Made by a program: the position numbers and the translations under genes
Origin: Arenicola marina
Lineage: Eukaryota; Annelida; Polychaeta; Arenicolidae
DNA: 64,000 nucleotides
Direction of reading: 5' to 3'
Assembly (NCBI GenBank): GCA_964019135.1
Contig: OZ025248.1
Location: 15,569,574-15,633,573, forward strand
Notes under the pieces: model-generated
Told to the model about the DNA's origin: nothing
The model's database searches: none
The model's input: the letters and a program-made list of their open reading frames with translations, nothing else
Shown here: positions 1-64,000 of the stretch, piece after piece
How the letters are laid out: each line of letters starts with the position of its first letter
Position numbering within the stretch: the stretch's first letter is position 1

Positions 1-182
1 ACCAGCTCCAGGGGTAAAACTAGCTCCTGGGGTAAAACCAGTTCTATGTGTAAAACCAGCTCCCAAATTAAAGCCAGCTCCAGGGGTAAAACCGGCTCCT
101 GGGGTAAAACCACCTCCAGGGATAAAACCAACTCCAGGTCCAGCCATATAACTGGCTCCAGCAATTTAACCCGCTCCTGGGG
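1..182. repeat. 18-bp degenerate tandem repeat (ccagctccaggggtaaaa)
   Basis: About ten imperfect copies alternating 'ccaggggtaaaac' and 'cctggggtaaaac'. The array runs off the left edge of the window, so its full size is unknown. Confidence 0.85.
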
Positions 183-464
183 TGGTCCGCGAAGGATGCA
201 TTTGTGAATAAATACCTCCTGGGGTGGTCTCTCAGCCACGTTTATTGTTGGGGGTTGTTTTTTTCTTTTTGAATGTCTGTTACCGGGAAGAGAAGACCAT
301 ATCCCAGGTGGCAGTGCAGGCTGCAGGGCCGCGATGACGACTCGCCAAGTCTACGAGGCACTTTGATGGGGTGGGCTGAGTGGCCGCAGTACGCTGCACG
401 TCAACCCACAGCCTCCCCTTCGCCTTAGTGGTTACCGCACTGCCACCGGGCGGCCTTCACGCCT

Positions 465-1110
465 GAGTGTCACTATGTGTGTCACTGCGTGTGTCGCTAT
501 GTGTCAATATGTGTGTCGCTAGATGTGTCACTTTGTGTGTCACTTTGTGTGTCACCGTGTGTGTCACCGTGTGTGTCACCGTGTGTGTCACCGTGTGTGT
601 CACTATGTGTGTCACTATGCGTGACACTATATGTGTCACTATGTGTGTCACCGTGTGTGTCACTAGGTGTGTCACTGAACTGTATGTCACCATGAGTTAT
701 CGCTGGGTGTCACTAGGTGTCATTAGAAGTGTCACTGTGTGTCACCGTGTGTGTCACTATGTGTGTCACCGTGTGTGGCACTATGTGTGTCACCGTGTGT
801 GTCACTATGTGTGTCACCGTGTGTGTCACTATGCGTGTCACTATATGTGTCACTATGTGTGTCACCGTGTGTGTCACTGTGTGTGTCACTGTGTGTCGCT
901 GTGTGTCACTATGTGTGTCACTGTGCGTGTCACTGTGTGTGTCACTGTGTCGCTGTGTGTCACTAGGTGTCTCACTGTTCACTCTGGGTCACTTTATGTG
1001 TCACTATATGCGTCAAGACGTGTCACTATTTGTGTCACTATTTGTATCACCTTGTGTCACTATTATTACTGCAAGTCACGCCATAAGACACTGATATGTC
1101 ACTATCTGGG
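465..1110. repeat. 12-bp minisatellite (gtgtgtcaccgt)
   Basis: Units alternate gtgtgtcaccgt, gtgtgtcactat and gtgtgtcactgt. The period is a multiple of three with no stop in several phases, so long meaningless reading frames appear on both strands (CVTV repeats). The 3' end (after 960) decays. Confidence 0.93.
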
Positions 1111-1255
1111 TCGTTATATGTATTAATAGGATTTACGGAAGGTCGCACTACATGTGTCGCTAAATATATTAATAAGGTCATGAAGGTGACTTTTAGGGTT
1201 TTACACCGATATGACTGTCCAAGGTATAAATTGTATTATTACCGTATAGCATATG

Positions 1256-1545
1256 TGCCACTGCACCAGTGCCACTGCACCAGTGCCACTGCACCAGTGC
1301 CACTGCATCAGTGCCACTACACCAGTGCCACTGCATCAGTGCCACTACACCAGTGCCACTGCACCAGTGACACTGCACCAGGGGCACTACACCAGTGCCA
1401 CTGCACCAGTGCCACTGCACCAGTGCCACTGCACCAGTGCCACTACACTAGTGCCACTACACCAGTGGCACTGCACCAGTGGCACTACACCAGTGGCACT
1501 GCACCAGTGCCACTGCATCAGTGCCACTGCACTATTGCAAAGTAA
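1256..1545. repeat. 14-bp minisatellite (gccactgcaccagt)
   Basis: About 20 copies. Each unit contains CACTG and CAGTG three bases apart, so each copy is a small inverted repeat able to form a 5-bp stem. Variants tgcatc, tacacc and ggcac are interspersed. Confidence 0.93.
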
Positions 1546-2249
1546 ACCAGCGGCTAAACGGGTTCTCTGCACAGAAAAAGCCCGATAACCTCCGCACTTT
1601 TCTCCATAATGAAAGACTGTTGTCTGAACGCAGGTACGAGTAGACTTCTTTCCCTCGCTCTCTGTGCAGTGTAGCGTCTAACAGAAGCTGGTCCGTGGCT
1701 GCCACATTAAGACAAATGCTTTCGTCAAGTGGCCAATCTCTTACGTAAGCTATGTGCTTCTGTAGCTAAGCGTATATTTAGCATTTCTGTTGTACTCTTC
1801 CTCGACGAAAAAACAACTCTTTAAATTCTTTGCATTGGACGGGAAATAAGTATGGGGGAGTGACTGTAACTGTCTGTGTACAAGGCGATCTTTGTCGAGA
1901 GTTACTGTTTGATGCGTAGCAGGCGTTTCGTCGGCCCACGTCGATATGGGGCAGCTACAGAGTGCAGGGGTGGTGCCAGAAGGAGGATGGGCCAGACTGA
2001 GGTGGCTGAGGGGACCATGGAGAGGTTGAAGACGATGGCGGGCCGTGTAAACGGTACAGCGATGGACGTTGGATGTTGTGCTATGTTATGGCTGCCGCCC
2101 AGTTGGCAGTTTTCATGGGCGAGTAGGGGGTTAAAACAGGCGGTGTCCTTAGGTTTATCTTACACACGTGACTGGCATACCGCGACGGCCGTAAGATTCC
2201 AGGGTCGTCCGCAGAATTATCGTCTTATTATAGTTTTCTGGTTGTAGTG
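1546..2249. other. No feature recognised
   Basis: Unique-looking sequence between two simple-repeat blocks. A 123-codon open frame at 1876-2247 on the + strand has no recognisable motif or splice context and is not called. Confidence 0.5.
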
Positions 2250-2565
2250 TGCTTTCTCCCCTCCTATCCTTCTCTCATCTCATGTATCTTTTCTCTCATA
2301 TTTCTCTCTCATGTCTCTTCTTTCATCTCACTATTGTCTCTCTTATATATCCTGTCATTCTCTCGTATCACTTCTCTCATATGTTCTCAATTTTGTTTCT
2401 CTGTCTGTCTTATCTCATTTATTCTATCTTGTTCTCGCTTGTTCTCCCTAGCACTATCTCTGTCTCTCTCTCTCTCCCTCTCTTCGTCTCTGTCTCCCAC
2501 GTTCTGTATCCTCTCACCCTTACCCTCTCGTCCGCTCCCTCTCCTCCACTCGCCCGCTCATTCTC
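2250..2565. repeat. CT-rich low-complexity tract
   Basis: Strand-asymmetric run of tctc, cttt and ccct with few purines. Polypyrimidine character only; no gene. Confidence 0.85.
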
Positions 2566-3160
2566 TGTCCAGGTGTTGCCAACAGCCGGGTCGTTAACGA
2601 TGAGTCTTCATTAGGACCTCCCTGGGTTATTGGCCCCTCTCGCTGTGGGAGGTGAGACCGATAGGGTCCGCCACTACCACTTGTTGGTTATTGGCGGAAC
2701 GAACTACCGGTTCGACGGAATTGACCTCTGGCGCCCCCTTGCGAATAGACACGGCGGTTTGGCCATTTCGCCGGGCACGGTGGCTGGGTGGTAGGGTGGT
2801 CAGAGTGGTAGGCGCTCTGTCTTACTGTAGCTTCTCGGCAACTGGACGTGGCTAGCGCTGACAACGCGGGGGAGGGTAAGAGGGGTGGGAGGGGGGGTGG
2901 GGGAGCGTCTTACCGGAGCCTGGGACAATATGGCTCTCACGGCTCTGACACTCTTATGGACTTGGGGATTCCGGATTTAGTGCGTTTCCAGATTAGCGGT
3001 AGGACTCCGACAGTACGGAACACCTTCGTACCGACTTCAACAGCACTTGCTTACAGGAGGATGAATGTGGGTGATATGTCCGACTTCTGTTTGATGTGGC
3101 TTCTCCGTGCTGTGATCCTGAACGTACTCATGGTTATATATGTATTGACATGTTATTCTC
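2566..3160. other. No feature recognised
   Basis: Unique-looking sequence with short open frames lacking motifs; includes a G-rich stretch near 2885-2905. Confidence 0.5.
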
Positions 3161-3164
3161 CAGC

Positions 3165-4115
3165 ATCCCCTCCAGCACTCTCACACTCCATCACCCGCTC
3201 CATCACCAACTCTATAATCCACTCAATCACTCACTCTATCATTCGCTCCATCACCCACTCCATAATCCACTCCATCATCTGCTTCCATCACCCACTCTAT
3301 AATCCACTCCGTCACTCACTCCATCACCCACTCCATCACCCGATCCATCACCCACTCTATAATCCACTCCATCACCCGATCCATCACCCACTCCATAATA
3401 CCCTGTATAATCCACTCCATAACTCACTCCATCATCCGCTCCCATCACCCACTCCATCACCCGCTCCATAATACACTCTATAATCCACTCCATCACTCAC
3501 TCCCTCATCCGCTCCCATCACTCACTCCATCATCCACTCCATAATCCACTCCATAACTCACTCCATCATCCGCTCCCATCACCCACTCCATAATCCACTC
3601 CATAACTCACTCCATCATCCGCTCCCATCACCCACTCCATCACCACTCCATAATCCACTCCATAACTCACTCCATCATCCGCTCCCATCACCCACTCCAT
3701 AATCCACTCCATAACTCACTCCATCATCCGCTCCCATCACCCACTCCATCACCACTCCATAATCCACTCCATAACTCAATCCATCATCCGCTCCCATCAC
3801 CCACTCCATCATCCGCTCCCATCACCCACTCCATAATCCACTCCATCATCCACTCCATCACCCGATTCATAACCCACTCCATAATACACTCCATCACTCA
3901 CTCCATCGTCCGCTCCCATCACCCACTCCATCACCACTCCATAATTCACTCCATAATCCACTCCATCACCACTCCATAATCCACTCCATAACTCGCTCCC
4001 ATCACCCACTCCATCACCCACTTTATCACCCACTCCATCATCCACTCCATTACCCACTCCATCATCCATTCCATCACCCACTCCATAATCTACTCCATCA
4101 TCCACTCCATCACTC
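3165..4115. repeat. 12-bp minisatellite (cactccatcacc)
   Basis: Nearly 1 kb of cactccatcacc, cactccataatc and cgctcccatcac units. Longer blocks of about 57-66 bases (…taactcactccatcatccgctccc…) repeat between 3540 and 3830, showing higher-order duplication. Confidence 0.93.
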
Positions 4116-6987
4116 GAACTGGGTTTCGTTCCGGTATAGTCAGTGCGACTTGGAGGGTCCAAGAACCGCCACCGTTATCATAACGCGCACATTGTGGTTG
4201 GCCGGTTGTCATGACAGACCAGCGCTTGTGCTGACACCTGGCGAGCGGCTCCAGGCCCAGTAACATACTACATACGAGTCTGTTATGCAATGCCACGCTC
4301 CCAGCGTGTGCTGGCCATCCCTTCAATTACACCTGGAATGTTGATACTCTAGAAGACTTATTTCCACATGCAGGCCCTTCGGTAGCCTTCCGGTTGCCAT
4401 GTCCAGTTCTTACCACGGTATCCCCGTTCAGCCCATGGTTTGGCGGAGTCTCCGCTAAGACACACGACGATTCAGCCCGTTAGAACAGCAGTTACTATCG
4501 ACGGACGCGTTATGACTGAGTAATCCGCCTTTTGGTCTCCATTGGTACCTTATGACGAAGTCTTTCACCCACGCTTGGATTGGCACACGTGAACATTTCC
4601 ACTGACAGAATCTATAACATGTTTAAGCGTTTTCTAAGCGATGAACGAGGATTGCAGTCTCGGTTGCCACGTCTACCAACGCCCGTCTCGGTCGAAATAT
4701 AGTTCAGTTCAGTACAATAATAATTTATTTAACCGAGTGACAAGTGCAATTAACATAATGACGTTCTTTTAAAACCGAACACCTCCAAACGTTGCCTTTT
4801 CTCATCGATTGGTGTACTGCAGCACCCTTCCTTCATTGCAAAATAAGAGATAAGAGCCTGAATGTCCGGCACCGAATGGACTTGGGCAGTTGGTATCGCT
4901 TCACGGGGTTGGGGAATCCTAGTCGCCCTGTAACGCCGTGGATTGCATTCTAGAGGGGGGGAGGAGGGGGGGGGGGGGTGACCCTGCTGAGCGGTTCCCC
5001 CAGGCGCGAGGGGCGGGGTAACGACCAACCCGGGACACCACCCGCCACCCTCAACACACCTGCAGTTACACTGTGAAAACTTGCAATGCACCTGTTGGTC
5101 GTCAGATTGTACTTCACGGTAGCTTACCCCCATCGGACCAACCTCCCCCTTCTTCCAACCGCCTCCCTACGCCGGTCCACCCCCCCCCCTTCCCGCCGGC
5201 GGCCTCATCCCCCCCCCTCCCTTTCCCTTTCCCGCGGGCACCCCTTCCCCCCCCCCCTTCCTCTTCCCTACGGTGGCCCTATCCCCCCCCCGTTCCTTTT
5301 CTGCCGGCGGCCCCGCCCTCGCCGCCGCCGTGTTCTGCCGTTTTAACGCCGCTCGGGTGAACAGCAGGCGTCCTGGCGCCCCTCCCGTGACGCCGCCTGC
5401 CTGGAGCTTCCATTAACTCTGGTATTGCAGTCTTGCTCCCGCGAATTGAGGGTAACTGCCTGCCTCATGTCTGCAGAAACCCTTCGTCTTGCCACCCGGC
5501 CCGTTGCTAGGTCGTAGGCAGAGAGACATGGGGTCAAGGGAGGTTCACTCGTGAAACTACAGAAGCACAGTTTTGTTTCTGTTAATCACCATGGTGTGCG
5601 GGTGCTGGTAAGATGAGCCTCCTTTGCCCTTCTTTCTGGATGCAGCAAGGATATCGGGTGTAATCTCTTTTCATATAGTATTATTATACTCTTTAGGGGA
5701 ATTCACTATGGTCTATGTCTGGGCCAGAACTTACTGATGTTTCTCATGTAGCTATCTTAATAAAGTTTTTCATCAATGGGAAACGAGATGTTCCTTGAAA
5801 AAATCGCTAGTTAAGAATGAAACCAGGCAGCGGTATTTTGATAGGGCATCAAAAAACTGCAAGTCCTTGGTTTTTTTGGCTTGATTCTCCGTGGTTTGTC
5901 TCAGTTACACGTCACGTGACTTATCTTCGTCACGGTTGATAGAACAAGTCCTCGACTGGCGCCACATACAGCGATAGCCTGGCGGGCCTGGGCGTATATG
6001 GCGGACCTGGGGGGTACTGGCGGACTTGGGAGGAAGGGCCGGCATGGGGGAGCAGGCCACCGTGGGGGAAGCCCTCCCCATGGATCACTGCCTCGCCAGG
6101 CGTATGGATCGGCTCTACCCGGAGCTGTCCGGATCCGGAGGGGGCAGGAGATGGCGGTACATGCGCCGGAGACGGGTTTTGCGTTTCCGGTTCCGCTGAC
6201 GGGCCGCTGAGACCGGCCGGTCACGTGTCTGTGTGAGGGACCCGCCGACTGCAGCCAGCTGGGGTCCCTGTTTCCACAACCAGAATTTTGTTTGCAAACC
6301 GACCCTCTGGACTCGACTGACCGTCTAGATCTTAGCATGGTAGACATTCCGGCGCCACGCCCCCCCCATCCCCTTTCTCCCCCCTCACCGCCTCATACTT
6401 ACCCTGCCCCCCTCCCCCCCCTCACCGCTTCATCCTTACGTTGCCCCCGCCCTCTCCCGACTTCGACCTCAGCCACCCGCCCACCCATGTCTCTTCCCAT
6501 CTCTCCGTTCTTCACTCTTTCATGCTGCATGGCATTGTTTGTTTTCGGTACTACGGACAAGTCTCGTCTTTCCGCCTATCAGCCACCACCAACTACTGGC
6601 CCGTGGGGACATGGCGGGTTGGGGGGAGGGGGGGGGGGGTCCTCTACCCACGCACTCCCTCTCCATCAGACTCGCGAATCGATAGTATATCTGAGTGCAC
6701 CCCCCCCCCCTCCCCCTTTCTTGCCCTCATACACCCTCACATACCTAGTAACCATATATGCCCGATTTTAAACTCTTTCCACCGGCGCGAGTTAAGGGTC
6801 ACTGTTGTCTTGTCCCTATACCCTTTCTTGCTTTGAAAGTCCTAACATCGTAAAGTTATCCCAGCCGAAGGATCTATTTACAAAACCAGCGCGTGTTCCT
6901 CTGGTTGTAGAACACGAGGAGCCCCCCGGGGGTGAGCCTGATAGACCGAGGTGGGGTTTCTACAACAGCAGGTAGTAACGCGGCGCG
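4116..6987. other. Non-coding stretch with C-rich tracts
   Basis: 4116-4950 is unique with no motif. 4955-4980 is a G tract and 5140-5340 and 6350-6480 are C/T-rich with homopolymer C. 5350-6300 and 6500-6987 hold only short open frames of skewed composition. No exon with a family match was seen. Confidence 0.5.
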
Positions 6988-7656
6988 CTGTGGGCTGATG
7001 GACAGGCGCCTTGCCAAGCCACACTGTGGCCTGATGAACAGGCGCCTTGCCAAGCCACACGGTGGGCTGATGGACAAGCGCCTTGCCAAGCCACACTGTG
7101 GACTGAGAGACAGGCGCCAAGCCACACTGTGGGCTGATGGACAGGCGCCTTGCCAAGCCACACTGTGGGCTTATAGACAGGCGCCTTGCCAAGCCACACT
7201 GTGGGCTGAGAGACAAGCGCCTTGCCAAGCCACACTGTGGACTGAGAGACAGGCGCCAAGCCACACTGTGGGCTGATGGACAGGCGCCTTGCCAAGCCAC
7301 ACTGTGGGCTGAGAAGCAGGCGCCTTGCCAAGCCACACTGTGGGCTTATAGACAGGCGCCTTTCCAAGCCACACTGTGGGCTGGGAGACAGGCGCCTTGT
7401 CAAGCCACACCGTGGGCTGAGAGACCGGCGCCTTTCCAAGCCACACTGTGGGCTGGGAGACAGGCGCCTTTCCAAGCCACACTGTGGGCTGGGAGACAGG
7501 CGCCTTTCCAAGCCACACTGTGGGCTGGGAGACAGGCGCCTTGCCAAGCCACACTGTGGGCTGAGAGACCGGCGCCTTTCCAAGCCACACTGTGGGCTGG
7601 GAGACAGGCGCCTTTCCAAGCCACACTGTGGGCTGGGAGACAGGCGCCAAGCCACG
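6988..7656. repeat. 36-bp minisatellite, about 19 copies
   Basis: Unit gtgggctgatggacaggcgc + cttgccaagccacact. Some copies (near 7090, 7235, 7640) are 30 bp, having lost cttgcc. Each unit carries the palindrome GGCGCC. Period divisible by three leaves five of six frames open across most of the array (one frame reads AKPHCGLxDRRL), which explains the long apparent proteins here. Variants ggctgg/ggctga/gctta are clustered, pointing to block duplication. Confidence 0.95.
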
Positions 7657-8854
7657 CTGAGTGCTCCGGGTGCTAGGAACAGTAAATCTCCGGGTGTCGT
7701 GATCCAGGAGGACGAGGCTCTGTGGGTCGCCTGGCGGGACTCCAGCCCACTTACCTTGAGACAGATTAATGGCACTCGGTTGTAATAAAGCTGCACGCGC
7801 AATGACGGCGCAAGCGGCTGTGGGTGCATTAATAAAACGGTCACTGCCCTTGGTTGATTCCGTAAACTTACCCAGAAGTCCCCAGGGCATAACGGACAAA
7901 CACCATGCTACATACGGTATCGGTTTTTACGTTGTCACGTGATCGCTCATTGGTCAATGTACATGAGATATAGTATTTCGTGTTTTTGTTACCCCTGTCT
8001 TATATATTTTAAGGATATAACTTAATAATAAAAACTGTTTATGAGTAACGTTCCACCGTCTGGCTTGAGTTTGGATGACATAAACCATGTCCCTCCAGCC
8101 ACAACACTATCTTTGTTAGAGCCATTCTTCCTCGCTCTAACACTTAACTGTTTTGTGGCGTATGCCTTGGGGAAAAAATCCCGTTCGAAGGCTCGTCTAG
8201 GAATATTGTGAAGTCACCTCATTCGTTATTGCAGCTAATTGAAAGTGTCGTCTCCTTTTTATGTGAATGTGACTAACGGGGATTCCGTAGGGGATCTGGA
8301 GGCTAGTGATGTGCGAGCTGCTGGTTCTGGTTTGAGACGGAGGAGGAGATGGTTTTATAGTGCCTGGGGCTGTAGGACGGTGGACTAGGCAGGAATCCAT
8401 TACCAATATTAGACGTGTATGTAGTTTGATAAAACGCATTGAACCGAGTTTTGGTGCGACGTAGCTGAAGAAATATTTCTCCAGTTCCTCGCGTCCGCAT
8501 TGGGGCTGTGTATTTTAGTTTACTGAAAACTCGTTGTTAATGACTTACATATTCTAAGGGCCAGGTTTCATGGGTGCTTGGTCCAATTTTACCTTCACGT
8601 ACACACACATGGCATAAAACAACACTTTATTTTATTAATTCTTCGGGGCTAGGATGTGTCTCTGTGGGGAGTGGGGTCCCTAAGTCCCGACTCCGGAGGG
8701 TTGTTTGGACTGCTGGCGATGAGGTCTCCCCGTGCGTCGCTTGCCGAGATCTCCCACCTGAGTAGGAAGGCGTAGGAACCGCTCATGGTGTGTATCTATG
8801 GTGGGAAGGGGTGAAATACAGCTTGGGACGGGGGAGTTGGGTGGGTGGGCGGTG
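7657..8854. other. No feature recognised
   Basis: Flank of the 36-bp array, then A/T-richer unique sequence from 7900 to 8640. No exon or RNA gene found. Confidence 0.5.
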
Positions 8855-8925
8855 GTCCAACCCAGCGTCCAGCCCAGCGTCCAGCAGCGTCCAGCCTAGC
8901 GTCCAGCCCAGCGTCCAGCCCATAA
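8855..8925. repeat. Short 11-bp repeat (cagcgtccagc)
   Basis: About six copies of agcgtccagcc with one shortened copy. Confidence 0.8.
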
Positions 8926-9834
8926 CATTTCGGACTCAGGAAGTGTAATTGGGCTGGAATCTGTATGAAAGGGCCGGGATTGGCGGGATGGGAGGGGGGG
9001 GGGGAGGGGGGCGATTGACCGGCAGTCGGTAGGTCGGGAGGTTTGTTGGTCGGCGATCTGGCTACTGCGGCAGGTGAGAAAAATGTCAAACTGGTGGAGG
9101 CGAGGGACGAGCATACAGCCCATCGGGACTGATATCCGGATAACCTTTCCTCCGGGATCGCCCATCGCGAGCCGACCACCTTTCACAACCCCAGCCCCCC
9201 TCCCCCATGTTTAGAACCCTCCCCACGCCCCCACCCCCCACCCCTTCTTTTCAGCTATCCATAGTGAACAGCCAACCACTGGCCAGTCAGTCGGTGTGGT
9301 GAGCCCCTACCCCCATCATTCCCCCCTCTTCCACCGCCTCCCCCCCCCCCCCCCTCCTCGCCATCCGCCACCAACACACGCCCACCCACCATCAGTCACC
9401 CCCGTCCGCAGCCCCCACCCGGCACCCCGGTCCCGCGATCCGGGCCTCCCCTACGCCATAACGCTTGTAATGCCGTGCGGAATCACGCGGCACGAGGATC
9501 CAGAAGGGTTCTCTCTCTCTGCCCACCGGGGTCCCTGCTGGGCAATCCTCTCCTGAATCCGACGTTCCGGAGCACTTTTCTTGGAACGTGGAATATCCGG
9601 ATACTTTGCAGCACGATTCTGAAGATAGCAGTTTTTATTTGATGTCATCAGGCATGACGTGACCTGACCTAAATGTGAGGTCAGCGATCCAACGACCGTA
9701 AGGATCCTTCATGCTCTTCCCGAAATGCATCAGTGTTTATGCATTAAAGCGCTTTACACTGTGTGAGAGATATTCTTATGATAACCGCCAGCTAATTGAG
9801 GCATGGAATGATGATCCATTATGACTGACTGCTG

Positions 9835-9970
9835 CTGTGAATGATCTGTGTGTGGTCTGTCTGACGGTCACATTGCTTGGAAGAAACCTCTGGATTACCT
9901 TGTCCTGACTGAATCGTCTCTCTGATTGGTCACCCCTCACGTCACACTGCAGGTGACGCCTATGACGTCA
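9835..9970 (+). repeat. Dispersed repeat B, copy 1
   Basis: Shares tgtgtggtctgtctgacggt, then ccttgtcc-ga-tga-c and tctctgattggtc in the same order and spacing with 12770-12920. Ends in a region with TGACGTCA at 9963. Confidence 0.6.
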
Positions 9971-12769
9971 CAATAGGGAACTCTCCACCGGGAGAGGGCG
10001 CTGCAGTGTGAATCTATCGGGTTGTGCTCGGTTGTCTCCCCGTCTCGGTGATACAGGCTAGACCACGAGGGTGCGCCAAATGGACACTCGCCATTCGTAT
10101 GGATGTGGCTGTGTGGAAGCCACCGCCAGTGCAATGATATACACTCATATCACGGATACCCTGCAAGGAAAACAGCCGCAAAACTGGTTCCCCTGTCTCC
10201 GGTGTGGAGTTGAGACTGTCACACAACGTACAGCGGCAGGCTGGAGACATAGGAATGTCGAGTGATGTGGCGCAGAAAGACAGACTGATATATATTATAT
10301 TATATTTATAGCGGATGGACATGTAGCTAAGGAGTTATCGTTATAGCCCGGCGCGGGACGGGACGACGGAGGAGCCAGTCGGGTATAAGTGTATATTTCA
10401 CTGTGACATTATGCCAGCTATTGCCCACAATGTGAATGTGGATTGTTGTTAATTTCTTCATTACGCGAAGGGCCGTATGATTAGGCAATACCTGGATGAC
10501 TTGTCGTGACGTAACATCACTAAGGACACCCACACCGGAAGCAGCGAGAAGGGATTATCCACCGCCTGTCTTAATCACTTTCCTGGTTCGGATTAGCGCG
10601 CCAATCTTATGTTGGCGTCGATTTGCGGGCCCCGGTGCTCGCTCCGAGGGGAGAGGGTGGTTGGGAAGGGTGCAGCGTGAGCGTATGGTGTCAGAGAGAG
10701 GGGGGAGGGAGTGAGAGAGCTACGGCCGGGGCCTGGGGGTCACACTCCCGCCGCTTGTCTAGGGGAGGTTCGCCATGGATACGGCAGACAACAGCTGAGA
10801 GGAAGCCAATCTCTGGCCTGGTCTGTCGGACGCGTATGGATCACATATACCGTGGATGTTCTCCGCTTGAAGGTCGTGTCACTGGATCCATATCTGGATT
10901 ACGGTTATCTCTGGCGTCCACGTCACGTCTTCATCATTGTTATCAACACACGGGATAATTACATTTGTCCGAAGTTGACAACTTTTAAAGTGAAAACATG
11001 AGGAGAGGAGCATTGGAGGATTACGCGTTGTGTATGATATGAAGGATGTCTTCACATTCTGTGAATTTTTTTTTATGAAGGCCGAACCTTGTGCGTGTTC
11101 CGTGTTGTTAATAGACTAAGAATAATGATCAATATCTGTTCTGCAGTCTGTGTAACATTTGACATAACTTGATGTATAACAGTAACATATACGGATGTCG
11201 CCTCGTGGATTGTCTGCAAAACAACCTTCATCACGTATTCCACGCGGAGCGCCCCCTACACTATGTGAGACTGACTGACACGGCCCGCTCACTCTCCATC
11301 ACAGAGGGCAGTGGCGGTCACTACACGAGCACTTGGCATCAGTGTCGGGAACGTCGCCGAGTGGCGTCCGTCGACCTCAGATAACCTGTGACACAAGCCA
11401 TGTCCATATCAACACGTCTCTGCTCCCCCCCCCCCCACCCTGGCACTCGTACCCGTGTCTGTATTGTCACGGGCCTAATGGTCTTTAAATTAAGTGAATT
11501 AATGACCTCAACTCCGGGGTCATTTTAAAACAACCATTTCGCCGCTTGAATTTCAAGGTTACCTGTTTGAACTGGCTGGCGCCGACAGGCATTGTGGACA
11601 TAAAAACACCCGACGGGCGGGAGGTTACTGCCATCCACACGGTGCCTGCAATGGTGGCACCCCGTCGTCACGAGATCTCGGGTCAGTCTCGTCGGCACGT
11701 TTAGTCGCGAGAAGATGATGTTCTGACACCATAGACCCAGCGTCGTTCGTTCCAGTTTGTGGTTGGAACCACGTGGCCGTTATAATTCTGGATTTAGTGG
11801 ATGAGCGGCCGGTGTGATGACGCTCCGTCTCCTCTGGCACGGCACGCTGTGTGTCAACCCTGGATCCGGGGCGTAGGGGGGGCACACGCTGCCTTCCGCC
11901 ATCAGCGTCCTGTTTTCGTTCCGGTGGGCCACATGACCTTTGGCCCCTGGCGCCAGCACGGCCGCTGATCGCTCGACCGATGACCTCAGTCAAGGTCGAG
12001 TTCACCTGACCCAGAACTGGACCCGTGGATTAATGATAAGGAGCCTCGTTCTGGGAGGAGGAGAGTCCGTTTGTCGCCGACCCCGGCTGTGAGGGTCGTG
12101 AGGCTGAAGGAGGTAGGGAGAGGGAGGGAGGGCGGCGGCTGCTGTCAGACAGTCAAGGCCAATGGAGTCGGTAATAAATCGTTTCTCTGCCTCAGTGAGA
12201 TGAACTGATGCCATGGTCATGGATTGTGACGCTGAGACGATGTCTGAATCATTGACAGTTATAGCGCAAATGAAGTGGAATAAACCGGAGAGATGTCAAA
12301 GGAATCTTCAATAGCCATGCTAGCTTAGTTTTTTTGGGGGGGTTTGCCTACTGATTGCTTTTTTCGCCGCACCCACCGATCGCCATGGAGACAGGCAAGT
12401 GGCCTATCCCCTGAAGGTCGAGGCCAACAGAGGGTGATTTGCCACGTGGCATGACAACGCTCAAGGTCATGAACGCTAAAGGTCACGAACGCTGAATGCC
12501 ACGACAGCCGGCCGAGGAAATCTGTGCCGGGAAGGAACGCCCCCGGAAGTGGGCCTCATGGCAAGGTCGTCACGAGTGCCCCCTCCCCCTCCCTAACCCA
12601 CCCACCCACCCCGAGGCTTCAGTGACGACGGCATCCTGCCTGGATACGAGTTGGGAGTCCCGAGTCTTCGGAGGTGTCGATAGGGATTATGGCCGTGAGG
12701 GGCCTGGCAGACCTGTTGGAGTAGTTACCACGTTGTCTCTGAGGACAGATCTGCCGCCATCCCCGGCTG

Positions 12770-12920
12770 ATGGCTTTACCGCTATGTGTGGTCGGTCTAA
12801 CCGTCACATCGCCCCCAGCCCGCCTGCAACAGATCTCCGGATCCCCTTGTCCGGATTGAGCCGTGTTTCTCTGATTGGTCTCTCTGGAGTCAACTCTCAG
12901 GTGTCTTCACCGACGATCTG
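12770..12920 (+). repeat. Dispersed repeat B, copy 2
   Basis: Diverged copy of 9835-9970: tgtgtggtcggtctaaccgt, ccttgtccggattgagccgt and ttctctgattggtctctc keep the same order. Family and ends unknown. Confidence 0.6.
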
Positions 12921-13234
12921 GGTCCCGGTGAAGACTTTAGAGAGAAGCTGATCCCGAGACGCGCCGTAGTATCCATTGCATTGGCCCAGCCTGTGCTGAC
13001 ACCTGCTGGTCGGATACTGAACTATGCGAAACGCTAAGTTAAAGCGAAGTTCTACACACCAGAAATTTACAATATCCAGTAAAGTGCGATGAAGTGTAAC
13101 ATTATGTGAGACCTCATGACCGATATTGGATAATAGCCTCCGAAAGGTGTGATTAATCCCGGTAGGATTAGGTTAATCCACCCGGACGTTCGGATTTAGC
13201 CTCCGAATTTATTGGGCCTCCTGATCGTGACAAT

Positions 13235-13314
13235 GGCGACGCCGCTGCAGTGTGTGGGCATCCTCTGCTCCAAGCAGGATGGCATCGGCTGTCTGGATCT
13301 GGACGTGTACCAGG
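13235..13314 (+). CDS. Weak candidate 5' coding exon
   Basis: Reads MATPLQCVGILCSKQDGIGC then LDLDVYQ and ends TAC CAG|gtgaga in phase 0. Third positions are mostly G/C, as in the FRMD4 exons. The sequence does not match the expected FERM_N start of FRMD4 and its end phase is not the one needed at 26960, so at least one more exon would be required between them. It may be a first exon of the gene, part of another gene, or chance. Confidence 0.25.
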
Positions 13315-15987
13315 TGAGACTCGCTGCTCCAGAGGGACCGCCAGTCGCCGTCAGAGGTCACTGGGATGCGGACAACCACGTGTATATGTTCCCAGGCCCA
13401 GTGACGTGACCATGAGGCCCGCGAGGACCGTGGGTGCTGTATTATCGCCCATATGTGATCTCGTGATGATTCTATGTCTCTGGTTAAATACGGTGCGTGG
13501 GTGACATCCGTGTGGGTTACCTCTGCAAGGGATTGCCTGCCCCCCACCCCCACCCAACCCAAATCATTCAATCCTTATTCAAGATTGTTTAAAATATGTT
13601 GGCTCTGTTTGTTGGTTTTGGAATTGTCGGTTCGCAACAACTGGTAAAATCTTTTTATTGACATTTACATGAACATTTGCATGAGGAAAATATTGGAGGC
13701 TCAGAAGCATACGATGTAACTTTACAAATCCTGCATCTGCACGAGTGACCAGGAAGCAAGGACTGGGTTTTGTAGCGTTATTTTGTGAAGATCCCTTGCT
13801 GGGCTGGGTTGTCCATATGTGGACAAAGGTGGCTTACAACTGCCCCCCCCCCCCGGCCCCCTCATGGTCACTGGTTGACGTCACCACGCAGTGACAACAG
13901 GACGTGTTGGGGATGAGTAGTACTCACACCCGTCATTCATAGTTGTGAATTTCACTGGTTAACCGCAATCCTGTCCCTTTCCTTCCGTCGTATTGCCCTG
14001 ATTTATCTCTACATAAATACACCACTTTCTGTAAGTGGTACTCCCCGCCCTACCCGTCCATACCCCATCCCCTATCCCCGCCTCCACCCCACAACACCCC
14101 ACCCCCTTCGCTGCGCCAACCCCTGGTTTACATTGATCACCGCTCGTGGTGGCTCGCCGCCCACATGGCCGGCCGTCCCGGTGGCGCCGCCATGCGGACA
14201 CCAACCACATCGAACCGCCGTGATAAGCCGTGCCTTATCATTGTCACCAGGAACCTATGGCTGCCATATATGTCTCAGCCTCGCGGCTTGGGGGTACGTG
14301 GGTGGGTGGGTGGGCTGGGGGTGCTGGGGGTCAATGTTGACTCGGCAGAGGCCAAGGGTAGACGTTGAACCGGTATAATTAATAGGAGTATGTCTTGATA
14401 GCTTCATACCCACGCGACGCTAGGCGTAAACACAACCGCTAATTGTAAACCGTGGGGACCGGGAGTGAAACTTACAACAGGTTTCTCATTCCGTGGCCGC
14501 GCTGGATCGCTCACCGAGCTTGTATCATTGGGCCGTCACTCGCCTCCCAGTGTCCACATAAAACTAGTGTCTCGCGTTACCTGTGTATACCTGTGGATAC
14601 CAACCCTGTCTACCTATCTATGATCCAAGTTGGTGACAAAACAAACATGGTGAGTTGCTAAAATTGATGCGAATGGAATTCGTTGTTGTCGCCCATGAAA
14701 TGTTTGTTTGTTACGGGTTTCTTGGGAAAGGAAGTTTTTATGCGCTGAGGTACTAATTGGTCTTCAAACTGGTCTTCCGCCGCGGGCCCAGGATGCTCCA
14801 GTCCCCGCTGAATCTGCTGTGTTTTCCTGGGTCCGTGCCGCCATCTGACACCGTCAGAGGCTCCTATCAGTAGGCCACGGAGTCGACCGTCCTACACGAG
14901 GACGTTATGCCGGGGTGAATCTGGCGGTGGCGGGGACGGGGTGAGCCGTGGCGCTGGCGGCGTAACTATCTGGTGTCTGGGCCTCTGATCGCAGGTGTTG
15001 TACCTGCCGCACAGAGCCAGCCTTACCACACCCCCCCCCCCCCTTCTAATCCCTTTGCCATTCCCACAGGCCAGGATGCCGCTCGCAAGGTTTGTGGACT
15101 GCCTGCCGCCGACATAACATTCTTGGGAGGTTTAACACATTTCAATCGATTGTGGGTGATTCCCTGTCCCTTCTTCCGGTGTGAATGTTTGTCTCTGAGT
15201 ATTGAAGCCAGACGGGGCCAGGGGGATGGTGGGGGGGGGGGGGGGTCGAGCCGGCGCGGGGCGCACCGGGGGTGGCCGGGGGGCCGTGACACCGATGTGT
15301 GGGGTCGCCCATCCAGGAGGTCCACTCTTCCCTGGTAGTGATCTCCGTCTCCGCTAGAGGCACTGCTACACATAGACGACCAGGAAATAGCGAAAAAGCC
15401 CGCACTTTTGTCTCGAGTCTGATTTGCCTTCAAGGCTAAAAGTCCTATTCTCGGGGGATAGAAACCACGCAGCACTTAGCGTTATGCCAGATAGATAGAT
15501 ACCAGATACCTGGGCTGGGGATCTGCTATCGTTATTGCCGTAATACATCATAGCATCTCTGCACATCTCCGGTACGTTATCCCCGAGACCCGTGCGCAGA
15601 CAATTTTTGTCGGCCTGTCTCGGGAGATGTTCCCATGGATGTCTTGTGTGTGCGAAGTGCGCCATGACCAGTTGCTGCAGACCGGGAGGAGGGGGGGGGG
15701 GCAGCGGGAGGGGTTGGGGGAGTGGGAGATTCCATCTCGGGATCAGATTCCGGTCCCTATTCTCTTGTCAATAAACGTGGCCGACTTGACTTGGCCTGCT
15801 TGGTGTAGGCGGAGGCGTCAGGTTTGTCGGGCGGGGTAAGGCGGCGAGCCAGCACCGGAGTTTGTAGCGTGGCGCCTTGGCTTGGCGTGGAGGAGTGAGA
15901 GGAGGCGAGTATCGAATCAATCTCAAGGCACATTAGCGCACCCTGTCGGCCACGCGGTGAGTTTCTACTTGTTGAGTTTGTGTAACG
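13315..15987. other. No feature recognised
   Basis: Mixed unique sequence with C tracts at about 13843 and 15030, and G tracts at about 15230 and 15690. Several short open frames, none with splice sites plus family match. Confidence 0.5.
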
Positions 15988-16152
15988 AACTGACGTCATC
16001 ATCGGACCGGTATTGACGTCCTCATCGGATCGCGACTGACGTCATCATCGGACCGGTATTGACGTCCTCATCGGATCGCGACTGACGTCATCATCGGACC
16101 GGGACTGACGTCATCATCGGATCGGGACTGGCGTCATCATCGGATCGGGACT
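15988..16152. repeat. 23-bp tandem repeat built on TGACGTCA
   Basis: About seven units of tgacgtcatcatcggaccgg + tat/gac. Four copies hold the perfect palindrome TGACGTCA (15991, 16037, 16083, 16106); others have tgacgtcctc or tggcgtcatc. The spacing puts the site every 23 or 46 bases on the same face. Confidence 0.92.
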
Positions 16153-17035
16153 TCGTCAATCAGAAGACATCTGTTATCGATGATATGCGTACGCAGAAGG
16201 TACGGACAATCAGAAGTACAGAGGTGGCTCGGAAGTTATCCCACGATCCGCCACTGTGCCTCATGGAGAATAGTGTCGTCTTGGGTGACGTCATCAGAAA
16301 CTGGTCACGTGACAACCGCACTCTCAGCGGTTTGCTGAATGTGTGACGGACTTAATTATTATACGATGGCTTGTAAATCTTGATACACGTGGATGCACCA
16401 CTATGGATACATAGTGATTGGAGACGTAACTGGTACAATATGAGACTCAGTCTTGGGTTGCGTCCACACGTCCTAAGATCCCAGTGGAGCTGGAGGGGGG
16501 GGAGGGGTGGGGGGGATGAGAGGGCAGTTGACGCCCCAATGTCGTGTCCCTCGCCAAGACATTTACCTACATCATTTATATCATTGCGAGCTGTGCCACG
16601 TGATTGGGGTTAGGGTGTGTGTGTGTGAGGGGGTTGGGGGGGGGGGGGGTCTCATCCAATTAGTACTGACAGAGGATACGGTCTTGGTCGTTAGCCGTGG
16701 GTTATTGAATGGTGACGGCCCTGCCCCCTGCCCCCCCCCCCCCTCCTCCCCTCGCCACCGCTGGCGTTGACCGGTGCTGGGGTTAACTATAGGCCTTGCT
16801 TGGTCTGCGACATCGCTGCCTTAGCTCGGCCCGGGGACGGACCAGGAATGTGGCTGTGATAAGTGTGGCATTTACACGGCACGTCTCAGGCTTTGTAGCC
16901 AACTACACGGGCCCATCAAGCATCTGATTGAGATAGCGCAGTTTGGGAGTTGTCTGTGACGAGTGTGGAGTAGGGGGCGGTTCTCTAATTAGATACTCGT
17001 AAAGGGACTTTTCCGCTTGTCGCACCCATTGTGGA
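16153..17035. other. No gene; G and C tracts
   Basis: Holds another TGACGTCA (16286), long G runs at about 16495-16515 and 16631-16650, and a C run at about 16731-16743. Confidence 0.5.
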
Positions 17036-17185
17036 GTTTGGCACCCTCAGCCCTCTCCCCTCACCTCACTTCTCTCCCCTGACCTCACCCCTCCCCCCTG
17101 ACCTCACCCCTCACCCCTCATCTCAGCCCTCCCCCCTCACCTCACCCCTCATCTCACCACTCGCTTCGCCCACAGCCTCGCCCCA
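17036..17185. repeat. C-rich low-complexity repeat (cccctcacctca)
   Basis: Imperfect ctcacccctc / ctgacctcacc units, 10-20 bp. Confidence 0.8.
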
Positions 17186-17831
17186 ACCTCCTAGCCTTGC
17201 TGGCCTGGCTTGTCTCCGTCTCCCAGGACACAAGCTGCACAGGGCAGAAGTAGGAGGCCATTGTACTCCACAGGGATGGTGATTGGGGGGGGGCTTGTAG
17301 TTGTGAGGGTGTGCTTAAATGTATAAAGAAGGAAGGGGGGGGGGCTGGCGGCGGAGGGGGTGGGGGGTTATTGCCTGGCGACACTGGATCTTGTCGCAGC
17401 AGTTAGATGACCTCTCGCATTTCGCCCCCCCCCCCCCACTCCTGCCCTGCCCAAGTGATTCCCACGATGCATATTTATAGATATATATACATAAATCATA
17501 AATATACATATTCATACATATATACATATGAGTAATTGTTTGCGGGGTTAACGCGGCTTGCCACGCCCGGGTCACGTACGAATGGCCATCGAGAGCCTCT
17601 CGCCGAAACAAGAGGTGGGTGGGGGGTGTTGAGGGGGCATTGGGCATCTCCGCAACGGAATGCCTGGCAACCCCCCTCCCCCCACCCCCCCCCCCCCGCC
17701 CCCTCCCTACGTCGACCAACACCCCCTCTCTCCTCGGTCCCGGTGGTCGAGAGTCGATGGCCCAGCGTTGGTGCCCAGTGTCTCCGCTGACGGCGGTGAG
17801 CCAGTGCCGTTATCCCTGTGCCGGCCTCACC
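17186..17831. other. No gene; G, C and AT-rich tracts
   Basis: G-rich 17285-17365, C run near 17426, AT-rich tatatacata stretch 17475-17530, C-rich 17665-17710. Confidence 0.5.
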
Positions 17832-17833
17832 TG

Positions 17834-17876
<43 letters not shown>
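17832..17876. repeat. (TA)n microsatellite
   Basis: About 45 bases of alternating TA with a single interrupting c. Confidence 0.97.
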
Positions 17877-17877
<1 letters not shown>

Positions 17878-18111
17878 ATTAACTGTGTCAGCAGTCGGCC
17901 GCTACTCAGCCTGTCAGCAGCTCCATTAGTGGACATGTTCACCAGAGTCGGCGGCCATGGGATTATTAACACGCTTTCTGAATGGTGGATTATTTGCCCC
18001 ACACTGGATTAATGTCCGTTTATCACCGGTTTGATATTTTCCTTAGTCTTAATCAAGTCGGGAGTGAAATGATGATCAAATATGAGCTATGGATCGCCCG
18101 ACTGGTGTAAT

Positions 18112-18311
18112 NNNNNNNNNNNNNNNNNNNNNNNNNNNNNNNNNNNNNNNNNNNNNNNNNNNNNNNNNNNNNNNNNNNNNNNNNNNNNNNNNNNNNNNNN
18201 NNNNNNNNNNNNNNNNNNNNNNNNNNNNNNNNNNNNNNNNNNNNNNNNNNNNNNNNNNNNNNNNNNNNNNNNNNNNNNNNNNNNNNNNNNNNNNNNNNNN
18301 NNNNNNNNNNN
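18112..18311. other. Assembly gap, exactly 200 N
   Basis: A round-number run of N, so probably a placeholder of unknown true length. It falls in the region where the missing FERM_N exon could lie. No feature can be read across it. Confidence 0.99.
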
Positions 18312-19650
18312 CTCGGGTGCGGTAGTCCTGCCGCAAAAACGTAATAGGGTGTTTTTTTCTGGTGGATATTTTTTGTATCTTGCCTGGCTGTGTACGGCTG
18401 GTATCATTTGAGGACAAGAACATGGATGCGTAGGTTTCAAATAGTCCTTTTAGATGACACGAAGGCGTCGTCTCACTGCTGCGCTGTGGCCAGTTTATTC
18501 GGATCTCTTCGGCGATTAAAGGCGTGAGATAGGATCCAATGTGAATCCGTGAGGCCGCCGAAACATGACCTGATATTCAGCGGCCTCCCACGGAGGGCGG
18601 GGAACACACGTGGCACCGACTACCTGTACTGACATGGCCATTGGTACAGAGACTGGCCGGCCAGTCCGGTGGGGTGACTGAGGCCCCAGCAAAGTGATCT
18701 TTAGCGGACCCTGATGAATCGTGTACCCCACTGGGAATCGCGTGGAAATACCCGGATTCGACCTATGGGACCTATAGGAGGGAGGCTGGTGTCCACTGTG
18801 TGACATTTGGCGATTGGTAGACTCCCCAAAGGGGGGGGGGGGGTCGGGTCAGGATCCGGGGGGGGGGGGGCTAGTAGGCCTGGTGAGGGTGCTTGCACGA
18901 AGGTTGCCGCGGTGAAAGGGTGAGGGCTTCCACCATAGACACTTGTATTGTTGACTCATTCTGTAGAATATAGCGTTGTCTTGCTTGAACACGGACTTCA
19001 GATCAGGCGCCATGTTGATATGTTCCATGGAGGAATAATAACATTGGTGTTGCCGTCCTCCCATGGATCTCCCATGGATCTTCACGAGGTCCGACGGTGA
19101 ATCCCCGACACTCACGGTGCTCTGTTTACCCGACTGTGTGGCGACCTGAAGGGGCTGGCCACAAGATGTTGCGCCACCAATAGCCCCACTGGTCGCTTAC
19201 TTACCCGGGACTGCTGCGTCAAGGTCCTGTCAACTTGGCTGCTGCCACCGATCAGAGGCGAGAGAGCTCCACAGATAAATACTTGCGCCACGTGTCGTCG
19301 AAACGCTCCTCCTACCAATATTATTGGTATAAACAGCACGTCGACGCGTTGGGTCGCCGGGTGGTTTATCATGCTGTGCTGCGAGTGGCTAAGGCCGAGA
19401 GGAAGGGTGTAGACGGCTACTTGTGTCGGGTTGTCGAGGGGTCTGTCTGTGTATTGTACGTGGATAGATGGAGTCTAATGGCGGTTAGGGTCCTGATCGA
19501 CTTGCTTTGATTTCGCATTGACTGAGGATCTGGGTCGCCTTTAAATGGGTTTCTGAACTCACGAGGAAAGCCTATCCCAACAATTTATATATAATAAAAT
19601 CTTTCATTTTCATTGACAGTGATGCATTTGTTTTACATTTCGCTTTACCC
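18312..19650. other. No feature recognised
   Basis: Contains two G runs (18829-18843 and 18858-18870). A 91-codon frame at 19235-19510 (starts MAAATDQRRE) has no recognisable motif and overlaps no splice model. Confidence 0.5.
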
Positions 19651-19652
19651 CC

Positions 19653-19910
19653 GTCTGCTGCCCTCTTTTGCCCGGGTGACTTGAGACACCCTTCCCTCTA
19701 CCCCCCCCCCCCCCCTCGCTATATCCCTCCCCTCGTCTATCCCTCGCCCCCCCCCCACCCCCTCTGCTAGCCTCTTTGCCGGGTGACTTGAGACACCCTT
19801 CCCTCTGCCCCCCCCCCCCCGCTATATTCCTCCATTCCCCTATTCCTCGCCCTTCTCCCCCCCCCCCCTCCTCTGCTGGCCTCTTTGCCGGGTGACTTGG
19901 GACTCAGCCG
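19653..19910. repeat. Tandem repeat of about 100-110 bp, 2.5 copies
   Basis: The block ctctttgccgggtgacttga + gacacccttccctct + C run + gctatatccctcc recurs three times with variable C-tract lengths. Confidence 0.8.
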
Positions 19911-20940
19911 AATATTGCTTGGGATGACCGATTGCGTCATCACCGGAGACCGGGAGTCAGATGTCTACGAGACCCGGATGACGAAGCGGCAGCGCATCTG
20001 CCGTCTAGGGAGGCCACTGCTGTCGCCGATTAGGGCGAAGGGCAGGGGGGGCAGGGTCGGTGTGTAGGGCAAGTGCAGCAGCAGAAATGGCAAGAGGAGT
20101 GGGGGAGGGAACGGAAGGAGCATGGGATAGGTAAGGGATTGGGTGTGGGGTAGGGCGAGGGAAAGAAAGGGAAGGGAAAGGGTGTGGGCTAGAGTAAACA
20201 AGAGGCGGGAGATAAATAAGGTGCACAGTCTCATGACCGCTTCAGCCTCGCTGTTGTGAAGACGGCTGGGCGGTCGCCAGTGAAGGTACGTTCTGTAGCT
20301 GTGGTATCCCAGTGTATTGTGGGACCTCCTATGCTGACTGGCATCACGCTTGGTATTATGGGGACAGTGGGGACAATGTACAGATACAGGGTATTCAGTG
20401 GACACAGTATACAGGTCAATACAAAATGATGTCCGTGGCTGTCATCTCCCTATACCAAGTTGTAACCCTCATCTCACGTGATGCGTGTGTGGTGGGGGGG
20501 GGGGGAGGGGTGAGGGAGGGCATATCCCGACGTCCCCTAGCGTCCCCGGGAAGCGTTCCCATGACACCTGCTCCCCGGGGCCATATTCCTGCGATGACCT
20601 TGGGTGTGACCCGGATACGTCCTGAAGTGACATCTTCAGCCCCCTCCCCCACCCCCCCCCCCCACCCCACCCCACCTCACCTCACCCCACCCCGCGCGGC
20701 TGGCTCAGTCAACCCGCCTCAAGTCCTTGGTGTTTTGTTTTTTCTTGCTTTTGGGCGACTTCCCTAAGGGACTGGAAGGTCATGCCGTCACGGGGGAGGT
20801 GACTTTCAGGCGACCTTGAGTCGACTTTGAGGGTGGGCGCCACCTGTCGCCCGGATGAAGTGATGATAACGGTCGTCGCGGTGTTACGTGTTTGTTGACT
20901 TCCACGTGGTCCACCGAGAGACACATTAAAGTGGGTCATT
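19911..20940. other. No gene; C-rich tract near 20640-20695
   Basis: Purine-rich 20040-20200 and a G run at 20491-20502; otherwise unique. Short frames only. Confidence 0.5.
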
Positions 20941-21180
20941 AGTCCCCCTCACCCCCTCCCAGTTTCTTCCCTCCCCCATTCCCAGTTTCTCCCCTCTCCC
21001 AGTCTCTCCCCTCTCCCAGTCTCTCCCCTCTCCCAGTCTCTCCCCTCTCCCCCCCCCCCCAGCCTCTCCACTCTCCCCCTCCCCCCCCCCCAGCCTCTCC
21101 ACTCTCCCCCCTCCCCGTCTCGCCCCTCACCCAGTCTCTCCCCCTCCCCCTCCCCCTCCCAGTCTCTCCCCTCTCCCTCC
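20941..21180. repeat. Imperfect 17-18-bp repeat (ctcccagtctctcccct)
   Basis: Repeated cccagtctctcccctctc units with interspersed C runs. The minus strand reads as meaningless GERGE repeats. Confidence 0.85.
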
Positions 21181-21639
21181 TCTCCCCAGGAATTCCCCCG
21201 TGACATCCCTATCTTAGCCCCCCCCCCCCACCCCCACACCCCCCTTCTCGACACCCCACGCAACTTCTTTCTGACGTTCCTCACGTGCAGTGGGACTTAA
21301 CTTCTAATTACTTTCTCTTTTTACAAAGATCGGCTTTTAATGGCTTCTCTGTGCAGGCGTCCTGCCTTACCGTGGTTGGTATTTATAAGTCTTGGGATGT
21401 ACCCCCTTCGCCATCTACTGCATCACCTGCAACCTCCCTGAGGGGGGGGGACGCCTTACCATTGGCTGGTTGCCTCGGTGATGACCCTCTACACCATGGG
21501 TGCACTCCCGGGGGAGGGAGGAGCGGGAGAGGGGGAGACTCTTTTCATTAAGTATGATGTTGACTAGGAATTAGCGGCCGCTGCTACATGTGATGTCCGG
21601 ATGTGAAGTGTTCAAACAAAACCTGGTCGACCCGGCACG
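21181..21639. other. No feature recognised
   Basis: C runs near 21219-21245 and then unique sequence. Confidence 0.45.
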
Positions 21640-21832
21640 GTCGGCATCTCATCTGTGGACTACCCCCCCCCCCCCCCCCCATCCGGCATGACTAGTGTTC
21701 ATCTATGGGCTACCCCCCACCCTCCCACCCCCCGGCATGACTAGTGTTTGTCTGTGGAAAACCCCCCTCACCCCCCGGCATGACAAAGTGTTCATCTGTG
21801 GACTACAGTCCTCACCCCGCCACCCCCCACAC
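21640..21832. repeat. Tandem repeat of about 50-60 bp, about 3.5 copies
   Basis: Unit: ggcatgactagtgttcatct + gtggactac + C run. C-tract length varies from about 4 to 18. Confidence 0.85.
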
Positions 21833-22540
21833 ATCTAGAAGTATATGTATGTACATATATGGGCATACCTTTTTTGTTCTCGTTGCCAAGTAATCTGAAA
21901 AACCCAAACTAGAAAAAGAAGCTGTGTAAACGCCGTGATTCTTTGGTTGGGGATCTGGACGAATGTTCCATTTTTCTTTCACAAAGAAGGTTTTTGATAC
22001 AAATGGCTGACCGGTTTTGAGCTTTACGACTGGTGCGTCACATTTGTACAAAGGTCCCTCGAACTGGGCGGAGAAGGCAACGGACGTGTGTGTTGACGGG
22101 GGAGGAGAGGGTGGGGTGTGGGGGGCGATAAAGAGGAGGAAGAGGGGGGGGGGGGGGGTCAGCGAGAATTACAAAACCGGAAATTTTGTGAAAGGATTGC
22201 GCGGAAAAAAATCCACTCGTAATTATGAATGTCTCGGTTGGGGGTTAGGGTGAGGGGGATTGGGCGGTAGTGGGCTGAATGGGGAAGTTACCCTGACATA
22301 ATGAATGTCTACAGGGAGTCCATTGATGTGCGTGCGAGACCCTCCCTCACTTCCTGTAAGGTGGTAACCTCCCCATCTGTGTCATTCGTTCACCATGTAA
22401 CACAGGGGTATGGCAACAGGTACAGTCATAGGGGGTGCAAAAAGCGGCAGTTTATGAAGCGTGACCAGGGGCCTGCGTGGCTTATGGTCGGTCAATAGGG
22501 ATCTACGCCTGGTCGGGTTATTTGCAAGGGGCTTAGTCAC
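21833..22540. other. No gene; one long G tract
   Basis: G run near 22144-22158. Short frames without motifs. Confidence 0.45.
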
Positions 22541-22640
22541 GTGGTACCGCGGTCTGCATAGTGTATGTGTGTGTGTAGTGGGGGGGGGGTGTCATTGGTC
22601 ACGTGGTACAGTAGTATTCACTCACTCGGTCACGTGGTAA
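22541..22640. promoter_or_regulatory. Cluster of three CACGTG E-boxes
   Basis: gtcacgtggta occurs three times within 100 bases, separated by a (GT)n/G stretch. CACGTG binds bHLH-zip factors (MITF/USF/Myc class) in animals. It could equally be a small diverged repeat. Confidence 0.35.
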
Positions 22641-22829
22641 CTAGCGTGAGTTTGTTTTTCGGAGTCTCTTGGTAAGCACGAAACCAAATCTGTTATGCAC
22701 ATATATATATACATGTATACTATATGTTTTTATTGTGAAACGCTCTTTCACATGAGACTGAACCAATTGGGCTCTAAAAGAGTTAATTTGGAGGTTATTT
22801 TTTTTGAAAGATGTGAAACTCATGTTGTC

Positions 22830-23035
22830 GCCACTGGGAATCGAACCCAGGACCGCCGACTCTAGACTCCATAGAACTATTAGAACCCAGGACCGCCGAC
22901 TCTAGACTCCATAGAACTATTACAACCCAAGACCGCCGACTCTAGACTCCATAGAACTATTACAACCCAAGACCGCCGACTCTAGACTCCATAGAACTTT
23001 CAGAACCCAGGACCGCCGGATCTAGATTCCATTTC
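22830..23035 (-). repeat. tRNA-like fragment with internal 40-bp tandem amplification
   Basis: On the minus strand the sequence reads cggcggtcctgggttcgatt then cccagtgg, a tRNA T-arm with a GGTTCGATTCC B box. The adjoining 40-bp segment (gaacccaggaccgccgactc + tagactccatagaactatta on +) repeats five times at 22843, 22883, 22923, 22963 and 23003, drifting slightly. Probably a SINE head whose tRNA-like part has been tandemly copied. Confidence 0.75.
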
Positions 23036-24835
23036 GTTTTAGTTGATTTCCCGTCTACGGAGTAAACCTGGTGTGAGTTAACAAATGAAGGATGTTCCAC
23101 TCTGATAGCGGCCAGAACTAGTGGAAGCCACGGCATGTACACCACGCCAGGTTATAGCTTAAAGCTGCGCCATTATATACCTTGGTGCAGATGGGATCAG
23201 AACCCTACACTAATCCTCAGGGACAACAGCACGCGATCCGGACCGGTAGAAGTACGGATCTCACTTTAAGGTCATCCACCGTGACACGTGTAAGACATGT
23301 GGCGCCCCTAGTGGCGAAGTCTGGTTGGTGGGCGATATTTTACTTGGGACCTGTCAGCGCCCGGGATGTTTGTGTCCCATGGAAAGCAATATTTTGGTCG
23401 GAGAGGGGGTGGGGGGGGCGGTGGCTGGCAACCTAGCAACGCTGACCCTCACCCCCACCCCCATCCCCCCCCCCCGTCCATCCTCCCACATCGCCCAGTA
23501 CCCTCTGCCCAGCGGTCGTTTTGTTGCAATATGTTGATTTACCCTTCACACCCCACCCCTGTGACATGTTATCCTACATGGTCAGCAGCATCCCCTAACG
23601 CCCTCCCATCCATCCTTGCGCCCCCACCATAATCACCCACCCCCCACTGACCATCAGGGTTAAGCTCCACCCCCCCCCCCCCCCCACGCGCACCTTCCCT
23701 GGACTGAGGACCCAACCAATACGATGATATGATGGCTGCCTAATTAGACCAACTCCCGCGTCATGATAAATGAAACCCGGGCGCCTGTATGTGGCCCCGA
23801 GCTGGCCCGGCGCTTCTCACTCCCCCCCCCCCCCCCCCATTATGCCATCCTATCCCAGGCCACACACTGTCCACTCTCCACACTCCACTGTTCTATTGCC
23901 CCTATCATCACTCCGCCGCATCCCTCTCACACATCATACTCCGGTCCCCCTCCTCCCCCCTCCCCCTCCCTCCACAAAAAAGCGGACGCCGCACCCCTCT
24001 CGCACATCATACTCCGGTCGCCCCCCCCCCCACTCCTCCATAATACGCAAGCAGACCGACGCCCCCGTGGGAGAAATTATGGCGGTCAAGTGTTTAGAGA
24101 AGATGGTGATTGATACATGGCTTGGGTAGGGCCAACATGAGAACGTTGCCATGACTGTGTGCCTTGGCCTGACCGTAAAGGGGTCTGGAGAGATCGTAGG
24201 GAAGCCCGGGGGTGGGGGGGTGGCGTTTGTCTTTTGTGAGTGTTGGTTTCGATACTTGAGACGGGGACGGGAAAAAGGGGGGGGGGAGGGGCGGGGGAGG
24301 TCATCAACTAGATATGGATACACACCTCGGATTGTTGTTCAATCCCGTTTGTGTTCTCCATTCGACAGAGGAGAAGAGACCCTCTTTTCGAAACAGACTA
24401 GCTGTGGCTGAGCGCCAGACCTGACGGTTAACGGCGTCTGGCACTCACTGGAGGAGAGATTGTGCAGATTGCTGGCTATACAACTACAGACGTATCCCCA
24501 CGTACACACATAACATATACTTGTGTCTGCCGTAGGTTCCTCGCTAACAACGGGGAGATTAGTGTTTATGGCTGAGATGAAAAGATATTGTTGATAATAG
24601 GAGTCATTTCTCAGCAGCATTTTTTTGCCGTGAGCTTGACTAATTTCCGTGTCACATCTGACAAGTTGATTTCTTATTAGCCTCCCCCCGCCTCACCATC
24701 TCTTCGGCTACTGCCCCCCCCCCCCCCCGCCCACGCCACCCACTTTGCCGTCTGTTTCACTTCGTCGCGACTGAAATAATACTCCACACCCACAGTGCAA
24801 TATATGTTCGTGCTTTTGTTTAGCCGCAGAATGAC
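23036..24835. other. No gene; C and G tracts
   Basis: C-rich runs at about 23465, 23669-23687, 23822-23838 and 24714-24728, G-rich 24278-24300. A CTCF-like core (minus strand) sits at 23301-23314. Confidence 0.5.
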
Positions 24836-24870
24836 TTAGGTTCGAATCCCGCCGGTGGACGGCGTATCTA
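24836..24870 (+). repeat. tRNA-like B-box remnant (SINE fragment)
   Basis: ggttcgaatcccgccggtgg is a perfect B box (GGTTCGANNCC) and T-stem; no A box could be placed upstream, so this is a relic rather than a tRNA gene. Confidence 0.45.
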
Positions 24871-25045
24871 TAAAATAATTTTGAAGATAATTAAAAGCAA
24901 GGATAAGAAACAACCCGTCTATTCCGTTTAAGATGTTGGGTAAATGATGACATGACTCACCAACGGTATTGCAGATAACAATATAACAGAGACACGGATA
25001 TTTCGATCCATCATAATCCCTGTTGAAAGTCAGGAAATGCATTAT

Positions 25046-25130
25046 TATGGTAAATGGCAGGCGTGAGTCATACGTGAGCTATGCTACAACAATGGTACGC
25101 CCCCAAAATGGAAGAACGACCGATATGTCA
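25046..25130 (+). repeat. Dispersed repeat A, copy 1
   Basis: attattatggtaa, gtgagtcatacgtgagctat and aacaatggtacgccc are shared in order with 26750-26840 and, more weakly, 36378-36460. Confidence 0.7.
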
Positions 25131-25560
25131 CATGCTTTGCAACACTTCTTACATCTTAACAACGAAATACCTAGTTATTATTTCGTGTAGACAGCTGACC
25201 GACCTTAGCTGGCACGATTCCACGTAAAACTTGATATTTCGTCGCGGCGACAACTTACTCAGACAAGCCCTCCTCCCCCCAAACCTGTTGCTCCTTACAG
25301 GTCTCTTGCCCTGGGCACTTGCGGGTGGTTACAACTGATCGCCCGGCATTTCCCTTGGGCGTTTAACTTTATTAACAAACCCACCTTTTTATCTAAACAG
25401 TTTTTGCGTGTAGTCGCTCGCTGTGCAGTTGCTCGGGTGGGGGGGGGGGGGGGGGGCGTTTGGGTAGAATGGATGTCACTTCCCAGTTCAGCAACGGGAG
25501 CGGGGGTGGGAGCGTGTGTGTGTGTGTGTGGGCGTGGCTGGCCGTAAACCACAGGGTTGG
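25131..25560. other. No gene; 18-base G run
   Basis: Homopolymer G at 25439-25456 and a short (GT)n at 25516-25530. Confidence 0.45.
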
Positions 25561-25624
25561 CGGCCCACGGGGCGGGAGGCCCACGGGGCGGGAGGCCTAC
25601 GGGCCGGGAGGCCCACGGGGGCGG
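25561..25624. repeat. 16-bp GC-rich repeat (cccacggggcgggagg)
   Basis: Four copies, the third changed to cctacgggccgggagg. Confidence 0.85.
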
Positions 25625-26749
25625 CCAGCGGCCACGCTGTAACGGTACGGTACGCGGGGCCGTGAAATCACAGGCAGTGTGCCAGTTACGCCGACGGCAG
25701 AGGGACTTCGCATGGCTGACTGACCTCGCTTATTTCTACCTCGCAGCGAAATGACTGTGCATTTCATTCGCTGGCACCAGCGAACAGTCACCCTCTTACC
25801 CGCCCCCTCTTTCCTTCTCTTTCTTTCCCGTGGCGACAATATATTAGCCCTGCTGCAGGTTGGTTACAGTTCAAATTGCTGCCTTCAATAGGCGGAGAGG
25901 TTAGCCTAACGGTGCGAGGAAACAGCGATCGTCTTCAGCACCTTTAAATACGTGTCCATTTCACTCACGCCCGTTAGGATAACAGAGGATTGTTGTACAT
26001 TTCATGCCGTGGTGGCCACGCTGGGTTGTGTCGGGGCAGCGGACTGAGGTGTGAACGACTGAACACTCGGATATAATACACCTGTTGCCACTACAGTAGT
26101 GGTATTGACATATGAATGACTCGCCTAGCTGGACTGTCCATTGCTTCTGGTTGTACACAAGGCCACCAGCCACCCTGATCGTGGGTGTCCACAGCGACTA
26201 TGGGAATACCCCCATACTACCAAGTGCCCATACCCGCAGCCCACTGAGAACACACTTGTGAAACCTGAAGGAATATGTCTGGATATCTGTCGTACATGAC
26301 TCACCCTCACGACTACACTGTTTGGCGCAGCGTTGCTCATTTCACCCTTACATGTGAGTGTTGTTCACTGTTGGATAGATCTGCCGTTGTTATTTCGTAC
26401 ATATGTCTGTGTAAATTTCACCCAAAATTGCGTGTAACTAAGTGATATTGATTAATAATTAATACAGGTGTATGACCTCGACACGGCGCAGTGGTCAGGG
26501 TTATTGGGTTCCCTGACTCACCTGTCCCATTCCATTGGCCGTGTTAATTACATCGGTCACCAGCAGAGATTGGTTGTTGAGCCAAGCAACGCGTGGCCGC
26601 AGTATTGGTTCTCTCGCTTATGACGTCATACTTGGACGCTCTCTCCGGCCATACAAGACACCGTGTGACGTTGTATAGGCTTTGTAACCTACACTGCCAG
26701 TTATTTGGTTGGTCGGTTTCATCTGCCATGAAAGCACCACAAAATCGAT
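25625..26749. other. No feature recognised
   Basis: Unique-looking sequence before FRMD4 exon 1; includes TGACGTCA at 26621. Searched for the missing FERM_N exon without success. Confidence 0.45.
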
Positions 26750-26840
26750 TATTGTGGTAATTCGGATGTCGATGTGAGTCAAACGTGAGCTATAAATAAA
26801 CAATGGTTCGCCCAGACATCGAAAAAAGATCACTATGAGT
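26750..26840 (+). repeat. Dispersed repeat A, copy 2
   Basis: attattgtggtaa, gtgagtcaaacgtgagctat, aacaatggttcgccc. About 75-80% like copy 1 by eye. It lies 120 bases upstream of FRMD4 exon 1. Confidence 0.7.
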
Positions 26841-26959
26841 GAACAACAGTGTCCCTCTGTGTACATACCTCATATGAACACGACTGTGTTCTGCACTGGT
26901 CTATCGGTATGTTGTTTGTTGTTTACTAGTCTGTTGATATATTTGTTTGTTGTTTACAG

Positions 26960-27052
26960 AGGCCATCACCACTGGCTGCAGCTGGACCGCAAAGTCCTCG
27001 AGCACGAGTTCCCCAAGAAAGCTGGCACCATCAACTTGTACTTCTCTGTCAG
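26960..27052 (+). CDS. FRMD4: FRMD4 exon 1 as seen: end of FERM F1 lobe
   Basis: Acceptor tgtttacag, donor AG|gtagga. The exon starts with one base completing a codon and ends with two bases of an Arg codon. It encodes GHHHWLQLDRKVLEHEFPKK followed by AGTINLYFSV, matching the FRMD4 stretch just after the 'DET' of the F1 lobe. By family comparison the preceding exon should end with an Asp/Glu-Thr whose last codon is split after two bases. An alternative acceptor two bases downstream (acagag) would shift the phase and is less likely. Confidence 0.9.
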
Positions 27053-30000
27053 GTAGGACATCGGTACCAGAACGGGCAGATCATGCAACATATTAATCGT
27101 TTCATAAAATGTTTATATTATTGATTAATTAATAACACGCTGACGGGTGACGCTTGATATTTCTGTGGTATTAATTAAGGTGTAGGCGGATGGTGTATTG
27201 CGCAGGGTAAGGTCCGAGGCTCAGAACATATTACCTCCGCACTTGTGGATTGCTGGTTGGCCTTCATTGCCTCAAGTCTATGATAACTGATCACTGATCT
27301 GTAAGCTCCAATTTCTATAAATTTGGTCCCGCAATATAGTTGACGTGCTTCGTGGCCGCTAGATGGCGCCGAACCAGCAGAGGCGCGAGAGCTCTCCATC
27401 TCCATCCATAACCATAACAGCGCCATCTGGAATGAGAATGACTTGGCGGCGTTCATAAAAGACTATGTGCCTTTATAGGTAGTGCGCGTGTGTGTGGGGG
27501 GGGGGGGGGGCGACCGGTGCCTAGCTATATTGACCCCTGGCGGTGGCACTCTGACTTTGCCATGTTATTTGCTGCCGCCGGTCACCCTCATAAAAAGGGT
27601 ATTTCGGGAGGGTGGTGGGGGTGTGGGGGGGGGGGGGGGGTCTCCAGCAGCTGGCCATCACCCCGCCTTTGATCATGCGACAGTTAAGCCACAGGCTCAT
27701 TAGGCGGGTCGTATAACGGGCTTTCAGGCCGCCCTGTGCTCTATGGGATGTCTACGTGTGTGACTTGTAGGTGGACCTCTGAAGAGAACGACAGGGTATC
27801 TGGTACCCTTGTAGCGCCCAAGTAGTGCCTCTCTGAGTGGCCGCTGGGTGTCACCACCCGAGGAGGACTCAGCATATTTGTGGTCGGAGCCATACCGCCA
27901 CTGTACTCCTTCGGTACGCGATAATTAAAGGCCAGAATCTGCCGACCATCGTGGTTCGCACGTATGACTCACTCACTCCTGGCGGGATGATCTAAACATC
28001 TTTACCAACAAAAGTTCATTCGCGTTGACCTACGTGCATCTCGAGCTTGCGTCCCAGTGACATCCGCGCTGGGAATGTGTCATCAGCCCACCAGGTGGCG
28101 ATAGTAATCGTCAGTGCCAATCTCTACTTGTCTGTTATAGGTTCTTCATCGAGACGATTGCATATTTACGGGAGAAATCAACCATAGAACTCTTCTACCT
28201 GCAAGCCAAGCAATCGGTGTTCAAGGTAAAGTTTCGTCGCTGCGTGTTAACATCCATAACCTTTAATTTAACCATATTTATTTAGTCAATTACAGATTAC
28301 AATCTCTCGTGAAAACTTTTGACATCTTACGCTGTTCACTGTCCGGGGTAACTTCTTTCGTGAATATGTTTGCATCATGCAACGTTTAAAATGCGGTTGG
28401 TCGTGAATATGCTCTTATGAAGTAAAGAAGGAGTGTTTTAGGACCTTTAAATAGTGAAGTACAGCACCTGAAAAAAAAATCTCGCCTCAGTGATGGCCAT
28501 ATGTAGCCTCGTTAAGCCGCAATCAAATGAAATCACAACCATATATAGCCATAACTGTTTATCATTGTCACCATGTCAGTTACATGGATGTTGAGTTTTT
28601 GCTGTCATGAATGAAGGTACAAGGGGTGGTTGTGAGTTTTTGGTTGGGGTTGGGTCGGGTAGAGTGTGCCGGCACACACACACACACACACACACCGACA
28701 CTGTTAGCGTGGGGCCATCGCCATCGCCACCGGCGCACCAACCGTATTCACCTAGGGCACTCGACCGTTACGCCCTAACCGCCACGGATATTTTATTTCT
28801 ATTTCAAAAATAAGCGGTTGAAAGGTGCGCTGTGGAAAGATACCACCCCCCCCCCCCCCCCCCTTGTCCCCACCCTTCGCACCATACCGTGTCAGTCACT
28901 TGTCGCGTACCACCACATACCGGGAAGGAAGCCCTGGTATCGAGGCGTCGTGGCCTCAGGCTGAGCAGCATGGTGATTGATTCTGTCCATTCGCCTGCAG
29001 TTGTACTACACCTACCGATGTGTACATCATAACCATATGTGTATGTACATGTATATGACCAAGAGCCTGTGGCTTCAGAAGGTCGTCTTTGACTGTGTCT
29101 TAGGCGCGCTGAGGTGTCTCACGGAAGATCGCCCCCCCCCCCGCCCCCTTCCCCTCAACCCCTGTGTATACCACAAATATGACTCCGAATCTCTCATCTT
29201 GGTCTCCATGGGAGCTGAAACATACTGGGGGTGGTTATAATGAGGGCGAGCCTCCCGTATGTTGTCCCTGTTGTCCAGTCTCCATGGCCGATTCCGCTCG
29301 TGCCGCTCCCGGGGTCTGCTGTGTAGTGAGCCAAATCGTACTCTAGGCCGACATCTAATCACGCCTTTGAACTCGGCCCACATTAACATGAGGTACATAC
29401 GGGGCTTTGTTTAATGTACAAGAATCGTGGGATTGTTCGGCGCAGGAGATATGGGGCGGGGTGGGGTGGGGTGGGGTCATGTCGAAATAATAGGGCGGGG
29501 TTGGGTGGGGTGGGATCATGTAGATGTTGTAATGGGGGGTGGTCATGCAAATGGTACAGTGTGGGCTAGTGTTGGGGACTGCCACTATGCTTGGAATGTG
29601 AACAATACTGACAATGAAAGCCACTGTAGCTATGTTGGCGTCCCGTCACTCAGAGTATAACGGATTCACTGTTAAAGTCTTCATATCATGTCGTCCGTCA
29701 TTCAGACACACACGTTAGCCCCGTTTGAATGTATGAATAACAAGTCACGGGCGATAATACGTCGAGTAAAGATACCCTTTATAGTACTCTCCGGTAGGCG
29801 ACACTGTTTTGTGCTTGAGGATAGTCGAGTGTATGTTCTGGACATCCCTGCTTGATACAGTAATCCTAGTGTACACAGTTGTTTTCACGCCGCTTGTCAT
29901 ATTGGGGCGGCCACCTTATTCCAAGCTGTTCCCTATTTTATGGTATACTATACTAATGGCTATGCCTCTATGTGTAAGACGCCATTGATAGCCACTTTGT

Positions 30001-33000
30001 GGGCTAAATTGCTATTATAGGTTCACCGAGAATACTAATCAATGGTGATGTATCTTAATGGTATGGCTTTTCGGTGCAATATCGACTTGATAATGGGTTT
30101 CAGTAGACTACCTCTTTCACCTTTAATCTGCTGACTGTACTTTGGGAAGCGACAGTTCTACCTAACTAATGGCTTTGGCTTCTCGTTCTTTGCAGGGATT
30201 GATAGAAGCGGACAGTGAGAGTGCCTTTGAGTTGGCGGCGCACGTGCTCCAGGCTACGTACGGGGACCACACGGAGTAAGTACACGGGGCCCCGCGTCGC
30301 CATCCTGTGACGTCACACCAGTTGCATATCCTGTTTGTTGTTTATCGTGGCCTCGGGGCAGTAAAACGAATTCATGAGCGGTACTTAAGTAGCCCCTCTA
30401 TATCCCTGTGTCCTCTCCGGATTGAGGTCTGGTCTGTGGACTACAATATGGTTTACGTATGAATGTTAATATGGAATACCAACAGCCACCCATGTAACGC
30501 AAACCATCGTATTTCATGCGCGTTGAATATAACTGTATTACATTTATTATTTTCATTAATTGTTTTTTCTTTATTGCTTGGACATTAACATTAATCCACA
30601 TGTTCTAGTCAGATGCTTGTGGCGTCAGTCGATACCTAATAACCTGTGAGGCGTAAGTTCAGTGGTTGATCCTCTGTGTGTTTTAGTGACGCCACAGCCA
30701 AGAAACAGCTCAAGAAGCTGCCAGTGCTTCCCGTCAGCGTGCTGAAGGAACACCCGTCCATCGCCTTCTGGTGAGTGCCACTCTGTCACTACCGTGGCTC
30801 TTTTGCAAAGAGTAAAGGAACCAGCCGAGCTCGCAGATTGCACGTTTTACCGTTTCCAGATGTTACGGTGAATGGTTTGACTTGACACTACCCCACATGA
30901 CTGACTGTTATGGTGAAGCCTTCATTTTCATTGCATCTGGATCTACTTGGCCCAGTTTGATTGTGTGCACAAAGGTGGCCTAAACCCCAGATCCATCCAT
31001 TAGGGTGATAGCATCGGCGATTGTTACATTGCCTCAATTATCAAGCTTTATTCATGGTCTGTAAAACAGATCACACCCGCACACCCACCCAGACCCCGAG
31101 CCCTGATCTTGGGTGGTGGGGGTGGCGCTTTGCCATGTGTTGACCCTCCCATGAGACGCCTGGGTACCCTCTCCAGTCTAGTGACGGCTCTAGAGCAGCG
31201 CCGGGCAGCTCGCCTGAAGGGTCGCGTCCTCCTGATCCCTGTCCCGACATGCGTGCCTGCTCCGTCCACGCACCACGCACCCCCGGGCCATCCTCGCCAT
31301 ATCCGCGCCCGATCCGGTCCCAACGCGCCTCCTCTTGCCCCCCCCCCCACCCATGCACCATTCCCACACCACTCCCTTCCTCCCCATGCCGCCTCCCGCC
31401 CTCTCTTACTCCAAGGGTTTACTCCGTTTTGCGCATGCGTGATGACTGCGCGCGCCTCGTGTCGTGTCAGACGCGCTCTGCGCTCCCTGATCCCAGATTG
31501 ATTTGTCGTCTGCGAGGGATCCTACCACCCCGCCACCCTTCCACCCTCTCCCCCTACCATTTTTTTTCTACTTTTCTCTCCGCCCCATATGCCATTACCT
31601 TAAAAAACGCGCTGTGCTATCAGAAACCCATATAATTGGTAGCGACCCAATAACGTTCATTGTGCTGATCACTATGGTAATATTTGTGTTGCCCGTCGTC
31701 AAGGCAACGAATGGAGTGACGGAGGGCGGGGCGGGAGGTCGTGCTGGGAGGGTGGATGGAGTGGTGGTGGTGGTCCAGTGATTGTGGAAGCTCGCCCCAG
31801 CACGTGTTGAGGGTGGGTGGGGTATGGGACTCTTCATCTCTCGCCTCCTCCCGGCTTATTACTATGTGAAAACCACGCCAGAGGACTTATTGAAAACAAT
31901 CTTCTGGTATTAAAAATGTGGGTGGTGTGTTTGAATCAGGGCTTGTTAAGGCTGACAGACTGGGGAAATTAGTGGGCGTTTTTGTTTTTGGTAGTTTTCC
32001 TAGTAATGGATATTTTCTTAATCCCTCGTTGCCTGCGTTGCTTATAACGTTCCAACTACTATCCCACCCCTCACCCCACCCCTTTCCCCACCCCTCACCC
32101 CCACCCCACCCCTCACCCCACCCCTCACCCCACCCCTCACCCCACCCCCATCCCTCAACACGAATGGATGTTTCTTGGCAAGAGTTATTTGACCACAAAT
32201 GTGGCCTAAACCCCCAAGCTGCCCACCTGTTGTTCCTGGATACTGGCGCTCCCCATCGCTGTGCAGTCGCTCAGTGCCAGTCACTTCCGTCACTGCATAT
32301 TGCTGCAGCCAAGTTTTGCGGCCGCTCGTCGCGCGGAGAACACGAGAATTATCGATCTTGTAATCCCCCATTGATTTTACATATCTGCAACAATCGCTAT
32401 CTCAAAATAGAAGATTAATTACGTCTGGTTGTCGGTGAATTTTCAGACCTCATTGATAGTCGCCGTCGTCGATCTACCTTGTACAGTCTACGGGGACCTC
32501 CCCAAGCTCAGTCCTTTCGCAGGCTGAGTTACAGAGCAACATGTCATGGGTTCGAGCTTGCATCTGGGGCATGGTTCATTCAACCATACTTCCTTTTCTC
32601 GGTGAAGTGTCTTGGTCGAGTTTAGCATTCATGTACATAAAGGTCGTAAATAATATATATGTGCCATGAGTGCCGTTTTCTTGGCCAAGAGCGAAGTCTA
32701 AACATTGGCAGGGAGCAAGAGCTGTCCCAAGACTCGTTGTACGACTGCCAAAGCTGGACTATTGTAGACATATATACACAAGTAACCTAAAACAGTGATC
32801 ATTCGTCCATCCATCCTTCGTGCCAGAGTTTGGGGTTCGAGCCCCACTGGGCGAATACATGTACAGGATAGACACATCGAAGGGTTTTTTGTAAAGAGTA
32901 TTGGGCTACTTGGCTTGTTAAGAGTGTTAGGCTACATGGCTTGTAAAGAGTATTGGGCTACTTGGCTTGTAAAAAGTATTGGGCTACTTGGCTTGTAAGG

Positions 33001-36000
33001 AGTATTGGGCTACTTGGCTTGTAAAGAGTATTGGGGTACTTGGCTTTACTCTTGATCCATCCCACTGAGTTAACCTAGCCCTACAGTTTACAGCGGCCTT
33101 CATAAACCGAGCGCCAACCACAAATCGACGGACCGACCAATTCAAATGTTCTTGGCCTTTAGACTTTATCGGTTCGGTTGAGGAGTTTGACTGTTCCACC
33201 CTCCAGTTCTGCACTCTGCCTCGGCGCGCGTCCCCGTGACCTTGAGAAGATTGACAGACGACACTTTACAATAGGCTTAGCGCCTATAGTTGAAGTCTCT
33301 GGTCTGTCCATCAAAGTGACGGCCCCCTTAACACGCCCGCTAACTCCCTGGCTGCCCTCACCCGGCTATTGGTATTTACTGCCGCGCCGCCTCGCTGTGT
33401 GCGCTGTATTCATGCGCCAGTAGATGCCGGTCGCGTCAGGTGTGACGTATGGGGACCTCCACATGTTGTGACGCACTTGATGAACCTATGCTGAGGTAGA
33501 TCATCGCTATGATCGCTATGATATTGCTAGGACACAGACTTCGGGAGGCGCGACCGACATCGGTTTGTATGCGCCAACACGTGTGGGAGTGGGCAGCATA
33601 TTGACTCTCATTGACTGCGGAAAATTGAAGTTTTAGCGATTTTTTGTTATCATTGTAAACCCACTGGTTTGAGGATGACGGGGAGGCGGTATAGGCACAG
33701 GCGGAGTGGGTGGGAGGGGGCGGGGTTGGATTTGGAGAGTGTCCGTCGCAGCTGTGTTGTAGGCGGCTCTGTTAAAGTGAATATTGGCGTCCCACGGGAA
33801 GCGCTGGAAACTTACATGGGAGAGGTTGTTGGTAGACAGCGCTAATCGCTAATGGAGGGTGTTTTCTCGGCTTTCGGAATATCTGGCCGCCTGTCTGTCG
33901 ATCCGTCTCTTTGTCTGTCTGTGTGTCGTACTCTTCGTATTGGCGACATATTCACGGTGGGTGCCTGTTTTACCCCCCCCCCCTCCCCCCATTGTCCATG
34001 CCGGTCAGTGGTGATGTGTCTGAGCTGTGGCGCTATGAGGGGGGCGCCGCCACTGGAGGGTCTCGGTACACAATGGGAGATGGGTACATCGCTTAACACT
34101 GGAGGCTGCAGCTGAGGTTACAGCCTCCCAAACGGTCGGGGCAAATAGCGGAAAGAGCTTGTTTCAGCTCTCCGGTGCCGCCATCTGGTGAACATTATGG
34201 AATGTATTCGGCACTGTGATGTTACACTTTTGTTATATTGCATATTTAGGTCATTTGTATTAGTCCTGCATGTACACGATGGGAAGTTTACTAATATTGA
34301 GAAAGCTATAACGTGATATTATATCTGTCCTGTTTGATGTCTTTGCAGTGAAGAAAATGTGCTCGGACATTACCGGAAGTTGGAAGGCCAGACACGTGGT
34401 GCTGCCATTGTCAAGTAAGCGTCCTGATCCCTCGCCCAGACATACAAACACCAAGAGGCCGATTGTGAAAAAATTGGAGTCTTTCATGATGTCTCGTAGA
34501 TAAATATACCTATGTTATAAGTGATAGTTCATATACATTGTACATTGATATATTCGGGGTATGATTTGTATATTTCAAAACCAAAAAAACAATTGTTGCA
34601 CAAACATGTGTTTCACCAAATGCAGCTTTGATCAAATCAGCTGTGTCCATGTCACTAGTATTTTCATCAAAATATAAAATTCATTCCCTAATACCAATGC
34701 ATAACAATTACAAGTAATATAGGTATTTAGGAAGAGAGAACTCCCGAAATTATAAATGCTCTCTCGAGCACTGTCTATAGTCGGCCGTCGTGGAAAGTGG
34801 TTGTAATTCCCCTTAACTAAATAACGGAATTGCCCCTGACAGAGATGGAATGAAAGATCTCTTGTCAAATGAGCCTAAACTTTGTGAGTCCGCGATTTTG
34901 CTGGCAGTATTGTCCATGCTTGTTGTTCAGGGAGATGTAGGCTATCCTGGAGTCCCAAAGATAAAAAGACCCATACAGATAACAAGTGGAAGCCAGTGTT
35001 CATGTCTGCCTCGCAGCAGCAAACCGTCTGGCCATGCGCTGCATGTGGGAAGTCGTTAAAAAACGTTTCTCGGCCTATAATTATTATCGTTTGTTTATCT
35101 TGAGAGATGGCCGCCAGTCCCTTAACCACTCGAAATATCGCCGTGGAAATGGATAAACGTGGTAAAGTCAGTGAAAGTTTGGGTGAAATCGCTTTCATTT
35201 ATCCATGAGTCACTAATGTGGAAGCAAAAACATGTGTTAAACTGCTTCAAAAAGCAGCAAAAGAGGAAGTACTTTCAAAGGCAGAAATATAATTAGTGAT
35301 ATGCTGAATTGAGTGCAACCCCCCTCCGTCCCCCCCGTATGTATTGTTTTGCCATTTCTTTGGCTGACAATATTATTTACACCATTGTTAAATTAACTGT
35401 CGCTGTCCCCGTTTTCAGTTCCTCTTTCAGTTTCCTGGAGTCGTGCATTTGTCAGCCTTCATTGGTTGGTAGGCAAGGGTGTAGCGTGTATGACCTGTCT
35501 GGAGAAACCTGTCATATCATTGGTTCCTTGTTATTTCAGTTATATGACGATCGTAGAGAGTTTGCCAACGTACGGGATACATTACTACGAAGTCAAGGTA
35601 CGTGAATTCATAAATTGAGTACTTGTTTCTTATTAGTGCAATAGGCATCGCGAACAGGTTTCCCATACGGCACGACTAGACTGATATGTGCCTGTTTGTT
35701 AAGTCGTCCGGGTTTTATTTGCACTGTTTTATGACGACTGGTAGACTCGTTTGTTTGAAGTGTGGGCCTCGGGGCTGATAAAGTGTCCGGTAGGAAGCCT
35801 TATCGGCTTTAGTTGTAGCCCAACAAATCAAAAGCGGGCTTCCGAGTTCTGGGGTCCGGGTTCTGAATTTAATACAATTACTGATGTAACAAAGCAATAA
35901 TAATAATAATAATTTAATATTCATGTTCATTCAACATACTCGTATTATTACTATTATGTTTATATTATTAGTAGTATTAATAGTAAGTAATAGCATTATT

Positions 36001-39000
36001 ATTAATAGTAAGTAATAGTATTATTATTAATATTAACAGTATTATTAATATTATTATTATTAATATTATTATTAATATTAGGCTAATTTCACTGAAAATA
36101 TAATATAATAAGAATTATATTATAAACTTTATTTGTACCAAAAGGCCTCAAGCCCACAGTAATGATAGCATTATTTTGATAGTTTGATGTTAATGTGAAC
36201 TGTGGGCCTCGGTGGTTATCTCTGTTACAGGACAAGGGCCACATACCCTGGTGGTTGGGCTTGAGCTACAAGGGAATCTCGCTCTATGATTACGCCGACA
36301 AACGGGTACCAAGACGGGTAAGTCACCAGGCTGTGCGCATGCGTGAGAGTCCCTCCTCCATGTCACCCTCCGCTGCGTTGGTTATTGTAGGAAGTTAATG
36401 AGTTATATGGGAGCTATACTGAAACAATGGTTCGCGCTATCGTGGTCGTCGTCGGAGAAAGGAATCTGAAATGACCTTCCCCCTCCCACCCCCGATACCC
36501 AGTTCACTGGCTTTATGGACGGGTCATTGTGGCTTGTGATTATGTAGCGTCATTTCTGAACGATCGATTACGTGTATTAAGTCGATTGAGTGAAAGTCGG
36601 TTTGACGATGTTGTAGCATTGCAAAAGACGGTAAATGAGTTCGATCAATCACGCTTTGTGTTTAACTGTGGCGGTATCAGTTCCCGCCAGGGGGCGAGAG
36701 TGGTATCGTAACTGTGATATTAGCGCCACTCAGTACCCGGATTATAGATAACACGTCGACGTATCTAAAGTGTTAGCTATTTTTTAAGTACAATTTACCA
36801 TGTGGCACTGTAAAAAATACTCCTTCGTAAATCTGGTTGATCGTTGACACCGTATCTTGATATTGATGGAGCAGCTCAGTTCTTTATTGTCTTGTTACGA
36901 CTGGGTTAAACACGCCGAAGCACAAATGCCTCTCATCCTTCGTGAGTGTTATTACTTGTGTGTTTCCTTCAGGTCTTTGCTTGGAAACAACTTGAGAATC
37001 TCTACTTTCGCGATAAGAAGTTCTCCATTGAAGTGCACGAGGCTAAACGGTGAGTCGATTCTCGGGGTCTCCGGGCTGCGGTGGGTTGGAGTGGGGTGTG
37101 TTGGGGGTGGGGTCAGAGTGGGATGGGGGGCTATGAGCAGGCCGGGCTGGTTGCCTTGGTGACACTGTCTGTCCCAGGGTGCGGCCGGCCGCTGCTCTGT
37201 CCATGTCCGTCTCAGCGGGGAGCACGTGTAGTTCCTAGTTCACCCTGTCCCTTGTCTCTCACATGTGTCTGTAGTAGCCTAACCCTAGGTTAACACGCCG
37301 TCTTAACACCATCAGTAGCAGTCTCTTCACGCCGTCGTTCACTCGCTCTCGCCGGGGTTAGCTCCACTGCCCCACGTCTTAACGCTAACGACGTGTTCAG
37401 ACTCTCTGACCCACGCGTCATTTAACACTACACTTGTCCACTTGAGGGCGCCACCGCTGAAGTGCGATGACGCGGTTGTCTCGGGTGCGGCCAAGTGTCT
37501 TGGTATCGTGCTAATGTCTATGAAATGACGGAGTAATTGCATTCTGTGCCAAGGACTAAACCAATGTTAGTCAATACAAAGCCAGGAATGTAGTTGGGCC
37601 ATTGTTTATGATGTTGCCATGGTTCTTGACCTTTGACCTATCTTCTCTCTGGTCGGGTTCTGTATCTGCACTTATATTCGTATGGCCGAAGTGAACTTAG
37701 CGTTAAGTTACCGCTCACAGTTTGTTCTCGTCGCAAGGCATGTTGAATGAATGTTTAACTTGTTGCACTTAGAGATAGTTGTATATAGTTGTCTGTTGTA
37801 CCTAGTAACACGATGCACGTTCCTGCATGCTCTCATGTGAAAGACATGATGTATCTTTTTGGTTTATTGTCTGGCGCCCCTGCAGTGTCACAGTGTCACC
37901 CCAAGTTGTTGTCATTCCATTGTATTCCTGGCCAGCGCTACCCTAAGATGATGTCAATCTGTTGTACTCACCAGTGTCGCCTCAGCTTTGTTGTTTAGTA
38001 CCAATCAAACTCACTCATAACCAATGTAAGCCCCAGGTTTGTGTCACTACTGGCGTTTGGTTTAGTGTCACTCCTGACTATGGATGGGCCAATCTTTGTC
38101 TAGTGCCACTCCTAGGGTTCCTAGCGTTCCTCCACACCAGGGTCACCCCTTCCTTGGCTTAGTGCCATGTCATCCTTCCTTGGTTTAGTGCCCTGTCACC
38201 CTTCCTTGGTTTAGTGCCCTGTCACCCCTTCCTAGGGTTAGTGTCCTGTCACCCCTTCCTTGGTTTAGTGTCCTGTCACCCCTTCCTTGGTTTAGTGCCC
38301 TGTCACCCCTTCCTTGGGTCAGTGTCCTGTCACCCCCAGGGTGACTACACCTCATGGCTGATATCTCCCATTATCCCGATGTCGTGTCCGTCTCCCGCCA
38401 CGTGGCGCATGCACAGTGCACAGCTGCGGTTGCTCTCTGGAGCTCTAAGTGCTCTTCCATTTAGATCTTTGACCATCGTGTTACCACTGCTATCGCACCC
38501 TATGTGTCTAGTCGCTTTGCGGGCTATCCGTCTTCTCCGTGACGACCCCACTGCCAACATCGTGACGTCTTTCCGTCGCATTCACTACTGGGTGTGTTTA
38601 TGCAAAGTGGGATCCCAAACCTCCCAGTGACCATATATCTCCGGTGTTTTGCCAATATGGATATGGTGTAGTTCCTGTCTTCAGGCGGCCACCGCGAGTT
38701 GTTAATTAACAGCGCTACAGGGCGCCGACTGTATAGCCGGATTGCAAGATGGGATATGTTTAATGCGCTTTGCATGCTGGGATGTGTTTAATGCGCTTTG
38801 CATGCCGGGATGTGCTACATACGCTTACCATGTTCTGATGCACTGTAGTCGTTCCCAACGTACTTAAGTGTAATGTGACGTACTTAAGTGTGGTGTGACG
38901 TACTTAAGTATGATGTGACGTACTTAAGTGTAGTGTGATGTGACGTACTTAAGTATGATGTGACGTACTTAAGTGTAATGTAGCGTACTTAAGTCTCGTG

Positions 39001-42000
39001 CAATACTGGCCGATTTGTCAAACCCCTTGTCCTTGTAAATGTCCATGTTTGTCTCAGACGTTTCATTTCTGTACCGGTAACCTACCATATCCGAAGTCAT
39101 TCCCTTCCTATTTTTTATCTTAAGGATGTAGGTGTAATCAGTAATGTGGACCTAACCCAAAACATGTCAAACTTCCCCATTGGTTAGTCCCCTTTATTTT
39201 GAATGGATGGACCGGTGGCATCTCCAATGTAGCCGGGTATCGTTGGGTTTATTTAGATAGTATATGTTTCTCAACAGTCAACCACTAGTTATAGGTTATT
39301 GTTGAGAAGTGTGTTATATAGGCAAAGGCGCCTTCCAATGCAATCCAGTCGACAGTTCACCTCTCGATATTCCCGTGATAAAGTCGCCGTCACGCTGAGG
39401 ACACGTTGGGTAAACGTCGCGTGAAAACTATTCCGCAACCTCTGTGTTGTGTACGTACGCCTTGATGACGTCATTGTGTTGTGTACGTACGCCTCGATGA
39501 CGTTATTGCGTTGTGTACGTGCGCCTTGATGACGTTATTGTGTTGTGTACGTACGCCTCGATGACGTCATTGCGTTGTGTACGTGCGCCTTGATGACGTT
39601 ATTGTGTTGTGTACGTACGCCTCGATGACGTCATTGCGTTGTGTACGTGCGCCTCGATGACGTCATTGTGAAGATCACGTCCGCAATGTGGACGTGCAAA
39701 TAATGTATATCGCATGTTAGATATATCTTAACGCACGCTTTTGTGGTCGAAATACCTTGAATTACCCTGCCAACTCCCATGCTATAGAAGTACAGCTGGA
39801 TACTTACGCTGGGTGCTTTGCCCAATATGTCCGTATGTCTGTACGATGGTCGGACCCCCCCCCCCCTCCCACCTGCTGAGGAAAAGTCTCGGTCACTAGG
39901 TAGGGTGCGCACGCGCATGGATAAGTGCACATTATTTTAGTCGAATTAAGATGGAATGGAATGAAATTTGATTCGAGAAAATTATTGTTTATGTTAATAA
40001 TAATTGTCAAAAGACTCTTGCGACCGTATAAGTTTGTAGAGATCTAGTGTTATGGCTGCACTGACATACTAACTGCCTGTTAGTTACGATGCCACTCACA
40101 TTAATCAGGGTGCTTCACTAGAACTTACACTGGCTCCCCGTGGACAGAAGAACTCAATCAGGGACTCCCAACGTACAGGCGGAAGTCAGTTGTGGGATTT
40201 GTAATAATGCCTCTCCTTCTCAAAACAATGGTCGTAGTTACACTACGCATGTAGAAGTTGTATGCGAAAGTATATACAGATTTGTAATAGATTTATATAT
40301 ACTTTACTCAGTAAAATATGAGGCTGAAATACTTGATCCGTGCGCTTGTATGTTGCATTTCTGGCTAATCGTCCACTTATTATTTGCAATTATGAATGAC
40401 AGTTGAAGAATGGTACAATGATGACGTCATCGTCTTCATGGATGACGTCATGTGCGTGATATTGAATTGCCGTGATCTATAATTAGTATTAACTGGTAAA
40501 CCTGGCAAAATTACAACTGCTGGATTGGAATTTGAAGGTGCCGTATTGATACCTAGTAATTAATGGCCTGACCCATCTCCTAGTGTTGTGGTAGTCGATG
40601 TTACTGTTACCTGTCTTCTCCTGTCATTGACCCTTCCTTCCGTCTTCCTTTTTTTGGTCTATTTTCTGCATTGTATTGAATTTCTTCTCCACCATGTCTA
40701 TGCCTTGTGACCGCGTGTGTGTGGCCGGTTCTGTTGCTATGGTAATGACGGATGCGTTGTCCAATCGCCACGCAGCGTTGTGCACACTCTGAGCAGCTTC
40801 AACTTGTATGAGGATGCCATTCAGGAACCCATCGACGAGTTTGACGATCTCTCCGACGCCATCTCTGACCCGACGACTCAGTGAGTAACCAACGACCGTC
40901 CAGCAGAGCCCAGCCCACGTCATGTAGTCCATACACTGTTCACCGGTCTAATAATAAAGTCACTCTCTATCGCAGTCTACACCACTACGTGTCCGCCATC
41001 GGTAATAATTATAGAGGGCGGGAGTAAGATTCTTTGAACCCGGGTGTTTGGCTTTAAGTAAGGCTTCTGCTCATATATCATCTGCACGCTTACCCCTCCT
41101 CCGGCAACCTTTTTGGCTTTAATCTTATGCACACGGCCTTGGGGTTTGTGTGTCTCGGTCACTGCTCTTTCTGGCTTCCTTTGCCATATGCTTCCGTCTC
41201 CGCTGCTATTCCATGGGTTACTGCTGTGTGGTACATTATTAGAAGGGGCAAAGTCTGTGGGAAGCACACTCCAGGAGACACGTGGCTTCAGCGCGGCCAT
41301 TGTTTCTGATGTCCAATGCGTATTTACTATACATACGGGTGCCTTCGCCGACAGTGCCTATGACGTCACTGACTGTACAATCTCGTCTTAGCATCGCATG
41401 TGATCGGTTCCAAATGTCACGGAGCATGCACCTCTGTCCTCAGTTACTGGCTCAGTTACTGGCACTACTGGTTCTGGTGAAATTCATTTGTCATCCTCAT
41501 TTATTTTATTTTATTTTATTTTATTGAGTTTTAACACGTCTTGCTGGGGAGGGAGGGTGGGGGGGGGGGGGTCCGACTGGAATGGACTGGTTTTAATTTT
41601 CATAGCATTAAGAAATAAACACTCTTCGTCTTTTTCACTTTTTCACTTGTAGCATGACCCTCAAATGATGCATTATGATTTAATATAATTTGGGTGTGGA
41701 TGGGATGAGCAACCGTTCCAGCTCTAACTTTAAAAGGTGCAACTATGTATTTTGTCATTCAGCGTGAATAAGATGAAAAAGTAAAGTAAAGTTGCATAAT
41801 ATTGACGATACATTTTACCTTATGTTCCCTGAACAAATTGCCATGTAATTGAACGGATGTGGTCTAAAATACTATTCGCGTGAACGTGATTGGTAGGTTG
41901 AATGGCGGTTTCTGATTGGTTGCAGGGTTTCAGTAAGTCGGCGCACGTTCGGTCCCGGCAACGTGAACGTGCACGCGTGGTTCGCCGGCAGCCCGCTCCT

Positions 42001-45000
42001 CACAAAATGTATCTGGTCGATGGCCGTCAGCCAACACCAGTTCTACCTGGACAGGAAACAGAGCAAGGTACGTCACTCTGGCTGTAGTGGGCGCGCTTTG
42101 TACGGAGGTAATCGCGATAGAAAGGCCACCCATATAGCGGCGTGGCCGCTGTTATCAAGCGCTCGCAATATAGGAGTAACCGCAATAGAGAGGTGACTGT
42201 TGTTGTGAAATGACCGCAATATAGAAATGACCGCAAGAGAGGTGCCTCGTATAGTGAAGTGACCGTAATAGAGATGTACCTGTTATAGTAACGTGACCGT
42301 AACAGAGGTGCCTGTTCTAGTGAAGTGACCGTAATAACGAGGTGACCGTAATAGAGAGGTGACCGCTCAAAAGAGGGGGCCGTTTTGGGTCCTGTACTAT
42401 TGTCGTCAATGTTTCCACTCCATTGTTGTTGTCTGGCTTCTGTGACATGTTTATGTGCAGCGCTGAATGGATGTCCCGCATGTCTACACTACATGGAATA
42501 CAAAGTAAAAACACAAAAGAAAGACGTTCCCACTGACATCCTCGAAAGGCGTACTGGTCTTTCATTGTCAGACGACAGCAGACGACAGTTTTCACTTAGG
42601 ATTCTCCGTCAGTTCAAATGTCGGTGTATATTTCGAGCCAGTCACGTTTCAGTGATTATGTCTCCGCAGCCTGCGATGACGTCACACACTGCAATGTGCA
42701 TGGACCAGACCATTAATCAAGATATTTTAACGGTCCCTCCCGACTGATAGCTGCTCCCGGTGACAAACACTAGCCGTGACGGTTCAATTTCGTTATTTAT
42801 GGCTTCCTTTTTTTTCCGAGAGACGGTTGTGGTGTTGGACCACCAGATAATGTGTCGTGCTATGCGCCATGTTGAGCACCTCGCGGCCCTGTCAGTCCCT
42901 GTCATGCGGGTAACATCACGACTTTCGACACCATATTCACCATCACATAATCGCGCTCCTAAAAATTAGCCGTTCTCCGGATATTCCGGGAAATAATGGC
43001 CAGGAATAATAGGGCCCAAAGCCTGCCTCCGATGAGTCGTAATAGGCGGGGCTAACGATCGGGACGCGCGTGCTCGGTATGACCCGGATGTCCTCGCCAT
43101 GGCGACGGGACGCGCCGTCTATTGTGGCTACAGTTTCCCTCCCGTCCTAAATGACTCGTTAACCACAGCTTATAATCACCCTAACGAATTTCAAATGGGT
43201 GGTTGGGTTCGTGGCCATTGAATTATCGTCAGAGCACGTGTGACCTGTATGGTAAGTGAGACATGTTCATGGGTGTTCGCCGCGTGGGGCCGCGTCACTT
43301 CTAGAGGTGACTGCCACCCATGTCTGGGCCCATTTCATCCCTTCGTCTCAATGTCCTCCTCGGCCAAGCTTAGTCCAAGTGTGCACAAAACTCCTGTCCA
43401 TCCAGCCTGTCTCCAATCTCGTCGGTAATAGATAATATCTCATCGATAGCAAGTCATCGATAATAATTCGTCGATAATAATTCGTCGATAATATATCGTC
43501 GATAATATATCGTCGATAATATATCGTCGATAATATATCGTCGATAATATCGCATCGATAATATATCGTCGATAATATATCGTCGATAATATATCGTCGA
43601 TAATATCGCATCGATAATATATCGTCGATAATCTCATCGATAGCATGCCATCGAGATTGTCTCATCGATACTATGTCTTCGATAATATCGTATCGATATT
43701 GTTCACTGATACTGTTGGTCGATACTTCCCATCGATACATTCCTTGAGTTTCCCACGGTTGTGGTTGACTATCCCTCCATGCCTCCATCCCGGCAGCCTA
43801 CACCCTGCCGTGCCGCCCGCCAATGAGGAAGGAGAGACCCAGTGACGGACACTTGTCCGGGCCTGAGACAGCGTGGCGGATGAGTTAGGTTTTGTGATAC
43901 GGTGAGGCGGCTGGATAAGGGGGACCTTATCAGTGACGTGACTCGATCGAGTGGAAAATTGTTGTGGAAAAAGTGATGTACCTCCTCCCCCCCCCCCCCC
44001 CCCCCCGTCCACACACCACACCCACCGCTCTCCACATCCCCGGGTCCGGCGTGTACCAGTGAAGTGGGTATAAATCATGGGGTGGGGGGTGGGTTGGGGG
44101 GTGACAACGATGAAGCAGGACGTGGGATAGGGGAAGGGGGTGAATGGGACCCAAGGGTCACTTCTCTTACTCAAGGCTTGTCTAGGCGATATCTGAGTCG
44201 TGGGGAGGGGGGGGGGGGCGGTGATAGGATGGGCCTAGTTTAATCAACTAGGGGGGGGGGCTGAGGGTTAGCTGTAGCTTGGACTCATTTTGATAGATGA
44301 GAGTTTGTCGATAAGTTGAAAGGAATACCGCCCCTCCACGCAGACTCCTCCTCCTCCTCCTTCTCCTCCTACCCCTCCCCCCTCCGCCCACAATCTTTGA
44401 CCGGACCTCCTTACCCGAATAATCTGCACCCCGCCCGGAGCCCCACCCCCAGTCCCCCACCCGTGCTGTTTCCGAGGCCCCCGGGTGGATTGGCGGGTCG
44501 TCAGTCCTTCGCCCACTGCTCGGGGTTCGTGCCTGTCCGGCAACAGTTTTCCTTTCTCCGCGCCGTGATTGCGAGCGCTGCAGTGTGCGTGAGAGACGCC
44601 AGTCCGTGTCAACATGTTAAACAGTTGTTCCATTGCCACGATTGATTTCTGACCGTCAGAGGATTAACCGCTCTATGGGGGGCATGTTCGCCCTGTAGTA
44701 ACCGTCTGTGGTGTCCAACACTGGAGGTAAGCTTCTTGTCTCCTCATGTATACATAAGTAATAAGGGTCAATAATTGGTTTTATTGTTAGTGGTTCTTTG
44801 TTACGCACAAGAAAAATACGTGAGATCGGAATCCAAGAAACTGTGTAGAGATTGATGTCCTGATCTGTAGTGAGGCGTTACAAGCGACGGGGCCTAACAG
44901 GCGTAGCAAGTGACGGGGCGCAACAGGTGTCATGTGATAGGGCGTAACAGGCGTAGCAAGTGACGGGGCGCAACAGGTGTCATGTGATAGAGCGTAACAG

Positions 45001-48000
45001 GCGTAGCAAGTGACCGGGCGCAACAGGTCACGGGGCGTAACAGGCGTAGCAATTGACCGGACGCAACAGGTGCCATGTGGTAGGGCGTGACAGGCGTAGC
45101 ATTTGATCGGGCGCAACAGGTGTCATGTGACTTAGCGCAACAGGTCACACGGCGTGACTACGCGTACCCTGTGTAGCGGCGTGACTACGCGAACCCTGTG
45201 TAGCGGCGTGACTACGCGTACCCTGTGTAGCGGCGTGACTACGCGTACCCTGTGTAGCGGCGTGACTACGCGTACCCTGTGTAGCGGCGTGACTACGCGT
45301 ACCCTGTGTAGCGGCGTGACTACGCGTACCCTGTGTAGCGGCGTGACTACGCGTACCCTGTGTAGCGGCGTGACTACGCGTACCCTGTGTAGCGGCGTGA
45401 CTACGCGTACCCTGTGTAGCGGCGTGACTACGCGTACCCTGTGTAGCGGCGTGACTACGCGTACCCTGTGTAGCGGCGTGACTACGCGTACCCTGTGTAG
45501 CGGCGTGACTACGCGTACCCTGTGTAGCGGCGTGACTACGCGTACCCTGTGTAGCGGCGTGACTACGCGTACCCTGTGTAGCGGCGTGACTACGCGTACC
45601 CTGTGTAGCGGCGTGACTACGCGAACCCTGTGTAGCGGCGTGACTACGCGAACCCTGTGTAGCGGCGTGACTACGCGAACCCTGTGTAGCGGCGTGACTA
45701 CGCGTACCCTGTGTAGCGGCGTGACTACGCGTACCCTGTGTAGCGGCGTGACTACGCGTACCCTGTGTAGCGGCGTGACTACGCGTACCCTGTGTAGCGG
45801 CGTGACTACGCGAACCCTGTGTAGCGGCGTCACTACGCGTACCCTGTGTAGCGGCGTCACTACGCGTACCCTGTGTAGCGGCGTGACTACGCGTACCCTG
45901 TGTAGCGGCGTCACTACGCGTACCCTGTGTAGCGGCGTGACTACGCGTACCCTGTGTAGCGGCGTCACTACGCGTACCCTGTGTAGCGGCGTGACTACGC
46001 GTACCCTGTGTAGCGGCGTGACTACGCGAACCCTGTGTAGCGGCGTGACTACGCGTACCCTGTGTAGCGGCGTCACTACGCGTACCCTGTGTAGCGGCGT
46101 CACTACGCGTACCCTGTGTAGCGGCAAGACTACGCGTACCCTGTGTAGCGGCGTGACTACGCGTACCCTGTGCGTGACTACGCGTACCCTGTGTAGCGGC
46201 GTCACTACGCGTACCCTGTGTAGCGGCGTCACTACGCGTACCCTGTGTAGCGGCGTCACTACGCGTACCCTGTGTAGCGGCGTCACTACGCGTACCCTGT
46301 GTAGCGGCGTGACTACGCGTACCCTGTGTAGCGGCGTCACTACGCGTACCCTGTATAGCGGCGTGACTACGCGTACCCTGTGTAGCGGCGTGACTACGCG
46401 TACCCTGTGTAGCGGCGTGACTACGCGTACCCTGTGTAGCGGCGTCACTACGCGTACCCTGTGTAGCGGCGTCACTACGCGTACCCTGTGTAGCGGCGTC
46501 ACTACGCGTACCCTGTGTAGCGGCGTCACTACGCGTACCCTGTGTAGCGGCGTCACTACGCGTACCCTGTGTAGCGGTTGTAGTTAATGTTTGTCAACGT
46601 TTCGGTTTCAACATGCGACTCAGCAGCGATGTGTATGTCACGGGGATTTGAAGCGGATCTCTCTCTTAAGGGTGGCTATTATGAGGGTGGGTTGCACTTT
46701 CTGTTGATGTTTTCAAAATTCCTTTGGATACGAGTGTGCCACTTAAATGTCACTTTCACTTTCTAATTTGTGAAATTATTTATGAGCGTTGTTACTGGAT
46801 CTCTCGCCCGAACGTTGCGCCTTCGCCCCCTGCCCCCCCCCCCCGCCCCCCACCCACACACACTCTGTATGTATCTCAGTTGTGGGTTAAGTATTGCAAA
46901 CAAAACCTGCCCAAGTGTTGCTCTGACCTCGCCTGGAGTGGGGCATTCCCGCGCGATCACGTCCGGCGAGTCCCGCGTCAGTTTCTACGAGTGAATAATG
47001 GAGTGAGTCAGGGTTGGTATAGCACACCACGGGGCCTCTCCCTACCGCAATCCACCCCACCCCACCCTACCCCACCCCACCGCACTCCAAGGATGACCCC
47101 CCACCCTCGCTGACCCATCCCCCCCCCCTCCCCCCGCCCCCAAGCTGACCCATTTAACTGTATTATTATTAGCAGAAATCATATGTGTCAGATGCCGGTT
47201 TTAGTAAATCGGGAATTTGGTCCTTGGCTCAATATGTAGTATATATCTATATATACAGGCACCGAGGACTGGCAGTATCGTCGTGCTCGGTCGTTACAAG
47301 CAGGTCTCTCACCGTCGCTCCCGACCACGACCTTACTTTAACACCTTTACTAACCCACCCCGCCCAGCGTGCAGGGTGCGACCATGTTGAGGACCCCAGA
47401 GGAAGTTAGAAGTGCTCTCTCGTCACCCTGTCAAGATTTCGGTCTACTATTTTTTTTATCCCCCCCCTGAGGATGTAATAACAGGTGAGTCCAGGGGATA
47501 AGCGAGTGAGGAGAGGACCCTCTTGTGAGCTGTGTGTGTGCGCGCATAACGCCGGTTTCCTCTTCCTGTGTCGGGTTACTTTACTTACGACAAGACCCCC
47601 CCCCCTTCCCCAGGTGTGGGGGTGGTTAGCGTGGACACCGTGTGTGTTTGTCAACGGATATACCTTCATTGTTACCCTAGGGCTGTTCCCAGTGTATGGA
47701 GGGAAAAACCAGACCCATTGACTTTGACCTCTTTTATTTGCCATCGTTTCACTCCGTTTCCCTCCCCCCCCCCCTCGCACATCCCTGACCTTCACCCTGA
47801 AGAAGCACACCATGCGACCTTGACCTGCTGTGTGTCTTATGGTGCGTGGCGTCACTTGACTGTTTTGAAGCAACCTGGGGCGATATGGCTTTGGTTCAAT
47901 GAAGTAGCTTGTGTGAGACCTTGAGCGACCGTGGCCAAGAGGTAGCCTACTAGACTGCAGACCAACAGGTCGCGGGTTCGCACCCCGCCTGGGTGTGAAA

Positions 48001-51000
48001 CCTTTTGATCCTTTCACCTATTGCCTCCTGGTTAAGTTGAGTCCAGGCGTGCGTTAAGTTTCCTAACACACGAATTTGTCCACCCGTCCGTTCAGTGTCA
48101 TCTACGTGGTGGCGAATCGGGAACTGGTCCTGTCAGCACTGTCCTCACGACGGGGACGTAGCCCTGCTCGTGGCCCGTTGACCTCTGCCTTGGGACGCGC
48201 GTTCCTTTGTGTGGCCGCCCCTCCGGGGCCAGGTACCGGCCACCCTCCGCCAAGGCGGCCAAGTTATTTCTTTGCTCTGCGTAACCCAAGCAAATATGGC
48301 GTAGTTTGTCATGTCAAGCATGCCGTGTTCTCGAAATCTGGGCACAAACAAATCGTACACCCCCCCCCCCCCAGCCCCTGTGTCACCGACACGACACCCA
48401 CCCTCCCACCCACCTACATTCATCAGCGCACTCTTCATGCGCCGCTCACGCAGTCAACAAAGGCCCACAGCTATTCACTATATGGCGGCGTGGTATTGTA
48501 GAAATCAGTCGTAACGGGTGTTGACTCAGAGCTAAGCCTCGTCGTCTGCATGCTCCGGGTCGGGGTGAGTCTAGTGGGAGAGGGTGGGGGTGGGGGGTCT
48601 ACCATGGCCGTCACACAGGGACCCCCCACATCCCCAACCCTCCACCCCATCCCACCCCCAACCCTCCACCCCATCCCACCCCCACTACTCCACGACATAC
48701 ATACATGTATACCTTGATGCAGGTGTGTGGCGTAGTTGCCAACCACTCTCGGCTCGGTAGAGGGCGCCGCTCGCACGTGTTGAGCCAGCGCAAACAGACC
48801 TGGAGCCAGCCTTGTGCCCCGAACGCCTGGACGTCCGGCGCAGCGCCTCCTCATTCCCTCTCCCCCCCTCCCCCCCCCCCGATTAACAAACAGTCAAAAG
48901 GTTTTTGCGTGTTTAATCTTAAAACCACGACCCTGGGTTCAGTAGGCTTCTAGTCCGGCTGTGGTCCATCGCTCGGGTGGTCGGTACAGCTAGAGCATCT
49001 GGATTTTGACTTATCCCGGAGCCTATAAAGCCTCAGCCGGAAGTGGCAAACCTGATCCTGATTGCGAATGGCGGCTGACGGATAGATGGATGCATAGCCT
49101 TACCACCCGCCACCTGGATACCAGCGACCCCTATTGTGGAGATTTTAGGTGTTGATAACCTCGAACCCACCCCGCTACCACTTGTGCCTGAGATAGGACC
49201 GCCCCCTACGTGGGGACAGAAATTACTGATTATAAGAGATTGAGGTCCAGCGCCCCCTGTGTGAAGACAAAGAGCGCAGGCAAATGTGCCAGGGTGCCAG
49301 CGCCCCCACTCTGGAGATTACTGGCTATCTAGTGACTTGGCTTGGCGCTGTGGAGCCAAGTCTTGGAGGCTTTAACTCCCAGCCCCTCGAGAGAAATGCA
49401 ATCTCACCCACGGATAACGGACGACCGGGGCGCCGCCTGGCGTACCTGTATGGATATGTAATTATAAACTTTCACCTATAATCTGTGTTGGCCGCTGGCC
49501 TCCCTCCGCTCAGGTGGTGATCGCCGCTAGACGCCGGCAGGGGGCGCTGCCTGACTGACTGATAGATTCACTGACTGACGACTGAGTGACTAGGGGTGTC
49601 CGCGGCCGTGACAACTCTACCCCACCCCTTACCCCGCCCCCAAGCGCCCCCCCCCCCTGTCACGACGCGTCGCAACCTGCTTTCATGGTGACAGCCACAG
49701 TGGTTGGGCTACCCCTGCCCCACTCCACCCCACTCTTCCCCATAACGACTGTTTATGTAGATATGCGGCACACCTGTAGCCGTGTTGTGGTGGCTCAGGC
49801 TGTGTCTGTTGATGTTATTTATCTTACGGGTTAAAGCACCCTCCCTGCTCCTGTCCCCTCCCACCTCTCTCTCCTGTCACTCACCCACCCCTGACAGTCA
49901 CCTGCAGCCCGGATGGTAATGTATGTGTGCCGCCGAGCTGTGTCTCTATCTGTGGCTTTAGGTACGTCACCGCGTGCTTCTCTGATCGGGGGGGGGGTGG
50001 GGGGGTAAAGTTAGTGACGAAGATAACCTTATAATTACGTTACAGACTGTGATTCCCGGACCCCCCCCCCCCCCTCCCTACCTCCCTCCCTGACTAGCAT
50101 ACATTGTCGATGACTGGACTACCCCCCCCCCCCACCACCCCAGCCACCGCCCCCACAGCCACCGCTCCCCCCCCCCACTCCCCTAACTACCACCAGACCT
50201 GGCTGAGGCCGTTGCTCGCCTGTCGCCCCAGCACAGACACTCACGGAGAGAGACACACAGATACACACTCAGATAGAGGTACAAACAGCGGCGGCACAGA
50301 TCTGAGAGGATTCCGGCACGCTGTCACTTCTCATCACATCTCGTCATATTTTGGTGTCCCGCCCGCCGGCTTTTTGCGATAGTTTGCCGAGGTCCCTGGA
50401 CCCCATGAACTAGCCGGCGGCCGGCTGTCGGAGCGTCAGCTGTTACTGGGGGAGAGACCGTCGGGGTCGACCCGGGGGTCGGTTCTCTGGGCTCAGTCCT
50501 CTGTCCTCAGTCCCGACTCCACATTGAGAATAGTGCTACGACCAGAACGGAAAGGTTTACTGAAAGCCAACCTGTGTAGCTGGGGTGAAGATCCGCGGGG
50601 AAATTGACGCGATTTTGGAGCACATAGTAAATGATAAACTTTTGACTAGAGCGCAAATTCTGGATCCCGCATATTCTGGATCCCGCATCTCTGGATCAGA
50701 AGAAAACTGGGAATGCAGAGAGATTATAGAGCACAACATTGTAAAACTACCCCCGCATTCTCGATAAAGTGTTTCCCGTTAGCGTGACTGTTTTTACTGT
50801 TGCATAACGGCCGGACTGTCCTGGATCGCGTCGCCATCCGAGGCATTCTGCTCCAGGTGCTTTTTGTTGTCAATTCTGGATTACATTAACGAGCGTCGTT
50901 TCCTCGTCTCGCTTTTGGATTTGGCTTAGGCTGGTGGCGCCCTCGCTCGGGAAAACACCGCGACGAGATTGAACACGGGACGCCGCTTGTACTATTACAT

Positions 51001-54000
51001 ACACCAAACCCGCCGCCACGTGTCTGGATATGGTTTTCGCGGTTTTCTTCCGGATGGGATTACTTTACCTGGATTTTAACAGCTTCCCGCTGTGACCAAC
51101 ATCCGGCTGTGGTTGGGTCTGGAGGAGCGAGGACGGGGACTCCAGAGAGGTAGTCAGTCCTGGATGACACTGCCCGGGTGGGGGAGGCGGGAGAGAGAGA
51201 CGCCGGGTGTTAATGGGGGAGCCACGTGTCCCTCCCTCTCTTTTAATTATAACGGTGGATACCTGATAGCGGGGAGCAGGGTGCCACTGACCTCACCCCC
51301 AGGAAGGTCACACAGTGCCAGGCCGGTGATCATATCTGGCGGCGCCGCCTCTGAGACTCCGGGGCCCCCGGGACTCCCCTCCCCCCTTAATGCATACCAG
51401 AGATCCGGGCGTGAATCTTGTCTCCGCAGATAAAGCCACACTCTCTGGATTGTATGTGCAACGGGAGCGTCGCCCCGCCGGGACCGAGTCCAACCAGTGT
51501 TCCGGGATAGCAGCGGACGCATCCGCTCTTCGGGATCCCGAATTTCCTGGTTCAATCTGGATATCACCGTTGTCGTGCATATGGACGGCGATTTTCGGAG
51601 GAAGAAAGTTTCGTATTGAGACTATAATAGCGGCTGATACTGGGCTATAAAGCCGCCGCCCGCATGACAGACAACTACCAGCGATAATTGGTTACGTCGT
51701 TGCTTTGTGCACTGGCGTTGTGCCGACTTGCCGCCTAGGCAGATCCTCTGCTGTCACGTGGTCAGTCCCCAGTAGTCACGCGGTCAGTCCCCAGTGGTCA
51801 CGCGGGTCGGCGTTCACAGCCGCTATGTTATGGGAAAGCCGCTAGGGCGCGCGTCGAGACCCGAGCCATGCTCAAGTGGACGGTGAAGAACAGACTGTCT
51901 CAGGTACGAGTTCTGTCTCGGTTTGAAACGTGGATGGTCAGGACGAAAACGCGGGTACGAGTTGGTCGGTATCGAGTTAAAATGAGTACGAGTCGTGCTT
52001 GGTAGTATTTAGTATGTTGAAGGGTCGGACTGTTACAGCTGTACATACATGGCGGTGTGTATCTGTCGTCTCAGGTACGATGTGTCTCAGGAGGGGGGGG
52101 GGGGGGGGGCTTATACATATCGGGTGTAGCGGCCATGGCCATAAAGTGTATACATGCGTGTGTCATAAAACGAAGGAAATCAGGACTTGTATCATAAAAC
52201 TAAGGAAATCTGGTCCTTGGTGATTCCATGTTGAACATATCATATATGATTTGCATGGGGGGCTAGTGGGGGAGGGGGTGAATGTAGTCGTGATGGTATA
52301 GGACATTATTGTGGCTTGGCTGAGATATCTAAGTTCATATGGTTTGGATGGGGAGGGGGTGGATGGAGGGTATTTAGTCGTAATTGTATAGGACATGATT
52401 GTAGCGTGGCTGAGATGATCTATGTTCCAATGACTAGGATCAATGAGCCACTCATACAGGGTGTCTCTCAGGTGGTCACCGAGCGGTATTCTCGGGCGGC
52501 ACGGCTTAGTACATCGTGAGCCATGTTCTTCTCTGCCTGTTTGTTTCTAGCCTGAGTGTTCCAACAGGTCTATAGGTACGTGTGAGTGGTCTCTGGCGAT
52601 GTATGAGCGTCAGTACTGTTTGTCATCTTGTTGACGCGAGAGAGGGTGGTGGGCGCGAGCTGTAACACTGGCTATAGTCACCCACTGGACGCTGGGTTTA
52701 TGGTATATGGTTTGACTGGTAGAGATGAGATCTCCTTATGGCCGGGCGAGTAGACCAAGAACACGTCACTGGCTCTCTATAATGTATCGGGGTCACGTGT
52801 CAGTGCACCGTCACGCCTCTTAAGAGACACGAGACACGCGTTCCGATGTTCAAATCATATTTCCGAGAAATGGAGCGCCCGAAGATGCCTCACCGGATGC
52901 TCAAAATTACATCGAATCGAAAAGCTTTCCCGCCCACAGGCCAGTTGGTGCAGACGACTGTTCTCCTCGCTTAGGTGATTTCTTTATTTCTAACAATTAA
53001 AAGACTGGAGGTGAAGATTGTTGCGTGTCGTCCCGTGCGTGACGAGTGGCTCCCTCTCTCGGTTGCAGTCGCAGTTGCCGCAGGTGCGGTCTATGAGTGA
53101 GATCGCCGCCGATCTGAGCCAGAGTTCGACGTCACTGCACAGCTCTGTGACGTCAGAAGGCATCAGCCGCAGCAACAGTTCGCACAGCCTGACGCTCTCC
53201 ACCTACAACTCCAAAGTAGACTGTAAGTATCTCCCGTGCGTCCAGACAGTGTATGTACATCAGGTAGAGAAGTAGAGAGTGTGGTTACTTTTAAGTCTTA
53301 TTTGACTATAAATATATTAACGATTTCCCACTTTAGTTTGAAGCATAACTGCATATAGACTATTTCAATGTTTCATCATTCAAGCCCCAGATGTGCGACT
53401 TCAATGACTACCGACTTCCGGTTAGTTTGGAGACCGTATCCTAAACGGAGGAGTCAGTTAATGAAATCTTATCTGTGTCGGTAGTGGAAAGGAGGCCTCC
53501 CTTGTGTAGTGTAGTGGTTAGACGCCCGGATACCGAATCCGACGCGTGTTCCGTTCGGTCAGCCCTCATCCTCCCAGGAAGTTCCTTGGCCTTGTCTATC
53601 CTATACATGTACATACACTACCTACAACCACCATTTACATGTACTTGCTGTTACTGCTGCAGTGACGGCGGAGGCTATGTAATGATTGTGTGTTGTCTGT
53701 TTACAGTGACGGCGGAGGAGTTGGATGCTATGTAATGACGGTGTGTTGTCTGTTTACAGTGACGGCGGAGGAGTTGGATGCTATGCAATGACGGTGTGTT
53801 GTCTGTTTACAGTGACGGCGGAGGAGTTGGATGCTATGTAATGACGATGTGTTGTCTGTTTACAGCGACGGCGGAGGCGTTGGATGCTATGTAATGACGG
53901 TGTGTTGTCTGTTTACAGTGACGGCGGAGGAGTTGGATGCTATGTAATGACGGTGTGTTGTCTGTTTACAGTGACGGCCGAGGAGTTGGATGCTATGTAA

Positions 54001-57000
54001 TGACGGTGTGTTGTCTGTTTACAGTGACGGCCGAGGAGTTGGATGCTATGTAATGACGGTGTGTTGTCTGTTTACAGTGACGGCCGAGGAGTTGGAGGCG
54101 TCGCGCGCCGCACACAGAGACATGTACGCCGCGCTGAAGGCCCGCAAGGAAGCGCTGGAGGACGCCTTGCGCAAGAAAACCGAGGAACTCAAGGCGATAT
54201 GTATCAAGGAAGGGGTGAGTACGGTCACCCCGGCCACTGTCAACTCGCCCCACCCACTGTCAGGTCACTGTCGGCCCACCCCAGCCACTGTCAGCCCACC
54301 CCAGCCACTGTCAGCCCACCCCAGCCCCACCCCAGTCACTGTCACCCCGCCCAAGTCACTGTCAGCCCACCCAGGCCACTGTCTGCCCACCCCAGCCAGT
54401 CAGCCTACCCAGGCCACTGTCAGCCCACCCCAGCCCCACCCCAGTCACTGTCACCCCGTCCAAGTCACTGTCAGCCCACCCAGGCCACTGTCTGCCCACC
54501 CCAGCCCGTCAGCCTACCCAGGCCACTGTCTGCCCACCCCAGCCAGTCAGCCCACCCCAGCCACTGTCAGCCCTCCCCATCCACTGTCAGCCCACCCAGT
54601 CACTGTCAGCCCACCCCAGCCACTGTCAGCCCACCCCACCCGCCCACCCCAACAACTAATTTTGTTATTATAAAAATAGTTACGTTTTAAGTAACTTGTT
54701 TTGTTCTTTATTGTGTCTGGTGTAGACGTCTTTGCAGAAGAGCGAATTTTATGTATGGACAGTGTTGGATGTAGTATGGTTTCCATGGTTACGCAGGAGG
54801 TGACTGGGGAGCTGCCCGTGGAGACGCCCTTGGCTCCCGGGGAGCCTATACCACAGATCCGCCGCCGCATGGGCACCTCGTTCGCCCTCTCACCCAAGCT
54901 CTTCAACAGAGACAAGGCCTCGGAGGTAACTATGGTGACTGGTTGCTAAGGGAACCAAGAGCGCGAGCAGCGTTTTGTCTCATAATATGAGAGCGTTTAA
55001 TATTATTAGATTATATTTGATCTGTTTTTTGTTTAAAGTTTTTTTCATCCTTTATGGTATTCATATTTATTATATTTCAATAATCTCGGTTTTGAATGTT
55101 TGTATGCGTAAGTGGGTATATTAGATACTCGATCTATAACGAGGAGTATAATACATTACACAATATTCGTTGTTTTGCACAACTCAATATTATGTCTCGT
55201 GCCTTCCTGAGTCGTATTCGGGATTGTGAATTGAATGTGATCCCGATGTCGTGATCCAGACGGAGGAGATTCTGGCTCGGCTGGAACTGGACATGGAGAT
55301 CCAGGACAAGATCTCCAACGCCGCCTACCGGCTGGCGCACGACAAGTCCGTGGCGAAGAGTGTCCGGAAACAGCGAAAACAGCAGTACCACAAGGCCCAC
55401 CTCAGGGTGAGTGGGGGGAGGGGGTAGTACCACAAGGCCCACCTCAGGGTGAGTGGGGGGAGGGGGTAGTACCACAAGGCCCACCTCAGGGTGAGTGGGG
55501 GGAGGGGGTAGTACCACAAGGCCCACCTCAGGGTGAGTGGGGGGGAAGGGGGTAGTACCACAAGGCCCACCTCAGGGTGAGTGGGGGGAGCGGGTAGTAC
55601 CACATAGCCCATCTCAGGGTGAGTGGGGGGGGGAGGGGGTAGTACCACAAGGCCCACCTCAGGGTGAGTGGAGGGAGGGGGTAGTACCACAAGGCCCACC
55701 TCAGGGTGCGTGGGGGGGGGGAGGGGGTAGTACCACAAGGCCCACCTCAGGGTGAGTGGAGGGAGGGGGTAGTACCACAAGGCCCACCTCAGGGTGAGTG
55801 GGGGGGAAGGGGGTAGTACCACAAGGCCCACCTCAGGGTGAGTGGGGCGAGCGGGTACTAAGTACCACATAGCCCACTTCGGGTGCGTGGTGGGACGGGG
55901 TATTACCACAAGGCCTACCTCAGTGTGGTTGGGGGGAGCGGGTAGTACCACAAGGCCCACCTCGGGGTGAGTGGGGGGGAGGGGGGAGGGGGTAGTACCA
56001 CAAGGCCCACCTCAGGGTGAGTGTGTGGGGGAGGGGGGGTAGTACCACAATGCCCACCTCAGGGTGAGTGGGGGGAGCGGGTAGTACCACATAGCCCACC
56101 TCAGGGTGAGTGGGGGGAGGGGGTAGTACCACAAGGCCCACCTCAGGTTGAGTGTGAGGGGGGGGGTAATACCACAAGGCCCACCTCAGGTTGAGTGTGA
56201 GGGGGGGGGGGGGGTAATACCACAAGGCCCACCTCAGGGTGAGTGTTTGTGTGGGGTCGGGGGGGGGTATAGTACCACAAGGCGCACATGGTATCCTAAC
56301 AGTATCTGTTATTATGTGTTATTCGTGTTATGTAACTTATTCAAATTGTTATTCGAAACACGTGACCTCTTGTTATTCCAGTAACGGGACCTATCCTACT
56401 TGTTATTTCAGTTACGTGACATTGCAAAAAAGCTCAACGAATACCGGGAGAGATTGGGTCGAATACCCGTGGAGGCCCAGAGCTCGGTCGAAGGTAAGCC
56501 CCTCATGTCCCTCCACCCCCCCACCCCATCAAGTTTGTGGGGTACCCCCCTCCCTGGATGAGGATCCAGGACTCATAACGAGGGAAGAGATATCAATGGT
56601 CCAACCAACCGGTTAAAGTGACTACTCAGATTACGCTGCCCTCCACCTTCTCTGCACCCTTTATCAACGCCTCCCCCCCCCCCACCCTTCCCCCTGTTTC
56701 AAATTCCAACCTTATCTGGCCTTCCCCACTTATAGCTTACTCTTCCCCGTATACGGTTTTATGTGTCCTTGACCTCTGTAATTTTACGTTCTCGGTGGGA
56801 GTCCCCGCACCCGTGTTTCCTCGTGACGTCAGCACCCCCCCCCCCCTCCTCCTCCACCCTCCCCGCTATCTGTCCCGACAGAGATAGAGACACATTGAGA
56901 AACTTTCTGTTTCCATCTATTTTTTAGAAATAAGTTTGCTCATTTCAGCTGTATTTATTTTGCCGAGAGTATACCTGAAGTAGCAAGCATTGAAAGAAAG

Positions 57001-60000
57001 ATATAATGTGATCTTGGTCTTTATGATACTTGTAAATACTTGTGTATTTCACGTAAGGACGTCATAATATCGATGATAAAATTACATGTAATGTCAAACC
57101 GAACTTCACTATTATGTTGAATGGTCAAAGAATAACAGGTTAATTTGGTTACATAGATAAGTGGGTTGTGTCGACAACAACCGGTAGTCTATATGTCGTC
57201 ACCTGGGTTGTGTGTGACGTCACGAGTTTCGTGATGACGTCATAGGCGCGCGTCCCGCGTGTACTGAGCACGGCTCCATTTTGTTCTTTCCCTGTGTAGA
57301 CTTAAGTGAGGACAGTAGAGAGTTTCTAGACAGTGGTAGGTACCTTGACACCCTTTGGTGTACACGGCTGTGGCTCGCCTCCGCATCCCCGCATCCACCC
57401 ACCCACTCACCCTTCGTCGTTGTCCGCCATGTGTTGTCTCGTCTGTTTTAACCCGTTACTGACCAGGAATGTGGACTAAACAACATTACGGCAACTCGTT
57501 CCCAGGGCCAAGTTTTAGAAGCACCAGCACCTGTTCCTGTCTTTAACACGCGTGTCGGTTGGTAGGGTGTTTAACCTCTCGTCTCCAGTTTCATTTTGCT
57601 GGTTTAAACACTAACTCGTTTATTTACTTGACGATAAAGGAATGCGAAGCTCACAGATATGTTTTCTGCCATGAGCTTTGAATCTTATCTCTTCTTCTCT
57701 GGGAATTCCGTCCTGTACTCTAACGGTATATATAACAGGACCTTCTGAAAGCTGACGACAGGGTGGTATTAGATAGACGTGGGATGATATCATAATAAAG
57801 TAATAATACTCTGGTCTTTAATTGCCTATTTATTTCCCGCATGTTTGCTTATTAATTGTCCGTCATATATTATCCCCAACCAGCCTCATTGTGAACATCA
57901 GTGTGCTATTGATATGGAAAGCATACATGCCAGGAATTGTTTTAGAAGTGGCTTTATTTACCAGTGATATATTTCTGCTACTCATGGTCAACGTTGTTAT
58001 GCCTTCAGGAATTAGTTTTACAAGTAGTTTGACCCAATTATATCTGCATGGAGCTAGTGAATAGTTACAACAAAATCTTCTTACTTGGGGAAATCGTCGG
58101 CGGATAACTGCGATGCAATTTTACACACTTTAACATTAGCGTTGGATGCTTCCCTGTTATATTGAGTTAGTAGAGGTCATTCTGTTTGTACTGTAGTGTC
58201 GCTGCATGTCAACGTTCCGTGTGTTGATGACCACGTGGTCGTGATACGACTCTCGTTACGTCGTGAGGTCGTGTGTTTAATCCTCCAGTGTTTGTTGAGT
58301 GATTGTCTCATCCAATTAGTTAGTTATTTAACTACAGTATATCTCTAGCTGGTTAATTCGGTAACGGAACTGTTCCGTTTCCTTGTTCATTGTGTTCTAT
58401 GATGTATTTCATACAGCAATTGTTCGTCTGCGATCAATGTCATGTTTTTATGTTTTCGTTCCGTTTATGTTTGCCAGATAAACTATCTAATTGACTGATA
58501 TTGATGTTGTATGGTCAATATTTCCTTGCAGTTTTAGTTTCGTCGACAGATTGTGTTCTCCAGTGAAATATATATCTCGTCGTTTCGTTATGTCGACATA
58601 TGTTGTCCTGTTTCGTCGCTCGTCACTTATATTTATTGTATCCATGATGTCTTATATCCTTACCCCGGGTTTTCCTGTATTATCAGACATTGTGTCCTTC
58701 TTGCAGAGCCCGAGTTCGCCTCTCCCATGGGATCGCCGTCCTTGCAGCGGCACGCTCGGGAGGTGGGTAGCAGTGGATATTCCAACGGCCGTTCGCACTC
58801 CCTTTACCAGACGCCGTCTTCCACCCCGCAAATGAAGATTTTTACCTCGCCTCAAGTAATTGTCGCATTTCAGTTGCTTTCAATGTCTTATTCCAGTTTT
58901 ACGTTCTTTACGGTCAGCCTAAAACGGTTTTGTGTAATTTATAGTTTTCCATATTTCTGCATTTCCAGTATCGTTACAGTATCTATCGTATTTGATAGAT
59001 CTATTCGGTGTGTAGACTACACACTTTCATAATTTGTATAACTCGATTAGTATAATCTTTATGTAACTGACGTTAATTTTTTAAAATGCAGATATGCTGT
59101 AAAATATGTAATTGATGTAAAAATGTCATTGACGTCATGACGAATTTCGGCTTACTTTAAGATGATATTGTGTTGTAGCGTGCTTACAATATTTGTCTAA
59201 TATAGTTTGTTTTGTTTTTCTTTTCCTTTGCATGTGTTATCATCTGCGTTGGTATTCAATCTGTACCTCGCTGTCAACTGTCGCCGCTTCTTGTCAACCA
59301 TCATTTGCTGGAATATCGTACTCCGCGTAACCATGACAACCCCAACTGCTGCTCGTTTGTGACGTCACCGTTATCTCTTGGCGTGCGCACGCGATCTGAT
59401 GTGTCCTACACACGTGCTTGTCTCGTGTCGTGGTCCGTGCCCGTCTAGGCTGAGATTGTGGAAGTGGAGCCTCCTGCCCCCGCGCCCCTCTCGCAGACTG
59501 GCCCCACGCTGACCTACTCCAAGTCTTTCACGCCGGCTGATAGCGGCTCCTCGCGGCCTCTCACCCACCAGGGTCGCCACCCCTACCCCCAGCACCGCCA
59601 GGGTCAGCACCCGCCTCACCCCATGGCCGGCCAGCACCCCGTCGCCACCCCGCAGCACAAGTCGGCCCCCGCCAGCCCCGTCCGGCAGCCCCACGGGGCC
59701 CCCAGAGTGTCCACCCCCAGCCCCAACCCCAGCAGGTGAGTCCGCCCAGCCACACCATGTCGTGTGTCTACCCCGGGCAGGTCGCCAATCGATTCTGTAA
59801 GGCAATCCTTTCCGCAGTCATAAGGCATGCGTTCATTTTTCGCCAAAGCCATTTCTGACGTATCTTAAGTACTTCACAAATGTGGGATGATATGCATCTC
59901 GGTCCACTTCTTTCTCTACAAAATACGCTGGAAGGTGTTTTTCAAGTTTCGAATGTTCAGCTGCATATCTTTTCTGGTAGTTATATACAGATTGCATATC

Positions 60001-61913
60001 TCTCGCTGCCATTATGGATCTGTATCTTTCTACCCATATGTTAATTACAATAATCCTCACTGTTAAGGACTAGGATCCCTGTATAGTCATTTCTTGTCAT
60101 GTTATTGATATAAGCCGGCCTAGTCTCGTGCGTGCCTCGCACTTACTAAATACTTAAAAATTATTTATATGTGGTTGTCCCGCCGCTTGGTTGGGGCCGC
60201 CCCTGTGCCCCCAGTCGGCAGCGGGCTGATCACTGTCTCAGTATAACCCTGCTTAACTTTGTCACTTGCTCTACCCCCACCCCTGCCCCCCGCTCTGTGT
60301 ACAGGCACCCTGTGGGCGGCTACGTGCCCAGCTCGGTGTACTCGACCCAGTACCGGCGACAGATGTACACCACGTGGACCTCGCGCAGCCCGCCCAACGC
60401 CGCCAACGGCAACGGCAACTTCTCGGACTACGAGAACTCGTCCTACCCGCCGCCCCCGCCCAGCGCCGGCGTGGTGGAGCGGGTGGGCGGCGGGGGTGGA
60501 GAAGGTGGCGGCGGCGGCGGCCCCCGGCAAACCCCGGAGCCCGGTCACGTGCACAACCTGTACAACGTGAACTCGACGCGGACGACGCGCTATGATAGTA
60601 CGGACGAGCTCAAGTCCGGCCCCGAGGATTATGACAGCTACAGCAGCGACCAGGGGGAGATGGGGGGCTACGGGGGTCCCGCCGGCGGCTCGGCCCCCGG
60701 CCCCGGCCCTGGCCCCGGACCCCCACGCCCCAGCACCCTGGGCCGGAGGCCCTCGGCGGACTCGGCCGATTACGGCAGTGTGGGGAGCGGGGGCGGTGGT
60801 GGGGTGCCGCGCTCCTACGGCAGCCTGGAGCGGAACAGCCACCTGCGCGGGGAGCCCCACGCCCACCCGGGGTACATCCACGCCCAACACCCCCAATACC
60901 CGCACCCACACCACCCCAACGCCGCCCAGGCCATCCCGCTGGCGGAACTGAGCCCGTCCAAGTTCGGCAGCAAGCGGGAATCCCATTCGGATTATCGGGA
61001 CTCGCCGTACCAGATCATCGACATGCCGCCCCCACCCCGCCGCACCGACCACTACCAGGAGTACGGGGGCGGGGGCGGGGGCCACCGCCAGCCAGAGGAC
61101 GCGCCCCACAACGCCAGTATTCCTTACATGGACAGCTCGCAGAGCTCTGTAGCCAGCAGCATATCGTCGTCCTCTAATAACCCCCCACCCCCCAGTTGGT
61201 ACGACCCGGGGGGTGGGGGCACGCTGCGGCAGCAGGCCCCGCCCCACACGCCCCAGTACGAGAGCCCGCACCCCGCGTACTTGCGGCAGGACGTACCGCC
61301 CATTCCCGGCCCCGGGGGTTACGACCCCGACCCGGGGGGCGCAGGGTACCCCCCGTCCCCGTCCTCGGGCGGCGGCGGGGACACCCCCCACCAGAAGCCG
61401 GCGACGGTCACCAAGTACCAAGGGTTCGTCGAGGTCTCCAAGCCCTTCGAGATGAGCGACTTTTACAAATACAGCGAGCGGCTCCGCAAACAGCGCCAGC
61501 CCGGCTCGCCCACTCAGTCCCCCCACCGGCACCCCTCCCCACACTCCCCCTACGTGAGCACCCGGACTCCGCACCCATTGACCCAACAGGGTCAGGACCC
61601 GCAGCAGGGGTCACGGTCCCGGCCGGCCTCTCCGTACACTCAGCACCGCCTGACCCCGACCCCCGAGGCGGGAGGGGTGATGGCTTACCCCGCACAGCAT
61701 TCTAGTCCATACCCCGGGGCCACGGCGCCCTACCAGCCTCCGCAAGGGGTGCACAGCAACTTTGTGCAGTACCACAATGCCAGCAGCGCCCCCTACCAGC
61801 AGCAGAGCCCGAAGCACGTGGCTTACCAACCCCCGGCACCGATGTCCTTCGAACCCCTGCCTCCGCAGCAGCCCGCCACCCCCCACAGCCCCGGCCACAA
61901 TAGGTTAGTATAG
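26960..61913 (+). CDS. FRMD4: FRMD4-like FERM and CUPID-domain scaffold protein, 19 exons, 5' end missing
   Basis: Join of 26960-27052, 28141-28225, 30196-30275, 30687-30770, 34349-34414, 35540-35597, 36231-36317, 36973-37049, 40776-40880 (cassette), 41926-42067, 53069-53222, 54078-54214, 54797-54925, 55260-55406, 56412-56493, 57300-57335, 58707-58855, 59449-59735 and 60305-61913. All borders are AG/GT and all phases agree, giving about 1,202 residues. Seen: WLQLDRKVLEHEFPKK (FERM F1 end), YMTIVESLPTYGIHYYEVK and PWWLGLSYKG (F2/F3), SQHQFYLDRKQSK (F3 end), RSMSEIAADL, then the CUPID coiled coil (ALKARKEALEDALRKKTEEL, TGELPVETPLAPGEPIPQIRRR) and a long Pro/Gly tail. This order is specific to FRMD4A/FRMD4B (GRSP1). 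Known for the family: a cortical scaffold at cell junctions that binds cytohesin Arf-GEFs through CUPID and links Par-3 to Arf6 signalling in epithelial polarity. The FERM lobe presumably contacts membrane. Vertebrate proteins are roughly 1,000-1,050 residues. Which vertebrate paralogue is nearer cannot be told; an invertebrate single orthologue is likely. Start codon not seen. Confidence 0.93.
27053..28140. other. FRMD4 intron 1
   Basis: G tracts at about 27497-27511 and 27626-27640. Three CTCF-like cores: 27356-27370 (+), 27418-27430 (-), 28088-28100 (+). No other feature. Confidence 0.6.
28141..28225 (+). CDS. FRMD4: FRMD4 exon 2: start of FERM F2 lobe
   Basis: Acceptor tgttatag, donor AAG|gtaaag, phase 2 to 0. 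Encodes FFIETIAYLREKSTIELFYL and then QAKQSVFK, equivalent to the 'RFYIESISYLKDNATIELFF' segment of vertebrate FRMD4, the first helix of the acyl-CoA-binding-protein-like F2 lobe. Confidence 0.93.
28226..30195. other. FRMD4 intron 2
   Basis: (CA)n near 28674-28695, an 18-base C run at 28846-28863, and a G-rich gggtggggtggggtc repeat at 29445-29535. No coding feature. Confidence 0.6.
30196..30275 (+). CDS. FRMD4: FRMD4 exon 3: FERM F2 lobe
   Basis: Acceptor tctttgcag, donor GA|gtaagt, phase 0 to 2. Encodes GLIEADSESAFELAAHVLQA and then TYGDHT. It aligns to the family's 'ELIDVDSEVVFELASYILQEAKGD', a helix of the F2 lobe. Confidence 0.92.
30687..30770 (+). CDS. FRMD4: FRMD4 exon 4: FERM F2 lobe
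   Basis: Acceptor gtgttttag, donor TG|gtgagt, phase 2 to 2. Encodes DATAKKQLKKLPVLPVSVLK and then EHPSIAF; the next codon, split over the intron, is Cys. The LKKLP...LKEHPS pattern is diagnostic for FRMD4A/B. Confidence 0.93.
32064..32158. repeat. 12-bp C-rich repeat (caccccacccct)
   Basis: About seven copies, purine-poor on the + strand. Confidence 0.88.
32889..33046. repeat. 26-bp tandem repeat (cttgtaaagagtattgggct + acttgg)
   Basis: Six copies in FRMD4 intron 4 with few substitutions. Confidence 0.92.
34349..34414 (+). CDS. FRMD4: FRMD4 exon 5: FERM F2 lobe
   Basis: Acceptor tctttgcag, donor AA|gtaagc, phase 2 to 2. Encodes EENVLGHYRKLEGQTRGAAI then V and half of an Asn codon, the counterpart of the family's 'EDRVIEHYKKLNGQTRGQAIVN'. 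It follows a 3.6-kb intron. Confidence 0.93.
34415..35539. other. FRMD4 intron 5
   Basis: A/T-richer than its surroundings. 34850-35290 contains fragments of open frame in all three phases (one reads MAASPLTTRNIAVEMDKRGK) interrupted by stops; this could be a decayed retrocopy or element, but no family was recognised. Confidence 0.4.
35540..35597 (+). CDS. FRMD4: FRMD4 exon 6: FERM F2-F3 boundary
   Basis: Acceptor gttatttcag, donor AAG|gtacgt, phase 2 to 0. The 58-base exon encodes YMTIVESLPTYGIHYYEVK, nearly identical to vertebrate FRMD4 and the classic end of the FERM F2 lobe (LPTYG-HYY). A neighbouring frame is also open but does not match the family. Confidence 0.95.
35890..36090. repeat. 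AT-rich (TAA/TTA)n low-complexity tract
   Basis: Imperfect taataataat, tattattaata and agtaagtaatag units in FRMD4 intron 6. Confidence 0.9.
36231..36317 (+). CDS. FRMD4: FRMD4 exon 7: FERM F3 lobe start
   Basis: Acceptor ctgttacag, donor CGG|gtaagt, phase 0 to 0, 29 codons. Encodes DKGHIPWWLGLSYKGISLYD and then YADKRVPRR. The PWWLGLSYKGI block is the first strand of the PH-like F3 lobe in FRMD4. A GCGCATGCG (NRF1-like) palindrome lies just downstream of the donor at about 36335. Confidence 0.95.
36378..36460 (+). repeat. Dispersed repeat A, copy 3
   Basis: ggttattgtaggaagttaat, gagttatatgggagctat, gaaacaatggttcgc: same order as copies at 25046 and 26750, more diverged. Lies in FRMD4 intron 7. 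Confidence 0.5.
36973..37049 (+). CDS. FRMD4: FRMD4 exon 8: FERM F3 lobe
   Basis: Acceptor ttccttcag, donor CG|gtgagt, phase 0 to 2. Encodes VFAWKQLENLYFRDKKFSIE and then VHEAK plus part of Arg, matching 'IFQWRQLENLYFREKKFSVEVHDPRR' of vertebrate FRMD4A. The split Arg codon can join either the cassette exon at 40776 or directly the exon at 41926. Confidence 0.95.
37050..38149. other. FRMD4 intron 8, 5' part
   Basis: No feature beyond a G-rich segment 37080-37135 just after the exon 8 donor. Confidence 0.5.
38150..38340. repeat. 26-27-bp tandem repeat (tgccctgtcaccccttcctt + ggtttag)
   Basis: About seven copies with tgtcc/tgccc and ggtttag/gggttag variants. Confidence 0.9.
38745..38820. repeat. 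28-bp repeat (gcgctttgcatgctgggatg + tgtttaat)
   Basis: Two good copies and one or two decayed ones (agatgggatatgtttaat, gcatgccgggatgtgctac). Confidence 0.8.
38856..39000. repeat. 20-bp repeat containing ACTTAAGT
   Basis: Seven copies of gtacttaagtgtaatgtgac; each carries the 8-bp palindrome ACTTAAGT or a one-base variant. Confidence 0.93.
39001..39439. other. No feature recognised (FRMD4 intron 8)
   Basis: Unique sequence between two tandem arrays. Confidence 0.45.
39440..39672. repeat. 32-bp tandem repeat with CRE palindromes
   Basis: About seven copies of gttgtgtacgtacgcctcga + tgacgtcattgt. TGACGTCA is intact at 39466, 39562, 39626 and 39658; alternate copies read tgacgtta. Alternation suggests a 64-bp higher-order unit. 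Confidence 0.93.
39673..40775. other. FRMD4 intron 8, 3' part
   Basis: Two more TGACGTCA sites at 40422 and 40443, a C run at 39855-39868. No exon other than the cassette at 40776. Confidence 0.5.
40776..40880 (+). CDS. FRMD4: FRMD4 cassette exon 9, acidic insert in FERM F3 lobe
   Basis: 105 bases, acceptor gccacgcag, donor CA|gtgagt, phase 2 at both ends, so it can be skipped without shifting frame. It encodes about 35 residues: VVHTLSSFNLYEDAIQEP followed by IDEFDDLSDAISDPTTQ. Acidic and hydroxyl residues dominate. The vertebrate FRMD4 sequences I recall run straight from the exon 8 part (HDPRR) to the exon 10 part (ASVTRRTF), so this is an insertion between F3 strands. Its frame, splice sites and GC-rich third positions argue for a real exon. 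Whether it is constitutive or optional cannot be seen. Confidence 0.75.
40881..41925. other. FRMD4 intron 9
   Basis: Contains a (TTTTA)n run at 41495-41525, a G run at 41558-41572 and TGACGTCA at 41361. Open frames here have no family match. Confidence 0.5.
41926..42067 (+). CDS. FRMD4: FRMD4 exon 10: end of FERM F3 lobe
   Basis: Acceptor ttggttgcag, donor AAG|gtacgt, phase 2 to 0. Encodes VSVSRRTFGPGNVNVHAWFA, then GSPLLTKCIWSMAVSQHQFY and LDRKQSK. The SQHQFYLDRKQSK end is the hallmark F3 C-terminal helix of FRMD4A/B. An 11-kb intron follows. Confidence 0.96.
42090..42370. repeat. Diverged repeat (gtgaccgtaatagag)
   Basis: Repeated gaccg(c/t)aatagagaggtg and cctgttatagtgaagt segments, 16-40 bp, no strict period. 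Confidence 0.7.
42371..43427. other. FRMD4 intron 10, no feature
   Basis: Unique sequence with TGACGTCA at 42677. Confidence 0.45.
43428..43700. repeat. 14-bp repeat (tcgtcgataatata)
   Basis: About 15 good copies with catcgat variants, flanked by decaying copies. Contains overlapping ATCGAT and TATCG motifs; both strands stay open (DDILSTIYYRRYI on minus). Confidence 0.93.
43701..44869. other. FRMD4 intron 10, C/G tracts only
   Basis: C run at 43988-44006, G runs at 44205-44218 and 44251-44260. No exon. Confidence 0.45.
44870..45151. repeat. 50-bp tandem repeat (gcgtagcaagtgacggggcg…)
   Basis: About five and a half diverged copies of gcgtagcaagtgacggggcg + caacaggtgtcatgtgatag + ggcgtaacag. 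Shares gcgtag and cgtgac words with the adjoining 27-bp array, from which it may descend or vice versa. Confidence 0.85.
45152..46577. repeat. 27-bp minisatellite, about 52 near-identical copies
   Basis: Unit cggcgtgactacgcgtaccc + tgtgtag, containing TACGCGTA. Only a few variant positions exist: gtGactac/gtCactac, gcgTaccc/gcgAaccc, one gtatag and one gcaagac. The C form appears only after about 45828. One unit near 46160-46180 is 21 bp. No stop codon in two frames, giving artefactual 470-residue reading frames on both strands (TTRTLCSGV and its antisense). Confidence 0.98.
46578..47924. other. FRMD4 intron 10, no feature
   Basis: C-rich at 46828-46850, 47050-47100, 47125-47145. No exon. 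Confidence 0.45.
47925..47996 (+). repeat. tRNA-Cys-like SINE head or pseudo-tRNA
   Basis: Perfect A box TGGCCAAGAGG, an anticodon-loop-like actgcaga with GCA, and GCGGG-TTCGCAC-CCCGC as a T arm whose B box differs by one base from GGTTCGANNCC. The acceptor ends (gcgaccg / ctgggtg) do not pair, so it is not a working tRNA; the family is a tRNA-derived SINE or pseudogene. Confidence 0.6.
47997..51645. other. FRMD4 intron 10, upstream of internal promoter
   Basis: A C-rich 33-bp repeat (accctccaccccatccc) at 48620-48690, C runs near 48360, 48868, 50068 and 50132, several gcgccccct words around 49195-49310 and a CTCF-like core at 49534-49551. 50400-51640 is GC-rich with frequent CpG. Open frames here show no domain. 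Confidence 0.5.
51646..51652 (+). promoter_or_regulatory. TATA box of the putative internal promoter
   Basis: TATAAAG within ctgggctataaagccgcc. Transcription would be expected to start near 51675-51680, leaving a 5' UTR of about 190 bases before the ATG at 51868. The leader holds CACGTG (near 51757) and a short imperfect tandem repeat of a 22-base CACG-containing unit. Confidence 0.45.
51868..51903 (+). CDS. FRMD4: Alternative first coding exon for a FERM-less FRMD4 isoform
   Basis: An ATG at 51868 opens MLKWTVKNRLSQ and ends at CAG|gtacga in phase 0, which is exactly the phase needed by exon 11 at 53069. About 220 bases upstream is TATAAAG (51646-51652) in a GC-rich block rich in CpG. Joined to exon 11 it would give an N-terminus leading into RSMSEIAADL and the CUPID coiled coil without any FERM domain. 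FERM-lacking CUPID proteins (CCDC120, INAVA) are known cytohesin partners, so the product makes sense. It could instead be chance; no transcript evidence is available here. Confidence 0.6.
51904..53068. other. Intron between alternative first exon and exon 11
   Basis: 17-base G run at 52093-52109. Two related segments, 52200-52330 and 52330-52440, share ggacatgattgt, ggcttggctgagat and gggggagggggtg, a diverged tandem duplication. Confidence 0.5.
53069..53222 (+). CDS. FRMD4: FRMD4 exon 11: Ser-rich linker after FERM
   Basis: Acceptor tcggttgcag, donor T|gtaagt, phase 0 to 1. Encodes SQLPQVRSMSEIAADLSQSS and continues with TSLHSSVTSEGISRS, NSSHSLTLSTYNSKVD. RSMSEIAADL corresponds to RSLSEIAIDL in FRMD4A. 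It carries a TGACGTCA palindrome (53148) inside the coding sequence. This is the exon that both the FERM-containing and the internal-promoter transcripts would share first. Confidence 0.9.
53507..53600 (+). repeat. tRNA-like A-box SINE fragment
   Basis: TAGTGTAGTGG (53507-53517) is a perfect A box, followed by ttagacgcccggataccgaa as in tRNA-derived SINE heads. The B box is not convincing. Confidence 0.4.
53663..54077 (+). repeat. 53-bp minisatellite copying the exon 12 splice acceptor
   Basis: Units start at 53707, 53760, 53813, 53866, 53919, 53972 and 54025, with a shortened one at 53663. Each is tgacggcggaggagttggat + gctatgtaatgacggtgtgt + tgtctgtttacag: the first ~20 bases of exon 12 plus the polypyrimidine/AG that precedes it. 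Genuine exon 12 begins where the next unit would, at 54078. Copies near the exon share its gccgagg variant; distal copies have gcggagg. Confidence 0.95.
54078..54214 (+). CDS. FRMD4: FRMD4 exon 12: CUPID coiled coil
   Basis: Acceptor ctgtttacag, donor GGG|gtgagt, phase 1 to 0. With the preceding T it reads L, TAEELEASRAAHRDMYAALK, ARKEALEDALRKKTEELKAI, CIKEG, equivalent to the vertebrate 'AALKSRQEALEETLRQRLEELKKLCLRE' coiled coil. This is the last of nine near-identical 3' splice sites; only this copy lacks the in-frame stop. Confidence 0.93.
54225..54650. repeat. Approximately 20-bp repeat (cccaccccagccactgtcag)
   Basis: About 22 copies beginning ten bases after the exon 12 donor and filling most of intron 12. 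Units vary from 15 to 24 bp. It contains many cag trinucleotides preceded by C-rich sequence, which look like weak acceptors. Confidence 0.92.
54797..54925 (+). CDS. FRMD4: FRMD4 exon 13: CUPID core
   Basis: Acceptor gttacgcag, donor GAG|gtaact, phase 0 to 0, 43 codons. Encodes EVTGELPVETPLAPGEPIPQ, IRRRMGTSFALSPKLFNRDK, ASE. The TGxLPxExPLxPGExxPxxRRRxGT pattern is the signature of the CUPID/DUF3338 domain shared by FRMD4A, FRMD4B, INAVA and CCDC120. Confidence 0.95.
55260..55406 (+). CDS. FRMD4: FRMD4 exon 14: CUPID, second helix
   Basis: Acceptor gatccag, donor AGG|gtgagt, phase 0 to 0, 49 codons. Encodes TEEILARLELDMEIQDKISN, AAYRLAHDKSVAKSVRKQRK, QQYHKAHLR, matching the family's 'ITEAARRLASDPNVSKKLKKQRK'. 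The last 22 bases plus the donor are the founder of a tandem array running to about 56290. Reading past the first donor meets an in-frame TAG after six codons. Confidence 0.94.
55407..56290 (+). repeat. 42-50-bp minisatellite copying the exon 14 splice donor
   Basis: About 20 units of gtaccacaaggcccacctca + gggtgagtggggggaggggg + ta, filling intron 14. Each unit is the last ~22 bases of exon 14, the donor AGG|GTGAGT, and a G-rich filler of variable length. Later copies drift (catagcccac, gggtgcgtgg, ggttgagtg). Confidence 0.96.
56412..56493 (+). CDS. FRMD4: FRMD4 exon 15: end of CUPID region
   Basis: Acceptor gttatttcag, donor G|gtaagc, phase 0 to 1. Encodes LRDIAKKLNEYRERLGRIPV then EAQSSVE. 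It aligns to 'LKKLQEIENAINEYRIKSGKKP' of vertebrate FRMD4. Confidence 0.9.
56494..57299. other. FRMD4 intron 15
   Basis: C-rich first third (56505-56875), then A/T-rich; TGACGTCA at 57215 and 57235 just before exon 16. Confidence 0.55.
57300..57335 (+). CDS. FRMD4: FRMD4 exon 16: 36-base microexon
   Basis: Acceptor cctgtgtag, donor G|gtaggt, phase 1 at both ends, so skipping keeps frame. Encodes DLSEDSREFLDS, an acidic/serine stretch resembling the 'SEDSSLSD' motif after CUPID in FRMD4A and INAVA. Two TGACGTCA palindromes lie 60-85 bases upstream. Confidence 0.75.
57336..58706. other. FRMD4 intron 16
   Basis: A/T-rich, no repeat array. No exon recognised. Confidence 0.5.
58707..58855 (+). 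CDS. FRMD4: FRMD4 exon 17: Ser/Pro-rich tail
   Basis: Acceptor ttcttgcag, weak donor CAA|gtaatt, phase 1 to 0. Encodes EPEFASPMGSPSLQRHAREV, GSSGYSNGRSHSLYQTPSST, PQMKIFTSPQ. It lacks a domain; SP sites could be phosphorylated. The 3' border rests mainly on phase agreement with the next exon. Confidence 0.75.
58856..60304. other. FRMD4 introns 17 and 18 (excluding exon 18)
   Basis: A/T-rich apart from exon 18; TGACGTCA at 59130. A minus-strand frame at 59833-60060 has no recognised motif. Confidence 0.5.
59449..59735 (+). CDS. FRMD4: FRMD4 exon 18: Pro/His-rich tail
   Basis: Acceptor gcccgtctag, donor AG|gtgagt, phase 0 to 2. Starts AEIVEVEPPAPAPLSQTGPT, continues LTYSKSFTPADSGSSRPLTH, and ends STPSPNPSR. 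Codons end almost always in G or C. Disordered, proline-rich; no domain seen. Confidence 0.82.
60305..61913 (+). CDS. FRMD4: FRMD4 exon 19: long disordered C-terminal exon and stop
   Basis: Acceptor ctgtgtacag, 536 codons and a TAG at 61911. Starts HPVGGYVPSSVYSTQYRRQM, then Gly/Pro/His/Ser-rich low-complexity sequence, with PPP and GGGG runs. Near residue 1055 (about 61430-61500) is GFVEVSKPFEMSDFYKYSER, the only strongly patterned motif, probably the counterpart of the short 'ELRQWYQRS' box near the C-terminus of vertebrate FRMD4A. GC content is very high. The last codons read HNRLV. An AATAG|gttagt at 61906 could also be a splice donor, so a further exon is not excluded. Confidence 0.88.
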
Positions 61914-62609
61914 CAACCCCAGACGACGGCGCCACTCAGCGCCGCTCCACACCGACGGGACCTCGGGCGCCCGCACCTACCGAGGCCAAGCTCAAGGTCA
62001 CTCTTCTATGATCTATGACGGCGTCGCCTACGCCACTTCCGCGCTCATGTGTCATTGCCAATCAGTCGTTCTATGCGGTGTTCTATGTAACAGTTAAGGT
62101 GGACGTCACGCGACGCGCGACGTCATGTAATCTTAACTGTGTGTCGTGCCTGTGTTTGTGACGTCACGAGTGAGGGACGAGTGCGTAAGGTCGTGAGCGG
62201 GCAGTCACGTGGGACAGTCACGTGGTAGTGGACCAAGATGGGACCAAGGCAAGCGAGGATTGCAGAAGTCAAGACCTCAACAGGGACATCCTTGTCGGAA
62301 CTGCACCACAGGTCTGGATACCCAGAGCTTCAGGTAGCCAGGTAGCTCTCCAGGCGAATCCCTTATCATTACAGATACTGTTATAGTAAGGGTTAAGGCG
62401 TTGGATCGCCTCACAGGTGTCAATGGTACTTATCGTTTGGAACTATGTCGGCGTGGAGAGGGGGGGGGGGGGGGAATAACCGTTTTGCGTTTATGAAGAT
62501 AAAGTTTCTTGTCCAGTATCTGCATGAAACGGACCCAGTTAGCGTCGACCCCCGCCGTTGACTGCAATGGCGTGGGTGTCCTTTCTAACTACCACCTACC
62601 TGTTGTGGC

Positions 62610-62615
62610 AATAAA
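62610..62615 (+). terminator. Polyadenylation signal candidate 1
   Basis: AATAAA about 700 bases after the FRMD4 stop, followed by GT-rich sequence (gggttgatgtcc). Plausible end of the transcript. Confidence 0.45.
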
Positions 62616-63128
62616 GGGTTGATGTCCACCATCGGTTATTGGTCTGCGGCTCCTGAAGAATTCTTCTTGCTTTTTTCGTGGTAAGACGATTTCAGCCTAT
62701 GTAGTGCGCAGGATCGTGCAGGCCTATTGCATCTCCAGGCCATCACTGGTTCCGCGGCACCTTATATCGTGACATATCTTCCACGAAGATGTATCACTGT
62801 AATGCCCGGATAAGTGTCTTCTCTATTTCGTTTAGCTTCTATGTAAGCCCGGGAAAAGGGGTCCCGATGGATTCGTTACAACTTCAAAGGTGAAAGGTCA
62901 CTTGTAAAATAGGTCATGGTCACCTGAGTCTGGAAATCTTCTCTTTATTCGGTCCCTGGGGTTAAGTTACTCAATCTTCATCTCCCCGTTGTGTGGATCA
63001 CTTTTATGTGGAAGAAATTCATCACCGCAGCAGACGCTAGGAGTAATGGCACATTTATAGCATGAACGTCTAATGGAAATTGAAATTTTGTCGTGTTCAT
63101 GTTAACATCTGTTGGGAAACGTGACTCC

Positions 63129-63134
63129 AATAAA
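63129..63134 (+). terminator. Polyadenylation signal candidate 2
   Basis: AATAAA in ctccaataaactgaaa about 1.2 kb after the stop codon; an alternative distal 3' end. Confidence 0.4.
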
Positions 63135-64000
63135 CTGAAAATTATTCCCGGGTTGAACTATCGTGTCCCATTGCCACCAATGTCAGATAGCTGATTAATT
63201 AAGCGGTAAAGTTATTGGGGTTATCTTTAAATGGATCTGAAAAAAGTAACCGAACAGAAGTGTTGTAAGGGAGTCCTGCTGAGTGGTGGCGTGGTCTTGA
63301 CGCGTCTCTGGTGATCCAGGTTTGATATCCTAGAGTTACGAGCATCAGGAAACGAGGACTTCGGTCGTTATTTACTGTGTCAGGTGCCTCGCTGTGAGAC
63401 ACTGTATATTTTTATCTCATTTTTAATTTGTTTTACGAGCAATGAGTTCATGTTTATCATATCACACTGTGTAGGATACAATACGTTATATAATAACATT
63501 TTAGATATGGCAAGTAATCGTTCTTGCCTCGGATCAGGAAAACAATCTGCATTTACTACCTTCACCTGCGTGTATTCTTTTACTTACTAAATGATTTTTT
63601 TTTAAATGAGCACGTTTTAGTGAGTTGAGCGCGGCATTATCAGCGCGTTTTTTGGTTATTTATTGCCATTACCCGGGTAGAACTTAGTCTTACACGAGTC
63701 TAGATGTATAAATTCAGGCCCAAGCCATTTGCGCTGAATGCGACTCAGCCAATAATTGATGTTACTACAGACCATCGTATGTGTAGATGTATTAGATCTG
63801 TTCACGAGATATTTCTGTCGAACACTTGGCGTGTATGTATTTTGTTGTGCCCCTTGAAAGTAATGTAGTTTTGTGGTTGATGAGTATTAAAACACACGCC
63901 AACGCGCTGTGGTCACATGACCTACAGAACAGTGTACATATCGCGCGCTCTCGTGTGTTGGCTGCGCGCGCACCATTCTTGGGCCGCGATGTGAATTGTC

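Follow-up and report, generated by a model that had tools for sequence, protein, structure and literature searches.

A Minisatellite over a Splice Donor in the CUPID Region of an Annelid FRMD4-Type Gene

The window, by which we mean the whole 64,000-nucleotide stretch of Arenicola marina DNA analyzed here, carries an FRMD4-type gene on the + strand. Its FERM and CUPID exons were located by tblastn with an FRMD4A protein as the query, and the many low-complexity chance matches that this search also returned were discarded by eye. Fourteen exons with exact GT-AG borders were placed by inspection, in a map that starts downstream of the first exons of the gene. Of the upstream exons, nine have FRMD4A alignments at E ≤ 0.02, another has one at 0.13, and one matches FERM_C in Pfam (E 2.4e-5). 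The following exons of the CUPID region concern us here.

54078 to 54214, + strand, CUPID exon K, whose real acceptor is the last of a series of array copies (splice sites, translation)
54797 to 54925, + strand, CUPID exon L (FRMD4A tblastn, splice sites, translation)
55260 to 55406, + strand, CUPID exon M, phase 0, with CAC CTC AGG at its 3′ end (FRMD4A tblastn, splice sites, translation); exon 14 of the preliminary description
56412 to 56493, + strand, coding exon N (LRDIAKKLNEYRERLGRIPVEAQSSVE), which carries on the frame of the CUPID region

When exons K, L, M, and N are joined, the translation matches Pfam CUPID (PF11819) with an E value of 3.6e-30 over residues 5–122, the match stopping within exon M. 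Exons M and N without K and L reach only 0.0086 for CUPID, which is under the cut-off, and several other sub-threshold families appear alongside. With the CUPID domain and FERM exons both present, the gene is placed among the FRMD4/CUPID proteins. A search of the assembly with the CUPID protein gave four matches (seven candidates scored), which are exons K, L, M, and N of this locus, and a PDB search with the CUPID exons returned no relative, a separate one giving only a weak SMC match. A run of 200 N, probably a gap in the assembly or sequence that was withheld, occupies 18112–18311 of the window.

The intron between exons M and N opens with a tandem array that begins inside exon M.

55384 to 56245, + strand, donor minisatellite (TRF: period 42, 19.7 copies); its last full unit extends to 56272
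55407 to 55412, + strand, first donor GTGAGT, the sole in-frame junction to exon N among 15 GTGAGT
56273 to 56299, + strand, partial, degenerate 21st unit with no donor

The preliminary description had proposed that the end of exon M and its donor are multiplied about 20-fold, and splitting the array at TACCACA indeed yields 20 full units plus the partial 21st. The units recur as described, at a spacing of 41–55 bp rather than the 42–50 bp first given. A unit is made up of the last 23 nt of exon M, then the donor, then a stretch rich in G. The exonic part reads TACCACAAGGCCCACCTCAGG with minor changes and is followed by a donor or the remnant of one, so that exon end and intron start are repeated together. 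GTGAGT is intact in 15 of the 20 units, and CTCAGGGTGAGT (CTCAGG/GTGAGT) is found in 14. The remaining five carry GTGCGT (two units), TTGAGT (two), or GTGGTT (one), so the recurrence of GTGAGT holds for three quarters of the array and the term "perfect" decoy donors was too strong. Units 1–3 are identical. Across the 19 later units, 14 of which keep an intact GTGAGT, mismatches number 6/114 at donor positions and 12/399 at exonic positions (Fisher p 0.25), where the two counts for unit 12, which has a 1-nt deletion, were manually set to 3 and 1. The lack of a significant difference between these rates supports neutral decay; selection on the decoy donors was considered and rejected on the same comparison. 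A decay with distance along the array was set aside, the Spearman coefficient being 0.42 (p 0.067), to which unit 12 contributes a value inflated by its shift.

The energy predicted for base pairing to the U1 5′ end lies between -11.1 and -12.7 kcal/mol in 17 of the 20 units, and the first donor scores -11.2 kcal/mol. Most copies pair as well as the first donor, and pairing strength does not mark the latter. The G runs reported earlier are present, with five non-overlapping matches to a G4 regular expression in the 1005-bp intron (55407–56411); the rest of the window has 43 on the same strand, and the opposite strand has 74 over the whole window. Since minisatellite copy number is frequently wrong in assemblies, we weighed whether the array is an assembly artefact, or a repeat collapsed and expanded, and give this almost no credence: the units vary by substitutions and by G-run length in irregular order, the contig is 77 Mb long in an assembly of 867 Mb, the 12 matches in the assembly fall at one locus, and similar arrays occur elsewhere in the same genome.

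The copies differ in their coding consequences. Past the first donor the frame runs V-S-G-G-R-G-TAG, as read previously. The 14 later GTGAGT donors would each add VSGGRG and then a stop, so that only the first of the 15 keeps the frame and use of any other would truncate the protein. The copies that adjoin the exons satisfy the flanking frame on their own, the first donor joining exon N in frame with no extra exon or intron, and from this coding continuity splicing at the first donor is predicted. For the later donors, the stop lies 21–811 nt upstream of the junction. Because this distance exceeds 50 nt in 13 of the 14, nonsense-mediated decay would probably remove such mRNAs. The predicted truncated product retains the Pfam CUPID match over the same stretch (E 2.6e-30), and loses the exon at 56412 and everything downstream.

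These properties could be read as a regulatory rheostat, in which later donors lead to a stop, giving degraded mRNA or a short FRMD4, and the copy number of the array sets the output. The 14 later intact donors share one truncated end, most copies pair with U1 as well as the first donor does, G runs are nearby, and exon K carries a similar, stop-bearing acceptor array; alternative transcripts do arise from boundary repeats in human genes (PMC2812944). Against this, 40–50 bp of intron easily yields stop codons, the donor positions are no better preserved than the exonic ones, five units have lost the donor, and the units of a second donor array, described below, read open in frame, so that stops are no general feature of such arrays. 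On balance, we regard the rheostat as unlikely.

Acceptors in the same region are also repeated.

53670 to 54096, + strand, acceptor minisatellite of exon K (TRF; 53 bp unit), with 8 copies of TGTTTACAG at 53707–54078
56317 to 56433, + strand, weak, degenerate repeat of the exon N acceptor (TRF row 56346–56392)

The multiplied acceptor two exons before exon N's predecessor was likewise noted in the preliminary description, and it is borne out: the acceptor and exon start of exon K are multiplied 8-fold, and each of the seven upstream acceptors leads to an in-frame stop. The copies of the exon N acceptor are far less exact, the best being at 56382 (21/30), with those at 56358 and 56328 at 18/30, and use of the copy at 56382 would produce an immediate stop. 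Two other arrays were seen nearby. A 20-bp array (CACTGTCAGCCCACCCCAGC) at 54226–54638 begins ∼12 nt into the intron downstream of exon K, and a 27-bp array of 53 copies (97%) at 45132–46593 generates spurious open frames of 482–483 aa on both strands.

Experimental work on multiple splice sites reports that splicing is inhibited when two 3′ splice sites are occupied at once, and that multiple U1 binding shifts 5′ site choice with efficiency kept unless the sites are very close (PMC5389562). By the former effect the exon K array would be the harder of the two to tolerate, with a greater disturbance of splicing expected from it than from the donor array. Since multiple occupied sites affect splicing, tolerance is not self-evident, chiefly for the 8-copy acceptor array.

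Two arrays on splice sites of one domain raise the question of whether borders are preferentially hit. In the FRMD4 gene, 2 of 28 borders have a copy at ≥24/30 within 1.2 kb against 3.2 expected, and 3 of 28 have one at ≥21/30 against 4.3 expected. The expectation derives from 400 randomly placed 30-nt probes across the region of the gene, 46 of which had a copy at ≥24/30 within 1.2 kb; these probes could land inside arrays, the donor and exon K arrays included. Counts at or below random expectation support neutral placement, and boundary targeting, for which the FRMD4 borders show no enrichment, was set aside as unproven. Tandem repeats with a period of at least 10 make up 15% of the window. 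In 264 kb of contiguous sequence their share is 29%, and no further array with the strong donor consensus tested was found there. A 20-copy donor array is far beyond chance; its placement on a splice site is not.

Genome-wide, triples of the donor word number 6850 against 1743 for the reversed word (3.9-fold), and single words 47279 against 26180 (1.8-fold). These figures are match counts, not arrays, and are inflated by large arrays. The array in FRMD4 is absent from them, as it reads AGGGTGAGT, which does not match MAGGTRAGT. A strong enrichment of single donors had appeared in the 264 kb (donor 11, reversed 2; outside repeats, 9 and 2), and was rejected as the genome-wide ratio is only 1.8. 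The variants CAGGTGAGT and AAGGTAAGT give 2660 triples against 830 reversed and 447 against 219, respectively, with the AAGGTAAGT triples falling in 19 arrays among the matches listed (100 of 447). For a scrambled word the counts are 5440 triples (1838 reversed) and 27444 singles (20940 reversed). The donor word has a triple-to-single ratio of 0.145; three control words have 0.067, 0.198, and 0.088. Triples of the acceptor word number 40341 against 22851 reversed, a word too short for interpretation. By these counts the donor word does not stand out, and a modest preference may exist.

The genome carries many arrays of donor words. At 605781–612276 of contig 1, ∼6 kb of 39-bp donor units follow an exon (51 residues of its translation were recorded) that matches 10-formyltetrahydrofolate dehydrogenase (ALDH1L) with an E value of 2.2e-25. 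The units read, those in locus L043, are open in frame with no stop to the end of that locus and encode a repeat peptide VSTARPLWCDKIQ and variants of it, so that later donors here could append repeat peptides, not a stop. At 1754360 of the same contig, 34-bp units begin where a lustrin-like, cysteine-rich reading frame ends (E 2.1e-5, just under the Pfam cut-off); units and frame have only the last few exonic bases in common. Among the matches listed, the first 1.75 Mb of contig 1 holds four donor-bearing arrays. Two of them sit at exon ends, one proven and the other probable; the one at 1094676 does not lie at an exon, and that at 331 kb was followed to a point short of its start. A scan of ALDH exon loci found a border copy at 1 of 11 (locus L051, a duplicated acceptor at 22/24, with the match at 647 kb). 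The scan covered 11 of 13 matches, the other two, at 51.23 Mb, being second copies of exons in the scan; L049, L051, and L054 had no donor candidate over threshold, so that the result covers less than the full set of borders.

In one explanation of these data, minisatellites in this genome start to grow preferentially at splice donors, with transcription or R loops at G-rich donors as possible routes. Donor triples exceed the reversed word 3.9-fold where singles do so merely 1.8-fold, which could hint at a preference; the CAGGTGAGT and AAGGTAAGT variants lean the same way, as do the proven and the probable exon end on contig 1. The scrambled word, however, has a higher triple-to-single ratio than the donor word, the FRMD4 borders are not enriched, just one of the 11 ALDH loci scanned has a border copy, and of the contig 1 arrays one is not at an exon and another starts beyond tracing. 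We therefore hold preferential seeding to be improbable. The combined proposal, that the 20-copy donor array and the stop-bearing 8-copy acceptor array form a switch by which copy number decides whether FRMD4 transcripts are full-length or targeted to NMD, with splice sites seeding many minisatellites genome-wide, seems to us more doubtful still. Overall, we saw no sign that the FRMD4 donor array is targeted to splice sites or retained by selection, in tests that are weak.

An intron of this kind had been called rarely seen, which overstates the case given the many donor-word arrays above and the published examples. In amphioxus, globin genes carry tandem repeats over intron–exon boundaries, and the cases in Adh3 were named "mirages"; many of the copies, not all, retain splice signals, and Adh3 data together with RT-PCR on globins suggest that regular splicing is undisturbed (PMC3087553). 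Further amphioxus mirages occur in TnC and PGBD5 (PMC3902484). The FRMD4 array resembles the mirages of Adh3, BflGb6, BflGb9, TnC, and PGBD5 in its minisatellite-like copies over boundaries, whether of donors or acceptors. Its unit of 41–55 bp falls within the reported range, 10–72 bp in Adh3 and 150–160 bp in the globins (PMC3087553). It differs in lying in an annelid, in its 42 bp period, and in having 20 copies, compared with 6 and 3 in the BflGb6 haplotypes. It also differs in that donor and acceptor arrays share one domain, and RT-PCR evidence belongs to the amphioxus cases.

In human genes within segmental duplications, variable minisatellites at exon–intron boundaries can give rise to novel introns and alternative transcripts, with units of 30 bp and 4 repeats on average; among 27 intron modifications, 66% also showed transcripts in which the repeat is retained (PMC2812944). 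Those repeats belong to recently duplicated paralogues with RNA support for altered splicing, whereas the CUPID part of FRMD4 is found once, and in the accessible text of the source the donor itself is not described as the repeated element. That human boundary repeats alter splicing counts against plain tolerance in FRMD4. The Rogers model of intron gain, to which both PMC3087553 and PMC2812944 refer, has AG/GT proto-splice sites duplicated in tandem and so likewise involves duplications that carry splice signals. Coding continuity in FRMD4 calls for no new exon or intron, although a minor form spliced from the copies may exist. Earthworm metallothionein genes contain intronic minisatellites (PMC12783039) and so offer, like FRMD4, large intronic arrays in an annelid gene; splice-site copies are not described in the accessible text of that report, nor in those of the reports on amphioxus huntingtin (PMC2206037) and on C. 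elegans minisatellites and alternative splicing (PMC4039745). Among the matches listed in our literature search, which covered the subscription literature in part, no annelid boundary-spanning case appeared.

The mitochondrial contig of the assembly (15,942 bp) has the gene series nad3-nad2-cox1-cox2-atp8-cox3 (nad2 through a general Proton_antipo_M match, atp8 through a match below cut-off). AGA codons stand at what we take, by eye, to be the usual serine positions. According to PMC2639372, only annelids and their relatives have nad3 placed between nad1 and nad2, and Sipunculus also shows cox1-cox2-atp8-cox3. The gene series found here, with nad3 beside nad2, thus points very probably to an annelid.

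Splice sites are paired across the exon in exon definition. Considering the above, we favor, with a probability of about 0.73, the view that the intron at 55407–56411 is mostly a mirage: neutral minisatellite growth over a donor, untargeted and tolerated through nearest-site pairing across the exon. The array would have been built by tandem duplication of a 42-bp piece that runs from the last 23 nt of the exon through the donor into the G-rich stretch. Its growth would be the ordinary growth of a minisatellite, by slippage or unequal exchange, not aimed at splice sites. The spliceosome would mostly take the copy nearest the exon body, which pairs with the upstream acceptor over the shortest exon, and aberrant products from later donors would likely be degraded. 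For exon K, a nearest-copy rule likewise picks the acceptor that closes the array; a first-transcribed, first-used rule fits the donor array only. That the first donor is not favored by U1 pairing counts against the nearest-copy account.

The FRMD4 donor array is a striking yet fairly ordinary example of a known boundary-repeat phenomenon. With it, an annelid joins the animals, lancelets and humans among them, whose genes carry minisatellites over exon–intron boundaries. Boundary arrays of this type may mislead gene predictors and the mapping of short-read junctions. The locus is also a natural experiment in splice-site choice, with as many as 20 nearly identical donors, and 8 nearly identical acceptors, offered to the spliceosome within one domain.
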